From positions 62,001-126,000 of the forward strand of contig JAWQJJ010000003.1 in assembly GCA_033485155.1 (NCBI GenBank): DNA of 64,000 nt, given 5' to 3'. Below, one piece after another: positions 1 to 64,000 of this stretch. Both the position numbers and the translations under genes were made by a program. The number at the start of each line of letters is the position of its first letter. Positions within the stretch are counted from its first letter, which is position 1. This DNA comes from Methanomassiliicoccus sp. (lineage in GTDB: Archaea; Thermoplasmatota; Thermoplasmata; Methanomassiliicoccales; Methanomassiliicoccaceae). Under the pieces are notes generated by a model that had not been told where the DNA came from, did no database searches, and saw only the letters and a program-made list of their open reading frames with translations.

Positions 1-2
1 CT

Positions 3-746
3 TTGGATGAGGTGGTCGAGGAATCGCAGGACATGCTGTCGGATATCCTGGAGACAATGGAGAATCACCGCCAGCAGATCGGCGAGGAGATTCGCAAGGC
101 GATCGAGGAACAACACTACATGGGCAAGTGCCCGGACTGTGGTGCCGACCTCAAGGTCATCAGGGCCAAGTTCGGCAAGCCCTTTGTCGGCTGCTCCAAC
201 TATCCCGAGTGCAAGCGCATCTATCAGTATCCGCCGTCCGCATTGGTGCAGCCGACCGGTGAAGTGTGCACGGTGTGCCGCTCCCCGATGGTCCGAGTGG
301 TTCGCCGCGGGCAGCCGCCCCAGGTCCACTGCCTCGACCCGGCCTGCGAGAGCAACCGCGAGCGGACTACCGCAGGCTCCTGCCCCAAGTGCGGTAAGGA
401 CCTCCGCGTCCTCTACTCGAGGGCCGGCAAGCGGTTCCTAGGATGCTCTGGCTATCCCGAGTGCAAGCAGACCTATCCCCTGCCCCAGTTCGGCAAGTTC
501 TCCGCCACCGGCGAGAAGTGCGAGCAGTGCGGGGCGCCCATCCTCCAGATCTGGATGAGGGGACAGTCATGGAAGTCCTGCGCGGACATGGAGTGCCCCT
601 CCAAGGGCAAGGACAAGAAGGAGAGCGCGAAAACAAAAGCCGCCCCCAAGAAGAAGGCGACGGCCAAGAAGACCACCGCCAAAAAGCCAGCGACCAAGAA
701 AACGTCGAAGAAGGCTAGTGAAACTACCTCGCCATCGACCGAATAG
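3..746 (+). CDS. topA: DNA topoisomerase I, C-terminal zinc-ribbon part (5' end outside window)
   Basis: The frame is open at the left edge, so only the 3' end of the gene is present. It encodes four zinc-ribbon modules typical of the topoisomerase IA tail: CPDCG with GCSNYPEC, CTVC with two later Cys, CPKCG with GCSGYPEC, and CEQCG with two later Cys. A Lys/Ala/Thr-rich basic tail of about 45 residues follows, probably for DNA contact. The catalytic Toprim and tyrosine domains must lie upstream of the window. The repeated GC(S)xYPEC motif is characteristic of the family, so the identification is secure although the gene is partial. A T-run follows the stop codon. Confidence 0.9.
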   Translation: MDEVVEESQDMLSDILETMENHRQQIGEEIRKAIEEQHYMGKCPDCGADLKVIRAKFGKPFVGCSNYPECKRIYQYPPSALVQPTGEVCTVCRSPMVRVVRRGQPPQVHCLDPACESNRERTTAGSCPKCGKDLRVLYSRAGKRFLGCSGYPECKQTYPLPQFGKFSATGEKCEQCGAPILQIWMRGQSWKSCADMECPSKGKDKKESAKTKAAPKKKATAKKTTAKKPATKKTSKKASETTSPSTE

Positions 747-754
747 GCTCATCC

Positions 755-762
755 TTTTTTTT
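755..762 (+). terminator. T-run terminator after topA
   Basis: A run of eight T starts 9 nt after the topA stop codon. Archaeal RNA polymerase terminates at such U-tracts without needing a hairpin. It also separates topA from the convergent acetyltransferase gene. Confidence 0.5.
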
Positions 763-779
763 AAACAGGGCAAGGGGCG

Positions 780-1286
780 CTACAGAGATCTTGCCAGATG
801 GCCTAGCGCGTCCCCGTCCACCCGGTACACGGTCCAATCGTCCATCGGCCGGGCGCCCAGACGCTTATAGAACCTGATCGAGGGTTCGTTCCGATCGAGG
901 CACCACCAGTCGAGTCGACCGCAGCCCCGCTCTAGGGCGATCCTCGCCAAGCATGCCAGCATCGCCCTTCCCAGACCCCTGCCGCGGTACCGCTCATCAA
1001 CGAACAGGTCCTCGAGATACAGGTTGGCCTTTCCCAGGAAGGTCGAGAAGTTATGGAAGAACAGGGCGAAGGCCACTGGCATTCCCTCAAATTCGCCGAT
1101 GATGACGTCTGCCTGATGCTTAGCGAAAAGGGAGTCGAGGAGAGTCCCTTCATCGGCGATGACCTCGCTCGAAAGGCCTTCGTACTCGGCCAATCGCCTG
1201 ATGAATGTTAGGATCAGGGCGGTATCGCTCTCTCCTGCTTCACGGATCACGAATTCAGGGATGCTGGTCGGGTACACCTTCGTCAT
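780..1286 (-). CDS. GNAT family N-acetyltransferase (diamine-acetyltransferase-like)
   Basis: This is a 168-residue single-domain GNAT protein. The acetyl-CoA-binding loop is seen as RYRGRGLG after the strand LEDLFVDE, and the C-terminal part reads LDWWCLDRNEPSIRFYKRLG. That pattern resembles the spermidine/diamine (SAT1-like) subgroup, but the substrate cannot be assigned from sequence. It converges on topA and is followed upstream by the His-rich gene on the same strand. Length is normal for the family. Confidence 0.8.
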   Translation of the reverse strand: MTKVYPTSIPEFVIREAGESDTALILTFIRRLAEYEGLSSEVIADEGTLLDSLFAKHQADVIIGEFEGMPVAFALFFHNFSTFLGKANLYLEDLFVDERYRGRGLGRAMLACLARIALERGCGRLDWWCLDRNEPSIRFYKRLGARPMDDWTVYRVDGDALGHLARSL

Positions 1287-1337
1287 TGCTCCACCGACCC
1301 ATCGGGCGAGGGAACGGAGTATGGCATGGGGTAAGGG

Positions 1338-1814
1338 TCAGTTGTGTTCGTGGCCATGGTCGTGGCTATGCTCATGGTGGTGCTCATGGTGATGATGATC
1401 GTCCCCATGGGAGTGATCATGTTCCTTCCCCAGGTCCTCCAATGTCAGATGGCCACCAGGCAGGGACAGCTCCTGCCTCACCAGGGGGTCGACGATCTCC
1501 TGTATCCTGCTCCTCTTCAGCCCGTACAGCAGGACGTTGATGATGATCTCAAGCTCTTCGACGCCCTCGTCCAGATGGCCCCGGGCCTGAGGCTTGCTGG
1601 AGGCATCGACGACACTCACCGCCAGGAACCCCTTGCCCTCGGTCTCCACGATGCACTTGATGTGGCCGATGAGGTCCGCCCCTGAACGCATGCATTCCGA
1701 CGCGATCTTAGCCAGGAGGCCCTCGATCCGGCGGGTCAGTTCGACGGAGGACACTCCATCGTGAAGATGAAGGTCGGCGCCCACGGCGTAGGCCGAGAAA
1801 TCAGGAGTGATCAT
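1338..1814 (-). CDS. His-rich putative metal-binding partner of the COG0523-like GTPase
   Basis: A 158-residue protein of unrecognised family. The first ~125 residues form an alpha/beta domain with an HLHDG motif near the N-terminus. The last ~29 residues contain about 15 His with Asp and Glu, a classic nickel/zinc/cobalt-binding tail. Its start overlaps the stop of the upstream GTPase gene in an ATGA arrangement, so the two are translationally coupled. Inference: it stores or hands over a divalent metal to the GTPase or to a target metalloenzyme. It is not a recognised HypA or UreE. Confidence 0.7.
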   Translation of the reverse strand: MITPDFSAYAVGADLHLHDGVSSVELTRRIEGLLAKIASECMRSGADLIGHIKCIVETEGKGFLAVSVVDASSKPQARGHLDEGVEELEIIINVLLYGLKRSRIQEIVDPLVRQELSLPGGHLTLEDLGKEHDHSHGDDHHHHEHHHEHSHDHGHEHN

Positions 1815-2410
1815 GCCATCACCATCGCATCTATGACCTTGTCCACGTTGGTCCCCTCGGTCGCGGAGATGGGGATGATCGGCTTCATGTTGTTTATTTC
1901 TCTCAGCTGGGCGATCATCCGCTCGATCTCCGGAGCATTGACGGCATCCATCTTGTTAATGAGTATCAGGTCGGCGGCCTTCACCTGATTGGTGAGCGGT
2001 CGTCCCAAGGCTTTGAGTATGACATCGAAGCGGGAAGCGTCGACGATGACCGCGGACGTGATGCGACTCAGGCCGTTCCCTTCATACATGGTCATCGCGC
2101 TGACTATGGCTGAGGGGTCCGCGACCCCGGTCGGTTCGATCACGATGAGATCGGGAGCGATCGTGGCCTCGATGTCCTGTACCGTCTGCAGCAGGTCCGC
2201 TCCCAGGGTGCAGCAGATGCAGCCGCTGGCCAGTTCTTTGACATTGAGCCCATATTTGCTCATGACCTTGCCGTCGATCCCCACCGTTCCGAAATCATTG
2301 ACGATCACGACCACTTTCTTCCCGGTCCGTTCAATGATACGATCAATGACTGAGAGGACCAGAGTGGTCTTCCCCGAGCCTAGAAACCCCGCGATTACAA
2401 GCATCTCCAT
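1811..2410 (-). CDS. CobW/HypB/UreG-type (COG0523-like) metal-chaperone GTPase
   Basis: G3E-family P-loop GTPase of 199 residues. Seen motifs are Walker A GFLGSGKT, the metal-binding GCICC (CxCC) motif typical of COG0523 proteins, and NKMD for guanine recognition. The ATG at 2410 is chosen because an AGGTG ribosome site lies 6-8 nt upstream and the protein begins just before the P-loop; a longer open frame up to 2539 adds unconserved sequence. It lacks the C-terminal domain of full CobW proteins. The coupled His-rich downstream gene suggests nickel, zinc or cobalt delivery; the client enzyme is unknown. Confidence 0.85.
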   Translation of the reverse strand: MEMLVIAGFLGSGKTTLVLSVIDRIIERTGKKVVVIVNDFGTVGIDGKVMSKYGLNVKELASGCICCTLGADLLQTVQDIEATIAPDLIVIEPTGVADPSAIVSAMTMYEGNGLSRITSAVIVDASRFDVILKALGRPLTNQVKAADLILINKMDAVNAPEIERMIAQLREINNMKPIIPISATEGTNVDKVIDAMVMA

Positions 2411-2446
2411 GCGCAGCACCTGACTATGTTGCGATTCGAAAAACGG

Positions 2447-2453
2447 TATATAA
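2447..2453 (-). promoter_or_regulatory. TATA box of the GTPase/His-rich operon
   Basis: On the minus strand TTATATA lies about 37-43 nt upstream of the GTPase start at 2410, giving a predicted transcript start near 2424 and a short leader that carries the AGGTG site. Confidence 0.5.
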
Positions 2454-2474
2454 CGATATGTCCGGAACGATGAT

Positions 2475-2837
2475 TTACTGCCTTGACCCCGGGCGGTGAT
2501 GGAACCTCTTCGGAAGGGCAGGCCGAACACTTGATTCATCCTGCTCCGCTTCGTCCAACCCGTGGTAATAGCGCTCCAACGCCTCCCTCTCCTCGGCGAT
2601 GCGACGGTTGCGGCACCTGGAGCACTCTACGCGTTTGCCAAGATCCTGCTTTCTCCGGACAACATCGGTGTCCAGGTCGGCGATGGCGCCACAGCCGCAA
2701 AGGGCCTTGTTCATTGAGTTCGTACCAAACACAGGCTCTACCACCAGCAATGCTTGATTTCTCTGGATCGAACTCAGGCCATCCCATTCTGCCCCTTCGG
2801 ACGATTCTCTACCTCGATGATCCCACGTTAGAGTCAT
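2475..2837 (-). CDS. Small zinc-ribbon hypothetical protein
   Basis: An open frame of about 120 residues with four Cys in a CGCG ... CSRC pattern spaced about 25 residues apart, followed by a charged helix (IAEEREALERYYHGLDE). This looks like a compact zinc ribbon plus helix. The ATG at 2837 is preferred because an A/T-rich TATA-like stretch lies about 20-26 nt upstream; an internal ATG at 2714 would keep only the zinc-ribbon half. Function unknown. The gene ends just before the GTPase promoter. It could be a decaying gene, since the N-terminal half has no recognisable fold. Confidence 0.45.
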   Translation of the reverse strand: MTLTWDHRGRESSEGAEWDGLSSIQRNQALLVVEPVFGTNSMNKALCGCGAIADLDTDVVRRKQDLGKRVECSRCRNRRIAEEREALERYYHGLDEAEQDESSVRPALPKRFHHRPGSRQ

Positions 2838-3060
2838 AGCATTCGCTATCGTTATTTTATTTTTGTTCGATGAATATGTTGAGGCTGCACCACGATCGGA
2901 GGTTCCCCCATTCCGATAATGAAACGCAAAGCCCACAGGCCATGAACCTTAGGACATGCTTAAAGATTTCCATATCAGACCAGAGTTAAAGACTAAGACC
3001 TGACATACTGGCCACGTTCGGCTGATAACGCGTGATAAGCGCTTTTATATTAAAACGGCT

Positions 3061-3534
3061 CTACGGGTCGGAACCCCCGACGCTTCCCTTTAAGCGGTCC
3101 TCGCGGAGGCGGTAGGGAAATACCTTGACGTCGACCGGGATACCGTTCCGTACGCTCTGCGTGACTATACAGAAGTCCTCGAACAGATCGCGGCAGCGCT
3201 CGAACTTAGCCTCGTCCTCGACCTGGGGGAAGATCTTGACCGCCATTTGAGTGATGCGCAGCCGGCCCTTCTCGTTCCTCTCCAAGCTGGTCGATACCTC
3301 GGCGCAGATATTGGGCACCTCGGACCTCGACCTCTCCATGCAGAACACCAACGATGCACATAGGCAGTTACCGACCGCAGCGGCGAGAAGCTTGCCGGCG
3401 TTGGGGAACTCCCCCCCACCCAGGGGGGTGGGCTCGTCCATCATGATGTCTTCTATCTTGTCGTTATTGAAGGAGACTCTGAACTTGTAGCGCTCCACCC
3501 GGCTGATCTTGGTCAGGAACTCGGTCTCGTCCAC
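3061..3534 (-). CDS. OsmC family protein
   Basis: A 157-residue OsmC/Ohr-fold protein. The two family cysteines are visible, one in AVGNCLCASLVF on the buried helix and one in FEDFCIVTQSV. These proteins act as thiol peroxidases on organic hydroperoxides, although many archaeal members are uncharacterised. The start is GTG at 3534, directly abutting the TAA stop of the upstream pncB gene (3535-3537), so the two are co-transcribed and probably translationally coupled. Confidence 0.85.
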   Translation of the reverse strand: MDETEFLTKISRVERYKFRVSFNNDKIEDIMMDEPTPLGGGEFPNAGKLLAAAVGNCLCASLVFCMERSRSEVPNICAEVSTSLERNEKGRLRITQMAVKIFPQVEDEAKFERCRDLFEDFCIVTQSVRNGIPVDVKVFPYRLREDRLKGSVGGSDP

Positions 3535-4749
3535 TTAGAGCATCTCCATCTTTTGCAGCTGATCGAGAACATCTCCGCGTATGTCCCCCGGCGACCGCTC
3601 CGGTACCAGGCGCCGGCCGTTCTCCATTAGCTTGGTGTAGGCGGGGACCATCTCCTTGCCGCAGCGGGCGCAGCGTGGGATCTCATCCTCGTTGGTGGAC
3701 ACCTCGAAGCTGAAGCAGTCGGGGCACCGGAACAGGTGCTTGCGCCCTCCGAACTTGCCGCGCTTGGCGACTGGACGGTCCCCGATGCTGACTATGTCCA
3801 GGGCAAAATCGACGGTGGGAGCGTTGGATATGCTCGTGCCGACCCCGAAGCCGTCCGCCCCGGCCTGGGCCAGACTGGCCAGGGTTTTTTCGTCAAGGCC
3901 ACCGGACACGAAGATCTGGACCTTTTGATACCCTCGAAGGTCGAGCTCCCAGCGAACCTCTCGGATCAGCTCGGTGAACGAACCCCGACGCGATCCAGGA
4001 GTGTCCAGGCGCACGCCCGCTAGGTCCTTGACCGCCTCACAGGCGGCGATGGCCTCGGTCTTCTCATCGGAGTAGGTATCAACGAGCACGATCCGGGGCA
4101 CCGATGGCTCGATGACCTCGTCGAAGGCCTTGAACGCTCTGACCGAGTCACCCATCATGACCACTAGGGCGTGAGGCATAGTGCCTTCAGGAGGTTTGCC
4201 GATGGTCTCCGCCCCCAGGAGCGAGGACACCGCGTCACATCCGCCGATGTAAGATGAACGGTCGAGCATGGGCGAGATGGCGGGATGCGTCCTTCGTATC
4301 CCGAAGGCGATCATGGGGTGGTTCACAGCGGCCTTGCGGCAGCGCGCAGCCATGGTCGCCACGCCTGTGGAGTGGCATAGGAAGCCGAGCATGGGGGTCT
4401 CGAAGATGCAGTACTCCGAATACGGTCCCTCGATGTTCAGCACCGGGAGCTTGATCCCGCTCTGGGTGCGAGAGGGGAACAGCGTCCCTTCGGGCAGGCC
4501 CCAGATATCCACGCCCTTCCCCTCCATGAGGCGAAGAGCTTCCTCGATTCCCGTGAGGACGGCCCATGGCCATTCCCGAGGGAGCTTGGCCACCGTCAGC
4601 TCGGCCAGGGCGGTCTGGTCCGCGATGCCCTTGGCCTCGAGGATCTGCATGGTCCTGACGAAATAGATGTCCGTCGTGCGTCCGTTCAGGATATCCTCGT
4701 CGGAAGCGGTGAAGAACCGCTTGCCCTTCTTCTGCTCCATGTCCTTCAT
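3535..4749 (-). CDS. pncB: Nicotinate phosphoribosyltransferase
   Basis: Converts nicotinate and PRPP to nicotinate mononucleotide in NAD salvage. The sequence matches the archaeal branch: FFTASDEDI near the N-terminus, SRTQSGIKLPVLNIEGPY, the phosphate-binding FGIRRTHPA, VDTYSDEK, and RLDTPGSRRGS. A C-terminal zinc knuckle (CPDC ... CARC) is present, as known for the Thermoplasma enzyme. The ATG at 4749 is chosen because a TATA-like element at about 4781-4788 places the transcript start near 4757; an ATG at 4740 is also possible. It heads an operon with the OsmC gene. Confidence 0.92.
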   Translation of the reverse strand: MKDMEQKKGKRFFTASDEDILNGRTTDIYFVRTMQILEAKGIADQTALAELTVAKLPREWPWAVLTGIEEALRLMEGKGVDIWGLPEGTLFPSRTQSGIKLPVLNIEGPYSEYCIFETPMLGFLCHSTGVATMAARCRKAAVNHPMIAFGIRRTHPAISPMLDRSSYIGGCDAVSSLLGAETIGKPPEGTMPHALVVMMGDSVRAFKAFDEVIEPSVPRIVLVDTYSDEKTEAIAACEAVKDLAGVRLDTPGSRRGSFTELIREVRWELDLRGYQKVQIFVSGGLDEKTLASLAQAGADGFGVGTSISNAPTVDFALDIVSIGDRPVAKRGKFGGRKHLFRCPDCFSFEVSTNEDEIPRCARCGKEMVPAYTKLMENGRRLVPERSPGDIRGDVLDQLQKMEML

Positions 4750-4804
4750 CCTCGGGATTCCACCAACGGCTCCCACCCGTTTAAGGCTTGCCTCGGCTCA
4801 AGCT

Positions 4805-6082
4805 CTAGTCACGGGCGCCAAAGGCAGCCCGTCCAGCGTACTTGGCGCGGGCCCCCAGGCGCTCCTCAATCCTCAGCAGGCGATTGTACTTGGCCGTGCG
4901 CTCCCCGCGGGCCGGGGCGCCGGTCTTGATCTGTCCGCACCCCAGGGCCACGGCGATATCGGCTATGGAGGTGTCCTCCGACTCACCAGAGCGATGGCTG
5001 ACCATGACCGCGTACCCGGAACGCTGAGCCAGCTCGGCGGCGTCCATGGCCTCGGACACTGTTCCGATCTGATTGACCTTGAGCAGAAGAGCGTTGCCGG
5101 CCTTGGCCTCGATGCCCCGGCGCAGCCTCTCGGGATTGGTGACGAAGAGGTCGTCCCCCACCAGCTGGAGCGTGCTGCCCATCCTCGCAGTGATCTTGGC
5201 CATCGTCGGGAAGTCGTCCTCCATGACAGGATCCTCCAAGCTGATGAGCGGGTAACGGGCCTTGAGATCGGCGTAGAAGTCCACGAGTTCTTCGGGGCTC
5301 AGCCGCTTCCCGTCCACCGTGTACGCGCCATTCTCGTAGAACTCCGAGGCCGCCGCGTCTATGGCCAGGTAGACATCCTTGCCCGGAATGAAGCCAGCCC
5401 CCTCGATCGCCTTGACGATGATGTCGAGCGCCTGGTCGGTGGTGTCCACGGGGGGAGCGAAACCTCCCTCATCACCTATGTTAACCGCGCCGACCCCATA
5501 GGCGTCCTTGAGCTTTTTCTTCAGGGAGTGGTACACCTCGACCCCGATGCGCAGGGCCTCGGCAAAGGTCGGGGCGCCGACGGGCGCGACCATGAACTCC
5601 TGGATCCGCAGGTTGGTGCCAGCGTGCTTTCCGCCGTTGAGGATGTTCATCATTGGCACCGGGAGGACGTGGCTGCCAGCCCTGAGGTGCTCATGCAACG
5701 GCTGCCCGAGGACCTCGGCACCAGCCCGAGCGACCGCCAGAGAAACCGCCACTGTGGCATTGGCGCCGAGCTTAGACTTATTTGGCGTGCCGTCCAGTTC
5801 CATGAGGCGGTGGTCCACTGCCCTAAGGTCGGTGGCGTCCATGCCTATGAGGCCAGGGGCGATGGTTTCCCGCACTCCACGAACCACGTTGGCGACGCCC
5901 TTGCCCCCGTATCTCTTGCCTCCATCCCTTAGCTCGAGAGCCTCATGAGAACCGGTCGACGCTCCGGAGGGAGCGATGGCGGTCACCAATACATTACCGG
6001 CCTCGACCTCTGCCTCTACCGTCGGATTGCCTCTGGAATCAAGGACCTCCCGGGCCCATACGCGAGTGATCTTGGACGACAT
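4805..6082 (-). CDS. eno: Enolase (phosphopyruvate hydratase)
   Basis: Interconverts 2-phosphoglycerate and phosphoenolpyruvate. The 425-residue protein has all enolase landmarks: [13 protein letters not shown] at the N-terminus, [49 protein letters not shown], the GDDLFVTN metal-ligand strand, [11 protein letters not shown] with the catalytic Lys, and [10 protein letters not shown] near the end. Length is normal. It is transcribed alone on the minus strand, upstream of pncB. Confidence 0.97.
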
Positions 6083-6144
6083 GTCATTCCCTACATCCGC
6101 TGATGCAAGGGAGCATGGTACAAGCCTTACTTAATCCCAGTGAG

Positions 6145-7116
6145 CTACCGGATGACCTTGACCTGGGGCCGGACCTCGCCCTCGATGATCTCCATGTTGC
6201 GCTCCATCAGGGCCAGCTCCCTGACGTCCAGAGCCCGTGGGTCCACCGAGATTATGAGGCGGGACCGGTACTCCATGACCACCTCAGTAATGCGGTGGAT
6301 CATCTTGAGGACCTTGTCAAAGCCATTGTTGACGATGAGGAACTCGATGCCATCGATCATAACCACGCTGTCGTCGGACTTCTCGATGAAGCGGATGATG
6401 GTGTCCCCCAGGATGCCGATGTTGGCCGGATTTACATAGACCTTGCCCAGTTGGTTGCTCAGCCAGATAATCGGGGTCTCCTCCAGCTGCCATTCCTGGC
6501 GCACCACTGCCGGATACTGCCGGGTGATGCACAACCCCTGTATATTGTGGGTCACCTGATCGGTGAATATCTCGAAGGACTTGACCGCCTTCTGCTCCCT
6601 CACCACATAGCTCAAACCGGGGCGGAGCTCATACTTCTTGGCCGACTTGGTCGCTTTTTCCTTGCCCTCGGAGGCCTCGCCCTTCCTCTTCCCGAGGAAC
6701 GCGAACAGGCGGGGCTCTTCTTTAGGCTGGGGAGCGGCCGGGGGCGCTGGCTTATCTTCCAGCACCGACTTCAGTCGATCGGATAGGTCCTTGTTGTTGA
6801 ACGGCTTGCGGATGTAGCCGGAAACCACGTCCTGAAGGCCGAAGATGTCGGTACCTACGTCTGTGGTGGCGGTGAGCATCATGACCTTGGTTGTATTGGT
6901 GACGCCTTCCTCCTTGAGCTTGCGAAGGACCGTCCACCCGTCCATGTCCGGCATGTTGATGTCCAGGAGTATGAGATCAGGGCGTTCGGTGACGACCCTC
7001 TCCAGCGCCTCCTTTCCACCGGAGGCGGTGCGGGGGTCGAACCCGGCGCCCGAGACCAGCTCCGACACTATGTCCAGGATAGCCGGATTGTCATCTACGA
7101 TCAGAACCTTCTTGAT
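6145..7116 (-). CDS. Response regulator receiver fused to a DUF835 domain, non-canonical start
   Basis: An N-terminal receiver domain (IKKVLIVDDN acidic pocket, phospho-Asp in LLDINMPD, conserved Lys in YIRKPF) is joined by a Pro/Lys-rich linker to a C-terminal DUF835 domain of about 170 residues, a RecA-like fold common in archaeal signalling proteins. Output is probably protein-protein rather than DNA binding. The first in-frame ATG/GTG/TTG is GTG at 7068, which would delete beta-strand 1 and the DD pair. Upstream, the frame reads on through an AGGAGG site (7124-7129) to candidate starts ATC at 7116 or ATA at 7122. I place the start at the ATC, 7 nt after AGGAGG. A TATA-like box is at 7185-7192. 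Confidence 0.8.
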   Translation of the reverse strand: MKKVLIVDDNPAILDIVSELVSGAGFDPRTASGGKEALERVVTERPDLILLDINMPDMDGWTVLRKLKEEGVTNTTKVMMLTATTDVGTDIFGLQDVVSGYIRKPFNNKDLSDRLKSVLEDKPAPPAAPQPKEEPRLFAFLGKRKGEASEGKEKATKSAKKYELRPGLSYVVREQKAVKSFEIFTDQVTHNIQGLCITRQYPAVVRQEWQLEETPIIWLSNQLGKVYVNPANIGILGDTIIRFIEKSDDSVVMIDGIEFLIVNNGFDKVLKMIHRITEVVMEYRSRLIISVDPRALDVRELALMERNMEIIEGEVRPQVKVIR

Positions 7117-7257
7117 GCCTATGCCTCCTGGACCGCTAACGACGTCAAAGCGATAACCTTGGTTAAAAATCTATCCCTTTCAGTTATAAATACGTCAGTT
7201 AAAGAAGGGGTGTGATCGGGAGGCTTGGACCTCCGCGAAAAATAGCCAGGGGAAGGA

Positions 7258-7407
7258 TTACGCCTTCCTGCTTTCCTTAGCCTTCTGGCGAAGGCCTTCG
7301 TACCCGCACTTGCGGCAGCGCGTGGCCCTCGGCGCATTGCGCGCGTCGCACTTCATGCAGACCTTCTTGTTAAGAAGCCTCTCATCAGCTTCCTTGAAAC
7401 GTGCCAT
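7258..7407 (-). CDS. rpl40e: 50S ribosomal protein L40e
   Basis: A 49-residue gene beginning [20 protein letters not shown] and ending with a Lys/Arg-rich helix. It carries the four-Cys zinc finger CMKC ... CRKC. This is the archaeal L40e, equivalent to the ribosomal part of the eukaryotic ubiquitin-L40 fusion. The ATG at 7407 lies about 34-43 nt downstream of a strong TATA box. The gene is short enough to be missed by length cut-offs, but sequence identity with the family is unmistakable. Confidence 0.95.
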
Positions 7408-7440
7408 CTAAATCCTCTTTTGTGATGAATATGAAGGTCC

Positions 7441-7450
7441 TATAAATAAA
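7441..7450 (-). promoter_or_regulatory. TATA box of rpl40e
   Basis: On the minus strand TTTATTTATA lies 34-43 nt upstream of the L40e start, giving a predicted transcript start near 7418 and a roughly 10-nt leader. Confidence 0.55.
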
Positions 7451-7466
7451 TTGGCCACCGCAGCGG

Positions 7467-8438
7467 TCAGTCAGCACTGTCCCCGCGGTGCTCCCCGACC
7501 AGCACCATGTAGGCCAGAAGCGATTCCAGCTGGATGCGCTCATTGGAGCCTTCCACGATGCGGAACTCCGTTTCCCCGGTGCGATCGATCAGCCTCACCT
7601 TCTCGTAGTCCGGAATATCGAGATCGAATATGGTGCGGTGGATCTGCTTGATGATGTCCTCGCCCGACAGTCCGTAGGATATCATGATCTCGTCAAGCTG
7701 GTTCCGGGCAGCGATGAAGTCACCCGAGATGGAGGTCTGCAGCAGCTCGCGGACCTCCTCCGGCCTCGCCGTCCCCGTGGTGTGGTATACCAGGTCTACC
7801 GTGATGTTCTCTCCCAGCGATCCGGCCACCTGGAGAGAATTGACGGCCTTGCGCATGTCACCCTGGGACACGTGCACCAGCGCATCCAAAGCGTCGTCGG
7901 TGATGCTGATCGTCTCCAGTGCAGAGATGTGCACAAGATAGTTGCGGACGTCTTCCGCCCTCAGGGGACGGAACCGAAACACCGCGCACCTCGATTGGAT
8001 GGGCTCGATGATTTTTGAAGAATAGTTGCAGGAGAGGATGAAGCGGCAGGTCTTGCTGTACCGCTCCATCGTCCGCCTCAGCGCCGCCTGAGCGTCCCCG
8101 GTCAGGGCATCCGCCTCGTCCAGGAAGATGATCTTGAAGCCAGCCCCACCGATGGGCGAGGTACGCGCGAAATCCTTAATCTTGCCTCGTACCACGTCGA
8201 TGCCTCGCTCGTCCGAGGCGTTCAGCTCATTGAAGTTACCCTTCCAGTTCTCCCCGAAAAGCTCCCTGGCCAGGGCGATGGCGGAGGTGGTCTTCCCGGT
8301 GCCGGCCGGACCGGCGAACATCAGGTGGGGCAGGTTCTGAGCATGAACATAGGACTCCAGGCGGTCCACTATGTCCTTCTGCCCGACGATCTCCTTCAAC
8401 GTCTTCGGCCGGTACTTCTCGATCCATATCTCATTCAT
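7467..8438 (-). CDS. rfcS: Replication factor C small subunit (clamp loader)
   Basis: AAA+ subunit of the archaeal clamp loader that opens PCNA at primer-template junctions. The 323-residue protein begins MNEIWIEKYRPKTLKEIVGQ. It shows Walker A GPAGTGKT, Walker B IIFLDEADAL, sensor 1 FILSCNYSSKII, and the SRC box PIQSRCAVFRF with arginine finger. The C-terminal collar domain is complete. Length is typical and no intein is present. It is transcribed on its own strand unit upstream of rpl40e. Confidence 0.97.
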   Translation of the reverse strand: MNEIWIEKYRPKTLKEIVGQKDIVDRLESYVHAQNLPHLMFAGPAGTGKTTSAIALARELFGENWKGNFNELNASDERGIDVVRGKIKDFARTSPIGGAGFKIIFLDEADALTGDAQAALRRTMERYSKTCRFILSCNYSSKIIEPIQSRCAVFRFRPLRAEDVRNYLVHISALETISITDDALDALVHVSQGDMRKAVNSLQVAGSLGENITVDLVYHTTGTARPEEVRELLQTSISGDFIAARNQLDEIMISYGLSGEDIIKQIHRTIFDLDIPDYEKVRLIDRTGETEFRIVEGSNERIQLESLLAYMVLVGEHRGDSAD

Positions 8439-8639
8439 CTGAGCTCGTTGCGAGCAAAGGTGGTGGGGTCAATTAAAGGTTTTGACACCCCATAGCCGTC
8501 ATCCAGCAGCGGCCAATTGCCACGGTGCGGAGCCAGGAGCATGCCTGAATGGGCCAATTTCATCTGCATATGTGGTTATAAATGGTCGATACAATCGAGT
8601 CTGGCCTTGCTGAGTATCTTGATTTTTATGAGTAGTATT

Positions 8640-8658
8640 ATTAATCGAACCGATTAAT
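8640..8658. repeat. Perfect inverted repeat in the promoter region of the zinc-ribbon/TM2 gene
   Basis: ATTAATCG and CGATTAAT flank a 3-nt centre, forming a 19-nt operator-like palindrome 26-44 nt upstream of the ATG at 8684. A TATA-like TTTTTATG sits at about 8622-8629, so the palindrome would overlap the predicted transcript start. This position suits a repressor site. No regulator is identified. Confidence 0.4.
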
Positions 8659-8683
8659 ACCCCTACCAAGTGGAGGAAGAGCA

Positions 8684-9118
8684 ATGTTCTGTCCAAATTG
8701 TGGAAAGGATTCGGCGGTCGGCGCCAAGTTCTGCGAGAGCTGCGGAACGGTATTGCCGATCGACCAAGCAGCGCAGGCAGCAAACCCGCAGTACGCACAG
8801 ACACCGCCCCAGCAGGCCCCGCCGTACGGCCAACCTCAGTATGGGCAGCCGATGTACGCGCCCGTTCCCTTGAAGAACGCAGGTCTGGCCGCCGTGCTGG
8901 CATTCCTGTGGGCAGGGCTGGGGCACATCTACCTGGGCCTCATCGGGAAGGGTATTCTGTACATGGTCCTCATGGTCGTGTTCTGGATCATCGGCATCCT
9001 AACAATCATCGGCCTCATCATTCCCTTGGTGTTCTGGATCTGGCAGATATACGATGCTTACAAGCTCGCTAACCAGTACAACTCCGCCGTCCAACAGACC
9101 GGCCGGGCTCCCTGGTAA
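8684..9118 (+). CDS. Zinc-ribbon plus TM2-like membrane protein
   Basis: A 144-residue protein with an N-terminal zinc ribbon (CPNCG ... CESCG) and a Pro/Tyr/Gln-rich linker with PYGQP-type repeats. A two-helix membrane module follows with the TM2-type motif GLGHIYLGLIGKG and a final IWQIYDAYKLANQYN. A GGAGG site lies 7-8 nt before the ATG. The zinc ribbon should face the cytoplasm. It is followed by a paralogue of identical architecture. Function is unknown; TM2 proteins of this type are widespread in archaea. Confidence 0.8.
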   Translation: MFCPNCGKDSAVGAKFCESCGTVLPIDQAAQAANPQYAQTPPQQAPPYGQPQYGQPMYAPVPLKNAGLAAVLAFLWAGLGHIYLGLIGKGILYMVLMVVFWIIGILTIIGLIIPLVFWIWQIYDAYKLANQYNSAVQQTGRAPW

Positions 9119-9235
9119 ACCCCTTCATTTTCCATTTTTTATCTTCTTCTGCAAGAGAGTTCTGGCCAGAGAGTTTTTAATATCCACAACGGAATGGATG
9201 TATAGGCGGCCATAGCTGCCGTTGGAGGAAACAAG

Positions 9236-9727
9236 ATGTATTGCCCTAATTGCGGGACCGAGCTGCCCGAAAACTCATCGTTCTGTGCCAATTGCGGAAC
9301 GAAGCTCGGGGCGGCCGGTAGTGCTCCGGTCTACCCAGCCCCGCCGTACCCTGGCCAACCCTATGGTCAGCCGTACGGCACCAATGTGCCCCCACAGAAG
9401 AACGAGATCGTGTCGATACTCCTGGCCTTCTTCATACCAGGGCTCGGTCACATTTATCTGGGAAGGATCATGCGGGGGATCGTATTCTTGGTGAGCTACT
9501 TCGGACTGAACGCCCTGTCAATTGGGATCATCTGGAATGCTGTGGGCGACATGGCCGCTTCCGGTGACCCCAACTTCATGGTGGGCCTGAGCAACGACCT
9601 CCTTATCGTGGTCTCGATCATCGGCTTGATCGCCATTATCATCTGGATCGTGAACCTGATCGACGTCTACCAGCAGACCAAGAAGTACAACGAGGCAATC
9701 CGCCGTACCGGTCAAGCCCCGTGGTAG
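9236..9727 (+). CDS. Zinc-ribbon plus TM2-like membrane protein, tandem paralogue
   Basis: 163 residues with the same layout as the preceding gene: CPNCG ... CANCG ribbon, a PYPGQPYGQPYG linker, GLGHIYLGRIMRG, and the same RTGQAPW-like end (RTGRAPW in the neighbour). It differs by an insertion of about 20 residues between the two membrane helices. A GGAGG site precedes the ATG, and its own TATA-like TTTTTAATAT is at about 9174-9183, so it can be transcribed separately. The two genes arose by tandem duplication and have diverged considerably. Confidence 0.8.
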   Translation: MYCPNCGTELPENSSFCANCGTKLGAAGSAPVYPAPPYPGQPYGQPYGTNVPPQKNEIVSILLAFFIPGLGHIYLGRIMRGIVFLVSYFGLNALSIGIIWNAVGDMAASGDPNFMVGLSNDLLIVVSIIGLIAIIIWIVNLIDVYQQTKKYNEAIRRTGQAPW

Positions 9728-9764
9728 GCTAGAACTCTTGTGAAAAAGCCCTCTTACCGGGGAC

Positions 9765-9805
9765 GGAGGCCATCCGACACGGTTCAACAGGTCGGACTGG
9801 CCTCC
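9765..9805. terminator. Strong stem-loop between the TM2 paralogue and marC
   Basis: GGAGGCCATCCGAC (9765-9778) pairs with GTCGGACTGGCCTCC (9791-9805) with one bulged base and a 12-nt loop, about 14 bp in all. It lies 38 nt after the stop at 9727 and is followed by an A/T-rich stretch. It probably ends the upstream transcript or insulates marC. A role in the marC leader is less likely because marC's TATA-like element follows the hairpin. Confidence 0.5.
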
Positions 9806-9842
9806 AAATAATTATTATCATAGTCCATTATCCTCAGTCAGT

Positions 9843-10472
9843 ATGCCCTTCCTCGATCCCAACGAGCTGTTCTACGCCGCCACGCTGCTGTTCTTCATCT
9901 TCGACCCTTTCGCTAGCGTGCCGGTGTTCATAGCGATGACCAAGGGATACAACGAAGAGGAGCTCGTGTCCTGCGCCAACCGCGCGGTCGGGGTGGCAGC
10001 GATCCTTTTCGTGATCTTCGTGCTCATCGGGGCGCAGCTCCTTGGTCTGTTCGGCATCACCACTGACGGGTTCCGGGTCGCTGGAGGCCTCGTCCTCCTC
10101 CTGATGTCCATGGAAATCATCTTCGGGCTGAGCCTCATTCGTTCTGGGGACCAGAACGTGGCGTGGGTCATCATCGCCACTCCCATTCTTACTGGGCCGG
10201 GTGTCATCACCACAGCCATCATACTCACTACCCAGTTCGACCCCATCACCGTCCTGCTGGCGGGCAGCTTCTCGCTGATCATCACCTGGTTCCTCATGCG
10301 CAACGCCCACCGCGTTACGAAGCTGGTGGGCACGCAGGTCATCGACATTTTCTCAAAGGTGGTCGGCCTGCTCATCGCTGCCATGGCCGTCGAGTACATC
10401 TTCAAGGGGGCGGTCGAGTGGATTGCTCATAATCCTGCTGCGCTGATCGGACTAGTACCCGGCCTGCTGTGA
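9843..10472 (+). CDS. MarC family (UPF0056) integral membrane protein
   Basis: A 209-residue protein with six predicted membrane helices. It begins DPNELFYAATLLFFIFDPFA and contains the family segment TPILTGPGVITTAII. MarC proteins have an LysE-like fold; their substrate is unsettled. Length and topology are normal. It is the last clear gene before the gene-poor stretch at 10.5-12 kb. Confidence 0.85.
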   Translation: MPFLDPNELFYAATLLFFIFDPFASVPVFIAMTKGYNEEELVSCANRAVGVAAILFVIFVLIGAQLLGLFGITTDGFRVAGGLVLLLMSMEIIFGLSLIRSGDQNVAWVIIATPILTGPGVITTAIILTTQFDPITVLLAGSFSLIITWFLMRNAHRVTKLVGTQVIDIFSKVVGLLIAAMAVEYIFKGAVEWIAHNPAALIGLVPGLL

Positions 10473-10721
10473 ATGGCGACCTGATATGTTACCGGCCAAA
10501 CTGCCTCTGCAGACAATACGCCGGCTGGAGCGTCACGCGTGGTCCACCAGGAGTAGGCCGAGGATCGAGCGTACTTCGCGATAGAGTTGCATACCTCATT
10601 AGTTCGGATGTGCCTGGACTCTGAGATTTACCGCTCCGATCTATGTCATATGGGCATAGGGACCGAACTAGACTTTATATGGAAGTAATCCCGAGCAGAC
10701 GATCTCGAGGATAAGGATTAT

Positions 10722-10785
10722 GCCTCCTGGCGTGTTGTTTAAGGATGGAATCTTCAAGCGTCGGTTACGAGGTTAACCAGGAGGC
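10722..10785. repeat. Inverted repeat, 9-bp arms around 46 nt
   Basis: GCCTCCTGG (10722-10730) and CCAGGAGGC (10777-10785) are exact reverse complements. A TATA-like CTTTATATGG lies at 10671-10680, about 45 nt upstream. Arm length alone is near chance expectation for the stretch. Confidence 0.3.
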
Positions 10786-11048
10786 TATTTGCTCACCGTC
10801 CAGTCAGGTACATATAACTATCGTTAATCCGAATATTACATTATTAAATGTGCGAAAAAGAATAAGGAATATTATGGATGCTCAGCGGTGGTTCCGATGA
10901 AGGACAGCGACGAATTCTGGATCGCCTGATGGCAAACACCTATGCCCACATTGGCGGAGCAGGACCTACAGGTACCACGGTGAGACATGCATAGTTGCTT
11001 GGAATCTCAGCAGAGAGCGAGGGCTAGAGCATAGATGAGGAATAGCTT

Positions 11049-11120
11049 GCGGACCTCCGGGAAAAATGTCGAAACGCCCTGCTCGACGACTCGCTGGAGG
11101 AAGAAAACCCAGAGGTCCGC
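11049..11120. repeat. Inverted repeat, 13-bp arms (12 matched) around 46 nt
   Basis: GCGGACCTCCGGG (11049-11061) and CCCAGAGGTCCGC (11108-11120) pair with a single mismatch. The spacer includes GTCGA ... TCGAC, which can form an inner hairpin. It may be a transposon end remnant or a structured RNA. Confidence 0.35.
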
Positions 11121-11548
11121 TTACATTTACCATTGATGCGCCGACTATTAAAGGATGAGAGTTGGCCAGCCTTACTGGGACGCCTCCGTTAACGTGAGAA
11201 GTGGATACAATCCTGAGAGGGGATTCGATTAAGCTCACATGGGGCGCAAGGCTGGTAGTAATCGATCTCCACCGCCCGAATATCAATCGTGCCCACCGAA
11301 AAAGCGGAGCAACCCTTCGCCCGATCGAAGCTGAAGCGTTTATGTTCAAGATCAAAATCATGGGCTCAGCGAGATGCAACTAAGCGCATACACGGCCAAT
11401 GTATGAATCAGGACCGCGTTAATTAATGTTAATCCATATGGTCAGGATCACTGACTTAACAGTGATATTGATAACGCTTCACTATCGAGAACCAGGGAAA
11501 TGATTTGCCCGTAAGAGCAGTCGATCTTACGTTAATCGGGCGAGGTTA

Positions 11549-11576
11549 CGTTTCGATGGATTTTGAAATCGAAACG
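11549..11576. repeat. Hairpin, 9-bp arms around 10 nt
   Basis: CGTTTCGAT (11549-11557) and ATCGAAACG (11568-11576) form a perfect short hairpin in an otherwise featureless region. Confidence 0.35.
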
Positions 11577-11989
11577 CTTTACAAGATCTGATCAATATGA
11601 TCATTCCGAGCCTGGTGGTCCATCCCTGGATCCAAGGAATATTTATCGGACACACGGCACCATCCAATCAAGAATAGTACGTCAGCTCAGAATATTACTT
11701 GACACGTGATGGTTGCGACATGATGAAGGAACAAAATGGTCCCGAAGCCGACAGACGACGTTGACACTCATGAAAATACCAGTATTAGCATACCGAGCAC
11801 CGTCTTACGAATCGTGAGGTGCCGGTCCAGGGCAGGATGCACATACTACGGAGAGTAGGCTGGTGCTGGCTCGTTGGTAGAGACCAAGAGGTGACGTCCT
11901 GGATTAGCGGTAGTTACCATACCCGGACGCTATAAACGATTATGCCTGGCCAAGAGAAAGACGACCAGGGGGTTGACACAAAATAGTCA

Positions 11990-12112
11990 TTACATCTCTC
12001 GACCCCAGATAACCTTAGAGAGCGCATAGAGAAAGAAGGCCCCGACCACCAACACCGGGCTGATCAGCCAGTAAATCAGTTCATGTCTTACCGGCACCCA
12101 TCTGAACACCAT
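11990..12112 (-). CDS. Small single-span membrane protein (40 aa)
   Basis: A 40-residue frame reading MVFRWVPVRHELIYW, then a hydrophobic helix LISPVLVVGAFFLYALSKVI, ending WGREM. It has a basic N-terminus, one membrane segment and a short charged tail, all protein-like. A GGCAGGA sequence sits just before the ATG at 12112, and an in-frame stop lies six codons upstream, so the start is well bounded. It lies downstream of a doubtful frame (12081-12455, TTG start). Family and function are unknown; it could be a small regulatory or holin-like peptide. Confidence 0.4.
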   Translation of the reverse strand: MVFRWVPVRHELIYWLISPVLVVGAFFLYALSKVIWGREM

Positions 12113-12455
12113 ATCCTGCCAACGGAACTATTCCATCGATGACAGGATAAAGATATGCTAGGCTTTCGGTAGTGCACGAGATATGATCATCAGTACACTC
12201 CTTACCCCCTTTCCCAACGAGCACCAATGTATAGGCCTTAGGCGCAATAAGAGAAGTGATCAAGTCAGCATCACCAAGGTTAATGGCCCCCCGGTTTGCG
12301 GGACTATTGGCCGCATCCGATGCGAATCGTGGACATATTAATCGAGGTTCATTCTCACCGAATGAAGCCATAACTAAACAGAAGCGTAAGGTATCCGGGC
12401 CGGTGGCGCAAACCGGACTGCGCCTGAGAACGAGCCGGAAGCCTGTATCCTTCAA

Positions 12456-12481
12456 TAAGAAAAAAAGGTTTTGAAAAAGAC
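12456..12481 (-). terminator. U-tract terminator of the pilin-like gene
   Basis: Directly after the stop of the gene at 12483-12998, the minus strand reads TCTTTTTC then, after a few bases, eight T. This double U-tract is a typical archaeal terminator. Confidence 0.5.
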
Positions 12482-12482
12482 A

Positions 12483-12998
12483 TCACTTCAGCGGCAGCTC
12501 GCTGACGGCATCGATTTCGAATGAGACGTCCGAGAGACCTGAGGCGCTGGCACCAGGAGTGATTATTACGTGCACGCTGTTGCTTGCTGCTCCGGCGCTG
12601 ACCATCACGGGAGTGGATATCCAGGTTCCCGGAACGGTCTGCTCAAGGTTGAGATTAACGCCCGGAGCATCGCCAGTCGTTCCGGTGATGGTGAAGTCAT
12701 CGGAGCTCATTTCCCCGGTCGAGGTCTCATGGATCATGATGTAGTAATTGAATCCACTCTCCGCGTTGCCTTGGTAGGTGGCGGTAAGCTCTACAGCATA
12801 TCCGACGCCAGTCTGGTAGTAGTCCGCTTCGGACCAGGCATCGCTGACTACCGACAGCTGCACCTGCTGAGGGCTCCTTGATTGGGTATTATAAGATGAC
12901 CACAGGATCGCTGCCGAAACCACAGCAGCGATGACAAATACCGCTCCGATCAACATTAAAAGGCTCATTCCAGCTACTTTCTTTCCACGAAGTACCAA
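12483..12998 (-). CDS. Pilin-like membrane-anchored surface protein
   Basis: 171 residues: a short basic N-terminus (VLRGKKVAGMS), one hydrophobic helix (LLMLIGAVFVIAAVVSAAIL), then about 140 residues rich in Ser/Thr/Val with beta-strand character and no Cys. This resembles archaeal type IV pilins or other N-anchored surface proteins, but the processing site is not clear. The start is TTG at 12998, with GGAGGT 6 nt upstream. The leader is unusual: the ribosome site can pair in a CCTCC-CAT-GGAGG hairpin (13005-13017), and a near-palindrome lies at 13032-13049. Confidence 0.65.
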   Translation of the reverse strand: MVLRGKKVAGMSLLMLIGAVFVIAAVVSAAILWSSYNTQSRSPQQVQLSVVSDAWSEADYYQTGVGYAVELTATYQGNAESGFNYYIMIHETSTGEMSSDDFTITGTTGDAPGVNLNLEQTVPGTWISTPVMVSAGAASNSVHVIITPGASASGLSDVSFEIDAVSELPLK

Positions 12999-13004
12999 AT
13001 GATT

Positions 13005-13095
13005 ACCTCCATGGGAGGATTACCCATCCCGATTGGGTTGCAAGCCAATATTCATCGATATAAAGAATATCATCTGAATATTTAGTATCTGAATA
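13005..13095 (-). promoter_or_regulatory. Regulatory leader and promoter of the pilin-like gene
   Basis: From the gene outward: a hairpin that hides the ribosome site (13005-13017), a 16/18 near-palindrome ATTGGGTTGCAAGCCAAT (13032-13049), a TATA box (TTTATATC on the minus strand, about 13057-13064), and two direct repeats of ATCTGAATA (13072-13080 and 13087-13095) spaced 15 bp. Together these suggest activator or repressor control plus translational control. Confidence 0.4.
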
Positions 13096-13147
13096 AAAAA
13101 TACTAGCTGGCTATGATTGAATATTTCAATTTATTTAAAATGAGCGT

Positions 13148-13443
13148 TTACTCCTCGCCCTTCCGGTTCGCGACAGTAGCCATGCAGGATGAACAGTGGG
13201 AGGAAGCAATCGCCCTCGAGGAATGCGACGTCCTTCATGGCGCCGCTTCATCCGCAGCCGCAAGTAGGTCGGCCGAGCGCTTACTTGCCACCGCTCGTTA
13301 ACCGGGAAGCCCGCCTCATCGAGGACCCAATGCCTTCCTCTATCGTATCGACAGCAACGGATGGGATATCTTGCCTCTTGCCCCTGGTCTTCGAGCTGCA
13401 GTTGCTCGATGATCGCCTGGCCCCGATGATAAGAAGGGATCAT
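13148..13443 (-). pseudogene. Frameshifted copy of the zinc-ribbon gene found intact at 53945-54241
   Basis: The 5' half translates as MIPSYHRGQAIIEQLQLEDQ, then GQEARYPIRCCRY and HWVLDEAGFPVNERWQ, clearly homologous to the intact protein at 53945-54241. Zinc-ligand Cys are lost (CHQC has become YHRG and RCPICC has become RYPIRC). The C-terminal end (VANRKGEE followed by stop) is found in a different frame at 13148-13180, so at least one frameshift separates the halves. DNA similarity to the other copy is high over most of the length. A decayed duplicate. Confidence 0.7.
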
Positions 13444-13527
13444 GGGAGTTGACCCCCCACCTTAAATGTCTGTCCAGATCGCTTGAGTAGCACAACCCTT
13501 AATACCGTCGGTGACGGTGGGCGCGCC

Positions 13528-14487
13528 ATGGTCCAGTGCTCCAAGTGCGGGCGGGCCGCGGTGACCTTCATCCGGTACAACGGCAGCCATCTGTGCGCCG
13601 CCCATTTCCAGGAATATGTAGAAAGGAGGGTGAAGAAGGAGCTCCGGGACCAGATCGACCTAGATCGTTGCAAGCACATCGCGGTGGCGGTCTCGGGGGG
13701 AAAGGACAGCTGCGTCGCGTTGCATCTGGTACATGATATCTTATCCCAGCGCAGGGACGTTACCATTTCGGCGATCACCGTGGACGAGGGCATCGCCGGA
13801 TACCGCCCGGAGGCCCTGGATAAGGTGAGAAAGCTGACCGCCGAACTGGGGGTCGAGCATCATGTCATCTCCTTCCGGGAGCAGGTCGGGGAGACCATGG
13901 ATACCATCGCCCAGCGGCTGGGCCACCGCACCCCCTGCGCCTACTGCGGGGTGTTCCGCCGCCAGTGCATGAACCTCAAGGCCCGGGAGATAGATGCACA
14001 CGCATTGGCCACCGGCCACAATCTAGACGACGTGGCCCAGGCGGTCCTCATGAACTTCACCCGGGGGGACGTCGAGCGGCTGGCCCGCATGGGGCCCCAT
14101 GTCAAAGTGCAGCCTGGACTGGTTCCCCGCATCCTGCCCCTGCGTTCCATACCGGAGAAGGAGGTGTATCTGTACGCCCTTCTAACAGGAATGGACTTCG
14201 CCGACTCCACCTGCCCATACTGGGAGGCGGCGATGCGCAACGAGTATCGGGACATCATCGACGGGATGGAAGCAAGATCGCCGGGCACCAAGCACTCCAT
14301 CCTCGCCAGCTATGAGGCGCTGCGCCCCCTTCTCCAGGAGAGATATCCGCAGGCCGCTCTCCGGCTGTGCCAGTGCGGGGAGCCTTCCCCCCGGGGGCGG
14401 TGCATGGCCTGCACCATGAGGGAGGAACTCGAAACCCGCCGATCCGGGGCTCGTGGCTCGGACGACGGGGACGCCGAACGACCTTGA
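13528..14487 (+). CDS. ttuA: TtuA/Ncs6-type tRNA 2-thiolation enzyme
   Basis: ATP-pyrophosphatase that adenylates and thiolates tRNA uridine (position 54 or 34). Domains: N-terminal zinc finger (CSKCG with later CAAH), PP-loop SGGKDS, Fe-S/catalytic Cys in PCAYCGVFRR, GHNLDD, and a C-terminal zinc finger (CQCG ... CMAC). A TATA-like CTTAATAC at 13498-13505 puts the transcript start at the ATG 13528, so it is probably leaderless; an upstream in-frame ATG at 13483 would precede the promoter. Sulfur would come from a ubiquitin-like SAMP/TtuB protein not in this window. Confidence 0.85.
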   Translation: MVQCSKCGRAAVTFIRYNGSHLCAAHFQEYVERRVKKELRDQIDLDRCKHIAVAVSGGKDSCVALHLVHDILSQRRDVTISAITVDEGIAGYRPEALDKVRKLTAELGVEHHVISFREQVGETMDTIAQRLGHRTPCAYCGVFRRQCMNLKAREIDAHALATGHNLDDVAQAVLMNFTRGDVERLARMGPHVKVQPGLVPRILPLRSIPEKEVYLYALLTGMDFADSTCPYWEAAMRNEYRDIIDGMEARSPGTKHSILASYEALRPLLQERYPQAALRLCQCGEPSPRGRCMACTMREELETRRSGARGSDDGDAERP

Positions 14488-14512
14488 TCGCCCGAGAACC
14501 GACATCGCCACG

Positions 14513-16342
14513 TTAGCGCTTGTAGAGGTCGGATATGCCCAGCTCGGCTGAACGCTCCCTTACCGCCTTTCGTACCTCCGGCGACATCTCGATCTCGTCC
14601 GGCCATTCCCTCGCGTGTCCATCGGCCAACCCTTTTCTCGAGGCATCGATGTACACCGTTCTCTCCGTGATCCGGATGTCCCGTTGAGGGTCCACGTTGT
14701 TGAAGAACTTCCACAGGCACAGGGAGTCGTCCTGCAGGTCGATGTCATCGAACAGCACCATGAGCCCTTCCCCGGCCAGCTCATGGCACGCCTCCAGTCG
14801 TTCAAGGAAGTGCCGGGTCCCTCGGCCGCCCTTGCGCAGGCCAATGAGCACGAGGGGGTTCCTACGCCCCATTCCCACCCGCCGGCAGGAGACGAAGCCT
14901 GGGTCCAGTTCTCTGAGGGTTTCCAACAGCTCGCTCTCCCCGAGCTTCGGAGAGTACCGCCCGCGTCCCCGAGGGATCTCCTCCTCCACCCGGGAAGTGG
15001 CGTCGACGCCCAGCTTCCCGCCGAACAGAGGCCGGGGGGCGGAATGGTCGAGGACGTCCAGAACGCCATCCGTCACCTGGAGATCGGTCCACGGGTCGAT
15101 GGTGTCCAGCAGGTGGGCGAAGACCTTCCTCACATCCTTCAAGGATATCTCCTCGTCAACCACGGCAATCATCTTGGCGAAGCTCATCTGTCCGGAGCCC
15201 CAGAGAGCGCTCATCACCTTGCGGGCGTGCAGCGGGTACTCCTTGCGGACGGACACCACGACGATGTTGTGAAACACGCCTTCCCAGGGCATCCACTGGT
15301 CGACCACCTCGGGCACCACGACCCGCAGGGGGGGCAGGAAGATACGCTCCGTCGCCTTCGCCAGGTAACAGTCCTCCATGGGTGGCCGGCCGACCACCGT
15401 GGCCGGGTAGATGGCGTCCCGGCGGTGGGTGATGGCGGTCACGTGGAACACGGGATACTCGGCCTTTAGCGAGTAATAGCCGGTGTGATCGCCGAACGGC
15501 CCCTCGATCCTCCTATCTTCGGGATCGACATAGCCTTCGAGAACGAACTCGGAGGTCGCCGGAACCTCCAGGTCGACGGTCCTGCACTTCACCAGATCCA
15601 CCGGGGCACCCCGTATGAACCCGGCCAAGAGCATCTCGTCAAGACCCTGGGGCATGGGAGCGGTGGCGGCGTAGGTGATGGCCGGGGCGGTCCCGATGGC
15701 CACCGCCACCTCCATCCTTCGGCCCTCCCGGCGGTACCCGCTGAAGTTATGGCTCCCGTCCTTATGGATGTGCCAGTGCATGCCGGTGGTGTTGCGGTCG
15801 TAGACCTGTAGCCGGTACATGCCCGCATTCCTACGCCCATCCACGCTCTTGGTGAAGACCACCGGTAGGGTCACGAAGCGCCCCCCGTCCTGAGGCCAGC
15901 ACTTGAGCACCGGGATCGAGCCGAGGTCCACCTCGTCGCCTGTCAGCACGACCTCCTGGCAGGGAGGATGGGAGGATCTCTTGACCTTAGGCAGGCACTT
16001 GGCCAGCCCCATTATCTCCGGCACGGCGCCTATCTTCCCCATGAAGGTGGAGGGCATCGGCATCTCCAGCAGGCCCGCGATCCTCGAGGCCAGGGCGTCA
16101 AGCGAGTCTGTCTCCAAAGCTAACGCCATCCTCCTTTCGCTGCCGAAGGCGTTGGTGAGGACGGGGAACCGGCTGCCGCGGACCCGCTCGAACAGCAGCG
16201 CCTTCCCTCCTCCGGGGCTCTTGGACATCATGTCGGTGATCTCCGTGATCTCCAGCTCAGCGGAGACCTCGCTCTTGACCCTGTGCAGCTCCCCCTTCGC
16301 TTCCAGGAGGTCGACGAACTCATGCAAATCCCGGTAGGTCAT
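14513..16342 (-). CDS. ubiD: UbiD family prenylated-FMN decarboxylase, quinone-type
   Basis: 609 residues, in the size range of long (menaquinone-pathway-type) UbiD decarboxylases. It shows the family core RIEGPFGDHTGYYS, VFHVTAITHRRDAIYPAT, VGRPPMED and DEEISLKDVRKVFAHL. It removes a carboxylate from a prenylated aromatic acid and needs prenyl-FMN made by UbiX (not in window). The ATG at 16342 overlaps the upstream methyltransferase stop as ATGA, which fixes the start and shows coupling. It is the last gene of the transporter-UbiA-UbiE-UbiD operon. Confidence 0.9.
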   Translation of the reverse strand: MTYRDLHEFVDLLEAKGELHRVKSEVSAELEITEITDMMSKSPGGGKALLFERVRGSRFPVLTNAFGSERRMALALETDSLDALASRIAGLLEMPMPSTFMGKIGAVPEIMGLAKCLPKVKRSSHPPCQEVVLTGDEVDLGSIPVLKCWPQDGGRFVTLPVVFTKSVDGRRNAGMYRLQVYDRNTTGMHWHIHKDGSHNFSGYRREGRRMEVAVAIGTAPAITYAATAPMPQGLDEMLLAGFIRGAPVDLVKCRTVDLEVPATSEFVLEGYVDPEDRRIEGPFGDHTGYYSLKAEYPVFHVTAITHRRDAIYPATVVGRPPMEDCYLAKATERIFLPPLRVVVPEVVDQWMPWEGVFHNIVVVSVRKEYPLHARKVMSALWGSGQMSFAKMIAVVDEEISLKDVRKVFAHLLDTIDPWTDLQVTDGVLDVLDHSAPRPLFGGKLGVDATSRVEEEIPRGRGRYSPKLGESELLETLRELDPGFVSCRRVGMGRRNPLVLIGLRKGGRGTRHFLERLEACHELAGEGLMVLFDDIDLQDDSLCLWKFFNNVDPQRDIRITERTVYIDASRKGLADGHAREWPDEIEMSPEVRKAVRERSAELGISDLYKR

Positions 16343-17121
16343 GCCGATCCCTTCTCCAGCACATAGATGTGACAGGCGCCCAGCGTCAGCTCTATGGACC
16401 TGAGTACATGCAGGCCTTGAGCCTCCATCATGCTCTCCAGTACCTTGGGCGCCGGGAAGGTGATTATCGAATCGCAAAGGTACCGGTACGAGGAGGCGTC
16501 GCCCTTCTGCATCCTGACCACCAGGGGCATCACCTTGGTCAGGTAGAAGAGGAAGACCTCCCTCACCACGGGCAATCGGGGGACCGACATCTCCACCACC
16601 GCTAAGCGCCCGCCCGGTCGGAGCACGCGGTGCACCTCGCGAAGGAACTGGCCGATGTCCACCATGTTGCGTATCCCGAAGGCGACCATGGCCCGATCGA
16701 ACGTCCCGTCGCGAAAGGGCATGTGCAGAGCATCACCCTGGAGCACCGGGTAGGGATCGTCATCGAACTTCTCCCTCCACTTGACGAGGGCAGTCTTGAG
16801 CATGTTCTTGGAGAGATCCAGGCCTACTATTTCGCACCGCCGCATCGACACCGCCTGCAGAGCCATGTCCCCTGTCCCTGTGGCGATGTCCAGCACCCTG
16901 TTCCCACTCTGGATGTCCAACTCCTCGAGGGTCCGCTTCCTCCACCGGCGGTCGATGGATGCGGACATTATGAGGTTAAGGCGATCGTAGGTCGGGGTGA
17001 TGTCATCGAACATCCCTCCGATGCGGGCTGGCCTCTTATCGAGGCCCGTTTTGATATTGGCATGTTCGCTCATGACCTTTGCTCCATTGACCTTGCGCCA
17101 GCCGGCGCGATGCGAGCTCAT
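16339..17121 (-). CDS. ubiE: UbiE/MenG-type quinone C-methyltransferase
   Basis: SAM-dependent methyltransferase of 260 residues. Diagnostic segments are GGMFDDITPTYDRLNLIMS, SAM motif I DIATGTGDMAL, AFGIRNMVD, and REVHRVLRPGGRLAVVEMS. The family methylates the quinone ring after prenylation (demethylmenaquinone or similar). Its ATG at 17121 overlaps the stop of the permease-UbiA gene (ATGA), and its own stop overlaps ubiD the same way. Position between UbiA and UbiD supports a lipid-quinone role; the exact quinone is unknown. Confidence 0.88.
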   Translation of the reverse strand: MSSHRAGWRKVNGAKVMSEHANIKTGLDKRPARIGGMFDDITPTYDRLNLIMSASIDRRWRKRTLEELDIQSGNRVLDIATGTGDMALQAVSMRRCEIVGLDLSKNMLKTALVKWREKFDDDPYPVLQGDALHMPFRDGTFDRAMVAFGIRNMVDIGQFLREVHRVLRPGGRLAVVEMSVPRLPVVREVFLFYLTKVMPLVVRMQKGDASSYRYLCDSIITFPAPKVLESMMEAQGLHVLRSIELTLGACHIYVLEKGSA

Positions 17122-18743
17122 ATCAGGAAGGCCCCCAGGGCCACGGCGACGAACACCATGATCGATATCACACTGTTCACGTCGAAGAACGCCACATTTA
17201 TTTTGGAGAGGTCAGAAGGCCTGACCAACAGGTGCTCGACCACGAAGAGGCCTGCGATGACGGCCACGCCGAACAGGTAGGCGAGACTGAGCGACAGCAA
17301 CCAGTATAGCGATGCCAGGCTGATGAGGCTCACGACATGCAGACCGGCCGATATCAGAAGCGCGGGGGTGACCCCCATGCGCGACGGTATGGACCTCAGT
17401 CCTGCCTGGCGGTCGAAGTCGATGTCCTGGCAGGCGTACAGGATGTCAAAGCCGGCGATGTAAGTGGTCAAGGCCAGGCTAAGCACGGCGATAGCCGGAG
17501 TGATTGTCCCGCTCACCGCAACGCTGGCCCCCAGCGGCATCAGCCCGATGGAGATGCCCAGCACCAGGTGGCTGGCAGAAGTGAATCGCTTGGTGTAGGA
17601 ATACCCGATGAGGATGACTAACACGGGAAAGGAGAGCAGGAAGCACAGGGGCGACAGCATGGCCGCCGCTCCCACGAACACCGCTGCAGATAGGATGCCG
17701 AAAATTGTGGCCTCCCGGACCGAAAGGGCTCCGGACGGGATGTGCCGGTCCGCTGTCCTGGGATTCTTGCGATCATAGCTGGCGTCGATGACGCGGTTGA
17801 AGCCCATCGCCGCGGAACGGGCGCCGACGATCGCCACGATGACCCATAGGATCGTCTCCGCTCCGATGGCGTGGTCCTCGCTCAGGACGACCAAGGCGGC
17901 CAGACCAAAGGGCAGAGCGAACACTGTATGACTGATCTTGATCATGTGAGCGTAGGTTACAATCTTCTCCCACAGCCGCCCCTTCGGCGTTTCCTCTTCG
18001 GCCACCGTCCAACGGCAGCATCTGCGCTCTAGGTAGGTGAAGACCTCATAGATGGAGATGCCCAGAAGGCTCATGGCCACGATCCCCACGTAGATCTGGT
18101 CGTACTGCCCCCAGTTCCAGGCGCTCATGATCATGTAGCCCAGACCGGAGGAGCCAGCGAAGGACTCGGCGAAGAATAGCACCGAGATCGAGGTTCCGGT
18201 AACGATGCGCAGGGCGGTGAAGCAGCTGGGTAAGGCTGCGGGAATGACCACGTCCTTGATGATGTCCCTCTCCGACGCCCCCATGGAGCGCATGGAATCG
18301 ATGTATTTGCGGTCCAGCCCGCTTACTCCTTCCTTGGTCGCCACCAGGATCTGGAAGAAGACCACCAGGGTGATGAGCAAGATCTTCGACAGATCGCCGA
18401 GCCCGAACAACAGGATGATGACGGGCAGGAACACCATCTTGGGTATGGGATAGGTGAGAAAGATGAGCGGGCTTACCAGGCGGTCTGTTTTCCGGTTGTA
18501 ACCGATCATGATCCCCAGGGGGAACGCCAGGACCCAGGCCAGCGCGATGCTCGCCAGCACCCGGAAGGTGCTGATGATGAAGTGGGACCAGAACAGGCTC
18601 GTGCCCAGGGCCGCCCAGAAGGCCCTCATGGTCTGCTCGGGGCCCGGGAGTATGACTGAGTTCAGTACGAGCGAGGCGATCTTCCATATCAGCAGGCAGG
18701 CGGCCAGGGACATCGCGTAGCCTAGGAGCCGGTGCCGGTTCAT
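17118..18743 (-). CDS. ABC transporter permease fused to UbiA prenyltransferase
   Basis: One uninterrupted 541-residue frame holds two membrane proteins. Residues ~1-245 are a NitT/TauT (SsuC-type) ABC permease with the coupling segment MGASERDIIKDVVIPAALP. After a short charged linker (about EEETPKGR), residues ~255-541 are a UbiA-superfamily prenyltransferase with NRVIDASYDRKNPRT and the second Asp motif DIDFDRQAGLRSIPSRMG. The ATG at 18743 overlaps the ATPase stop (ATGA). Fusion of import and prenylation is highly unusual. Inference: the transporter brings in an aromatic acid that is prenylated at the membrane. A sequencing join of two genes cannot be excluded. Confidence 0.88.
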   Translation of the reverse strand: MNRHRLLGYAMSLAACLLIWKIASLVLNSVILPGPEQTMRAFWAALGTSLFWSHFIISTFRVLASIALAWVLAFPLGIMIGYNRKTDRLVSPLIFLTYPIPKMVFLPVIILLFGLGDLSKILLITLVVFFQILVATKEGVSGLDRKYIDSMRSMGASERDIIKDVVIPAALPSCFTALRIVTGTSISVLFFAESFAGSSGLGYMIMSAWNWGQYDQIYVGIVAMSLLGISIYEVFTYLERRCCRWTVAEEETPKGRLWEKIVTYAHMIKISHTVFALPFGLAALVVLSEDHAIGAETILWVIVAIVGARSAAMGFNRVIDASYDRKNPRTADRHIPSGALSVREATIFGILSAAVFVGAAAMLSPLCFLLSFPVLVILIGYSYTKRFTSASHLVLGISIGLMPLGASVAVSGTITPAIAVLSLALTTYIAGFDILYACQDIDFDRQAGLRSIPSRMGVTPALLISAGLHVVSLISLASLYWLLSLSLAYLFGVAVIAGLFVVEHLLVRPSDLSKINVAFFDVNSVISIMVFVAVALGAFLI

Positions 18744-19474
18744 AACGCCTCCACCGCCTGCCTCACCCGGCGGCATACCCTGAAGAACTCGTCGTTGTTG
18801 CGGTAGTCCCGCTCCCCCGCCCCCGGATTCGCGATGATGACCTTGATCTGGCAGGGACGCCCGCCCAGGACCATGATCGAATCACCAAGGAAGACCGCCT
18901 CCTCGATGCTGTGAGTAACCGTCACCATGGTCAGGTTCCGCTGGGCCCCCATCTCCAGCAGGGCGTTCTGTAACCTCTCCCGGGTGAGGGTGTCAAGGGA
19001 TGAGAAAGGCTCGTCCATGAGTAGAAGGGTCGGCTCCAGGGCCAACGCTCTTCCGATGGCTAGCCTTTGTCTCTCCCCCCCGCTGAGCGTGCCCGGGTAA
19101 CGGTCGGCGTAAGCCTCTAGGCCGAGATACCGGAGGACTTCCTCCGAGCGTCGGTCCTGCTCTTCCCTGGGCACCTTCCTGATCCTCATCCCCAGGCAGA
19201 GGTTATCCCTCACCGTCTTCCAGGGCAGGAGGCCAAAATCCTGCAGGATGAAGCCAACCTGCCTCGATGGGGCGGTGACCTCATTTCCTTCGATGAGCAC
19301 CCGGCCAGCTGTCGGTGGGGTCAGTCCGGCGAGGATATACAGAAGGGTGCTTTTTCCACAGCCAGAGGGGCCGATGATGGCCATCGAGCGCCCCTTGCCC
19401 ACGCTGAATGATAGGTCATCGATGACCTTGACCCCCGTCCCGTACTCCTTCCGCAGGCCCTCGACCTCCAACAT
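18740..19474 (-). CDS. ABC transporter ATP-binding protein (NitT/TauT type)
   Basis: 244-residue ATPase of the SsuB/TauB group. Walker A GPSGCGKST, Q-loop VGFILQDFGLLPW, signature LSGGERQRLAIGRAL, Walker B LLLMDEPFSSLD, and the switch His in TVTHSIEEAV. It powers the permease half of the downstream fusion gene and pairs with the binding protein encoded 4 nt upstream. A GGGTGA ribosome site lies inside the end of the binding-protein gene. Confidence 0.95.
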   Translation of the reverse strand: MLEVEGLRKEYGTGVKVIDDLSFSVGKGRSMAIIGPSGCGKSTLLYILAGLTPPTAGRVLIEGNEVTAPSRQVGFILQDFGLLPWKTVRDNLCLGMRIRKVPREEQDRRSEEVLRYLGLEAYADRYPGTLSGGERQRLAIGRALALEPTLLLMDEPFSSLDTLTRERLQNALLEMGAQRNLTMVTVTHSIEEAVFLGDSIMVLGGRPCQIKVIIANPGAGERDYRNNDEFFRVCRRVRQAVEAL

Positions 19475-19478
19475 AGGA

Positions 19479-20441
19479 TCACCCGTACAGCTCGGTAGCC
19501 ATTACCTTGCCGTAATCAGCAACGGCGGTGAGCATCCCCTTCGAGACCATCCAATCCTGGACCCTCTGCAGGTCGGCGGCAGTGGGAAGGGCGATCGCCG
19601 ACATGGGCGGGAAGTCGAAGCTAGTCTCCAGCTCAGGGGGGAAGTGGATCCTGGACTCGAGGGTGGTGTTGAAAGCCATCGGGTCCTGGTTGACCAGCGT
19701 CACACTGGCATTGTATCCGGCGAGGAAGCTCCTGACGGCGGCCCCATGTTGGGAGACTGTGCTGTCGCGCAGGGCGATGACCGTGGCGGTGGTGTCGATC
19801 CCCCGATCGTCGGCCAGGAGGATGGCCCCGTTCTCGATGGCCCTGGTGGCAAAAGGTTCCGGGAGGACGGCTACGCTGAGCTGGCCGGACATAAGTGACT
19901 GGTATCTGATGGATATTGCCGGCACCTCATTGATCCTCGGTTCGCTGGTGACGTTATTGGCCTTCAGCATCTCCCCGAGGAAGTATTCGGATATTGAAGC
20001 ACGGGAGGTGGCGATGGCCGTGCCGTTGAGCTGCGAGAGATCGTTGATGCCGGAATGAGGGGACGCCAGTATGGCGAACATGCGATGGTCCGACAGGGTG
20101 TGATAATCCACTGTGATGACTTTGACCCCGGTGCTCTTGGCGATGACCAGAGTGTTGACCAAATCCCCGAAGTAACCGTCTATGCTGCCGGCGGTGAAGG
20201 CAGCGTCACGCTCGATGGCGCTGTTGAACTCCACAAGCTCCACATTTACCCCTTGGTCGGAGAACAGGCCCTGCTCCACACCTACATAGAGGGGCAGGGT
20301 GTCGATGACGGGGAGCACTCCGATGCGTAGGGTCGTGGTCCCGTTGGTCTTGGTTGAGAACATGGTCGTCGCCCCTGCGACCACGACGGCAGCCGTGATG
20401 ACCACGGCCACGGCGATGAGTAGCTTGTTCCGGCCTTGCAT
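19479..20441 (-). CDS. ABC transporter substrate-binding protein (SsuA/NMT1-like)
   Basis: 320 residues: N-terminal hydrophobic anchor (KLLIAVAVVITAAVVVAGA) without a lipobox Cys, then a type II periplasmic-binding fold starting LRIGVLPVIDTLPLYVGVEQG. Family motifs include FTAGSIDGYFGD and SVAVLPEPFATRA. It should be membrane-anchored outside the cell. SsuA/NMT1 members bind sulfonates, nitrate, thiamine precursors or aromatic acids; the operon partners (UbiA, UbiE, UbiD) favour an aromatic quinone precursor, as inference. It heads the operon, with a palindrome 13 nt before its ATG. Confidence 0.88.
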   Translation of the reverse strand: MQGRNKLLIAVAVVITAAVVVAGATTMFSTKTNGTTTLRIGVLPVIDTLPLYVGVEQGLFSDQGVNVELVEFNSAIERDAAFTAGSIDGYFGDLVNTLVIAKSTGVKVITVDYHTLSDHRMFAILASPHSGINDLSQLNGTAIATSRASISEYFLGEMLKANNVTSEPRINEVPAISIRYQSLMSGQLSVAVLPEPFATRAIENGAILLADDRGIDTTATVIALRDSTVSQHGAAVRSFLAGYNASVTLVNQDPMAFNTTLESRIHFPPELETSFDFPPMSAIALPTAADLQRVQDWMVSKGMLTAVADYGKVMATELYG

Positions 20442-20453
20442 AATGATCGTTCA

Positions 20454-20468
20454 GGTCTCGCCGAGACC
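20454..20468. promoter_or_regulatory. Palindromic operator candidate of the transporter-quinone operon
   Basis: GGTCTCGCCGAGACC is a perfect 7-1-7 palindrome 13 nt upstream of the binding-protein ATG. A TATA-like ATTAAGG on the minus strand at about 20499-20505 puts the transcript start near 20475, so the site would sit just inside the transcript. It could be a repressor site, or an RNA hairpin near the start codon. Confidence 0.45.
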
Positions 20469-20601
20469 CCCTGGTGGGCGGTAAATGCCGACCTAGCCTT
20501 AATCATGTCGCCCGGGCCGCCGGCGGACATACGGCATTAGGACGAACAGCCCGGGCAGGAAAGGGAAGGATATAAAGGGAGGCCGGAGGCCTCTTTTTGC
20601 T

Positions 20602-21879
20602 TCAGACCAGATCGTGGTACCGGTAGGCCTCGGTACCCGCGTTGAGGCAGTACTGCACCTTGGTGAAGTCCTTCTTGAGCTCCCAGACATCCTTCTTAAC
20701 GGTCTCTGGGTTCTCCTTCTTCACCACCACACGGTAGATGAGGCGGGCGACCTCTTCCATCTCCCCCTTCTCCATGCCCAGCCTCGTGAGCTCCTGGGTG
20801 CCCAATCTGATGCCCGACGGCTTGACCGCGCTAGTGTCGCCGGGGAGCATGTTCTTGTTACAGATTATGTTGGCCTTCTCTAGGTCGAGCGCCGCCTGCG
20901 CGCCGCCGCCATATTTGGCTACACTGACGGCCAGAGTGTGCGACTCGGTGAACCCGAGATGGGGACACATGACATCGATGCCCATCTCGTTGAGGGCCCC
21001 GCCCAGAGCTTTGGCGTTCTTTATGACCTGGCTAGCATACTGCTTGCCGTATATCTCGTACTCGGCCATGGTCACCGCCAGGGCGGCCATGGCATGTAGG
21101 TGGTGCGAGGAGGTTACACCGGGGAAGGCAGCCTTCTGCAGCTTAGCCTCCATATCATCGGTGAGCTTGTCCCCGATGATGATGCCGTGGTTCGGGCCAG
21201 GGAAGGTCTTGTGGGTACTGGCGGAGATGATGTGCACGCCCTCCCGCAAGGGGTCCTGGAACTTGCCGCCGGCGATGAGCCCGAGGACATGAGCGGCATC
21301 GTACCACACCGTGCTCCCGGCCTCCTGTAGTGCGTCCTGGATCTCCTTAATGGGCGTAGGGAACAGGAACACAGAAAGACCGAACTGGGCCACCTTGGGC
21401 TTCTCCTTGATCAGGAACTTCCGGGTGGCGTCGATGTCCAGGTTCCAGTTCTTGTAGTCCCATGGATAGTGCACGGGATTCAGGCCCCGGAGGCCGACCG
21501 CCCCGAAGGGGGCGGTGGAGATGTGGGCGCCCGACGCGAGCTCAGGGGTGGCGATCTTGTCCCCGGGCTTGGAGATGGCGAACAGGACAGCAATGTTAGC
21601 TACTGTGCCGGAGATGGGGCGGACATCGACGAAGTGGGCCTTGAAGATCTTCCTGGCCAGCTCCAGGCACTTGAGCTCCACCTTGTCGACGTAGATGTTA
21701 CCCTGATAATACCGCTTGCCGGGCAGGCCCTCGGCATACCGGTCGTGGAAGTCGGAGATCATCATTTCCTTAGCCAGGGGGCTAATGAGGTTCTCGGAGG
21801 CGATCATGGGGAGGGACTCCTCGAACCACTTGGTGTGGGCCTTGACCTGGTCCTTAATCCAGTAAGCATCTTCCTTCAT
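20602..21879 (-). CDS. glyA: Serine hydroxymethyltransferase, archaeal type
   Basis: PLP enzyme interconverting serine and glycine with a tetrahydropterin C1 carrier. Seen: LPMIASENLISPLAKEMM, RYAEGLPGKRYYQGN, WYDAAHVLGLIAGG, and the PLP Lys in STHKTFPGPNHG. Length is normal. Two starts are possible: ATG at 21879 (MKEDAYWIK) or at 21909. I choose 21879 because the family starts there and the A/T-rich stretch at 21912-21920 could act as TATA. The 21909 start codon lies inside a GCAACA/TGTTGC inverted repeat. Confidence 0.92.
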   Translation of the reverse strand: MKEDAYWIKDQVKAHTKWFEESLPMIASENLISPLAKEMMISDFHDRYAEGLPGKRYYQGNIYVDKVELKCLELARKIFKAHFVDVRPISGTVANIAVLFAISKPGDKIATPELASGAHISTAPFGAVGLRGLNPVHYPWDYKNWNLDIDATRKFLIKEKPKVAQFGLSVFLFPTPIKEIQDALQEAGSTVWYDAAHVLGLIAGGKFQDPLREGVHIISASTHKTFPGPNHGIIIGDKLTDDMEAKLQKAAFPGVTSSHHLHAMAALAVTMAEYEIYGKQYASQVIKNAKALGGALNEMGIDVMCPHLGFTESHTLAVSVAKYGGGAQAALDLEKANIICNKNMLPGDTSAVKPSGIRLGTQELTRLGMEKGEMEEVARLIYRVVVKKENPETVKKDVWELKKDFTKVQYCLNAGTEAYRYHDLV

Positions 21880-22000
21880 GAATGTTACCGGGCTGACATG
21901 AGGCAACATCTAAAAAAAAGTGTTGCATGACCCTCTCGGACGAGCGGGGTCCGAGCGCCCTCCCGGCATCTTCTTACATCGTTTGGTATCGTTGGAAATA

Positions 22001-22016
22001 ACATCTCTAGAGATGT
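22001..22016. promoter_or_regulatory. Perfect 16-bp palindrome in the glyA/SHOCT intergenic region
   Basis: ACATCTCTAGAGATGT reads the same on both strands. It lies about 35 nt upstream of the A/T-rich TATA region (22047-22067) of the plus-strand gene at 22088, so it suits a dimeric DNA-binding protein acting on that gene or on glyA. Confidence 0.4.
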
Positions 22017-22087
22017 AGAAGAGTGCTTATCAAATATCTAAATTAATATAAAATATAATATAAATACGTACGATCTTCCTTCGAAGT

Positions 22088-22564
22088 ATGTCTCAAGTCT
22101 ACTCTAGGACCGTCAAGGCAATAGGAGATGTCGACGCGATATATGATCGCATGTGGGCCGCCATGAAGGCCCAGGGGTTCAACCTCGTCACCTCGGAGAA
22201 GCCGAACCTGCTCATCGGGGACAGAGGCATCTTGAGGCCGACCAGGAAGGTATCTAAGTATCCTCACAGCCTGGTGGTGGCATTCCATTCGGGCGAGAGC
22301 AACCCCCTTGTCTCGTTCACCTATATCATGAGCGACATGTGGAACTATACTCCAGGGGATCGGGAATTCTTCAACTTCGAGATCAACACCATCGTCTCGT
22401 CCTTGAACATGAACGCCTCGTTCATCGACGTCAAGGATGCACAGGACAGTCCGGCCTCCAGCGCCTACATCAATGAGCTCAGAGGGCTGGCAAAGCTCCG
22501 GGACGACGGCTTGATCAGCGCGTCGGAGTTCGACTACAAGAAGCGGCAGCTCATGGGCATCTGA
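22088..22564 (+). CDS. Hypothetical protein with C-terminal SHOCT-like domain
   Basis: 158 residues. The first ~120 form an unrecognised alpha/beta domain. The end, LRGLAKLRDDGLISASEFDY followed by KKRQLM, matches the short SHOCT domain often found at protein ends and thought to mediate oligomerisation. A long A/T-rich TATA region at 22047-22067 suggests a leaderless transcript. A hairpin with T-run terminates it. Function unknown. Confidence 0.75.
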   Translation: MSQVYSRTVKAIGDVDAIYDRMWAAMKAQGFNLVTSEKPNLLIGDRGILRPTRKVSKYPHSLVVAFHSGESNPLVSFTYIMSDMWNYTPGDREFFNFEINTIVSSLNMNASFIDVKDAQDSPASSAYINELRGLAKLRDDGLISASEFDYKKRQLMGI

Positions 22565-22581
22565 GTTCGCCCCTTCTTTCA

Positions 22582-22600
22582 CCCCCTCGGGGGCTTTTTT
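22582..22600 (+). terminator. GC hairpin plus T-run after the SHOCT gene
   Basis: CCCCC, TC, GGGGG then a C and six T, starting 18 nt after the stop at 22564. It resembles a bacterial intrinsic terminator and separates the gene from the convergent PGI/PMI gene. Confidence 0.6.
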
Positions 22601-22603
22601 CCT

Positions 22604-23641
22604 TTATCCCAACCTCTTCTTCAGCTCGCTTATGGACGACACCGGCGTCGGATCGACTCCTTTCAACATGGCCAGATAGTAGCTGACATGATCACCCAGG
22701 ATCATACCGCGCATGATGTTCTCCAGCGCCGATGAACCATGGAGGTCCACCACGATCGGGTCCAGGCGGAAGTCCTCGAATATGGAAATGGTCGCATTCA
22801 CGATGTCGGCCATCATGCCCTGGTCCGAGGGGGCCCTCAGGAACACTGGTTGGCACGCCGATTCCCGGGTGCCATCGACCCAGCCCACCACCTGATTATG
22901 GTCCGCCTCCGGAAGCTCTCCGTACAGGCACAGAGTCTTGGAGTTTTCGTTGATCTGGGTCTGCCATCGCCGGCCCGCAGGGCGGACGTTGCGGGAGGAG
23001 TAGACGAACGGTATCCTCCCATGCAGTCGGACGGCGATCTGCTTGGCCTGGTTGCTCGCTTGAGGAGTGGAGGGCGAGCAAGCTTCCAATTCTTCCCTGA
23101 TGTTGGGCAGCAGGGCGCGGAGGTCGCGATCCATGGTAGATATGCCCGCCGCCCCCACCACCGCCGCGGCCGCACCGAGTAGATGCCCGAGGGCCGCCCG
23201 GGGTTGCAGGCCGGGGGGCACCGCGACCAAGGGGTCCCCGTTCTTCTCGCTCAGCTGCTGCAAGCGGCCCCCTGATGTGATGACTGCGACCCGGGCCCCC
23301 CGTCGGCGAGCCTCCCCATACATGGACAGGGTCTCTCGGGTGTTACCGGAATAGGAGATGAGAACAACGAGGGTGTCCCGGTCGACCCAGCCGGGGAGAG
23401 CGACATCCCTGATCACCGAGGCCATCACCTTGGTGGTCCTTTCCAGGTGGTCGCAAAGAACATCGGCCCCCATGGCCGAACCGCCCAGCCCGCAGAGGCA
23501 CAGCCTCTCCGACCCGTGGTCGAGCTTAACCTCGCTGCAGAGCGAACGGTCAAGCTGATCGGCAAGGGCGGTCATCTGTCGCAGCATGCCCGAAGCATCG
23601 ATCTTGGCCAGGGCATCGACATCATCCAGCATCACGGCCAT
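22604..23641 (-). CDS. Bifunctional phosphoglucose/phosphomannose isomerase
   Basis: SIS-fold sugar isomerase of the archaeal PGI/PMI family. It shows LCLCGLGGSAMGADVL, LISYSGNTRETL (phosphate-binding Ser/Thr), AALGHLLGAAAAV, NENSKT and ADHNQVVGW with catalytic Glu/His. It interconverts glucose-6-P, mannose-6-P and fructose-6-P. A TATA sequence at about 23664-23672 places the transcript start at the ATG 23641 (MAVMLDDV), so I use that leaderless start rather than 23665. Length about 345 is normal. Confidence 0.9.
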   Translation of the reverse strand: MAVMLDDVDALAKIDASGMLRQMTALADQLDRSLCSEVKLDHGSERLCLCGLGGSAMGADVLCDHLERTTKVMASVIRDVALPGWVDRDTLVVLISYSGNTRETLSMYGEARRRGARVAVITSGGRLQQLSEKNGDPLVAVPPGLQPRAALGHLLGAAAAVVGAAGISTMDRDLRALLPNIREELEACSPSTPQASNQAKQIAVRLHGRIPFVYSSRNVRPAGRRWQTQINENSKTLCLYGELPEADHNQVVGWVDGTRESACQPVFLRAPSDQGMMADIVNATISIFEDFRLDPIVVDLHGSSALENIMRGMILGDHVSYYLAMLKGVDPTPVSSISELKKRLG

Positions 23642-23793
23642 GTACGGCTGATAGCACGTTGGCATATATTATTTGATTGATTGCCAGAGGCCCCAAGGCC
23701 TAGCTGGCAGGAAAATCGGTATAACATATTGACTAATAATTTGGTAGCTACCGGAGAGATAATATACGGTGGCCCATATGGTCGGGGGAGAGC

Positions 23794-24497
23794 ATGATGG
23801 ACAAGATCGGCGAAGCACAGGCCGCCCTGAAATCCGGCAAGTTCGTGCTGGTTTTCGATTCGGACAGCAGGGAGGCGGAGACGGACATGATGATCGCCTC
23901 TGAGCATGTGACCTTTGAGAGCATCCGTACGCTGCGCAAGGAGGCCGGTGGATTGATCTGCACGACCGTCCCGGCCGAGGTGTCTAAGAAGCTCGACCTT
24001 CCCTTCCTGGCCGAGCTCTTCGTCGAGTCGTACGCCAAGCACCCGGTCCTCAAGGGTCTGGCCCCCAACGACCTGCCCTATGATACGAAGTCCGCGTTCT
24101 CGCTCACTATCAATCATCGCCATACCTTTACCGGCATCCCGGACCGAGACCGCGCACTGACCATCTCCGAGTTCGCCAAGCTGGGTAAGCAGGTGCTGGA
24201 GCTGGACGGCGAAGCCGCCCGCAAGGAGTTTGGAGCGGCGTTCCGCGCCCCCGGCCATGTTTTCCTGCTCAACTCTCAGCCCGGGGTTCTCAATGACCGC
24301 CGAGGCCATACTGAGCTGGTCACCGCGCTGATGAAGATGGGTGATATGTTCCCCTCGGCCACCATCTGCGAGATGATGGGTGAGGACGGGAAGGCGATGC
24401 GCAAGGAGAAGGCTCAAGAGTACGCCAGGCGATATGGTGTACCCTACCTCGAGGGTGCCGAGATCATCGAGGCGTGGAAGAAGAGCGTGCATTCGAG

Positions 24498-24501
<4 letters not shown>
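23794..24501 (+). CDS. ribB: 3,4-dihydroxy-2-butanone 4-phosphate synthase
   Basis: Makes the four-carbon unit of riboflavin from ribulose-5-phosphate. The 235-residue protein shows LVFDSDSREAETDMMIASEH with the acidic metal ligands, LRKEAGGLICT, and a C-terminal RRGHTEL with catalytic His. It is stand-alone, without a GTP cyclohydrolase II domain, as usual in archaea. TATA at 23758-23766 and a GGGGGAG site precede the ATG. It is first in the four-gene rib operon and its stop overlaps ribL as ATGA. Confidence 0.93.
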
Positions 24502-25408
<907 letters not shown>

Positions 25409-25412
25409 GCAC

Positions 25413-25823
25413 ATGAAGCGATACAACATAGGGATAGTGGTTTCCGAATTCAACTTCGACATCACCTCGATGATGTTGGAGCGGGCGAAGGCGCACGCCG
25501 CCTTCCTGGATGTGAACGTGGCCAAGGTGATCTCGGTGCCCGGGGTGTACGATATGCCTCTGGCCATCAAGAAGCTGTGCGAAGATCCCAGCATCGACGG
25601 CGTGGCCACCCTGGGCTGCGTCATAGAGGGCGAGACCGAGCATGACGAGATAGTAATCCAGCACGCGGCCAGGAAGATCATCGACCTCAGCCTACAGTAC
25701 GACAAGCCAGTGTCCCTGGGGATCACCGGGCCGGGAATGACCCGCCTCCAGGCTGAGGACCGCATCGAGAAGGGGCGCGACGCTGTGGAAGCAGTGGTGA
25801 AGCTTCTCAAGAACCTGGCGTAA
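25413..25823 (+). CDS. ribH: 6,7-dimethyl-8-ribityllumazine synthase
   Basis: Condenses the RibB product with the ribitylamino-pyrimidine. The 136-residue subunit has IGIVVSEFNFDITSMM, VPGVYDMPLAIKKL, GCVIEGETEHDE and SLGITGPGMTRLQAEDR. It starts 4 nt after ribC and ends the operon ribB-ribL-ribC-ribH. Subunits of this class form pentamers or 60-mers. The early-step enzymes are not in this window. Confidence 0.93.
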   Translation: MKRYNIGIVVSEFNFDITSMMLERAKAHAAFLDVNVAKVISVPGVYDMPLAIKKLCEDPSIDGVATLGCVIEGETEHDEIVIQHAARKIIDLSLQYDKPVSLGITGPGMTRLQAEDRIEKGRDAVEAVVKLLKNLA

Positions 25824-25873
25824 AACCCCTTACGTAATCATCTTTTTATAACGCGCACTTCCAGGTAGCTCCG

Positions 25874-26770
25874 GTGGTTGAAATCAAGGATAGGACCATC
25901 TTCGTCACTGGTGCCACCGGGCATCAGGGGAGCGCTGCGGCCAGGCACCTTCTGGAGGCGGGCTATCGGGTCCGTGGGCTTACCAGGGATCCGGATTCCT
26001 CCAGCGGTCAGATGCTGAAGGAACTCGGGGCAGAGCTGGTCCAGGGCGATCTGGATGATCCGACGAGCGTCCGGAGGGCGCTGGCTGGCTCCTATGGCGT
26101 GTTCGCCGTCCTCACCTGGGTGGAGGAGGGCCCTGCGGGAGAGGTCAAGCAGGGTAGGATCCTCGCTGACGCGGCCAAGGCCGAAGGCGTGGAGCACTTC
26201 CTGTATAGCTCGGTGTGCGGGGCGGACCGCAACACTGGAATACCTCACTTCGAGAGCAAGGCGACCAACGAGCGATATATGCGGTCCATCGATCTGCCCT
26301 TGACCGTTCTGAGGCCGGTATACTTCATGGAGAACTTCAACTCGCCCACCGCTCGCCGGCTGATCTCCGAGGGCAACCTGGTGATGTCGCTGAGCCCCCA
26401 AAAGCCGCTGCAGATGGTTTCGGTGGAGGACATCGGATTCCTGGCGGCCATCATCCTGGATAATCCCGAGGACTGGGCTGGACGGACGGTGGACATCGCC
26501 GGGGACTCCCTCACCATGCCCGAGGTTGCGGAGCGGTTCTCCGAGGTGACCGGAAGGAAGGTGTTCTTCCGCGAGCAGCCGCTTCAGGACCTCAAGAAGA
26601 TCGACAAGGAGCGCTACCTAATGCTGAAGTGGCTCAACGAGCACGGCTACGACGCCGATATCGAGGCCATCAGGCGTTTGCACCCCACCTTGTTGTCGTT
26701 CGACCAGTGGCTGAAGGGGGGCTTTTGGAAGGGAGAGGAAGCAATGGCCACCACCCTTCGGACGGCGTGA
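25874..26770 (+). CDS. NmrA-like NAD(P)-binding protein
   Basis: 298-residue Rossmann protein of the NmrA/atypical short-chain dehydrogenase type. The dinucleotide motif is VTGATGHQGSAAARHLL. Other family segments are GDLDDPTSVRRAL, SSVCGADRNTGIPHFESK and LRPVYFMENF; the usual catalytic Tyr-x3-Lys is absent, which fits a sensor or atypical reductase. The start is GTG at 25874, about 25 nt after a TTTTTATA box (25844-25851), so it is likely leaderless. It follows the rib operon with its own promoter. Confidence 0.85.
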   Translation: MVEIKDRTIFVTGATGHQGSAAARHLLEAGYRVRGLTRDPDSSSGQMLKELGAELVQGDLDDPTSVRRALAGSYGVFAVLTWVEEGPAGEVKQGRILADAAKAEGVEHFLYSSVCGADRNTGIPHFESKATNERYMRSIDLPLTVLRPVYFMENFNSPTARRLISEGNLVMSLSPQKPLQMVSVEDIGFLAAIILDNPEDWAGRTVDIAGDSLTMPEVAERFSEVTGRKVFFREQPLQDLKKIDKERYLMLKWLNEHGYDADIEAIRRLHPTLLSFDQWLKGGFWKGEEAMATTLRTA

Positions 26771-26776
26771 GAGGCC

Positions 26777-27994
26777 TCAGGCGACCTTGTTCATGTAGTC
26801 CTCGATGGAGTCGAAGGCCTTGGCTAGCGTCTCCACAGGAGGCAGGAACACCGCGCGGAAGTGCATCTTGCCATAGGTCTCGTCGAAGCCGTGCCCCGGG
26901 ACAAGTAGGACGTGGCAGTTGTTCAGTACATCCAGTACGAAGTCCTGGTCGTTGGTCCAGTGCTTGGACTCGATCTTGGGGAAGATGTAGAACGCGCCCT
27001 TGGGGCTCGCCGTCGACAGGCCGGGAATGGAGTTGATCTTCTTCACGAGGTAGTCCCTGCGGGCCCTCAGCTTGTTGTTCATCTCCTCGAGGTGGTCCTT
27101 GGGGCCCTTGAGCGCCTCAATGACCGCCATCTGGCAGGGATTATTGGCGCTGATGCGCAGACGGAGCTGGCGCATCATGCCCTCCTTGATCTCGTCCAGC
27201 TTCCCCTGGGGGTCGCGGAAGACAGTGTATCCCAGCCTCCAACCGGGTAGTAGGTCGACCTTGGAGAACCCATTGAACATTATTATCGGCACGTCCTTGG
27301 ACAGCGCCGCTGGAGAATGATGAACGCCATCAAAGGTCATGAGGTCGTAGATCTCGTCGGAGATGATGAACAGGTCGTGCTCGCCGGCCAGGTCGGTGAT
27401 CTCTTTGAGCACCTTGTCCGAATACAGAGCTCCGGTGGGGTTGTTGGGGTTGATCACGGTGATGTACTTGGTCTTGGAAGTGATCTTCTTCCTCATGTCG
27501 TCCACGTCCGGCTGCCAGCCGTTGGATTCGTCCGCCCGGTAGGAAACCGGCTTACCACCGAAGAACTTGGTGAACTCTATGTAGGCAGGATATCCGGGCC
27601 CGGGAATCAGGACCTCATCCCCCGGCTCCACCGTCGCGGCGCTGATCATCTGTATGGCCTCGGTGACGCCGTTGGTGATGACACAATTCTCAATCCCCAC
27701 GTCGATATTGTTCTTCTGCCTCTCCTTCTCGAGGATGGCCTGACGAAGCTCGTCATAGCCTTCCGACTCGGCATACCCGTTGTCGTTGATCTCGACTGCA
27801 CGGCACAAGGCATCACGCACGTGCTTGGGGGTCTCGAAATCGAACTTATTGGGATCTCCGATGTGGAGCTTGATGATCTCAGCGCCGTTCTTCTCCAGCT
27901 CCCTCGCCGGGAGAAGGATGTCGCGAATGGCGTAGGATACATCCAACGAGCGCTTGGTCGCTTTCATCATGACCATCTTCTTTTTTCTGGCCAT
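26777..27994 (-). CDS. Class I/II aminotransferase (alanine/aspartate type)
   Basis: PLP fold-type I transaminase of 405 residues. Seen: IIKLHIGDPNKFDFETP, GYAESEGYDELR, NPNNPTGALYS, SDEIYDLMTF, the PLP Lys in FNGFSKVDLLPGWRLGY, and the C-terminal FRAVFLPP Arg. It resembles archaeal alanine aminotransferases; substrate is not certain. A TATA box (TTTATATT on the minus strand, about 28004-28011) would put the transcript start near 27981, so translation may begin at an internal ATG (27976 or 27970) rather than at 27994. Confidence 0.9.
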   Translation of the reverse strand: MARKKKMVMMKATKRSLDVSYAIRDILLPARELEKNGAEIIKLHIGDPNKFDFETPKHVRDALCRAVEINDNGYAESEGYDELRQAILEKERQKNNIDVGIENCVITNGVTEAIQMISAATVEPGDEVLIPGPGYPAYIEFTKFFGGKPVSYRADESNGWQPDVDDMRKKITSKTKYITVINPNNPTGALYSDKVLKEITDLAGEHDLFIISDEIYDLMTFDGVHHSPAALSKDVPIIMFNGFSKVDLLPGWRLGYTVFRDPQGKLDEIKEGMMRQLRLRISANNPCQMAVIEALKGPKDHLEEMNNKLRARRDYLVKKINSIPGLSTASPKGAFYIFPKIESKHWTNDQDFVLDVLNNCHVLLVPGHGFDETYGKMHFRAVFLPPVETLAKAFDSIEDYMNKVA

Positions 27995-28094
27995 GAATTG
28001 AGTCCCAATATAAACTTCCTTCGACCCCGGTAGGGAGGGATTTGCCTTACGATGTCTCGAAAAAGGTTAATTACTGCTTCGCCTACCCATCGGC

Positions 28095-30014
28095 GTGTCC
28101 CTGGTCCGACTTGGAAAGATCCCCCTGCGATGGTGCGACTCCTGCAACCTGCCAGTGCTCGAGAGCAAGGAATGCGGGCGCTGCGGCGGGGCCACCCGTC
28201 AGATGGAGATCACACCACCCGGCGACGCCCGCCCGGCCACCGTCCACGACCTGGGCTTGGCACGTGAGGTCATCGATCGGCAGTTCGGCCTGGGATGCGG
28301 GGCGGCGGTGCTCCAGGACGGCCACTTCGCACTGATGAACAAGGCCCCGGCCCTCGATCGGATGGACGAGATCATCATCGACGGCAAGGTGGCCGGTACG
28401 ATGCGCTACGACCTCGGTCGAGGGTGGGTCTTTCTGGCCCGCATGTCCGCGGCCAAGGCCATGCAGGGCCTGGTGTCCCGCGGGAGGGTGGTGGCGGATG
28501 ACGGGGCATTGAAGCCGATCCTGGGAGGATCCAACCTTCTCGCCCCCGGAGTGTTGTCGTGCAGCGATGGCATCAAGGTTGGCGACGAGCTGATCGTGGT
28601 CGACCAGGAGGGCCGGGCGTTCGCCGCAGGCATAGCCAGGATGTCTTCTGGGGATATGTCGGCGGGAAACAAGGGCATGGCGGTGAAGGTGCGCTGGTGC
28701 GAGGCCCCCGATGACGAGACGCCGGAAGGGTGTAAAGCAGGATGGCCAGAGGTTCTGGAGGCCAACCGACCAGAGATGGACCGCAAGATCGCCGAGGCGG
28801 TGAACTTCATGCGCAGGGTGATGCGTGAGAACCGTGTTCCGGCGATCGTCTCCTTCTCCGGCGGGAAGGATTCCCTGGCCACCTTCCTCCTGGGCAAGAG
28901 GACGGGAACGAAGCTTCCCCTCTTCTACATTGACACCGGACTGGAGTTCCCGGAGACGATACAGCACGTCCGGGAGGTCGCCCAGCGTCATGACGCCGAG
29001 CTTATCTTCGAGGAGGCCCCGCATGAGGCGTTCGAGGAGGGCCTGAAGGTCTTCGGCCCTCCCGGTCGTGACTACAGGTGGTGTTGCAAGACCAACAAGC
29101 TCGGCCCCACGGTGAGGGCAATCTCGAAGCACTATCCGACCGGCGTCCTGTCGTTCATCGGACAGCGCCGGTACGAGTCGGAGTCCCGTGCCTCCAAACC
29201 CCGGGTATGGGAGAACCCCTGGACCCCTGGCCAGGTGGGCGCCTCTCCGATCCAGAACTGGACCGCACTCCACGTCTGGCTGCTCATCGTGGGGGACGGG
29301 GAACCCTACAACCCGTGGTATGATCGGGGCCTCGACCGGATCGGCTGCTTTATGTGCCCCGCCTCCGACCTCGCCGAGCTGAAGCTGGTGGAAGCGAGCT
29401 CGGAAGGCTACCGCCGATGGGATGCCGTCCTGCGCAAACGGGCTCAGGACAGGGGCCTTCCGGGCGAGTGGGTGGATTATGGCATGTGGCGGTGGCGGGC
29501 GGTACCGCCGTCCATTAGGCAAGAGCTGGAGAGGGCAGGCATCACCATCACGGCCCAGCCCCGGGAACAGGGGCCGGGAGAGGGCAACCTCAGGCTGTAC
29601 ATACAGAAGGGCATCTCACCCTGCACCATGGGCTATTCCATCGAGGGAGCTTTCGACCGCTCCCTGCATCTAGACCGCTTGGCCAATGTCCTCAATATGA
29701 ACGGCGAGGTGGTCGTCAACGAGGACGAGGGATGGGTGGCAGTGGATGGTATAACGGTCTTCGACGAGGGCGCCCTGATGGGCAAGGATGCCGACGCAGA
29801 AAAATTGAAGGAAAAGGTTGAGAGAGTGCGGCGGACGGTGGTCAAGGCCGAGGAGTGCGTCGGATGCGGCGTTTGCACCGGAAGATGTAGCGAGGGTGCA
29901 CTTATGCTAAAGCTGGGCCGGGTCCACGTAGAGGTTGATAGATGCGTCCATTGCGGGCGCTGCGTGGAGCCTTGTCCGGCCATCACCTTCGGTGACAACG
30001 CCTTCGATTTCTGA
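28095..30014 (+). CDS. Zinc-ribbon/PUA/PAPS-reductase/ferredoxin multidomain protein
   Basis: 639 residues in four parts. (1) Zinc ribbon WCDSCNLPV ... CGRCGG. (2) A PUA-like domain at ~130-215. (3) A PAPS-reductase-type PP-loop domain with SFSGGKDSLATFLL, FYIDTGLEFPET, YRWCCKTNKLGP and GCFMCPASD. (4) Two C-terminal [4Fe-4S] clusters (CVGCGVCTGRC, CVHCGRCVEPCP). A GTG at 28095 is the first start after an in-frame stop. PUA plus zinc ribbon points to RNA. The architecture is known in methanogens but its reaction is not established; sulfur or Fe-S chemistry on RNA or a cofactor is likely. Confidence 0.85.
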   Translation: MSLVRLGKIPLRWCDSCNLPVLESKECGRCGGATRQMEITPPGDARPATVHDLGLAREVIDRQFGLGCGAAVLQDGHFALMNKAPALDRMDEIIIDGKVAGTMRYDLGRGWVFLARMSAAKAMQGLVSRGRVVADDGALKPILGGSNLLAPGVLSCSDGIKVGDELIVVDQEGRAFAAGIARMSSGDMSAGNKGMAVKVRWCEAPDDETPEGCKAGWPEVLEANRPEMDRKIAEAVNFMRRVMRENRVPAIVSFSGGKDSLATFLLGKRTGTKLPLFYIDTGLEFPETIQHVREVAQRHDAELIFEEAPHEAFEEGLKVFGPPGRDYRWCCKTNKLGPTVRAISKHYPTGVLSFIGQRRYESESRASKPRVWENPWTPGQVGASPIQNWTALHVWLLIVGDGEPYNPWYDRGLDRIGCFMCPASDLAELKLVEASSEGYRRWDAVLRKRAQDRGLPGEWVDYGMWRWRAVPPSIRQELERAGITITAQPREQGPGEGNLRLYIQKGISPCTMGYSIEGAFDRSLHLDRLANVLNMNGEVVVNEDEGWVAVDGITVFDEGALMGKDADAEKLKEKVERVRRTVVKAEECVGCGVCTGRCSEGALMLKLGRVHVEVDRCVHCGRCVEPCPAITFGDNAFDF

Positions 30015-30071
30015 CCTTCCGAACAAATAGATGAGGGAAGGGGTTTCCGACGTCCTCGATAGCCCCCGCGT

Positions 30072-31313
30072 TCACCGCACGAAGTCTATCCCGTCATCGT
30101 CGGCAGGGGCCTGCCTCTGTGGCTGCGGCCTGGCCGGCTGGGGCTGGGCACCAAGCTTGGACTTGGGGATGTCGTTCTCCAGGGCACCGAGCCTGCTGGT
30201 CGGCTGTCCGCCCTTGCCGTACATGTACTTGGAGGACGCGCCGGTGACAATAAGGAGGATCTTGATGGTACCCTCCAGCTCGGGGTCCACGGAGCAACCC
30301 CAGATGATCCTGGCACGCTCGTTAACGCTGTTGGTGACGATCTCGGCCGCCCTCTGGGCCTCACCCACTGACATGTCCGGGCCCCCGACAACGCGGATCA
30401 GCGCACCCTTGGCGTCCTTCAGGTTGATCTCGCCCAGCAATGGGGAAGTGAGCGCTTCGTGGACAGCGGCCTTGACCCGGTCGTCGTCCTCGGTGGTCGC
30501 CTCGCCGATGCCGACGAAAGCCACCCCGCCCTCCTTCATGACCGTCTGGATATCGGCGTAGTCAAGGTTGACCAGGCCGGGCTTGGTTATGATCTCGGTG
30601 AGCCCCTTGATGGTCTGCATGAGGACTTCATCGGCGACCTTGAAAGCCGCGTCCACCGGTAGCTTCGGAACGAGCTCCAGAAGCTTGTCGTTCGGAACCA
30701 CGATGGTGGTGTCGCACACCGACCTCAGCTTGTTGAGGCCGATCATGGCGTTCTCAGCGCGGACGGTCCCTTCGGCCTTGAACGGGAAAGTGACCACACC
30801 GATGGTGAGCGCCCGGATCTGCTCCTTGGCGATCGAGGCAACGTAGTGCGCGGAACCGGTGCCGGTGCCGCCACCCATGCCAGCGGTGACGAATACGATG
30901 TTGGAACCGGTAAGGAACTGGCGGATGTCATTGTCGTTCTCTCGGGCTGCCGCCTCTCCGTTCTCGGGCAGGGCTCCGGCTCCCATACCGCGGGTGGTGC
31001 TCTTGCCGATGAGGATCTTCTTCGGCGCACGGATGGTCAACAGGTGCTTGGCATCGGTGTTGATGGCACACAACTGAGCGCCGCTGATGCCGGCATCAAC
31101 GCAGCGGTTGATGGTGTTGGAACCGCCTCCGCCGCAGCCGATGATCTTAATGCAGACATCAAGCTTGGCGGCCATTTCGAGAATCTCTCTGTCGGTGTCG
31201 GACAATTCCTGCTGCTGAACCGGGGCAGGCGCCGGCGCGGGCTCAACAGGTCTCGCTACCAGCTTCTCCTTGTAGTCACTACCTAGTGCGTTCTTTACCA
31301 ACGAATTTGGCAT
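30072..31313 (-). CDS. ftsZ: Cell division GTPase FtsZ
   Basis: Tubulin-fold GTPase that forms the division ring. IKIIGCGGGGSNTINR, the tubulin signature GGGTGTGSAHY, NDKLLELVPKLPVD and the T7 loop region VNLDYADIQTVM are all present. A Pro/Gln-rich linker leads to a short conserved end, DDGIDFVR, likely the binding peptide for partners such as SepF. The ATG at 31313 is supported by a TATAAA box at 31351-31358; the longer frame upstream to 31415 crosses this promoter. Confidence 0.95.
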   Translation of the reverse strand: MPNSLVKNALGSDYKEKLVARPVEPAPAPAPVQQQELSDTDREILEMAAKLDVCIKIIGCGGGGSNTINRCVDAGISGAQLCAINTDAKHLLTIRAPKKILIGKSTTRGMGAGALPENGEAAARENDNDIRQFLTGSNIVFVTAGMGGGTGTGSAHYVASIAKEQIRALTIGVVTFPFKAEGTVRAENAMIGLNKLRSVCDTTIVVPNDKLLELVPKLPVDAAFKVADEVLMQTIKGLTEIITKPGLVNLDYADIQTVMKEGGVAFVGIGEATTEDDDRVKAAVHEALTSPLLGEINLKDAKGALIRVVGGPDMSVGEAQRAAEIVTNSVNERARIIWGCSVDPELEGTIKILLIVTGASSKYMYGKGGQPTSRLGALENDIPKSKLGAQPQPARPQPQRQAPADDDGIDFVR

Positions 31314-31486
31314 AAGTGCATCCCTCGTCTGACGGAACCGCCTCTCTGGCATATAAATTTTGCTAGTTCCATATGGCTCATAAAAATATACTGGGCAGAT
31401 GTCTCCGACCCACATATCAAAGAGCGGGAGGAAGGTGTCTCAAGGAATTGTGTCGGACGATAGTCGGACGATATTTTTTTAATCCT

Positions 31487-32596
31487 CTACCATGGAAGCT
31501 TGAGGATATGAATGCTTACCGCCCCCTCCAGACTCCTGAATCCCTCAAGATATGCTCCCTCGGCCGTTACCGGGAGAAGGTACGACGTCAGCTTGACGCA
31601 GGTGAGCGCCACCGCATACATTGTGGCCGCCGCTTCGCGGTCTCCCGCCCGGATTCTTGGCCCAAGGCCAGTTTGGTACCTTCGAAGGAAATCGCCAATG
31701 AAATCGTGGAGCGCATCGATGGCTTCCATGCGCCGACCGCCGTTGCTCAACTCCTCGATCGATTTAGTAAATCCGCGCAGGGCGGTGAGCTCCTTGCGGC
31801 CTTCATCGGAGATCGCTTCATCGTCCACTGTGGGTCGGAAGGTGATGTTGACACCTATCTCGAGCACGAAAGCGCGTAGGTCATGACGCAGGGCGGCTTC
31901 CTTGGTCCGCTCCTCGATCGTTTCCCTTGTTTCATCGAAGCTGCGGTTGCGGGAGGCTTTCATGGCCTTGCGGAGAGGTTCCTCGATAGCCCCGCTGTAT
32001 ACGCCCATCCTCGTAAGGTCAGGGGCCATTTTGAGGAAGTCAGAGAGATAATCCCTGAGCTGCTCGGCGCTCCGGAAACGGTGCTTGGCCTGGTCCAGGC
32101 AGAACCCGATATCTCGTACCGACTCCATGACCTCCCCGTCCATGAACGTCTCCCTGGATAGCTCGGCGAGGGCGACGATATCGTCCACCGGGATCTCCTT
32201 TCTCTTGGACATCGCTGCCTGGAGCATGGTCTGCTCGTAAAGGGACGCGTAGATTGTGGCATGGGGGCCCACATATTCCCCGAGGAATCCTTGCACTGCC
32301 TTGCGCACGGCCCGGCTGGGGTGGACCATATCCGCTAGGATGATCGAGAGCATGACCCGGTCCCCGGCGAGTTCGGTTAGTATCTCCGCGACGGCCTTTC
32401 TTACTCGCTCATCCTCATGACCATAGTTCCTGAGCAGGAGAAGGATAGTGTCCTGGGGCTTGTTGGTGGCACGCTTCACCAGCCTACGCTTGACCTTTTC
32501 CGCGTCCGATCGAAGGTCAGAGGCGAGGGAGTCAAGCATGTTAGCCTCAAGCCGTTCCTCTTCGTACTTCTTGCCGAAAATACCAATGAACGACAT
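31487..32596 (-). CDS. Helical-repeat (HEAT-like) hypothetical protein
   Basis: 369 residues, almost all alpha-helical. Residues ~40-115 contain HEAT-type repeats, for example HEDERVRKAVAEILTELAGD and HPSRAVRKAVQGFLGEYVG. The rest is helical with many charged residues and no recognised active site or membrane segment. It lies upstream of ftsZ on the same strand with a gap of about 170 nt that holds the ftsZ promoter, so any link to division is only positional. Likely a scaffold or interaction protein. Confidence 0.7.
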   Translation of the reverse strand: MSFIGIFGKKYEEERLEANMLDSLASDLRSDAEKVKRRLVKRATNKPQDTILLLLRNYGHEDERVRKAVAEILTELAGDRVMLSIILADMVHPSRAVRKAVQGFLGEYVGPHATIYASLYEQTMLQAAMSKRKEIPVDDIVALAELSRETFMDGEVMESVRDIGFCLDQAKHRFRSAEQLRDYLSDFLKMAPDLTRMGVYSGAIEEPLRKAMKASRNRSFDETRETIEERTKEAALRHDLRAFVLEIGVNITFRPTVDDEAISDEGRKELTALRGFTKSIEELSNGGRRMEAIDALHDFIGDFLRRYQTGLGPRIRAGDREAAATMYAVALTCVKLTSYLLPVTAEGAYLEGFRSLEGAVSIHILKLPW

Positions 32597-32829
32597 CGGC
32601 CTTACCCTGGTCGCCAGTAAAATTTGAGAGCTACAAATAGATTGGCATCCAGCTATTATAATCTGGTAACGCCGTGGTCGCGATGCCAGACGGTCGATTT
32701 CGTGACATTATTATCGACCAACATCAAATAGTACTGGCACATGCTGGATGGAAGGTTCTGAAATATTTTTATCAAAACCTATATATGGCCGCGGCTCATT
32801 AGACCAAAAAACCGGGAACGAGGAATACC

Positions 32830-33189
32830 ATGAGCGAGCTTTCGCCTGTAAGGAGCGCTTTGGACCAGATCAAGGGTCAGGATCACGTCCTGGACGCTTC
32901 TCTGGTGTCCCGCGGAGGCATGTACATCATGGGCGGACCCTTGAAGGGTATCCACCGTGAGACCTTCGCCGCCATGTCGGCCATCATCCTAGGTGCAGCG
33001 GAAACGACTTCTACCGAGCTCAAGGACAAGCTCACCAAGATCTCCATCGACCTAACCGAGCAGAGCTTGGTCATTGTAGGCATCGGGACGAAGTACCTTG
33101 TCACCGTCCTCATGGACCAGAACGGGGACAAAGACAAGGTGGTCGCCCTGACGCGTGAGCTACTGGCGAACGCGGAGTCGATCCTCTAG
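32830..33189 (+). CDS. Roadblock/LC7 domain protein
   Basis: 119-residue single-domain protein with the roadblock pattern: N-terminal helix, GQDHVLDASLVSRGGMYI (strand-turn-strand), a long helix FAAMSAIILGAAETTSTELK, SLVIVGIGTKYLVTVLMD, and a C-terminal helix. Prokaryotic roadblock proteins regulate small Ras-like GTPases or act in signalling. No such GTPase is adjacent. A TATATAT box at 32780-32786 lies 44-50 nt upstream of the ATG. Confidence 0.8.
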   Translation: MSELSPVRSALDQIKGQDHVLDASLVSRGGMYIMGGPLKGIHRETFAAMSAIILGAAETTSTELKDKLTKISIDLTEQSLVIVGIGTKYLVTVLMDQNGDKDKVVALTRELLANAESIL

Positions 33190-33245
33190 TCGCCAACCTG
33201 CCCTAATTTTTTGTCGTCATGGCAGCGTCAGCTATGCTTGGAGAC

Positions 33246-33902
33246 TCACATGCGTCGGAATCCGCGCCGAAGCCACCGCAAGACGCTAACCATGCCTGAT
33301 TGAGCCGAACGCGAGAGACCCTGGCCCGAGCCGAAAGCCCTGCTCCGATGATCTCGTATCGCCTTTAGCACATCATGATGGTCCCGGCAATCATCCGGGA
33401 GTTCGGTGTACGCCCGACCGATGGCCTGATTGTAATGGGCATCGCTGCCTCCCACCATGGGAAGCCCCATCGCCTTTGCCAAACGCTTGGCGGCGATGTT
33501 TCCTTTGCGCTTGGACCGTCCGTTGGCGACCTCCACCGCGTCGAACTGATGGCCCCGCACGTTCCTCTCACCGAGGCCGGACCAGGCCCTATAGGGATGA
33601 GGTGCGATGGCAATCCCCCCCGCAGCGTGGATGAGGTCTATGGTCTCGCCCACCGGGCGCCCCCGCGGTATCACCTCCGTGATGCCCAGGGCCAGAATGT
33701 GCCCTCCAGTCGAGGAGACCTCCATCGCCGGTACGATGATGATCCCGGCGCCGACGGTCGCCTCCTTGTGGGCTTCGAAGACGTTATGATCGGAGATGGC
33801 CACCGCTCCTAGCTCCAGCTCCTTGCACCGGACGATGATCTCCTCCACCGACTGCCGGCCATCGTCGGAGTGGGTGGAGTGGACATGAAGGTCGGCCCTC
33901 AT
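33246..33902 (-). CDS. PHP-domain phosphoesterase
   Basis: 218 residues of the PHP metal-dependent phosphoesterase family. Metal ligands are seen in RADLHVHSTHSDDG, VAISDHNVFE, PAMEVSS, IAPHPYRAWSG and GGSDAHYNQAIG. The substrate is unknown; relatives act on nucleotides or on 5' RNA/DNA phosphates. The ATG at 33902 overlaps the metG stop (ATGA), so it is coupled to methionyl-tRNA synthetase. A paralogue is at 42076-42993. Confidence 0.87.
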   Translation of the reverse strand: MRADLHVHSTHSDDGRQSVEEIIVRCKELELGAVAISDHNVFEAHKEATVGAGIIIVPAMEVSSTGGHILALGITEVIPRGRPVGETIDLIHAAGGIAIAPHPYRAWSGLGERNVRGHQFDAVEVANGRSKRKGNIAAKRLAKAMGLPMVGGSDAHYNQAIGRAYTELPDDCRDHHDVLKAIRDHRSRAFGSGQGLSRSAQSGMVSVLRWLRRGFRRM

Positions 33903-36115
33903 CGTACAGTGGCCCCGCTGGGTAACCTGGGATCAGCCACCACCGGTGCGCCGTCCATGGTGAAGAACGCCAGGCCCTCCTCTGCATCGGGGGAGGGCAG
34001 GAACACCGCAACCTTGGCCCCCTCGGCGACATCCGGACATTGGCACCTGATCTCGCGGCCGATGTCTACCTTACCCTTGCCGGTCACCGTGCCGATCTTG
34101 AGGACAAGCTTTTGGAAGTCTTTGAACTCGATCTGCTTCTCCCCCGGGACCATGCCGCTGTTGACCGCGTCGCCGGGTTTGGCGTCCGTCGGCGGGGAGA
34201 GCAGCGTCACTAGTTCCCCAGCCTCGGCGGCCAGGAGCATGCCCTGCGACTCATATCCCCTCAGCTTGGCGGGCTTGAGATTGGAGACCACTACGACCTT
34301 GCGGCCTTTCAGTTCCTCAGGAGAGTAGTATGCCTTGAGCCCGGCCACGATCTGCACCTTCCTGCCGATGTCGACCTGCATGAGCAGCAGGGAGTCGGCG
34401 TTGGGATGATTTCCCGCCTCGATGATCTGGCCGACCTTGAGATTAAGGGTTGTAAATCCGTTGAACGCCGAGCTGGCATCATCCTTTTCAACGATGATCT
34501 TCGAGAACAGGGGCTTGGGCTCCAGCATCTTCTGTCCACCATGGAGAGGGACATCAATGGCCTTCCAGCCCGCCGCTTCCAGCTCGCCTTCCTGCCCCAG
34601 GAGCTTCCAAGCCCCCCGGGCCGAGCGGGGCATGAACGGATAGCTCATGATCGCCAGGGCCTTCACCAACTCGAGGTTCAGGTTCAACGCGGAACCGCAG
34701 GCCACCCGGTCCTTCTTTATCAGTGCCCACGGCCCGACCCCGTCGAAGTATCGGTTGCCGAACTGGGCCAGGTCCATTATCCCCTTCAGCGCGCGCTTGA
34801 ACTCGCATGCCTCTAGGTCAGAAGCGACCTGTTTGCGGGCGGTCTCGATGGCATCCCAGACCTCCCTACGGTCGACGTCCGAGCCCACGTATTCCGGCAC
34901 CATGCCATAGTGCTTGTAGGTGAAGCTCATGACCCGATGGTAGAAGTTGCCGAGCGTGGCCACCAGCTCATTGTTGACCTTGGTCTCGAAGTCCGCCCAC
35001 GAGAAGTCGGAGTCCTTGTTCTCGGGCATGTTGACCGCCACGTAGTAGCGGATGGCGTCGACCTCGAACTTCTGCAACATGGAGGGGATGTCGATGCTGT
35101 TCCCGCGGCTCTTGGAAAGCTTATCGCCCTTGAAGGTCAGGAACTCGTTGGCCGGGACGTCATAGGGGAGGTTTAGATTTCCGTAACCCATGAGCATCGC
35201 CGGCCAGATGATTGTATGGAATGGGATGTTATCCTTTCCCAGGAAGTAGTAGCTGCGCACCGAGGGGTCCTCCCAATACGCTTTCCACGCATCAGGCCGT
35301 CCGACCATCTTGGCCCACTCCTTGGACGCCGATAGATAACCTATGACCGCGTCGAACCACACATAGACGACCTTACCCTCCCAGCCAGGGATGGGCACCG
35401 GGATCCCCCAGGCCATATCCCGGGTTATGGGGCGGTCCTGCAGCCCAGCCTCCAACCAGTTCCTGGTGAACAGCCTGACCGAGGACTTCCAGTTCTCTTT
35501 GCCCTCCACCCAGTCGAGGAGAGGTTGCTGGAACTCCGAGAGTTTGAGGAAATAGTGCTCGGTCTCCCTCATCTCCGGCTCGGTGTTGCAGTGCAAGCAG
35601 GTCGCATCCTCCAGCTCCCCGCCCTCGAAGGTCTTCCCGCATTTTTCGCACTGATCGCCCCTTGCCTTCTCGTTGCCGCAGGAGGGGCACCTTCCCTCCA
35701 CGTAGCGGTCGGGTAGGAACTTCGCGCATCGCGGGCAATAGTACTGCTGGGTGCCCTTCTTGTAAAGGTATCCCTTATCCCTCAAGGTCAGGAACACGTC
35801 GTCCACGACCTCGAAGTGGTTTTCCGTGTGGGTCTTGGTGAAGAGCGAGAACTCGATATCTAAGCCTTCGATCGCCCGCTTGTTGATCTCATGGTACCGC
35901 TCGGCGATGACCTCGGGGGTCACCCCCTCCTTCTCGGCCTTAACGGTAATGGGCGTTCCATGCTGGTCGGAACCGGACACCATGAGCACCTCGTTGCCGA
36001 TCAGTCGGTGATACTTGGAGAATATGTCGGGGGGCAGGAGGGAACCGGCCACGTGCCCCAGGTGGATGGGGGCGTTCGCATATGGCCAGGCGACGCATAC
36101 TAGGACCTTTACCAT
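33899..36115 (-). CDS. metG: Methionyl-tRNA synthetase
   Basis: 738 residues. Class Ia signatures are AWPYANAPIHLGHVAG (HIGH) and KLSKSRGNS (KMSKS). The connecting domain carries a double zinc knuckle (CPRC, CPSC, CEKC, CLHC). A C-terminal EMAP/Trbp111-type tRNA-binding domain (LNLKVGQIIEAGNHPNADSL) is fused; near the end a second segment (FQKLVLKIGTVTGKGKVDIG) looks like a partial repeat of that domain. A TATA-like TTAAAT near 36143-36149 makes it nearly leaderless. Coupled to a PHP gene. Confidence 0.96.
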   Translation of the reverse strand: MVKVLVCVAWPYANAPIHLGHVAGSLLPPDIFSKYHRLIGNEVLMVSGSDQHGTPITVKAEKEGVTPEVIAERYHEINKRAIEGLDIEFSLFTKTHTENHFEVVDDVFLTLRDKGYLYKKGTQQYYCPRCAKFLPDRYVEGRCPSCGNEKARGDQCEKCGKTFEGGELEDATCLHCNTEPEMRETEHYFLKLSEFQQPLLDWVEGKENWKSSVRLFTRNWLEAGLQDRPITRDMAWGIPVPIPGWEGKVVYVWFDAVIGYLSASKEWAKMVGRPDAWKAYWEDPSVRSYYFLGKDNIPFHTIIWPAMLMGYGNLNLPYDVPANEFLTFKGDKLSKSRGNSIDIPSMLQKFEVDAIRYYVAVNMPENKDSDFSWADFETKVNNELVATLGNFYHRVMSFTYKHYGMVPEYVGSDVDRREVWDAIETARKQVASDLEACEFKRALKGIMDLAQFGNRYFDGVGPWALIKKDRVACGSALNLNLELVKALAIMSYPFMPRSARGAWKLLGQEGELEAAGWKAIDVPLHGGQKMLEPKPLFSKIIVEKDDASSAFNGFTTLNLKVGQIIEAGNHPNADSLLLMQVDIGRKVQIVAGLKAYYSPEELKGRKVVVVSNLKPAKLRGYESQGMLLAAEAGELVTLLSPPTDAKPGDAVNSGMVPGEKQIEFKDFQKLVLKIGTVTGKGKVDIGREIRCQCPDVAEGAKVAVFLPSPDAEEGLAFFTMDGAPVVADPRLPSGATVR

Positions 36116-36150
36116 TATATCGCCTGTGGATTGTGGAGGAAGGATTTAAC

Positions 36151-36199
36151 GATGATGCGCCCCCCGCCGAAAGGACGGAAGGGTGAGGATCGCATCATC
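36151..36199. ncRNA. Candidate structured element between metG and the ABCE1 gene
   Basis: GATGATGCG (36151-36159) pairs with CGCATCATC (36191-36199). Inside, CCC pairs with GGG and CCGCC pairs with GG-A-CGG around a GAAA (GNRA) tetraloop. The metG and ABCE1 TATA boxes place this element outside both mRNAs, but no clear promoter of its own is visible. It may be a small RNA or a DNA site. Confidence 0.3.
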
Positions 36200-36327
36200 C
36201 CTTAGGTGCTCAGGTCCATGTTCCGGGATGGGGGTGGATGGTGTACCACGACTGGCGTAGGACCTCGGGCCGGCGGGGACCGGGCCCTCCCATCACCTTT
36301 TTATCAACGGGGTCTATTGCGTGGAAC

Positions 36328-38100
36328 ATGCGCATAGCCGTACTGCTGAAGGACCACTGCCAACCCAAGAAGTGCAACGCTGAGTGCAGGAACTACTGTC
36401 CAAAGGTGCGCACCGGAGTGGAGGCGGTGGTCATAGGGGACGGCGGACGGCCGATCATATCGGAGGAGCTTTGCGCGGGCTGCGGCATCTGCGTGCACAA
36501 GTGCCCATTCGAGGCCATCAAGATCATTGGCCTGCCCGAGGAGCTGAAGTCCGACCTAATGCACCAGTATGGCCTGAACGGTTTCCGTATCTATCGCCTT
36601 CCGGTGCCCAAGAGGGGGCTGGTGACCGGTATCCTCGGACCGAACGGTATCGGGAAGACGACATCCATCAAGCTGTTGTCGGGGGAGGAGACTCCCAACT
36701 TCGGCGAGTTCGAGAACCCGCCCAGCCGGGAAGAGGTTCTGGCGCGGCTCTCGGGAACAGAGCTCGGCGATTACCTGACCAAGGTCTACGCTGGTAACGT
36801 ACGGACGGCGCTGAAGCCGCAGTACGTGGACAAGTTACCCAAGGTGGTCAAGGGCGTGGTCCGGGACCTGCTGTCCAAGGTGGCCGAGAGGATGACCGTG
36901 GACCAGGCCGCCGACCTATTGGACCTGAAGGAGGTCATCGACCGCCCCCTGGACAAGCTCTCCGGGGGCGAGTTGCAGCGGGTAGCCATCGCCGCTTCGC
37001 TGATGAAGGACGCCGATACATACTTCTTCGACGAGCCTTCCTCATACCTGGATATCTACCAGCGCATCAAGGTCGCCCGACTCATCCAGCAGCTGGCGGA
37101 GGAGAAGCAGGTGGTAGTCATCGAGCACGACCTGGCCATCCTGGACTTCCTGGCGGATAACGCCTATCTGGTGTACGGCTCGGAGGGCGCCTACGGTGTG
37201 TTCGCTCAACCGCGCCAGGTGCGCATCGCCATCAACACCTACCTTGATGGCTACATGCGAGAGGAAAACATCCGCTTCCGCGATACCCAGATCCGGTTCG
37301 AGTCTCATCCCCCACGCGACAGCCAGGTAACCGCTCACCTGTTAGACTACCCTCATCTGGAGTGCGACTTCAAAGAGTTCAAGCTGACGGCGGAGCCGGG
37401 GTCCATCAAGATCGGCGAATCGATCGGCGTGGTCGGGCCCAATGCCATCGGAAAAACGACCTTCGTGAAGATGCTGGCCGGAATCCAGGAGCCGACTCTG
37501 GGCAAGGTGGACAAGAACGTCAAAGTATCATATAAACCGCAGTACATCACCCCGGACTTCGACGGTTCAGTCATGGATCTGTTCATGGTGACGAACCACG
37601 AGTTCTTCCAGTCCGGCTTCTTCGAGAGCGAGATAGCCCATCCTCTAATGCTCAAGAGACTCTACGAGAAGAACGTCAACACCCTGTCGGGAGGAGAGCT
37701 CCAGAGAGTAGCCATCGCCATCTGCCTGGCCAAGGAGGCGGACATGTACCTGCTAGATGAGCCATCGGCCTATCTCGATTCCAACCAGAGGATGGAGGCG
37801 GCCAAGACGGTGCGGCGGGTCATGGAGAAGCGGGGTCGGAGCGCCCTCATCGTCGATCACGACATCTACTTCTTGGACATGGTCTCCGACTCCATAATGG
37901 TGTTCTCAGGTCACCCCGGAAGGGAGGGGCATGCCAACGGCCCGTTCGACATGCGGGCGGGCATGAACATGTTCCTCAAGGGCGTCGACGTGACCTTTAG
38001 GCGGGACAACGACACCAACCGCCCGCGGATCAACAAGCCCGGCTCCAGGCTGGACCGGGAGCAGAAGGAGAGGGGCGAGTACTACTACTCACAGGCCTAG
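36328..38100 (+). CDS. ABCE1/RLI ribosome-recycling ATPase
   Basis: Soluble twin-ABC protein that splits archaeal/eukaryotic ribosomes after termination. The 590-residue protein has the N-terminal double [4Fe-4S] domain (KKCNAECRNYCPK, CAGCGICVHKCPF), ABC1 with GPNGIGKTTSI and LSGGELQRVAIAASL, the hinge region, and ABC2 with GPNAIGKTTFVK, LSGGELQRVAIAICL and LLDEPSAYLDSNQR. The ATG at 36328 (MRIAVLLKDHC) is chosen because a CTTTTTA box at 36296-36302 makes it near-leaderless. Its stop overlaps the convergent DedA stop in a shared CTAG. Confidence 0.96.
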   Translation: MRIAVLLKDHCQPKKCNAECRNYCPKVRTGVEAVVIGDGGRPIISEELCAGCGICVHKCPFEAIKIIGLPEELKSDLMHQYGLNGFRIYRLPVPKRGLVTGILGPNGIGKTTSIKLLSGEETPNFGEFENPPSREEVLARLSGTELGDYLTKVYAGNVRTALKPQYVDKLPKVVKGVVRDLLSKVAERMTVDQAADLLDLKEVIDRPLDKLSGGELQRVAIAASLMKDADTYFFDEPSSYLDIYQRIKVARLIQQLAEEKQVVVIEHDLAILDFLADNAYLVYGSEGAYGVFAQPRQVRIAINTYLDGYMREENIRFRDTQIRFESHPPRDSQVTAHLLDYPHLECDFKEFKLTAEPGSIKIGESIGVVGPNAIGKTTFVKMLAGIQEPTLGKVDKNVKVSYKPQYITPDFDGSVMDLFMVTNHEFFQSGFFESEIAHPLMLKRLYEKNVNTLSGGELQRVAIAICLAKEADMYLLDEPSAYLDSNQRMEAAKTVRRVMEKRGRSALIVDHDIYFLDMVSDSIMVFSGHPGREGHANGPFDMRAGMNMFLKGVDVTFRRDNDTNRPRINKPGSRLDREQKERGEYYYSQA

Positions 38101-38753
38101 GGAGAACAGACCTTCTTCGAGGTCCTCCATCTCCACACATAATAAACGATCAGGGCGGCGATGCCGATGACCACGATGATCTCGAACGGGCGATAGAGGG
38201 CCTCCACGCTCTCCCAGTTATCGCCCAAGACCACGCCGATATATGTTAGCAGAAGGCACCACGGCAGGGATCCGACCGCGGATAGGAGGACAAAGCGCTT
38301 GAACGGCATGCGGGCGATCCCCGCGGGAAGCGAGATGAACGTCCTGACCACTGGCAAAAGGCGCGATCCGAAGACCGCCCAGTCACCGTACTTATGGAAC
38401 CAACACTCCGCCAGATCCAGGTGCTTTTCGTTCATCCTGACGTACCGACCGTACTTGATGATGAACGGGCGGCCTCCTTTGAGGCCGACAAGGTAGGCGA
38501 GGGTAGAGCCGATAGTGCATCCAATGGTCCCCGCGACGGCGACCAGCAAAGAATCAATCAGGGTATCGCCAGTAATGCTCAAACGGCCGAGGGACACGAG
38601 GGCCCCGGCGAAGGGCAGGACTACTTCGCTGGGAACGGGGAGGCACATGCTCTCCAAAGCCATCAGCATGACGATGCCGGGATATCCTGTGGCCTGGATG
38701 AGATCCATGATCACCTGGACGGCCCATGCGATCAACCCTGCTAGATAGTCCAT
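38097..38753 (-). CDS. DedA family membrane protein
   Basis: About 218 residues with several membrane helices. Family motifs are LPVPSEVVLPFAGALV, the segment GSTLAYLVGLKGGRPFI, and FGSRLLPVVRTFISLPAG with the conserved Arg. DedA proteins include lipid flippases/transporters for undecaprenyl-P or C55-like carriers; here a polyprenyl-phosphate or lipid role is inferred. A TATA box at about 38776-38783 puts the transcript start beside the ATG 38753. The stop codon overlaps the ABCE1 stop on the opposite strand. Confidence 0.88.
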   Translation of the reverse strand: MDYLAGLIAWAVQVIMDLIQATGYPGIVMLMALESMCLPVPSEVVLPFAGALVSLGRLSITGDTLIDSLLVAVAGTIGCTIGSTLAYLVGLKGGRPFIIKYGRYVRMNEKHLDLAECWFHKYGDWAVFGSRLLPVVRTFISLPAGIARMPFKRFVLLSAVGSLPWCLLLTYIGVVLGDNWESVEALYRPFEIIVVIGIAALIVYYVWRWRTSKKVCSP

Positions 38754-38837
38754 CGTAGTGCTCAGACCATTCGCCGATATAAAGCTTGGCGGATGCAGGA
38801 ACATAAACGATAGATATGCCGAGAAGTGTTACCGACG

Positions 38838-40061
38838 ATGAAGGGTTCGGACATGGACGCGATCAGGGTTACGGATGGCATATACTGGGTAGGAGCGATA
38901 GACTGGAACATCCGCAGCTTTCACGGTTACACCACCCCCAGGGGATCGACCTATAACGCTTACCTTATCACCGGGGACAAGAACATCCTGATCGATACAG
39001 TCAAGCGGCCGTTCTTCGAGGAGATGCTCAGCCGGATCAGGAGCGTGATCGATCCATCGAAGATCGATATCATCGTTTCCAACCATACCGAAATGGATCA
39101 CTCCAGCAGTCTACCTTTAATACAAGAGGTATGCGGCGCGACGGTCCTGGCATCTCGTTTCGGGGTCGAAGGCCTCCGCCTACACTACCCTGACCTGAGG
39201 ACGGAGATGGTGGGGGACGGGCAGGAGATCAAAGCCGGCGGCAAGACGCTGAAGTTCATCGATACTCCCATGCTCCATTGGCCAGATTCGATGTTTACCT
39301 ATGTTGAGGAGGACAAGGTTCTATTCAGCATGGATGCCTTCGGCCAGCACTTCGCCACCTCCAAACGATTCAATGACGAGGTCGACCAGGGTGCCCTGTT
39401 CCAGGAGGCAGCCAAGTACTATGCCAACATCATCCTTCCATTCAACGCGCAGGTCCGCCAGACCATCAAGAAGGCCCAGGACATCGACATCAAGATCCTG
39501 GCAACCGCTCATGGGGTGATATGGAGGACCGGCTTGGACAAAATCCTATCTCTGTACACGGAGTGGTCCTCCGCTCATACGGGGGAGAAAGCGGTGGTGG
39601 TCTACGACACCATGTGGAACAGCACCCGAATCATGGCCGATGAAATCGCCGAGGGCATAGCCTCCGAGGGGGTATCGGTCGAGGTGCTGAAGCTTACATC
39701 CACCGATCGGAGCGAGGTCATGATGAAGGTCCTGGAAGCGCGGGCAGTGGTCGTCGGTACGCCCACTCTGAATAACACCATGTATCCTTCGGTGGCGGAC
39801 ATGGTCTATTATATGAAGGGTCTGAGGCCGACCGGGCGTCTCGGCGCGGTGTTCGGCTCCTACGGCTGGGCCGGAGGGGCGACCAAGCAGGTGCATGATC
39901 TGATGAAAGGCGGAGGGCTGGAGATGCCTTTTGAGGACCTGCAGGTCCGGTACATACCGCACGACGAGGAAAGGAGAAAGTGCCGGGAGTACGGAAGGCA
40001 AATAGCTATGAAGATTATGGATATGTCCGCGGGGAAGGACCGAACGGCCAATGAGGCTTGA
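38838..40061 (+). CDS. fprA: FprA-type flavodiiron protein (F420H2 oxidase-like)
   Basis: About 407 residues: an N-terminal metallo-beta-lactamase diiron domain (NHTEMDHSSSL, LHWPDSM, DAFGQHFA, ATAHGVIWR) and a C-terminal flavodoxin domain (VVVYDTMWNSTRIMA, VVGTPTLNN, FGSYGWAGGA). Such proteins reduce O2 to water, or NO, using reduced F420 in methanogens and so protect anaerobes. Starts at 38838 or 38853 are both possible. A TATA-like ACATAAAC at 38801-38808 is divergent from the DedA promoter. Confidence 0.9.
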   Translation: MKGSDMDAIRVTDGIYWVGAIDWNIRSFHGYTTPRGSTYNAYLITGDKNILIDTVKRPFFEEMLSRIRSVIDPSKIDIIVSNHTEMDHSSSLPLIQEVCGATVLASRFGVEGLRLHYPDLRTEMVGDGQEIKAGGKTLKFIDTPMLHWPDSMFTYVEEDKVLFSMDAFGQHFATSKRFNDEVDQGALFQEAAKYYANIILPFNAQVRQTIKKAQDIDIKILATAHGVIWRTGLDKILSLYTEWSSAHTGEKAVVVYDTMWNSTRIMADEIAEGIASEGVSVEVLKLTSTDRSEVMMKVLEARAVVVGTPTLNNTMYPSVADMVYYMKGLRPTGRLGAVFGSYGWAGGATKQVHDLMKGGGLEMPFEDLQVRYIPHDEERRKCREYGRQIAMKIMDMSAGKDRTANEA

Positions 40062-40137
40062 TCCCCGCCTAATATTATGAAAAAGGCACAGGGGCGGCCG
40101 TCGGGGGCCACACCCGTGTGCTTGCGTGCAAAGAGCC

Positions 40138-41397
40138 TTACGCCGGGGACAGGGCCCCGTTGCTGGCCTTGGCCCGAGCCTTGCCCTTGGCCGCAGCCTT
40201 CACCCCGGCCGCCTTCAGGAGCGCGTCGACCTTATCGACCTTTTCCCATGTGAACTCCGGTTCGTTGCGTCCGAAGTGCCCGTAGGCGGAGGTCTTGGCA
40301 TAGATCGGGCGGCGGAGATTGAGGGTTTCCATTATACCATCGGGGGAGAGGTCGAAGACCTTGACCACGGCCTTGGCGATCTCATCCTCGGAAACGATCG
40401 AGGTGCCCTTGGTGTCGACCATCACCGAAACGGGATTAACGACGCCTATGGCGTAGGCTACCTGAACCTCGGCGGTCTTGGCCAGTCCGGCAGCAACGAT
40501 GTTCTTGGCGATGTACCGGCACATATAGGCGGCCGAGCGGTCCACTTTGGTGGGATCCTTCCCCGAGAACGCCCCGCCCCCGTGGCGACCCATGCCCCCG
40601 TAGGTATCCACGATGATCTTGCGACCAGTGACGCCGGAGTCCCCGCAGGGGCCGCCGATGACGAACCTGCCGGTGGGGTTGATGAAGTATTTGGTCTTGG
40701 AATCCAGCCACTTTCCGCATACTGGCTTGATCACCTTGTCCTTCATGGCCTTCTCGATTATGGCGTGGATCGCCTCATCGTCGCTCTCTCCCTCGATGAC
40801 CGGAGCGTGCTGGGTCGAGACCACCACGGTATCGATCCGCTTGGGCTTACCATCGACATACTCCACGGTGACCTGGGTCTTCCCGTCCGGGCGCAGCCAG
40901 GGCAGGGTCCCGTCCTTCCTGAGCTTGGCAAGCTGCTGGGCCAACTTCTGGGCCATAAGGATGGGTAGGGGCATAAGCTCCGCCGTCTCATCGGTGGCGA
41001 AGCCGAACATGAGGCCCTGGTCCCCCGCCCCGGTGGCCAATTTCTTGCCTTTCTTCTTGCGGCATACACCCATGTCAATGTCCGCAGACTGGTCATGTAG
41101 GGATGAGAGGACGCAGATATGGTCAGCGTCGAATCCATAGTCGGGATGATCGTAGCCGATATCCCGGACCGCCTTGCGGATTACCTTGTCAGCATCCACG
41201 TGCACGTTTAGGCACGGATCGGTCTTCACCTCTCCCGCAACCACTACCATGCCAGTGGTCGCCATGGTCTCGATGGCGATATGGGCGTTTGGGTCCTGGG
41301 CCAGGTAGGCGTCTAGAATGGAATCGGAAATGCGATCGCATAACTTGTCAGGGTGACCCTCGGTCACCGATTCCGATGTGAACAGGTGGGTTACCAT
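40138..41397 (-). CDS. metK: S-adenosylmethionine synthetase, bacterial-type MetK
   Basis: Makes SAM from methionine and ATP. The sequence is of the bacterial/eukaryotic MetK family, not the archaeal MAT family: [56 protein letters not shown], and [20 protein letters not shown] basic Ala/Lys-rich C-terminal extension ([13 protein letters not shown]) is added. The ATG at 41397 (MVTHLFTSE) or 41406 is the start. It is divergent from an HTH-CBS gene with a shared symmetric TATA box. Bacterial-type MetK in an archaeon points to gene transfer. Confidence 0.95.
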
Positions 41398-41430
41398 AAT
41401 GACCACGTAGTGTGGCTAAAACACAGGAGT

Positions 41431-41440
41431 GTATATATAC
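41431..41440. promoter_or_regulatory. Symmetric TATA box shared by divergent metK and HTH-CBS genes
   Basis: GTATATATAC is a perfect palindrome. Measured 27 nt each way it predicts starts near 41408 for metK (minus) and 41462 for the HTH-CBS gene (plus), both a few nt from the respective start codons. A TGTG/CACA pair flanks it on the metK side. Confidence 0.55.
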
Positions 41441-41475
41441 TTTAACGCTAAATCCTATGTATAGAAATATAACTG

Positions 41476-42003
41476 ATGGTTATAATGGAGCTCTCTGAGA
41501 TCAGGAAGCTGAGGCAGAAGGCGGGCATCTCCCAGACTGAGCTCGCCAGGAAAGCGGGTGTGTCCCAGGCTCATATCGCCAAGATCGAGAGCGGGAAGGT
41601 CGACCCTCGATTCTCCACCGTGGAGCGCATCATGCGGTGCTTGAAAGAGGAGGAGAAGGACCACTGCTCCAAATACATGACCGAGACCATCTTCGGGGTG
41701 CAGGCCGATGACACCGTCTCCACGGCGGCCGGGATCATGAGCGCCAGAGGAGTGTCGCAGCTCATAGTGTTCCGTGGGGAGGCCATAGTCGGCCTCCTCA
41801 CCGAGGAGGACCTTCTGCGGTTCAAAGGGGACCCTCAGATCACTCCGGCCAGCGAGGTGATGAGTGACCCCCCGCCCACAGTCTCCAAAAACACCAGTTC
41901 CGACACGGTGAAGGAGCTGCTGTTGGAGTTTCCCGCGGTGGTGGTGGTCGACCAGGACAGGGCTGCGGGCATCTTGACCAAGTCCGACCTCATCAAGCGT
42001 TAG
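41476..42003 (+). CDS. HTH (XRE) plus CBS-pair regulator
   Basis: 175 residues: an N-terminal Cro/CI-type helix-turn-helix (IRKLRQKAGISQTELARKAG and VSQAHIAKIESGK) and two CBS domains (ADDTVSTAAGIMSARGVSQL; SKNTSSDTVKELLLEFPAVV). CBS pairs bind adenosyl ligands including ATP, AMP and SAM. Its divergent placement against metK and the shared TATA suggest it senses SAM or adenylates and controls both genes; this is inference. The start may be 41476 or 41485. Confidence 0.88.
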   Translation: MVIMELSEIRKLRQKAGISQTELARKAGVSQAHIAKIESGKVDPRFSTVERIMRCLKEEEKDHCSKYMTETIFGVQADDTVSTAAGIMSARGVSQLIVFRGEAIVGLLTEEDLLRFKGDPQITPASEVMSDPPPTVSKNTSSDTVKELLLEFPAVVVVDQDRAAGILTKSDLIKR

Positions 42004-42075
42004 TCCGGACCTTTCTCTGGCCCATAGTAACTGCCTCAATAATGTTAAATGCCAGTATTCGTCTACCAACATCAT

Positions 42076-42993
42076 ATGGGAAAAGCGGACACCCACGTCC
42101 ATACCAAGTACTCCGGGCTGCACAGAATGGGAGTGTTACGGTTCCCCGAATCGGTCTCTGATCCGAAGGATGTGATCGAGCACGCACGTTCGGCGGGCAT
42201 GAACGTGGTGTGCATTACCGACCATAATTCCATTGCCGGGGCCAAGAAGGCGCGGGAGCTCGGGGCGTCCATCGACGGCATCGAAGTGGTCATGGGCGAG
42301 GAGGTCAGCACTGCCGACGGAGAGGTCATCGGGTTGTTCCTGGAGGAGGAGATCCCCGCCGGCCTGCCCATACAGGACACTATCGATCGCATTCGTTCCC
42401 AGGATGGGCTGGTCATCGCTCCCCATCCATTCAGCCTCCACTGCCCCTGCCTCGGCGAGAGGATTAACGAGCTGGACGTGGACGGGATCGAGGTGCTCAA
42501 CGGGGGGCACATCGATAACTACGCTAACCCTCGCGCGGAGAAGGCCGCCCAAGGCGGCAAGTTCGCCCGCATGGGGGGCTCCGATTCCCACTACCTGAAG
42601 ACCATCGGCATCACCTATACCAATTTCGATGGTACCACCGCCGAAGAGCTGAGAAAGGCGATCCTGAACAAGAGGACCTCAGCCGGCGGAAGGGTCATGC
42701 CCTTGGACAAAGCCATCGCCTGGAGCGTGAGCGTCGTCCTGGAATCGGACCGACTGATCGTGCGTTCGATGTTCGGCCTGGACCGAGAGCTCACCGATGA
42801 CCCCATCCACGACCTGGTGCACAAGATGAAGCTGGGGCAGAAGCTCGGGGCGCTGGTCGGCTCGTTCGTCTACTTCCTGCCACCCGTCCCCTACCTTGTA
42901 GGTATTGCCAGCAAAAAGGTGCTGCACCACAAGGGGGACGAGCAACGATCGGGCAACGGCAGCGGCCTGGGCCACCTGGGCCTTTTCGATTGA
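42076..42993 (+). CDS. PHP-domain protein with C-terminal extension
   Basis: About 305 residues. PHP metal-ligand motifs: ADTHVHTKYSG, VVCITDHNSIAG, VVMGEEVST, IAPHPFSLHCPC, GGSDSHYLKTIG. A C-terminal part of about 100 residues is added, with a hydrophobic stretch (ALVGSFVYFLPPVPYLVGI) that may contact the membrane. A TATA-like GTTAAATG at 42043-42050 makes the ATG 42076 leaderless. Paralogue of the metG-linked PHP gene but longer. Substrate unknown. Confidence 0.85.
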   Translation: MGKADTHVHTKYSGLHRMGVLRFPESVSDPKDVIEHARSAGMNVVCITDHNSIAGAKKARELGASIDGIEVVMGEEVSTADGEVIGLFLEEEIPAGLPIQDTIDRIRSQDGLVIAPHPFSLHCPCLGERINELDVDGIEVLNGGHIDNYANPRAEKAAQGGKFARMGGSDSHYLKTIGITYTNFDGTTAEELRKAILNKRTSAGGRVMPLDKAIAWSVSVVLESDRLIVRSMFGLDRELTDDPIHDLVHKMKLGQKLGALVGSFVYFLPPVPYLVGIASKKVLHHKGDEQRSGNGSGLGHLGLFD

Positions 42994-44394
42994 TCAGTGT
43001 ACGTGCTCATGCTCCAGGTGCTCGGGATCGGACAGCCGACCGAGAGCGGAGATCAGCACCTCGCTAAGGGCCGGATGTATGACCTGGCTACGGGCCATGG
43101 GCATGTATGATTGGTCCCCGGCGTTCATAAGATACACCATCTGCTGGACCAGCAGGTCCGCGTCCTTGCCGACGATGTGCGCCCCGAGGATGCGCCGGGT
43201 GCCCTTCTCCACCACCACCTTGACCAGCCCGGTGTCGTCGGCCATGGCGCTCCCCTTGGCCACCATGGCATACCGGCTGTAGCCGGTGAGGTACTTCAGA
43301 CCGCCTATCTTCGCCTGCTCCTCGGTCAGTCCCACGCTCCCCACTGTGGGATAGGTATAGATGGCATGGGGGATGGCATGCTCATCGGTCTCCGCCGGCT
43401 CGGCATTGTTCATGTTGTACCACACGACCTGGCTCTCGTAGTTGGCGGTGTGCCGATACATGTGCTTCCCGGTGATGTCCCCCAGGGCCCAGATTCCCGG
43501 AGCGGTGGTCCTCAGATAGCTATCGACCTTGACATAGCCTAGCTCGTCGACCTCCACCCCTGTCGCCTTGACGTTCAGCAGGTCGGCGTTGCTCTGCATC
43601 CCCGTACCCACGAACAACATCTCCGCCTGCTCGCTGACCACCGCTCCCGTCCCTCGGTCCCGCCTTTCGACCTCGACGCCATCGGGGACGGCCTTGACCT
43701 CCGTCACCGCCTGATCGGTCGAGATGGCGACATGCTTCCCCAGCTCCTTCCTCACTACGAAGCTCATCTCCGGTTCCTCGTCCGGAAGGAGCCGCACGTT
43801 CCTTTGGATGATCGAGACCTTGCACCCCATGGCCGAAAAGAAGTGGGCGAACTCACAGGACTTGTACCCCCCACCGATCATAATCATGCTGCGAGGTAGA
43901 GCGATGATATCGAAGAGGTTCTCCGATGTCCGATACGATACCTTTTCCAGGCCGGGGATAGGTGGTATGTATGAGCGGGCTCCGGCGGCGATGACGATCT
44001 TGGGGGCGTGAATAACCTCGTCACCTACAGCCATGGTGTGGTCCCCGATGAACCTGCCCTCAACATGGTAAAGTCGCATACGGGGATCCATCTTGATCGC
44101 TTCTTCGATGTGTCCCCGGTCATGCAGAACGACATCCCACATCCGCCTTCGTATCAGGTCGAAATCGATGCTCTCCACCCGGGCGGCGATACCGAGACGG
44201 GAAGCGTTCTCCATCTCCCTGATGACGTCGGCGGGGTAGATCCACATCTTCGATGGAATGCACCCCCGGTTAAGGCAGGTGCCCCCTAGGGGACCGTTCT
44301 CCACCAGAGCGACCTTCTGCCCAGCATTGACCGCTGGATCGACGATGTTCATTCCCGCTCCAGACCCGACGATGATGATATCGTACTCTTCCAC
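42994..44394 (-). CDS. lpd: Dihydrolipoamide dehydrogenase-like flavoprotein
   Basis: Class I pyridine-nucleotide disulfide oxidoreductase of about 466 residues. FAD motif DIIIVGSGAGMNIV, redox-active GTCLNRGCIPSKM, NAD motif MIIGGGYKSCEFA, GIWALGDITG, and C-terminal catalytic His in IHPALSEVL. It may act in a 2-oxoacid or glycine system, or as a mycothione/mercuric-reductase-like enzyme; no E2 or E1 gene is nearby. GTG at 44394 is preferred since a TATA-like AATAATAG about 27 nt upstream gives a leaderless start. Confidence 0.88.
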   Translation of the reverse strand: MEEYDIIIVGSGAGMNIVDPAVNAGQKVALVENGPLGGTCLNRGCIPSKMWIYPADVIREMENASRLGIAARVESIDFDLIRRRMWDVVLHDRGHIEEAIKMDPRMRLYHVEGRFIGDHTMAVGDEVIHAPKIVIAAGARSYIPPIPGLEKVSYRTSENLFDIIALPRSMIMIGGGYKSCEFAHFFSAMGCKVSIIQRNVRLLPDEEPEMSFVVRKELGKHVAISTDQAVTEVKAVPDGVEVERRDRGTGAVVSEQAEMLFVGTGMQSNADLLNVKATGVEVDELGYVKVDSYLRTTAPGIWALGDITGKHMYRHTANYESQVVWYNMNNAEPAETDEHAIPHAIYTYPTVGSVGLTEEQAKIGGLKYLTGYSRYAMVAKGSAMADDTGLVKVVVEKGTRRILGAHIVGKDADLLVQQMVYLMNAGDQSYMPMARSQVIHPALSEVLISALGRLSDPEHLEHEHVH

Positions 44395-44733
44395 TTGAAC
44401 CCCGGTCAACAATGGACTGTGTGACTATTATTGGCTTTGCCCGATTCACGAAATAAGGGATGTGACGACATCTCCGACAGCGGAGCCATCAAGCGGGCTG
44501 GGCGAGGGTTGCGTTGACCATTCGATCGCTCATTTTGATTCCGATTGTACGATTATTTAATACAATCATACACAATATACTATTGTCTGTTTGCATAAGC
44601 TTTAATTATCAATTTGTCTATCGGCACCATGCAGAAGCGTACAAACGGCGAATATATCCATGTTAATGGGTTCGTCGGAGACGCTCTGCAGCCTCCGGTT
44701 CGGAGAACACGGGGGGAATGAGGTGAGACCAAG
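44395..44733. other. Intergenic region between lpd and amt with promoter elements
   Basis: About 340 nt without a gene. It holds the lpd promoter at its left end, two palindromes at 44543-44586 and TATA-like sequences for amt at 44597-44606. Confidence 0.5.
44543..44586. promoter_or_regulatory. Two adjacent inverted repeats upstream of amt
   Basis: GATTGTA (44543-44549) with TACAATC (44561-44567), and ACAATATACTATTGT (44572-44586, 6-3-6). Both share the ACAAT/ATTGT half-site and lie just before the TATA-like CTTTAATTA at 44597-44606. They suit a nitrogen regulator, though they do not match the NrpR operator GGAA-N6-TTCC. Confidence 0.45.
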
Positions 44734-45975
44734 ATGGCATATGATACTGGATCGATCGCGTGGATGCTGACATCCGCAGCACTGGTCATGGTCATGACCC
44801 CTGCCGTCGGGTTCTTCTACGGCGGCATGCTGAAGAAGAACAGCATGCTCTCCATGCTCGGGCAGAGCCTGATCTGCCTTGGCATTGTCACGATAATTTG
44901 GGTGGTGGCCGGGTTCTCTCTGGCGTTTTCGCCAGGGAGCAACTTAATCGGTGGCCTGGACTTCGCCATGATGAACGGGATAGGCGTGTGGTCGGACCCA
45001 CCTGCTCTGGCATGGTTCCCAACATCAATTCCACCGCTCCTGTTCATGATATACCAGTGTATGTTCGCAATCATCACTGTGGCCCTGATCATCGGGGGTA
45101 TCGCCGAGCGCATGAAGCTCGCCGCGGTCACCGTCTTCCTGGCAATCTGGGCGATTGTCATCTACTCTCCAGTGGCTCACTGGGTGTGGGGCGGGGGCTG
45201 GATCTCCCAGATGGGGGCGCTTGACTTCGCCGGTGGTACCGTCGTTCACATCACGGCCGGGGCGACCGTCCTGGCGGCAACCCTGGTCATCGGCAAGAGG
45301 CTGTCCAAGCAGCACAACGTCGAGGAGCAGGCTCACAACATCCCATTTGTCGTGCTGGGCGGCGCCCTGCTGTGGATGGGCTGGTTCGGTTTCAACGCTG
45401 GTTCCGCCCTCGGGTCGAACGAGCTCGCGGTCAGCGCCTTCGTGGTCACCCAGATCGCTGCTGCCACCGCAGGTGTGGTTTGGGGTCTCGTCTCGTACCT
45501 CCACCTTGGCAGGACGAGCGTCCTGGGCATGATCACCGGCGGGGTCGTCGGCCTGGTCGCCATCACTCCGGCGTCCGGCTTCGTGGATGTCTCTGGTGCG
45601 CTGGCCATCGGTATCGTGGCCCCCATAATCAGCTACGCCGCCATCCAGTTCCGCAAGAAGGCGGGCTTCGATGACGCGCTGGACGTCTGGGCCTGCCACG
45701 GTGTCGGCGGTACCGTCGGCGCCATCGCCACTGGCTTCCTTGCCACCTCCGCGGTCAACCCCGCGGTCGTTAACAACGGCCTGCTATACGGCGGCGGCTT
45801 CGACCTCCTGGTCAAGCAAGTCATCGCCGTCTGTGGGGTCTGGGCGTTCGTGTTCGTGGTCGTGTTCGTCCTGATGAAGGTCCTCACCATGGTCTGGCCC
45901 AACTGGCGCATGACCAAGGAAGAGGAGAGGATCGGTGTTGACATCGTTCAGCACGGCGAGAACGCTTACGCCTGA
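44734..45975 (+). CDS. amt: Ammonium transporter
   Basis: 413-residue Amt/MEP/Rh channel with about 11 helices. Seen: AVGFFYGGMLKKNSMLSML, the region SPVAHWVWGGGW (pore His), FNAGSALGSNELAVSAFVVT, and DVWACHGVGGTVGAIATGF with the second pore His. A GAGGTGA site precedes the ATG. It is followed 14 nt later by glnK, the usual amtB-glnK pair, so PII gates the channel when nitrogen is plentiful. Confidence 0.95.
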   Translation: MAYDTGSIAWMLTSAALVMVMTPAVGFFYGGMLKKNSMLSMLGQSLICLGIVTIIWVVAGFSLAFSPGSNLIGGLDFAMMNGIGVWSDPPALAWFPTSIPPLLFMIYQCMFAIITVALIIGGIAERMKLAAVTVFLAIWAIVIYSPVAHWVWGGGWISQMGALDFAGGTVVHITAGATVLAATLVIGKRLSKQHNVEEQAHNIPFVVLGGALLWMGWFGFNAGSALGSNELAVSAFVVTQIAAATAGVVWGLVSYLHLGRTSVLGMITGGVVGLVAITPASGFVDVSGALAIGIVAPIISYAAIQFRKKAGFDDALDVWACHGVGGTVGAIATGFLATSAVNPAVVNNGLLYGGGFDLLVKQVIAVCGVWAFVFVVVFVLMKVLTMVWPNWRMTKEEERIGVDIVQHGENAYA

Positions 45976-45989
45976 GGAGGGAAACAAGG

Positions 45990-46337
45990 ATGAAGAAGAT
46001 CGAAGCGATCATCAGGCCGGAGAAGCTGAACCAAGTGAAGGCCGCCCTTGAAGCCATCGACCTCAAGGGAATGACCGTGCACGAGGTCCTCGGCCGGGGC
46101 GAGCAGAAGGGGTTGGAGTTCATCAACCGCGCGGGGAAGTACCGCGTGGACCTCCTCCCGAAGACGCTCATCACCCTCGTGGTCCCAGACAAGGAAGTGG
46201 ATAAGATCATCGCCACGATACTGGACAGCGCCCGCACCGGGGAGATGGGCGATGGCAAAGTGTTCGTGAGTGACGTCGCACGGTGCATCCGCATCCGGAC
46301 TGGAGAGGAGGACGACAAGGCCCTGCGTTCCTCCTGA
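45990..46337 (+). CDS. glnK: PII signal protein GlnK
   Basis: 115 residues: MKKIEAIIRPEKLNQVKAAL, T-loop region GRGEQKGLEFINRAGKYRV, then DLLPKTLITLVVPD and the C-terminal GDGKVFVSDVARCIRIRTGE. It binds ATP/ADP and 2-oxoglutarate and plugs Amt. The Tyr uridylylated in bacteria is not at its usual T-loop position (FINRAG), as in many archaeal PII proteins. A GAGG ribosome site sits in the 14-nt amt-glnK gap. A T-run follows. Confidence 0.95.
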   Translation: MKKIEAIIRPEKLNQVKAALEAIDLKGMTVHEVLGRGEQKGLEFINRAGKYRVDLLPKTLITLVVPDKEVDKIIATILDSARTGEMGDGKVFVSDVARCIRIRTGEEDDKALRSS

Positions 46338-46353
46338 AACCCCTTAATCTCCT

Positions 46354-46361
46354 CTTTTTTT
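46354..46361 (+). terminator. T-run terminator after amt-glnK
   Basis: CTC followed by a run of T about 17 nt after the glnK stop. The next ~330 nt to the convergent channel gene hold no recognisable gene or strong repeat. Confidence 0.55.
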
Positions 46362-46694
46362 ATCGTTGTGGGCCAGGTCGACATACGCTGATCCCATCGA
46401 ACGGACTTGATCCTTTCAAAATGACCAACAACGTTTTCATCGGGTGAAGGGCGAGATAGAAAAATGGGCCGGCCCGGGGACGCTATTCGCAGGAACGGAG
46501 CATTGTTCCGCGCGCTCGTTGGTAGGGGATGGGGATGACGTCCCCAACCGGCGATTGTCCTACCTTTCAACGCTATAAACGGCTTTGCATGGAAAGAACA
46601 TCTGGCCCTACAGCCTCAAGGGCCAAGGCATGTCATGTTCGTTCCAACAATGACCGAGGGACGACCCACGAAGAGACCGTCACAGAATCGCCTC

Positions 46695-47405
46695 TCACTC
46701 TCCCTTCTTACCTGGCTTCCATACGCCTACGAGCCGCGAGATCAGGATGGCCATGAAAAGGACGCCTGTCAGCACCTCAAGCACGGCCAATCCCCGAGTA
46801 GTGGTGGTCATGGGTGTGATATCTCCGTAGCCAAGAGTGGCCAAGGTCACGAAGCTGTAGTAGACGATGGCAGGATAGGCCATGGGGGCGCTTGGATCGA
46901 GGCTGTCGAGAAGAGATCCTGGTGACAGGAGCTCCACGAGCAGGAACAGCGATGCCCAGGTAAGACCGATGAGCAGGTAAACGGAAATAGCTTGCCAGAT
47001 GACGACCGTGGTGACCTCATGGGCCTTGAAGAGGGAAGAGAACACCAGAACGGTGATGTATGCCAGGGTGATGGTGGCGAATAGAGCAGAGACCGCCTGC
47101 AGTTCCGTTTCTCCGATCAGGAAGCTGGTCCACCGCGTGATCAGGGCTATAGTCAGAGGGATCAGCCCGATCACCAGCAACCGCCGGTCGTCACTGACTG
47201 TCAGTATCCCTGAGATCAGGATGAGCGAAAAGATGATGGACAAGATGATTGCACCGATGGGGCCCTTGGTGAATGGCGTCAGGACCATGAGCAGAACGAA
47301 GGTTACCCATATTGCGAGGTATTTGCTCTGTGCCAATAATCCAAGGAGGGGAGCCTTGATCCGTGTCCCCATAGGCACTGGCTGCCTCTTACTCATCTCG
47401 GCCAT
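46695..47405 (-). CDS. Ion channel protein with K+-type selectivity filter
   Basis: About 236 residues and six predicted helices. The last two flank a pore loop with the filter TLGYGDITP, as in two-helix potassium channels, preceded by four extra helices without a charged voltage sensor. No RCK domain is attached. The ATG at 47405 is preferred: the TATA (TTTAAATAA, about 47443-47451) and GGAG site precede it, whereas the open frame to 47480 crosses the promoter. Gating ligand unknown. Confidence 0.85.
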   Translation of the reverse strand: MAEMSKRQPVPMGTRIKAPLLGLLAQSKYLAIWVTFVLLMVLTPFTKGPIGAIILSIIFSLILISGILTVSDDRRLLVIGLIPLTIALITRWTSFLIGETELQAVSALFATITLAYITVLVFSSLFKAHEVTTVVIWQAISVYLLIGLTWASLFLLVELLSPGSLLDSLDPSAPMAYPAIVYYSFVTLATLGYGDITPMTTTTRGLAVLEVLTGVLFMAILISRLVGVWKPGKKGE

Positions 47406-47584
47406 GTCTCTCCCGCGTCGAGCGCATGAAAATTCTGAGCTTCTTTTATTTAAATGGCTTGGAGATTGCTCCATAGGCATGTTGGACGCATCAGGGGACA
47501 GGATGATCGGCGAACTTTACTCCATATCTGCTCTAATGTCAGCAATCGTTGAACAAAGCGGGAAGCGATACAAAGCCTGACCTA

Positions 47585-48253
47585 TCAGGCGGCCATCCTG
47601 CCGAGGGTCTTGCTAAGGGGGTCGATTACAACGATTTCGCGGAGCAGATGGGTGGCCGCATGAACTCCGGTGCCGGTGATCAGGGCCATGATAATCGTTC
47701 CTATGCCCACCCCCGTGAGGGTTCCGAGGAACACAAAGGAAAGAGCTGCCGATAGACAGACCAGGATAATGTCGATAAAAGTCTTCATTCGCCTGAAGGA
47801 AACTTCATGGTGCTTGGTCAGATCATAAATAAACGAATCGACGATCATGAGGGGGACCTTCGACCCGATCATCAGAGAAATGGCTACGCACATGATGAAA
47901 TATGCTGCCACCGCATAGAACGCTCTGAGCCATAGGTCTGACGGTAGGGCAGACAGGAGGCCGGAGAAGATGTCGAGGATTGTGCCGAACGCCATGGTGA
48001 GGATAAATGAGATCACATAGCCAGCCTTGAACCTCTTGGTTACGGCCAACAGGATGATTAACAGAGTAACCTGGAAGACCAGGTTCCAGGCTCCGAAAGA
48101 GAGACCGGTGAAAATACGGCTCAGGACGTAAGGGAGCGAGGATAAGGTAGAAATCCCGAAGTCCGCCCTTACCATTAAGGTGACGGCGAACGAGATGAGC
48201 AGCAACCCCATCGCCAGAGCAACCTCCCCCGGTAGCCTCACCTTATTCTTCAT
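47585..48253 (-). CDS. YczE/YitT-like integral membrane protein
   Basis: About 222 residues with five or six membrane helices: ALAMGLLLISFAVTLMVRAD and GISTLSSLPYVLS near the start, and GVGIGTIIMALITGTGVHAA near the end. This fits the YczE family found beside transport regulators in bacteria; function unknown. The ATG at 48253 has GGAGGAAGAGGG just upstream. The leader carries two hairpins at 48287-48320. Confidence 0.75.
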   Translation of the reverse strand: MKNKVRLPGEVALAMGLLLISFAVTLMVRADFGISTLSSLPYVLSRIFTGLSFGAWNLVFQVTLLIILLAVTKRFKAGYVISFILTMAFGTILDIFSGLLSALPSDLWLRAFYAVAAYFIMCVAISLMIGSKVPLMIVDSFIYDLTKHHEVSFRRMKTFIDIILVCLSAALSFVFLGTLTGVGIGTIIMALITGTGVHAATHLLREIVVIDPLSKTLGRMAA

Positions 48254-48286
48254 TTTCCCTCTTCCTCCGATGACTGCCAACACATT

Positions 48287-48320
48287 GCCTGGAGTTCGCC
48301 AGGCAGCCGCCCTAGGGGGC
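48287..48320 (-). promoter_or_regulatory. Two tandem leader hairpins of the YczE-like gene
   Basis: In mRNA sense, CGCCC/GGGCG is followed by GCCTGG-CGAACT-CCAGGC. A TATA (TTTTAATA on the minus strand, about 48345-48352) puts both hairpins inside a ~70-nt leader, upstream of the ribosome site. Loops do not match guanidine-II (ACGR) loops. Possible riboswitch or protein-binding leader. Confidence 0.35.
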
Positions 48321-48522
48321 GAAAGAGAGGCAGGCCCGAGTCCATATTAAAACCTGATTGTTCGCTGAAGGAACGTGGGATGATCAAACCCCGCCGGCAT
48401 CGATCGCGTGAAAAATTCAATAATGGTGCCGGCTCAGAGAGGGATACAAAGCATGGTACAATGGACCTCCAGAGATGGGCTAGGCCTCATATCGTGAGAA
48501 CGACCTTGGGGAGGTGATGAAC

Positions 48523-48849
48523 GTGGAGATGTCCTCGATCTTCGTGACGTATCCTGATGAGCGGACCGCCCGCACCATCAGCAGGTTCTTGATAGAGAGG
48601 CGCCTCGCGGCCTGCTCCAACATCTTCGCAGTCTGCTCCATTTACCGGTGGAGGAGCGAGGTGGAGGAAGCTTCGGAGTTCGCCTCGCTCCTGAAGATCC
48701 GGTCGGAGGATTTTCATGCGGTGGAGGAGGCAATCAGAAAGATGCATCCATATGAGATCCCCTGCATCGTTCGCTTCGAACTGGCTGAAGGCTCCGCAGA
48801 TTACATGAGGTGGATTGCGGAATCGACGAAAAGGCCTCCGGAGGAGTGA
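48523..48849 (+). CDS. cutA: CutA1 divalent-cation tolerance family protein
   Basis: About 108 residues: SIFVTYPDERTARTISRFLI, RRLAACSNIFAVCSIYRWRS, LKIRSEDFHAVEEAI, and MHPYEIPCIVRFEL. CutA1 trimers are highly stable and linked to metal tolerance, with unclear mechanism. GGAGG at 48510-48514 favours GTG at 48523 or ATG at 48517; an ATG at 48529 is also possible. Confidence 0.9.
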   Translation: MEMSSIFVTYPDERTARTISRFLIERRLAACSNIFAVCSIYRWRSEVEEASEFASLLKIRSEDFHAVEEAIRKMHPYEIPCIVRFELAEGSADYMRWIAESTKRPPEE

Positions 48850-49058
48850 GTTGACTATTAGTTCTTATTAATGGGGGGCGGCATTTGCTTACGCAGGGTC
48901 GAATTGACCCTGTTCTGCTCCGTCCTCCACCCGCAACGTTTCTCCATCTTTCCTTGTAGATGAGACGGGATTAAATAGAATGGGAACCTCGCCGAGAGGC
49001 CGAGCCGTCGAGCCGGCACACAGCTCATGTCCGCGTGAGCGACACGGAATGATCTACC

Positions 49059-49706
49059 ATGATAACCGTTAAGGTTTGTAGGAAATGTGACAAGCAGTAT
49101 CCGTCGAACGTTCTCTTCTGCCCTGACTGCGGCAGTCTCATCATGAAGCCTGAAGCGCCGGAGATCGAGACCCGCGCCAAGGCCCCCATCGCCAAGCGTG
49201 CACCTCCGGTGATGCCGTCGATTAGAGAGCCCACGAGGATTCAGCCACCCAGGGTCAGGACCGAACATACTCGGGAGGACTTCATCCAGGCATTGAATGA
49301 CAACAAGGTCCCGGAAGAGGACCGCGAGGTCATCAAGAGCCTGATGGATTGGTCCGAGGGCCTTGCAAGCTCGGTGTCATTCGGCGACACCATCACCGAC
49401 GGGGGGCGAGTTGGGTTCCAACCGGCAGTGCGCCTTGGGGACAAGGAGATCAGCCTGTTCAGGGTCGGCACGAACGGCGGGATCGACATTCACTTCAAGG
49501 ACTGGGTCGACCTGCCCCCCTTTGATTCACGCGCAAGGAGGGTCGAGATGCTGGGCAGGCTGAATGGGATACGGGGTGTGAAGATACCGGAGAGCAAGGT
49601 CATCGACCGTCCGCCAGTGCCGGTAAGGGCGCTTAGGGACAAGGAAAACCTCGACAAGTTCGTTGGGACATACCACTGGTTCATCGGACAAGCTAGGGGG
49701 CAGTGA
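49059..49706 (+). CDS. Zinc-ribbon hypothetical protein
   Basis: 215 residues. N-terminal zinc ribbon CRKCDKQYPSNVLFCPDCG, a Pro/Arg-rich linker, then an alpha/beta domain (EDFIQALNDNKVPEEDREVI; VGFQPAVRLGDKEISLFRVG; GGIDIHFKDWVDLPPFDSRA) ending WFIGQARGQ. No catalytic motif is recognised. The linker and ribbon suggest a nucleic-acid or protein adaptor. Well-formed coding sequence, stand-alone. Confidence 0.75.
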   Translation: MITVKVCRKCDKQYPSNVLFCPDCGSLIMKPEAPEIETRAKAPIAKRAPPVMPSIREPTRIQPPRVRTEHTREDFIQALNDNKVPEEDREVIKSLMDWSEGLASSVSFGDTITDGGRVGFQPAVRLGDKEISLFRVGTNGGIDIHFKDWVDLPPFDSRARRVEMLGRLNGIRGVKIPESKVIDRPPVPVRALRDKENLDKFVGTYHWFIGQARGQ

Positions 49707-50204
49707 GAGCCCTAGACGGGGAAGGCGAACTCCCTTCGTCAGCGCTTCTTAATGGAGCGAGCCCCCTCCAACATTCTTTCAAATCAAACCAACTAGGCAC
49801 CTGGTGGAGTATGTCTTCAACTTCCTCACCGATGGTGCCTGATCAGGACCCATCACTGCCTTGGCCAAGTATCTTGCCCTATGGCCCTTTCATTCTCATT
49901 AATAATTGATCTAAAGTCATCCTCACCTATGTTGTCCTATCCCTTATAATGAGGACAAATGACTAAATAAATGAACACTTTATGGTCAAATGATAGGATT
50001 TAGTAGGAAGCGGCTGGCAATCCCACTCTGAACCATCCTATCTCCCCTTCCTATTTACAATGGTCAGGCATGAACGCCAATTGGTGCTTCCCTATCCTCC
50101 TGAACGTGAGGGCGGGTTTGCGGCGTTTCCTCATGATAAGCGATGATAAAAGAAGATTAAAATGCTATTTATACTATAAATTGAGATGCTTATTCGGTGG
50201 GTTT
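49707..50204. other. Non-coding stretch at the left end of the accessory island
   Basis: About 500 nt, A/T-richer than the left flank. It contains AGGCACC (49795-49801) with GGTGCCT (49834-49840), whose interior can extend the pairing, and TTGTCCT (49932-49938) with AGGACAA (49952-49958). No gene seen. The promoter of the next gene (TTTATACTATAAA, about 50168-50180) is at its right end. Confidence 0.45.
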
Positions 50205-50834
50205 GTGAGGATAGGGAGGGTCAGGATCCTACAAGTCTGTGCGGTACTAGCTAGTGTCGCTGTGATCGGAACTTTGATGTATGGTGTTCTCGCCCAACAG
50301 TCAGATAATGGGCCGAATACATATGTGACGAGGCCAACTTTTTACAATCTGCCAGTTATTATTTACTCCAATTCAACATATACTGACGAAATAAGGGAAC
50401 ATGTCTCCTATTGTACGTTCGATTATGACCTGACGACGAACACGTCGCACATCGTTAATGCTCCAAATGATGTGCCGATTATGATTGACGGGTACTCTCT
50501 TGATGTTGCTAATGACCAGGATCTCGTTTCTGCCTGTTCAAAGGCGTTACTGAATGGAAGTGTGATCATCACCATGTGGGATAATGTGACCGATTTCATG
50601 CAGCAGGTTCGCCAGGCGGCTTATGGTCCATTATCGTATAACTCCCCGATCAAAGACTCGAGCATCCTTTCGATCGGTCTTTGGAATGGAGAGAATGGCG
50701 TCCAGCCTAGCGAATCTACTGTTACGGGGGAAGTTGGACCAGATGGCCCCTCGATGGCAACCCTTACAGAGTCCTACGAGTGGTGCGTAAGAATTGCTAA
50801 CGATCAGCCAAATGGTCCAACTCTATACCCATAA
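50205..50834 (+). CDS. Membrane-anchored extracellular hypothetical protein
   Basis: 209 residues from the GTG at 50205: basic N-terminus, one hydrophobic helix (LQVCAVLASVAVIGTLMYGV), then an extracellular domain with several N-glycosylation-type sites (for example NSTYTD, NTSHIV) and few Cys. The TATA-like TTTATACTATAAA at 50168-50180 supports this start over an ATG at 50070. Codon use is less GC-rich than core genes, which fits an acquired island. Function unknown. Confidence 0.6.
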   Translation: MRIGRVRILQVCAVLASVAVIGTLMYGVLAQQSDNGPNTYVTRPTFYNLPVIIYSNSTYTDEIREHVSYCTFDYDLTTNTSHIVNAPNDVPIMIDGYSLDVANDQDLVSACSKALLNGSVIITMWDNVTDFMQQVRQAAYGPLSYNSPIKDSSILSIGLWNGENGVQPSESTVTGEVGPDGPSMATLTESYEWCVRIANDQPNGPTLYP

Positions 50835-51080
50835 GGAGATTGTGGTCAATCAACAGCCCCTGGAAAAACCAGGGATAAAGGTGTCGAAGAAAGACCTGGT
50901 AGTGATGATACTATACGATTGGTGCTTGATCTGGGAAGCGAGAGCTCCGTCTCAGCTTGATGATAGACATGGCGTCCCTTCTTTTCGATGTGTTTTAACC
51001 TCTGGACCAGGAGCACTTACAGGATCCCCTTGCAGACAGAGATGTCAACGGGCGATCCCAATTGAATGATCATTATGTGA

Positions 51081-51290
51081 GCGAAGATCTGCCCAGCCTG
51101 CGGGGCCGTCAACCGTATTAGGTACGATTGGAGTACGATGATGGTCGAGGCCCCCTGCACCTCATGCAGTGTTCTGGTCAAGTGGAAGCGGAAGATGCCT
51201 GGTTCGGGGGGCTCTATCCGGACGGCATTCGAGGACGATGTGCCGGAGCTCGTAACGCTCGATCAGTACGATCAGGACGGTGATGCTTGA
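51081..51290 (+). pseudogene. Zinc-ribbon gene with missing or disrupted start
   Basis: The frame encodes AKICPACGAVNRIRYDWSTM, then a second CTSC pair and an acidic tail (FEDDVPELV). It is a good zinc ribbon, but no normal start is available: the only upstream ATG in frame (51075-51077) is followed at once by TGA. The stop (51288-51290) overlaps the ATG of the next gene in TGATG, so the pair was built as an operon. Start lost by mutation, sequencing error, or use of an internal ATG near 51138. Confidence 0.5.
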
Positions 51291-51640
51291 TGTCAACGAG
51301 GGCGCAGCGATCGGTCCTCTCCCGCCGCGTTGAGGAGCTCCGGAGCGAGGTTGAGCTCCTCCGTGGGGCTCAGGACCGGCTGCACAACGTGATGAGGCTG
51401 CAGGGCGTCCTGAGATATCATGGCCTCGAGGTCCTCGGGCAAGAGGGACCGGTACGGTACGAGCTCGGGCCGATCGTTCAATGCGATCTATGCGAAGACC
51501 TGGTGAACGTCGAGGACCTCGGCTTCGAACTGAGGCTCAGGAGCAGGGCGTGGGGGCCACGGCACTGGTACCTGCACAAGGAGGGTACTTCGAGCGGGCC
51601 ACTCGAATGTAGTCTGCATAAACGACCGAGTATCCCTTGA
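51290..51640 (+). CDS. Coiled-coil/zinc-finger hypothetical protein
   Basis: 116 residues: an N-terminal heptad-like helix (SVLSRRVEELRSEVELLRGA) and then a C-terminal part with CDLC ... CSLH, a likely zinc site. The ATG overlaps the stop of the preceding zinc-ribbon frame (TGATG). Such small coiled-coil/zinc proteins are common in archaeal viruses and plasmids, but no specific family is recognised. Confidence 0.55.
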   Translation: MSTRAQRSVLSRRVEELRSEVELLRGAQDRLHNVMRLQGVLRYHGLEVLGQEGPVRYELGPIVQCDLCEDLVNVEDLGFELRLRSRAWGPRHWYLHKEGTSSGPLECSLHKRPSIP

Positions 51641-51704
51641 GATCATCAAATCGTCACGCTGCCCGGGCAGAATCAGGTCGAGCTGAATTTTTTTGTCATA
51701 ATAC

Positions 51705-52253
51705 TTACTTACAAATTGAATGTTGTTCCATCGATCGCCACTCTCTTTTCAGAATAGCAAACTGAAGCGTGGTCTCATATTTGGGTGTGCCATCCGGATT
51801 GTTCACGAAGGAAATAAACTCTTTAAACGTTCCTTCATGTCGCATACCGAGTTTGCGGCAAACATTCTGCGATGCGGTATTGTATTCTTCGGTGTAGGCA
51901 TATAGCCGCCGCATGTTCTTTTCCAGGAAAAGATAATCGAAATACGCCTTCACAGCTTCGGTAGCGTATCCTTGCCCGCAGTATTCGGGAAGGAAATTCC
52001 AGCAGGGACTGTACATATCATCGCCATCCTGCATACCGAAAAGCATACCGATAAAGACGTCCGTTTCTTTCAGGCACACGGTGAGATCAAATTCCGGATT
52101 TGATCTGTCTATATGCTTATATGCTTCAGCCAATGAGTCGATTTTCTCACTGACATAGCAATTCACTCTCGGATGGGAAAGCAGCTTGAATAATCCTTCT
52201 GCGTCTTTCTTTTCCATGCTTCTGATACGAATCCGCTCGGATTCCATTTTCAT
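51705..52253 (-). CDS. GNAT acetyltransferase of RimJ/RimL type, likely acquired
   Basis: 182 residues: SERIRIRSMEKKDAEGLFKL, WNFLPEYCGQGYATEAVKAY (acetyl-CoA loop), and NTASQNVCRKLGMRHEGTFK. These acetylate protein N-termini, antibiotics or small molecules. Codon and base use are clearly lower in GC than neighbouring core genes (many AAA, GAA, TAT codons) and the protein resembles Firmicutes enzymes. It sits in the accessory island, between the zinc-ribbon pair and a repeat remnant. Probable horizontal transfer. Confidence 0.85.
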   Translation of the reverse strand: MKMESERIRIRSMEKKDAEGLFKLLSHPRVNCYVSEKIDSLAEAYKHIDRSNPEFDLTVCLKETDVFIGMLFGMQDGDDMYSPCWNFLPEYCGQGYATEAVKAYFDYLFLEKNMRRLYAYTEEYNTASQNVCRKLGMRHEGTFKEFISFVNNPDGTPKYETTLQFAILKREWRSMEQHSICK

Positions 52254-52445
52254 CTCTTTTTCCCCTTATATTCAAGCGCGGGTATCATTCTGTTGGGCAG
52301 TCGTCGGCCTATTACCTGCTATATGAATTCTCAGTTGAGCATCGTCATGGATACGCTAATACTTACTCGTCGATGCGTTACACTTCTGACAATTTGGTTT
52401 TCACCATTCATAGACTACTGGCCTGAACGTTCATGCTTCGTCCGA

Positions 52446-52505
52446 TTACTCCTCACCCTTGCGGTTCGCGGCGATGCCGCCATGAGTCCAGGCGTCAGAT
52501 CGGAA
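52446..52505 (-). repeat. 3'-end remnant of the zinc-ribbon repeat family
   Basis: Bases 52446-52470 match 53945-53969 at 24 of 25 positions and 13148-13172 nearly as well. On the minus strand this gives ANRKGEE followed by a stop, the same C-terminus as the intact zinc-ribbon gene. Only the end of the gene is left. Confidence 0.6.
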
Positions 52506-52569
52506 TGACGATCAACCAAGAGCATTATTGTTATCTGAGTTGATATCGATAAAACTCGGAACACAAAAA

Positions 52570-52577
52570 TTTTAAAC
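52570..52577 (+). promoter_or_regulatory. TATA box upstream of the structured RNA candidate
   Basis: TTTTAAAC preceded by an A-rich BRE-like ACAAAAA. Measured 27 nt downstream, transcription would start near 52600, exactly at the base of the hairpin element. Confidence 0.5.
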
Positions 52578-52601
52578 CGAAGTACAAGTGGTCCGGTCCA
52601 A

Positions 52602-52693
52602 TAGGGAAGTCCCAACACAGAATCCTAAATAGATACGCATGCCTCCTATCATGCGTCCAGGACAGAGATCACCTTTCCTCTGGGACTTCCCTA
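52602..52693 (+). ncRNA. Candidate structured non-coding RNA, about 92 nt
   Basis: TAGGGAAGTCCCA (52602-52614) pairs perfectly with TGGGACTTCCCTA (52681-52693), closing a 66-nt interior. Inside, TCCT (52623-52626) pairs with AGGA (52659-52662) and ACGCATG (52635-52641) with CATGCGT (52650-52656). That gives a rod of three helices with internal loops. A TATA box lies about 27 nt before the first base. There is no open frame. It does not match tRNA, SRP RNA or RNase P RNA as I know them. It could also be a transposon-end structure. Confidence 0.5.
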
Positions 52694-53023
52694 GAAGTTT
52701 CCTGAACTTCAATTCAGTCATTCCATCGGTCTTGCTCACAATTATTATATTAGAAACATTATCTTTATAAGTATCTGTACTCCATTATGATAACGGTAGG
52801 GGCCAGGTCCTCCATAGCCTGAAACCATGCCTGGGCCTCATTTCACCTCGATGAACCCACCACAGTCATGGGGGCGCCTACCATTTATTGTTAAAACTAG
52901 CTGGCCATGCCATTATTCTTTTTAATCAGAGCAGATGGTAAGGATGATAGAGAATCTTTGTATGATTTTAGGATATATATCTATTTATTTTATGGAGATA
53001 ATATATTCTTAAGGATGCATTAA
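52694..53023. other. A/T-rich non-coding stretch
   Basis: No gene is seen. It holds A/T-rich promoter-like sequence (around 52980-53005) for the REC-PAS gene. Confidence 0.4.
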
Positions 53024-53842
53024 ATGAATGTACTATGCGTCGACGATGATGAGGAACTTCTGTATCTGACGAAAGTGTTCTTGGGCGAAGGTGGCACGAT
53101 CAACGTTACACCGGTATCCTCAGCGAACTCAGCTCTCGATCTGTTACGAAAGGGTGAGTACGATGCCATCATTTCCGACTACAACATGCCTGAAATGAAT
53201 GGCATCGATTTCCTGAAGACGTTGCGGAGAAAGGGCGATCGCACCCCTTTCATCTTCCTCACTAGCAGCGGGAGAGAAGAGGTCATCAAGGACGCGGTGA
53301 ACAACGGCGCGAACTCGTTTATCCAGAGGGGAGAGGGCATGGCCGCGTTCAGAAACCTGAGAAGCACCATGGTCCAACTATCTCAGGTGGGGGAGATGAC
53401 GCGGAAGTTCGCCAGGCGGGGAGATAATCCCCAGTCAGCCATATATGATTTCTCTGGACCAACTTGTCTATATCGGTCTGGCACGATGGTACACGCCAAC
53501 GCGGATTGCGCTCGATTGTTCGGGTTCGAAATAGTGAACGAGATGATGAACGAGCCGTCCCTGGCCTGGGCCCTGCCCGAACTTCATGAGGAGGTCCTGG
53601 ATCGACTATTGAACCTGGAACTTAGACGCACCTCTAACTTCATCCATGTGATGCCAATGCAACGTGCCGATGGTTCACGGTTCAAGGCCATGATCAACGA
53701 CACCCATATCGAGCTCGAGGATGGGCCTGCTTGCTTGATCAGATGCTGGGACATCAGTGATCATAAGAAGGTGAGCGGACCGCTTCAGGCTAGAATCAAT
53801 GGATCACGACCCGACCTAACATCTCGTTCTGATAATATGTAA
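53024..53842 (+). CDS. Response regulator with receiver and PAS domains
   Basis: 272 residues: receiver domain (LCVDDDEELL, phospho-Asp in IISDYNMPEMNG, switch Thr in FLTSSG) and a PAS domain (~145-255, CARLFGFEIVNEM). The conserved receiver Lys is replaced by Arg (FIQRGEG), which may alter phosphorylation. There is no DNA-binding or kinase output. Such REC-PAS proteins are common in methanogens and related archaea and usually relay to separate partners. No cognate kinase is adjacent. Confidence 0.82.
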   Translation: MNVLCVDDDEELLYLTKVFLGEGGTINVTPVSSANSALDLLRKGEYDAIISDYNMPEMNGIDFLKTLRRKGDRTPFIFLTSSGREEVIKDAVNNGANSFIQRGEGMAAFRNLRSTMVQLSQVGEMTRKFARRGDNPQSAIYDFSGPTCLYRSGTMVHANADCARLFGFEIVNEMMNEPSLAWALPELHEEVLDRLLNLELRRTSNFIHVMPMQRADGSRFKAMINDTHIELEDGPACLIRCWDISDHKKVSGPLQARINGSRPDLTSRSDNM

Positions 53843-53902
53843 GCAATGGTTATGAACTCACCCTGAAAATTCGTAGCAGGAACCCTTGTAAAGTATACAA
53901 TA

Positions 53903-53928
53903 CCATGGAGGTCACACCGCCTCCATGG
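53903..53928. terminator. Perfect hairpin between convergent genes
   Basis: CCATGGAGG (53903-53911) and CCTCCATGG (53920-53928) form a 9-bp hairpin with an 8-nt loop between the REC-PAS stop and the convergent zinc-ribbon stop. Symmetric, so it may terminate both transcripts. Confidence 0.5.
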
Positions 53929-53944
53929 GGGCTACTTATCGCTT

Positions 53945-54241
53945 TTACTCCTCGCCCTTGCGGTTCGCGACAGCAGCACCGCACTTCAGGTACCGGTGGG
54001 GGAAGCAATCGTCCGTCCGGTTCGCGGTCGATCTCATGGGACCGGCCCCGTTGCATTGTGTGCAACATGTCGGCCGGTCGCTCTCCTGCCATCGCTCGTT
54101 GACTAGGAAGCCCGCCTCATCGAGGACCCAATGCTTCCTCGCGTATCGACGGCAACAGATGGGGCATCTTGCCTCTTGCCCTCGGTCCTCGAGCTGCAGT
54201 TGCTCGATGATCGCCTGGCATTGGTGGCAGGAATCAATCAT
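53945..54241 (-). CDS. Zinc-ribbon hypothetical protein, intact member of a repeated family
   Basis: 98 residues with Cys pairs CHQC, CPIC (in RCPICCRRYARKHWVLDEAG), CCTQC and a final CGAAVANRKGEE. It looks like two stacked zinc ribbons. A degraded copy is at 13148-13443 and a 3' scrap at 52446-52505, so it belongs to a repeat family that duplicates within the genome. No transposase is seen beside it. Function unknown; possibly a small nucleic-acid-binding protein carried by mobile DNA. Confidence 0.65.
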   Translation of the reverse strand: MIDSCHQCQAIIEQLQLEDRGQEARCPICCRRYARKHWVLDEAGFLVNERWQESDRPTCCTQCNGAGPMRSTANRTDDCFPHRYLKCGAAVANRKGEE

Positions 54242-54243
54242 CA

Positions 54244-54441
54244 GAGGATTATTCTTCCTTCAAGTCATATTCCGCTGATACGCCATATGCCATTTTCGTC
54301 GCATCTAGCCCGGACACGATCCGCAAGTTCTATGCTGACATCGAGCGTGCTAATGTAGGCAAGCAGCTCCGGCCGGCATGGAGAGAGACGCCGGTAATTC
54401 GATCGTCAAATACATCAGTTCCAAGAAACCGTTGGACTTAA
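54244..54441 (+). pseudogene. Protein-like fragment without a start, left of tRNA-Arg
   Basis: The frame reads DYSSFKSYSADTPYAIFVAS, then SPDTIRKFYADIERANVGKQ and stops at 54439-54441. It looks like real protein sequence but lacks any start codon and is bounded upstream by a stop. No family recognised. Probably the scrap of a gene broken when the island was rearranged. Confidence 0.3.
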
Positions 54442-54500
54442 TTGCACGCAGACTCCCCCTTATTGATTTTAAAAATGATGCATCTGGATGTGAAAGGGAG

Positions 54501-54575
54501 CGCACACGGAGGGATTCGAACCCTCGACTTGCAGCTTAGGAGGCTGCCGCCATATCCAAGCTAGGCCACGTGTGC
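54501..54575 (-). tRNA. tRNA-Arg (anticodon CCU)
   Basis: A complete cloverleaf on the minus strand. Acceptor GCACACG pairs with CGTGTGC, anticodon stem GCAGC/GCTGC encloses loop CTCCTAA (anticodon CCT), and T arm GAGGG-TTCGAAT-CCCTC is canonical. Discriminator G, no encoded CCA, no intron. It reads AGG. Confidence 0.93.
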
Positions 54576-54628
54576 TTAGACGAGCGAAAAGGGGATTGAA
54601 TAGAAAAGGTTTGGGTTCGAGAGCGAGC

Positions 54629-55399
54629 TTATTCGTCCTGGGGGATCTCTTCGGGAGCGATCTCCTCGGGAGCCGGCTCTTCCTTGGGGGCCTCAGCCGG
54701 CTTCACGTATTCCTCGATGAAGCTGACCTTGTCCGCATTCATTCCCTCGCGGAGGTCGGCGACGACCCTGTACTTGGCGAGGAGCCACTTCTGGTCGTAC
54801 TTGCAGACATCGGGGAGCACTATGCTCACGGCGCTGCCGTCGACGGTAATGCCGAAGTTCTCCGAGGTCCCGTAGTCCATCTCGAGGATGGCCTTGACCT
54901 TCTCCTCATCGTCCTGGGCCTTGGACAGCACCTTGAAGTGGTACTTCAGGCTCTTTCCGGCCAAACGGCGGTTGAAGTCCACGCGGACGCGGCCGGCGGT
55001 GATAGCGGTCACGATGCCCGGACGGTTCTTGATGTTGACCTCCATTCCGATGTGGGGCTCGATGTCCTGCTTCAGGAACTCCCTGAGCGCGATGAGGTCG
55101 ACCAGCTTCGGGTCACGGGGGCCCGCGGCCTTTTCTGCGGAGATGACGATGTCGTACTCCTTGCCGATTTCGGCGCCCTCGAGGGCTTCTTCCAAACCCT
55201 GGAAGATCCTGCCTCCGCCGACCAGAACGGGGATGGAGTGGTACTCGATTTTCTCGTTGTAGACGCCGGCGTCCTTGGCGGTCTGAGCGTTGGTGGTGTC
55301 GAACAGCTCGTTCGAGTCCTCGACCCAGCCGTCAAAGTCCATGCGTACAATATCTCCCTTTACGACCTTGTCGGCCTGGTTTGCGTTTTCGCTAGACAT
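54629..55399 (-). CDS. FKBP-type peptidyl-prolyl isomerase, archaeal long type
   Basis: 256 residues. The FKBP domain (VVKGDIVRMDFDGWVEDSNE, LVGGGRIFQGLEEALEGAEIG) carries the IF insert typical of archaeal/SlyD-like chaperone FKBPs. An added C-terminal domain of about 100 residues follows, with an acidic Pro/Glu tail (EEPAPEEIAPEEIPQDE). The ATG at 55399 has GGTGAT upstream; the longer open frame to 55576 lacks conservation. Acts as a folding helper and chaperone in the cytoplasm. Confidence 0.9.
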   Translation of the reverse strand: MSSENANQADKVVKGDIVRMDFDGWVEDSNELFDTTNAQTAKDAGVYNEKIEYHSIPVLVGGGRIFQGLEEALEGAEIGKEYDIVISAEKAAGPRDPKLVDLIALREFLKQDIEPHIGMEVNIKNRPGIVTAITAGRVRVDFNRRLAGKSLKYHFKVLSKAQDDEEKVKAILEMDYGTSENFGITVDGSAVSIVLPDVCKYDQKWLLAKYRVVADLREGMNADKVSFIEEYVKPAEAPKEEPAPEEIAPEEIPQDE

Positions 55400-55591
55400 G
55401 AAATCACCTGAAGTCAATGGCTGAATATGGAGTGGTGTGATTAATTCGTCATTTTTATACTTTGTGGTTTTCCGCTGTCCCAGAATCGTCTGCCATACCC
55501 TGATCGCTAGCACCACGCATCCATGTCTGGAACCGAGGGCGTTTGTCGTTTCCCAACCTATTAAATGGAGAAGCATTATTCGAGGTCACAG

Positions 55592-55668
55592 GCCACCATA
55601 GCCTAGCCCGGTAGAGCGGCTGACTTGTAATCAGCAGGTCGCGTGTTCGAATCACGCTGGTGGCTCCA
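55592..55668 (+). tRNA. tRNA-Thr (anticodon UGU), CCA encoded
   Basis: Acceptor GCCACCA pairs with TGGTGGC, anticodon stem GCTGA/TCAGC encloses CTTGTAA (anticodon TGT), T arm GCGTG-TTCGAAT-CACGC. The discriminator T is followed by an encoded CCA (55666-55668). Immediately downstream lies a truncated methyltransferase gene. Confidence 0.93.
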
Positions 55669-55779
55669 CCCCCGTCCACCTTCAGTCAAGATCGGATGAT
55701 CTTGACAGCATCCGCGGATGACGTCCTCCCTTCTTCCTTTGGGAGTCCGGAAACCTGGCGAGGTCGGGGTCAGGATCCC

Positions 55780-56110
55780 GCTTCGTATCAGGTGCCATAT
55801 TGGTCTGGACACGATGTTGTCATCGATGAGCGTATCACCGACCACGCCGAGCTGACCAGCCAGTACTTCGGCCAGGGGCTTCTGCGGTACGATTCTCCCA
55901 ACAACTACACCGATTTCGATGAACATATCCGAGATCGTTTACTCGCCAACCGCCGCCGGGTTGAAGTTTAGATGGCTGCACGAGACCCGGCTAAGATACT
56001 TCAAAGGGTACCCGCTCAGGAGGAAGCAGGAGGATGGGCATTGGGAGTTACCTGACGGCAACGGTGACATCTCTCTGACCTTTTTCCTCCTCGCCGAACG
56101 GCCGGGCTAG
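55780..56110 (+). pseudogene. 3' remnant of a SAM-dependent methyltransferase, frameshifted
   Basis: The first frame gives SQYFGQGLLRYDSPNNYTDF; the next frame continues ISEIVYSPTAAGLKFRWLHE, then EDGHWELPDGNGDISLTFFL. This order matches the C-terminal part of class I methyltransferases of the Methyltransf_11 type. A one-base shift lies near 55922-55930 and the N-terminal two-thirds, including the SAM motif, are absent. The remnant begins just past tRNA-Thr, so truncation may result from integration or deletion at the tRNA. Confidence 0.6.
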
Positions 56111-56454
56111 AGCCAGACAGTATCGTCCTCCCGGTAATCGATCTTCATTACCATGAAGCCAAAGTCCGCCTCTACCAAGGGCATGCCATGGACCTCCCCT
56201 GGCTCACAGACGATGATATCTCCGGCCTCGGCGTCTACTCGGGTATCGTCGATGGTGATCGATCCCCTCGCTAGCACAAAGAAAACCTCGGTCTGGATAC
56301 GGTGATAGTGCGGGGGCACGGTGTCCCCTTTCCTGAAGCGCACCTCCTGTAGCAGGTCCACCTCTTGGGGGAGGACCCCCTCCAGGACCATTCGCCTCTT
56401 GCAATATCCCCGCCCCTGCTCCCACGCCCCCTCCGCCGCGCTAAACTTACGCAT
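56107..56454 (-). CDS. Cupin-domain protein
   Basis: 115 residues forming a single cupin barrel: KGDTVPPHYHRIQTEVFFVL (metal ligands His, His, Glu) and AGDIIVCEPGEVHGM (second His). It may be a sugar or amino-acid metabolic enzyme or a ligand sensor. Its ATG at 56454 follows the aminotransferase stop (56459) by 4 nt, with GAGGTC between, so the two are an operon. Confidence 0.82.
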   Translation of the reverse strand: MRKFSAAEGAWEQGRGYCKRRMVLEGVLPQEVDLLQEVRFRKGDTVPPHYHRIQTEVFFVLARGSITIDDTRVDAEAGDIIVCEPGEVHGMPLVEADFGFMVMKIDYREDDTVWL

Positions 56455-56458
56455 GACC

Positions 56459-57784
56459 TCACTTCGCCAGGTCCCGAAACGCCGAGTCCAGGATGTCAAC
56501 GCCCTCATCGATGAAATCATTGTCGGCGATGAGGGGCGGGATGTACCGTATTGTCGATCGACCAGCCGGCAGGAGGATAAGCCCTCTCTTCCAGCATAGC
56601 TCGATCATACGGTCCCGTTCCTGGACCGCGTGCTCCTTGGTCCTGCGGTCCTTGACCAGCTCGGTAGCCTGCATCAGCCCCATCCCGCGCACGTCCCCGA
56701 TTATCTCGTAGCGGTCCTGGAGCTCCTCCAGCCTCTGGTGGAGGTAGTTACCCACGCGGGCCGCGTTCTCCACCAGGTTATCTGATTCCATCACATCGAA
56801 GGTCGCCAACGATGACGCGCACGCCAACAGGTTTCCGCCGAAGGTGTTAGAATGCACCCCGGGCTCGGGGTCCATATGCCGGGGGAAGATCGTGGCGCCC
56901 ATTGGCACCCCCGAGGCCAACGCCTTGGACGTGCAAAGAAAGTCCGGAGCGACGTCGAAGTGCTCGATGGCCCATAGCCGGCCGGTCCGTCCCATCCCAG
57001 CCTGGACCTCATCGTCCACCAGCAGGATGCCGTAGGACCTGCAGATCCTGGCCAGCTCCTTCACGAAGGGGGTGGGAGGGACGACATAGCCGCCCTCGCC
57101 GAGGACAGGTTCAAGAAATATCGCCGCCACCTCCTCAGGGGGCACTACGGTCTGGAAGTAGATTTCCTCGATCACCTTGGCGCACTGTGTACCACAGGAG
57201 CCGCTCTCCAGACAGTATGGGCAGCGATAGCAGTATGCATAAGGGACATGTTGCACTCCGGGAACGGTGGGAAAGAACCTCCTCCGCTGCCCGACCTTGC
57301 TCGAGGTCAGTGAGAGGGAGCCCATGGTGCGGCCGTGGAAGCATCCGATAAACCCGATGAACATCTTCCTCTTGGTGTACCACCTCGTCAGCTTCAGGGC
57401 CGCCTCGATCGACTCCGTCCCGCTGTTGGAGAAGAAGACCTTCTTTTCCCAGTGGCCCGGCGTGACCTCGTCGAGCTTACGGGCTAGCTTGGCCTGGGCC
57501 TCGTAGTAGAAGTCCGTGCCGGCGAAGTGGAACAGACGCTCGGCCTGGTCCTGCACCGCCCGCACGATCCGGGGGTCGCTATGCCCTACATTCATCACCG
57601 ACACCCCACTGGAGAAGTCCAGATAGGTGTTGTCGTCGACATCGGTGACCATGCCGCCCTTGGCATGGGAGACCACCACCGGGGAGGTCTTGGTGCTCGT
57701 GGCGATGTACCGAACGTCCTCTCTGATAACATCCCTGGCCTTAGGTCCAGGCGGTTCCACCCGAATGCTCGCAATCCTCCCCAT
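56459..57784 (-). CDS. Class III aminotransferase (ornithine/GABA/racemase group)
   Basis: 441-residue fold-type I PLP enzyme. Seen: FFSNSGTESIEAALKLTRWY, GCFHGRTMGSLSLTSSK, VDDEVQAGMGRTGRLWA, the PLP Lys in TSKALASGVPMGA. An insertion with five Cys (CYRCPYCLESGSCGTQC) is present, as in the archaeal acetylornithine-like group, which includes amino-acid racemases. Substrate is not fixed by sequence. It precedes and is co-transcribed with the cupin gene. Confidence 0.88.
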   Translation of the reverse strand: MGRIASIRVEPPGPKARDVIREDVRYIATSTKTSPVVVSHAKGGMVTDVDDNTYLDFSSGVSVMNVGHSDPRIVRAVQDQAERLFHFAGTDFYYEAQAKLARKLDEVTPGHWEKKVFFSNSGTESIEAALKLTRWYTKRKMFIGFIGCFHGRTMGSLSLTSSKVGQRRRFFPTVPGVQHVPYAYCYRCPYCLESGSCGTQCAKVIEEIYFQTVVPPEEVAAIFLEPVLGEGGYVVPPTPFVKELARICRSYGILLVDDEVQAGMGRTGRLWAIEHFDVAPDFLCTSKALASGVPMGATIFPRHMDPEPGVHSNTFGGNLLACASSLATFDVMESDNLVENAARVGNYLHQRLEELQDRYEIIGDVRGMGLMQATELVKDRRTKEHAVQERDRMIELCWKRGLILLPAGRSTIRYIPPLIADNDFIDEGVDILDSAFRDLAK

Positions 57785-57910
57785 GATATCTCCTCATCCG
57801 ATGACTACACAGCTCACCATATTTCTCGGTTTACGAGGAAAGACCTAAGCTTTTCCGTTCTAAGGAATCAACTACTTATACTCGTATGACCAAAGGGGGG
57901 CCGGTAAGAG

Positions 57911-59086
57911 ATGGCGAACAAGAAAAAGAGCAAGGGTTATGGCAATCTTTGGATCATCGCGATCGGCCTTATTGGGGCCTTCGTGCTTGCAACCGTTATC
58001 GCCCCCCAGCTCACCGGCCATGGGCAAACCAATTCCAACAACGGATGGAACACCGACATGCCCAGCGGACAGGCCGTCTTCTCCGCTCCTAACACCACTC
58101 TGTCCGGATCTGGCCTGCAGATCAATGAAGTGGCCGATTTCAGCGCCTATGCTTCACCGGTGGAGGACACCACGGGCAGCGGCGGCGTCTTCGCCTGGAT
58201 ATTTCAGATTGATGGTGCCGGCGGTAACTTGGGCGTCGCCAACGTCGGCTATGACGGTGGAGCCAGCTCGGTGGAGTGGTCCAATGCCAGCAGTGGCGCC
58301 ATCGTGGGTGTCGGTCCTCGATTCGTCCAGGGACCCGGCGCTGTGTCTATGGGGGTCTCCTCAGCCCTCTCCATTTCCATGACCGCAGCGGGAACCTATA
58401 CGCTGAAGATCTGGATCGCTTCCACCCACACCAACACCTCGGATATCAGGCCGAGCAACTATACCTCGGTGAGCCCGATGGTGATGATTACCCTTAACGT
58501 GGTGAAGCCGACGAATTCCTCGGTCAGCGTGGACCAAGAGATGAGCGTCCCGTCCTCCGACATTGCCCGGGGACAGTGGACGAGCTTCATTGTGACCACC
58601 ACGGCAACGGGTACGGGGAGATGGTCCGAACCCATAACGATTCACATCGCCATAGAAAAGAAATCGATCAAGTTGTCGGACCTCTCCCTCAGAGTGAACA
58701 CTGGTAGCAGTTACACCTCCCCCGGGCGCACCGATGAGGGGGACCGGCTGGTCGCGTCGATCGCGACTGTGACGCCCCTGACCGGAAGGTCGGACCCTGA
58801 GACCGGTACCGCCACCACGGTCCTGCAGATCAACTTCACCACTTCCGGCTCGTACGAACTGACCTCCTGGGCGGAGAGCAGCAGTGGAAGCCAGCTGTCC
58901 CAGGTCACCTCGGACACCCTGACGGTAGGGAGCACAGCGGTCATCCCGACGCCCGAACCGATAGACACCAATGACACCAACACCACCGAGCCGAGCCAAA
59001 ACAACACCACGCCGGTGACCCCGGCGGTTAATACTTCCATCGTGGAAAACATCGCCGCTACCGTGGCCACCAGATACGGCGATTAA
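57911..59086 (+). CDS. Surface-anchored Ser/Thr-rich protein
   Basis: 391 residues: basic start (ANKKKSKGYG), one hydrophobic helix (LWIIAIGLIGAFVLATVIAP), two or three beta-rich domains with many Ser/Thr and Asn sites, and a Thr/Asn/Pro-rich stalk (PEPIDTNDTNTTEPSQNNTT). It has no Cys. TATA ACTTATAC at about 57873-57880. Likely exported and glycosylated. It opens a three-gene plus-strand cluster, but a T-run (59119-59124) after its stop suggests a separate transcript from the next two. Confidence 0.65.
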   Translation: MANKKKSKGYGNLWIIAIGLIGAFVLATVIAPQLTGHGQTNSNNGWNTDMPSGQAVFSAPNTTLSGSGLQINEVADFSAYASPVEDTTGSGGVFAWIFQIDGAGGNLGVANVGYDGGASSVEWSNASSGAIVGVGPRFVQGPGAVSMGVSSALSISMTAAGTYTLKIWIASTHTNTSDIRPSNYTSVSPMVMITLNVVKPTNSSVSVDQEMSVPSSDIARGQWTSFIVTTTATGTGRWSEPITIHIAIEKKSIKLSDLSLRVNTGSSYTSPGRTDEGDRLVASIATVTPLTGRSDPETGTATTVLQINFTTSGSYELTSWAESSSGSQLSQVTSDTLTVGSTAVIPTPEPIDTNDTNTTEPSQNNTTPVTPAVNTSIVENIAATVATRYGD

Positions 59087-59218
59087 GCCATTTCCTTCCA
59101 TTTTATATGGCCGGACCGTTTTTTATCTGACCCGTAACCATCATCATGATCATGGCGAACTCTGCCCATGCCGACCATGGAAGGTAAGATATATCACTAG
59201 TGGCAAAAAATACTGCAG

Positions 59219-60043
59219 ATGAAGGCAGCCGTCAGAGCTCTGAGCACCATCTCCCTTGTTTGGACGCTCCTCACCTTCGTCCTGATCGGCCTGATGATGG
59301 TGCCGGTCGTCCCGGGGGCAGTTCAGGTACAGCTGCCTCCTCCCGACAGCTGGGTCACCTCCATTGAAGATAACCAGGTCATCATGACCAACAACCTCAG
59401 CATCCGCAATGGTGGCTTGTTCCCCTTCAATGATATATACTTCGTTCTCGAGCTCTACGGCACCGACAACGCCGTACTGGCCGCTTTCAATTCGACCAAG
59501 ACCGACATCGGACCGAACGCATGGACCACGATCCCAGTCATGTTCCATGTCAATCGAACGGCCTTCGAGAACTTCAGAGTGCGAGATATGCTGTTCGACC
59601 AGGTGACCGTGGGGGGCCTGGTGTACTTCAATGTAAGGTACCTGTTCGACCTCCGCGCCCAGGTCGGGCTCAACAGCAGCATAACCCTCGGTCCGCTTAT
59701 CAAGTCGCATTTTGACCTCAGCCGGGCCTCCCTTTCCCAGCTGGACGGCAACAGCTCCCTTGTCATGCCATATTACATGAACAGCTCAGGCGTACTCTAC
59801 GGTCGAAACCTCTCGATCTCGGGCACCATCAGAAACGAGACCCAGGACTTTGGCACGTTCAACCAGACTATCCCCTTGGGGGGCAATGGGAGCGGCGATC
59901 TTACGATAGACCTGGCCCCAGGGACATACGAGCATCTGAACAGCTCCTCCGACCGCCTGACAATCAACGTCACGGTGACCGCAGGTGACTTCTCCTGGAA
60001 TCATCAGCAGGAGCGAGATTGGCGGCCTCCGCCAGGCGGGTGA
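59219..60043 (+). CDS. Membrane-anchored extracellular protein with LEA-like domain
   Basis: 274 residues. N-terminal hydrophobic segment (ISLVWTLLTFVLIGLMMVPV) then a beta-sandwich region (TNNLSIRNGGLFPFNDIYFV and LELYGTDNAVLAAFNSTKTD) that resembles LEA14-like domains, with many N-glycosylation sites. Its stop overlaps the start of the next gene (TGATG), so it is coupled to the four-repeat membrane protein. A TATA-like AGATATATC lies about 27-34 nt upstream, giving a leaderless start. Inference: extracellular partner of the membrane protein. Confidence 0.6.
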   Translation: MKAAVRALSTISLVWTLLTFVLIGLMMVPVVPGAVQVQLPPPDSWVTSIEDNQVIMTNNLSIRNGGLFPFNDIYFVLELYGTDNAVLAAFNSTKTDIGPNAWTTIPVMFHVNRTAFENFRVRDMLFDQVTVGGLVYFNVRYLFDLRAQVGLNSSITLGPLIKSHFDLSRASLSQLDGNSSLVMPYYMNSSGVLYGRNLSISGTIRNETQDFGTFNQTIPLGGNGSGDLTIDLAPGTYEHLNSSSDRLTINVTVTAGDFSWNHQQERDWRPPPGG

Positions 60044-62340
60044 TGGAAATGATCGATGGCAGCCCTGATCAGACCACCGCCCCCATCCGTAGAAGGCTTA
60101 CCCGCCTGGGCCTAGCTCAAGGGACCGTATCTGATGCGGTGACGGTCGCGGGGGTTAAGGCTGTCATCTTCATCGTTGTACCGTTCGTCCTCACAACCTT
60201 GCTGTTATTGGGGGCCGAAGGTGACCAGACCATTTCCGGGTTAGAGGAGGTGAGGACCAACGCGATATTATTCGGAGTGCCCGTGGTGATCATCTCGTTC
60301 GCGTGGGCCTATCACCTGAGGATCACCAAGGCCCGCATGCTCTTCGGCCTCATCGGAGCGGCGTTCCTGGTCATCTACAGCTATGGCATATTCCTGACCG
60401 GCGGCTTCAGCCGGGCGATGACGGGGTTCGGTTGGGTCCTGCCTGCTATCCAGCTCTTCGGCCTCTCGTGCTATCTCGCGCTGGGCAGTGCCACTAGGTT
60501 CGTCAGGGACTACCAGTTCTTCAGAACGGCGTTAGCCAGGTCAACAAGTTCAGCCCCCGATTACAGGCCCAAGCTCGGCGCGGGGGAGTTCGATCTCCGG
60601 TTGGGGAGCTACGCCGCCGCAGCCTCCTCCACGAACCGGTTCATCGGACAGGTGGTCGTGCGCTGGTCCTTCGTTCTCCTGGCCTTTGCTTGGCTGTTCT
60701 CCCTCCTGGGCTTCGATTCGACGGGCAATGGCGCGGCGTTCATCGACATCATCACCAATATGGTGGGGCTCATTCTGCTGTTGGGAATCCCCATGGTCGT
60801 CCTGGCCTGGTTCAAAGGATTCTATCCCAAGGGGACCATCTCGAGGACCGTCTTCGATGTGAGCACCTCGCTGACCTTCGTGCTCCTCATCTTCGTCATC
60901 TTCGCCCTGAGTGGCCTTCCCCAGGCTGCCCGGACGTCAGACGTCGATTTTCCGATCTGGCCCATCGTGATCGCCCTGGCTCTTTGGGCAGCCATCGATG
61001 TCTTCCGGGCTATCGGTGAGTTTTGGGACGAACGCCGGCCATGGAAGATCCGGAACGGTTTCGAGGTGAGCAGAAAGAAGCGCTCCTGGTCGGCCCATCC
61101 GGATTCCCGAATCTATGAGATCAGCCCGGCCATTGGGAACACCAGCCGCGGTCTGGCCATGGCCCAGAAGACGTTCTTCAGGTTCGTGACGTTGGTCGTG
61201 ATATTTGTCATCCTCTCCTTGGCCGCCGGACGGGCTGCTGGCGTTCAGACCGGTCCGCTCTTCGACGCGATGAGGAACATGGTGTACCTGGTGCTCCTGT
61301 TCGGCTCCCTGCTCACGGTCATCTCCTTTGGACGGGGGTTCTATCCAGCCGGCAGTCTGGGTCGGTTGCTGGTGGGTCTTCTCCTCGTGCCAGGCCTTTT
61401 CCTCTATGTGTTCTCGACGTTCCTGACGCCCGCCGTAGAGGATGCTTGCCGCCAGGCCGGGCTGATAATCCCGTTCAACCTTGTGGTAACGCTGGTCATC
61501 GTTTCCATACTGTTCGTGGGGTTCCTGCAAGTGACCGAGTTCATCGATGCCCGAAGGGCTTGGCTGACCTCAGTAGGGAGGAGGGTCAAGCCGCTGAAGC
61601 CAATAAAGAAGATGACTCGCATCCAGGAGTTCCGGTTCCGTTTCGGCAGCACTTATGAAGGGACGAGATGGGCCCGCAAGGGGATTGTCCGATATCTCTA
61701 CTACACCACGATCATTATCATCGTGATACTCACGGTGATCGAGAGCACAGGCTACTCGATCGGCGGCATCGACCTTTCCGGCCTGGATACGAACCTGCGG
61801 CAGACGTACATCTTCATCGTCCTCTTGGCCATCCCTCTGGCAGCGGCCAGGGCGATCTACGGCTTCTATCAAGCGGGATCGACCTCCAAGCTGACCTTCG
61901 GATTGATCATGTGCCTCGTTGGCGCTTCATATACCTATCTAGCCCTTCAAGGCGGGCATATTGTCCGGGGAGGAGACCTGGGCAGGGTCAAGGCCGGTAT
62001 GGCTGTAGACTTCACCTTCATCGTCTACGCCTTCCTGATCGGCTGGAGCATCTTCGTCCTCATGGTCCTGGTCGAGTATCTGCTATATCGTCGGGAGTGG
62101 GTAGCTAACGATTACCATCCCGTCACCTCGACCGAGGTGCAAGCGCTCAACAGGGAACAGAGGCTCATAGAGAAGGAGGAAAACAGGGCCAAGCGGGTGC
62201 AGGTGGAGGGCCTTACCTACGCCGAGGTGGAAGCAGAGGAAGCGCCTGATGCGGAGGCCGATGTCGAGGAGGAGATCAGGCAGGAAATAGGGGAGGATGC
62301 CCTCCGCTCGTCCAAGGCCGCGGTGAGAAAGACACCTTGA
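60043..62340 (+). CDS. Polytopic membrane protein with about four internal repeats
   Basis: 765 residues with at least a dozen membrane helices and a soluble acidic tail (VEAEEAPDAEADVEEEIRQE). Segments at about 60307, 60819, 61335 and 61861 repeat a helix-loop-helix: YHLRITKARMLFGL, KGFYPKGTISRTVFD, RGFYPAGSLGRLLVGL, YGFYQAGSTSKLTFGL, spaced roughly 171-175 residues. Loop segments before them also align. No known transporter family is recognised. The ATG at 60043 overlaps the upstream stop. Confidence 0.7.
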   Translation: MEMIDGSPDQTTAPIRRRLTRLGLAQGTVSDAVTVAGVKAVIFIVVPFVLTTLLLLGAEGDQTISGLEEVRTNAILFGVPVVIISFAWAYHLRITKARMLFGLIGAAFLVIYSYGIFLTGGFSRAMTGFGWVLPAIQLFGLSCYLALGSATRFVRDYQFFRTALARSTSSAPDYRPKLGAGEFDLRLGSYAAAASSTNRFIGQVVVRWSFVLLAFAWLFSLLGFDSTGNGAAFIDIITNMVGLILLLGIPMVVLAWFKGFYPKGTISRTVFDVSTSLTFVLLIFVIFALSGLPQAARTSDVDFPIWPIVIALALWAAIDVFRAIGEFWDERRPWKIRNGFEVSRKKRSWSAHPDSRIYEISPAIGNTSRGLAMAQKTFFRFVTLVVIFVILSLAAGRAAGVQTGPLFDAMRNMVYLVLLFGSLLTVISFGRGFYPAGSLGRLLVGLLLVPGLFLYVFSTFLTPAVEDACRQAGLIIPFNLVVTLVIVSILFVGFLQVTEFIDARRAWLTSVGRRVKPLKPIKKMTRIQEFRFRFGSTYEGTRWARKGIVRYLYYTTIIIIVILTVIESTGYSIGGIDLSGLDTNLRQTYIFIVLLAIPLAAARAIYGFYQAGSTSKLTFGLIMCLVGASYTYLALQGGHIVRGGDLGRVKAGMAVDFTFIVYAFLIGWSIFVLMVLVEYLLYRREWVANDYHPVTSTEVQALNREQRLIEKEENRAKRVQVEGLTYAEVEAEEAPDAEADVEEEIRQEIGEDALRSSKAAVRKTP

Positions 62341-62382
62341 ACTTCGAATAGGGAGCGTGGGAGGCCGGTGACGCGCTGATCG

Positions 62383-62871
62383 TCACGGTTCGCTCGTGAT
62401 ACGATTCACGAACGCCCCCACCCGCTTCTCCCACCCTTCCACCAGGGGCCCTTTCATGCTCTCCGGGTCGACGAACGCGGCCATCTCCGCCACCTTCACC
62501 ATGCCCTTGGCCCGGAGTTGCTCGTCGATCATTGGCAGCGTGCGGCAGAGCTTCTGCAGCTCTTCCTCCGTTGGCATCCTCCCTGTCACCTTGTCCGGCC
62601 TGGGCGCGCTCAAGGTGGCGAAGACCGCATACCGCGTCCCGGGAGGCAGGGTCAACCGCTTGAGGAATCGAATGACATTACCGGGCGCCTTCCCGAAGTG
62701 AGTGGGCGAACCGAGGATGTATAGCTCGGCGGGTAGCGGATCCTTTGGGCTCGCCTCGCTCATGTGATGCACGCTCACATCGTCGTTCCTAGCCACAAGC
62801 AACCGCCTTATCTCCTCGGCCACCCTTGCCCCATTGCCGTACTTCGATCCATGATAGATCTCGACCCTCAT
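62383..62871 (-). CDS. Flavodoxin-family protein
   Basis: 162 residues with a flavodoxin-like FMN site: VEIYHGSKYGNGARVAEEIR (phosphate loop), YILGSPTHFGKAPGNV, and VFATLSAPRPDKVTGR. It resembles the flavodoxin_5/HemG-like group. It likely carries electrons or reduces a small substrate. Convergent with the four-repeat membrane gene. Confidence 0.8.
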   Translation of the reverse strand: MRVEIYHGSKYGNGARVAEEIRRLLVARNDDVSVHHMSEASPKDPLPAELYILGSPTHFGKAPGNVIRFLKRLTLPPGTRYAVFATLSAPRPDKVTGRMPTEEELQKLCRTLPMIDEQLRAKGMVKVAEMAAFVDPESMKGPLVEGWEKRVGAFVNRITSEP

Positions 62872-63009
62872 CCTTGAACCCCGATGATGATTGTCGTCAG
62901 CGGTTTATCCAAGTTGGGGCCATCGGTCGAGGGCGTCGACGCGGTGCAGGGACCAGGCGCGGCTTGGTGGTCGCATCCTGCCTTGAAGTAATGTTAAGGC
63001 CGCGGCCCC

Positions 63010-63693
63010 TCAGTCCTCGGCTTCCATCTTTTCTGCCGACTCGATGCACTTCGAGAGGATGGCATAGGCCTGCATCATGTCGTCCTCGCTGACGATGAAA
63101 ATGGTGTCGGTGAACACGCTGACCGACTCGAGAACATTGATGCCCCCGTCCGCGAGGTTATTGGCCAGGAAAGCGAACACGCCGCTGGTCTCGGCGATGC
63201 GCTCCGGGGAGCGGACCGATATCTCCACCAGCCCCATGCGGATCTTGACCACGTTCTCCTGCCCCACCGCGTTGACGACCTCGTTCTTGAGCTTCTCGTC
63301 GGCGATGATGGTTATGGCATGGGTTCCCTGGATGACCTGCATGATGGACTTGTCGTTGAACAGCTTCTTGAGGACCGCCTCAAGACGGTGAAGGACCGTC
63401 CAATCGTTCTTGGCAGTGATGATGGCGATCTTCGTCTTAAGTTCCAAGCGGGAGTTGCGCAGTACCCTGAGGATCTCTTTCTCATGGTCCTGCCTTCCGA
63501 GCTTCACCGCGTAACGGCGACAGGCGATCATTACCGCCTCCTCGTTGGCGATGGAGAGATCCTTCATGATCAGCCTCGCCAGGGAAGAATAGTTGATAAG
63601 ATCCTTGGAAATGCAGTCCTTAATGCTGGGATGAGCATCAATATAGATTCGGGTGCGCTCGGCGATGCTCTCCTTGGGCATTTCCTTTTTCAT
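63010..63693 (-). CDS. ACT-domain regulatory protein
   Basis: 227 residues. An N-terminal helical part (SIAERTRIYIDAHPSIKDCI) resembles a winged-helix-type module, followed by two ACT-like halves (AIITAKNDWTVLHRLEAVLK; ISVRSPERIAETSGVFAFLA with NLADGGINVLE). ACT domains bind amino acids and control enzymes or transcription. A TATA-like ATTATTATAC near 63716-63725 precedes the ATG. Stand-alone. Confidence 0.8.
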   Translation of the reverse strand: MKKEMPKESIAERTRIYIDAHPSIKDCISKDLINYSSLARLIMKDLSIANEEAVMIACRRYAVKLGRQDHEKEILRVLRNSRLELKTKIAIITAKNDWTVLHRLEAVLKKLFNDKSIMQVIQGTHAITIIADEKLKNEVVNAVGQENVVKIRMGLVEISVRSPERIAETSGVFAFLANNLADGGINVLESVSVFTDTIFIVSEDDMMQAYAILSKCIESAEKMEAED

Positions 63694-63958
63694 GAAATCG
63701 AGCTGATAGCGGAATACAGTATAATAATTTTGAGCGAAGTATCACTCAACGACCATTGGGGCAGCATGGTCCGACTCTCGGCCTCATGACCAGATGGCCG
63801 GTCGCGAATCTGCCGGTCCAAGCTTGGTCTTCCATGTGCCCGCTGTTTCCTCCTCGCTCGGCCAGGTGAAGGAGGAAGGGTGCCAACGGCCAGCGTTCGT
63901 TATCAGGTTTGAATATCTGCTCACTTAGATATATTATGGCAGTGCCCAATGACGGCTC

Positions 63959-64000
63959 GTGAGCGTGCACAGCGTACTGCTGGTCGAGGACGACATCGCC
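63959..64000 (+). CDS. Start of a response regulator receiver (truncated by window end)
   Basis: GTG at 63959 opens a frame reading VSVHSVLLVEDDIA to the window edge. The LLVEDD strand-acid pair is the first motif of a receiver domain. An ATATATTA box at 63929-63936 puts the transcript start at or near the GTG, so it is probably leaderless. The rest lies outside the window. Confidence 0.65.
   Translation, partial: MSVHSVLLVEDDIA

Follow-up and report, generated by a model that had tools for sequence, protein, structure and literature searches.

Candidate family of stem-closed small RNA genes with a probable regulatory role in a Methanomassiliicoccus genome

Organization of the locus

The analyzed stretch of the Methanomassiliicoccus sp. 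genome (64 kb; hereafter the window) contains, on the forward strand, a candidate structured small RNA of approximately 92 nt (RNA A), followed by a second stem-closed small RNA gene (RNA B). The next same-strand gene after RNA A encodes a response regulator and is located at 53024, 330 nt downstream, with the RNA B unit and its own TATA box lying in between. Copies related to RNA A (family A) and RNA B (family B), as well as a singleton candidate (RNA C), were found elsewhere in the same genome. An archaeal source is indicated by FKBP26-type domains as well as by the BRE/TATA promoters. The coordinates of all features are summarized in Table 1.

Table 1. Positions of the RNA genes, promoter elements, and structural features. 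Plain numbers are window positions; prefixed positions refer to other loci of the source genome.
Feature	Position	Strand	Evidence
Conserved upstream block, possible regulator site, with A-rich BRE	52518–52570	+	Pairwise identity, five copies
TATA box of RNA A, TTTTAAAC	52571–52578	+	Conserved in five copies
RNA A, candidate ~92-nt structured small RNA	52602–52693	+	R2 76.9 bits, E 3.8e-17 in genome; fold z −4.0
Terminal stem, 5' arm, TAGGGAAGTCCCA	52602–52614	+	
7-bp internal hairpin, CCUCC exposed in loop (52642–52646)	52635–52656	+	Predicted fold; unpaired probability 1.0
GATCACCT, 8-nt identity to 16S anti-Shine-Dalgarno tail	52667–52674	+	Shuffle p 0.028
Terminal stem, 3' arm, TGGGACTTCCCTA	52681–52693	+	
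RNA B TATA box, TTTATAA, 24 nt before stem	52764–52770	+	Conserved at C11
RNA B, candidate small RNA gene with closing stem (one of two family B copies)	52795–52882	+	80% identity to C11 copy
Family A copy C9	G000:C9:75610–75706	+	Arm-pattern search of own genome
Family A copy C11a	G000:C11:47490–47583	+	Arm-pattern search of own genome
Family A copy C11b	G000:C11:91488–91579	+	Arm-pattern search of own genome
Family A copy C13	G000:C13:10023–10112	−	Arm-pattern search of own genome
RNA C, singleton RNA candidate	L044:4684–4771 (G000:C2)	+	TTTAAAC 25 nt before AGCCTCCCTAYTGG

Predicted structure of RNA A

The two arms of the RNA A stem were 100% complementary, with 66 nt in between. The predicted fold had an energy of −34.8 kcal/mol, with z −4.0 relative to dinucleotide shuffles, and held two hairpins inside the stem: one with a 7-bp helix (52635–52641 paired with 52650–52656, loop CCUCCUAU) and one of 4+2 bp at 52659–52679. 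The arms and the fold thereby reproduced the perfect 13-bp inverted repeat with nested 4- and 7-bp helices that an earlier, sequence-only reading of the window (the initial annotation) had described. Its estimate that such a pair should arise by chance well under once in the window also held, as the expectation for a 64-kb window is 0.13 perfect stems (at least 13 bp, loop up to 100 nt). Since several such stems are expected across the 2.8-Mb genome, the inverted repeat alone is weak proof of an RNA gene.

A coding function for RNA A was rejected because the family A copies differ by indels of 1, 2, and 4 nt and have no frame in common, in agreement with the initial annotation, which had listed no reading frame here. 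A mechanically called 55-aa GTG open reading frame (52572–52739, minus strand) overlaps RNA A and is not kept in the other copies.

The fold predicted for the minus strand was somewhat deeper than that for the plus strand, and in copies C11a and C13 some internal pairs form only on the minus strand (G-U, as opposed to a C-A mismatch on the plus strand). Despite the deeper fold and better-fitting internal pairs, a minus-strand RNA was rejected because the sole conserved promoter reads toward the plus strand. Because of these pairs in C11a and C13, the interior fold proposed for family A beyond the terminal stem is tentative.

Family A in the source genome

Searching the source genome with the arm pattern GGGAAGN{58,88}CTTCCC exposed family A, which comprises the window copy and four further places with a similar interior. 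The RNA was conserved among the five copies, with a mean column identity of 65% (alignment A4). The terminal stem, with a 12-bp consensus, had 93% of its cells paired across the five sequences, and at three of the 12 pairs at least one copy had both bases replaced (e.g., C-G to U-A). Only 4 of 500 shuffles matched these values, and sliding the partner strand reduced the pairing to 39–80%. Conserved structure with compensating changes, as expected of an sRNA gene, was therefore found within five sequences; as family A is confined to one genome, this covariation rests on those five sequences and three pairs. Drift of the arms without compensation, which the initial annotation had named as evidence against its proposal, was looked for and not seen, the stem being paired in every copy.

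The covariance model R2, which was built from the five family A copies, scored them at 75.7–82.3 bits (E approximately 1e-17 to 1e-18 per genome). Because these copies are the model's own training sequences, the scores show coherence only, and the independent evidence for family A is the conservation of the flanks and the base-pair changes rather than the R2 scores. A chance inverted repeat without function would be compatible with the expected frequency of 0.13 per window, or several per genome, but five homologues keep both the stem and the promoter, making this reading extremely improbable.

Outside the source genome, no convincing relatives of RNA A were recovered. When the window RNA was compared at the DNA level with 199 relatives, only its own genome and chance-level matches were returned, and a single-sequence covariance model run on 101 genomes matched RNA A itself only. 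With R2, neither 14 further genomes from the same taxonomic family nor, under stricter filters, 298 further genomes from the same class yielded a convincing match. The best R2 match outside the source genome (E 0.0039) was longer, at 125 nt, lacked similarity at the DNA level, and was taken as chance. No match was found in phage and plasmid records or, for the arm pattern, in IMG/VR, and a scan of genome_contigs with the arm pattern gave 64 places, none of which was labelled archaeal.

Rfam 15 recognized only two tRNAs in the window, with no family above the gathering threshold at the RNA genes. A search of 52300–53000 with E up to 10 gave one irrelevant weak match, and a search of all five family A and both family B loci with E up to 1 gave nothing at the RNA genes. 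Family A matches no catalogued RNA family, in line with the initial annotation's description of RNA A as an undescribed candidate.

RNA B in tandem with RNA A, and the singleton RNA C

BLAST between loci revealed a 146-bp block that is 80% identical between window positions 52741–52885 and G000:C11:91628–91771, covering both the promoter and the RNA. As this block lies downstream of both A copies, the window and C11b each carry a tandem of the two RNAs in the order A then B; the A–B spacer has diverged while both RNAs and their promoters are recognizable. The closing stem of RNA B, GGTAGG-(G)-GCC / GGC-(G)-CCTACC, surrounds approximately 75 nt and is extended by A-U pairs at C11 compared with the window copy. 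An 8-nt direct repeat, ATTCTCAT, flanks RNA B at C11 (L103, approximately 1545–1660) and was not seen at the window copy. RNA B and the additional genomic copies had been absent from the initial annotation.

An architecture scan of approximately 350 kb of the genome, which required a stem of 11 bp or more and a TATA box at the family distance, returned essentially the A, B, and C RNAs plus one other GC-rich stem; a looser scan of the window picked out RNA B independently, with A and B standing among a handful of others. RNA C has the same layout as A and B, with a different sequence and a near-perfect 14-nt stem; a paralogue of the window response regulator, 72% identical to it, is located 0.9 kb away.

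The exact family B core had no match in genome_contigs. Three IMG/VR matches to an 18-nt family B core were rejected, as only 18–19 nt were shared, and a family B match in G015 (E 5.8e-5), which falls in coding sequence, was attributed to coincidence.

Promoter conservation and transcript boundaries

All five family A copies carry a TATA box of the TTTAAAC type, preceded by an A-rich BRE such as GCGAAATTGA, and in each the box ends 24–26 nt before the GGGAAG of the 5' arm. At the window copy, TTTTAAAC lies 23 nt from the first paired base (27 nt when counted from the TATA centre), which agrees with the spacing of about 27 nt given in the initial annotation for a TATA box with an A-rich BRE. 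A promoter at the normal start distance, as expected of an independent archaeal sRNA gene, was found for the five A copies and, as a TATA box 24 nt before the stem, for RNA B.

Mean pairwise identity among the five A copies was 0.18–0.30 beyond approximately 60 nt upstream of the TATA box, 0.47–0.48 between 60 and 20 nt upstream of the TATA end, and 0.60 in the last 20 nt up to the TATA end. It was 0.26 in the 24-nt leader between the TATA box and the stem, which is thus unconserved, and fell to 0.23–0.33 after the 3' arm, where no clear T-run terminator was shared by the five copies. Because the promoter and the transcript are conserved, whereas the leader and the downstream flank are not, this pattern argues for a transcription unit that starts at the stem; archaeal RNA polymerase positioned at the family A TATA box would be expected to start at the stem foot. 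Promoter spacing, stem, and boundaries together support the original proposal of an independent small RNA that has a TATA box of its own, is read from the plus strand, and starts near 52600. Within the upstream block, 20–60 nt before the TATA box, perfect palindromes are present in C9 (ATGAGATCTCAT) and C11a (GTGAATTCAC), and they are a possible operator for a shared regulator.

The same profile bears on whether the arms could be the terminal inverted repeats of a non-autonomous element (MITE), with the five copies as old insertions. Several dispersed copies with a common inverted repeat would fit such an origin, as would the TA at the start of the left arm and at the end of the right arm of the window copy, and the direct repeat around one family B copy. 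However, flanking repeats around the five A copies did not exceed chance, so that transposon ends with target-site duplication, a further refuting outcome envisaged in the initial annotation, were not seen for family A. Moreover, the conserved block extends approximately 85 nt past the left arm but stops at the right arm, and it holds a TATA box at a fixed distance even though the TATA–arm spacer is unconserved. The copies are also only about 65% identical and carry compensating changes, unlike young MITEs. Overall, we consider a MITE origin quite improbable.

The five aligned sequences make the family, the conservation of its promoter and stem, and its boundaries directly apparent. On this comparison, families A and B are very probably real RNA genes, and 52602–52693 is, with good probability, a member of a family of stem-closed RNA genes with a regulatory role.

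Neighbouring genes

Same-strand genes follow RNA A in the window (the response regulator) and the C9 copy, an arrangement compatible with a cis-acting role as leader, riboswitch, or attenuator of that gene. In C11a and C11b, however, the next downstream gene is convergent on the opposite strand, and because these two of the five copies face a convergent gene, family A does not behave as a leader. In the window, the second TATA/RNA unit intervenes before the response regulator, and the genes downstream of the five copies are mutually unrelated. A leader function is therefore very unlikely.

The surroundings also include a family of small (~96-aa) zinc-ribbon proteins, located at window 53945–54241 (minus strand), window 13261–13443, L044 4190–4486, L077 6245–6535, and L177 6060–6355. 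The window zinc-ribbon copy had no Pfam match.

Possible mode of action

Alignment of family A revealed a central position that is C-rich in all five copies (CCUCC, UCCUCC, AUCCCC, AUCCC, and AUCCC), with an unpaired probability of 0.57–1.0. Comparison with the generally known sequence of the 16S anti-Shine-Dalgarno (anti-SD) tail showed that the window copy of RNA A holds GAUCACCU (8 nt of the tail) and both B copies hold UCACCUC (7 nt each); C11b had an identity of 7 nt. For A and B combined, the identity gave p 0.002 against dinucleotide shuffles, with the two B copies not being independent, and none of 300 shuffled targets scored as high. Family A alone gave p 0.033, and C9, C11a, and C13 individually showed no anti-SD excess (p 0.54–0.98). 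In the source genome, the regions before starts are enriched in Shine-Dalgarno (SD) motifs (5-mers, 19% vs 7%), making sRNA–SD pairing possible. In duplex energies with start regions, the RNAs were not consistently better than shuffled RNAs.

These features suggest a model in which families A and B would be trans-acting regulatory sRNAs. The BRE/TATA promoter would drive RNA A from the foot of the terminal stem, and the stem would join the 5' and 3' ends and thereby protect both. Pairing of the exposed C-rich segments (CCUCC, AUCCC, and AUCACCU) with the SD regions of their mRNA targets would prevent initiation, and the conserved block before the TATA box would place the copies under one shared regulator. 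We infer transcription, the regulatory role, and SD masking from sequence features, and the trans-acting mechanism has only moderate support. Family A most likely regulates other genes, perhaps through masking of ribosome-binding sites; that SD masking is the main mode of action has somewhat less than an even chance.

Alternatively, the RNA genes could be real but act as a scaffold or sponge by binding protein, perhaps the nearby zinc-ribbon proteins, instead of pairing with mRNA. The terminal stem and the C-rich segments are kept while the rest varies, and of the six RNA loci examined, three have a zinc-ribbon paralogue within approximately 1.3 kb (window 53945–54241, L077 6245–6535, and L044 4190–4486), both of which would suit a protein partner. 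Against this, the zinc-ribbon copies at window 13261–13443 and L177 6060–6355 have no detected RNA of such layout nearby, and no zinc-ribbon gene was present in the flanking DNA examined around the other three RNA loci. We regard protein binding as unlikely, and the link between the RNAs and the response-regulator and zinc-ribbon genes is suggestive only.

Returning to the pairing model, RNAs A, B, and C might form a set that grew by duplication along with response-regulator and zinc-ribbon genes, with a shared upstream control element, as a lineage-specific network for anti-SD control of translation; we offer this tentatively and consider it rather doubtful. No archaeal multicopy sibling-sRNA system of the closed-stem, anti-SD kind was found in the literature searched.

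The family, the promoter, and a predicted mode of action are available for only a few archaeal sRNAs, and none were found described for Methanomassiliicoccales in the literature searched. The five-copy family provides built-in replicates, with the promoter kept and the interior variable, and together with the duplicated two-RNA locus it offers a clean experimental entry. It also illustrates that the paralogues of a single genome can validate an RNA where cross-species comparison is empty.

Comparison with known systems

Like family A, MITEs are dispersed short sequences with inverted repeats; family A differs in its promoter-type conservation outside one arm, its lack of target-site duplication, and its diverged copies with compensating changes. 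The archaeal box C/D and H/ACA guide RNAs resemble RNA A in being small, stable, and often closed by a terminal stem, but the family A stem is far longer. Inspection of the window copy revealed neither a C box (RUGAUGA) nor a D box (CUGA), and there was no Rfam match to such guides.

Among regulatory RNAs, sRNA162 of Methanosarcina mazei masks a ribosome-binding site via a linker (PMC3510493). Like sRNA162, candidate A is an intergenic sRNA of an archaeal methanogen, and the masking of a ribosome-binding site by a single-stranded segment, known for sRNA162, is a predicted function of RNA A. The two have different folds, as the linker of sRNA162 lies between helices, whereas the corresponding segment of RNA A lies inside a closed terminal stem, and they show no Rfam-level similarity.

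Listeria monocytogenes LhrC1-5 comprises five sRNA copies with redundant UCCC motifs of the SD-binding kind, and UCCC-type sRNAs, LhrC among them, are proposed to act by SD masking (PMC4132741). Family A has no Rfam match and hence no detected homology to LhrC. The two are nonetheless alike in having five short, structured siblings in one genome, C-rich segments in loops or single strands, and a common promoter control element, which in family A is a putative one. LhrC differs in being bacterial, with near-identical copies and a terminator hairpin, whereas family A is closed by a long terminal stem.
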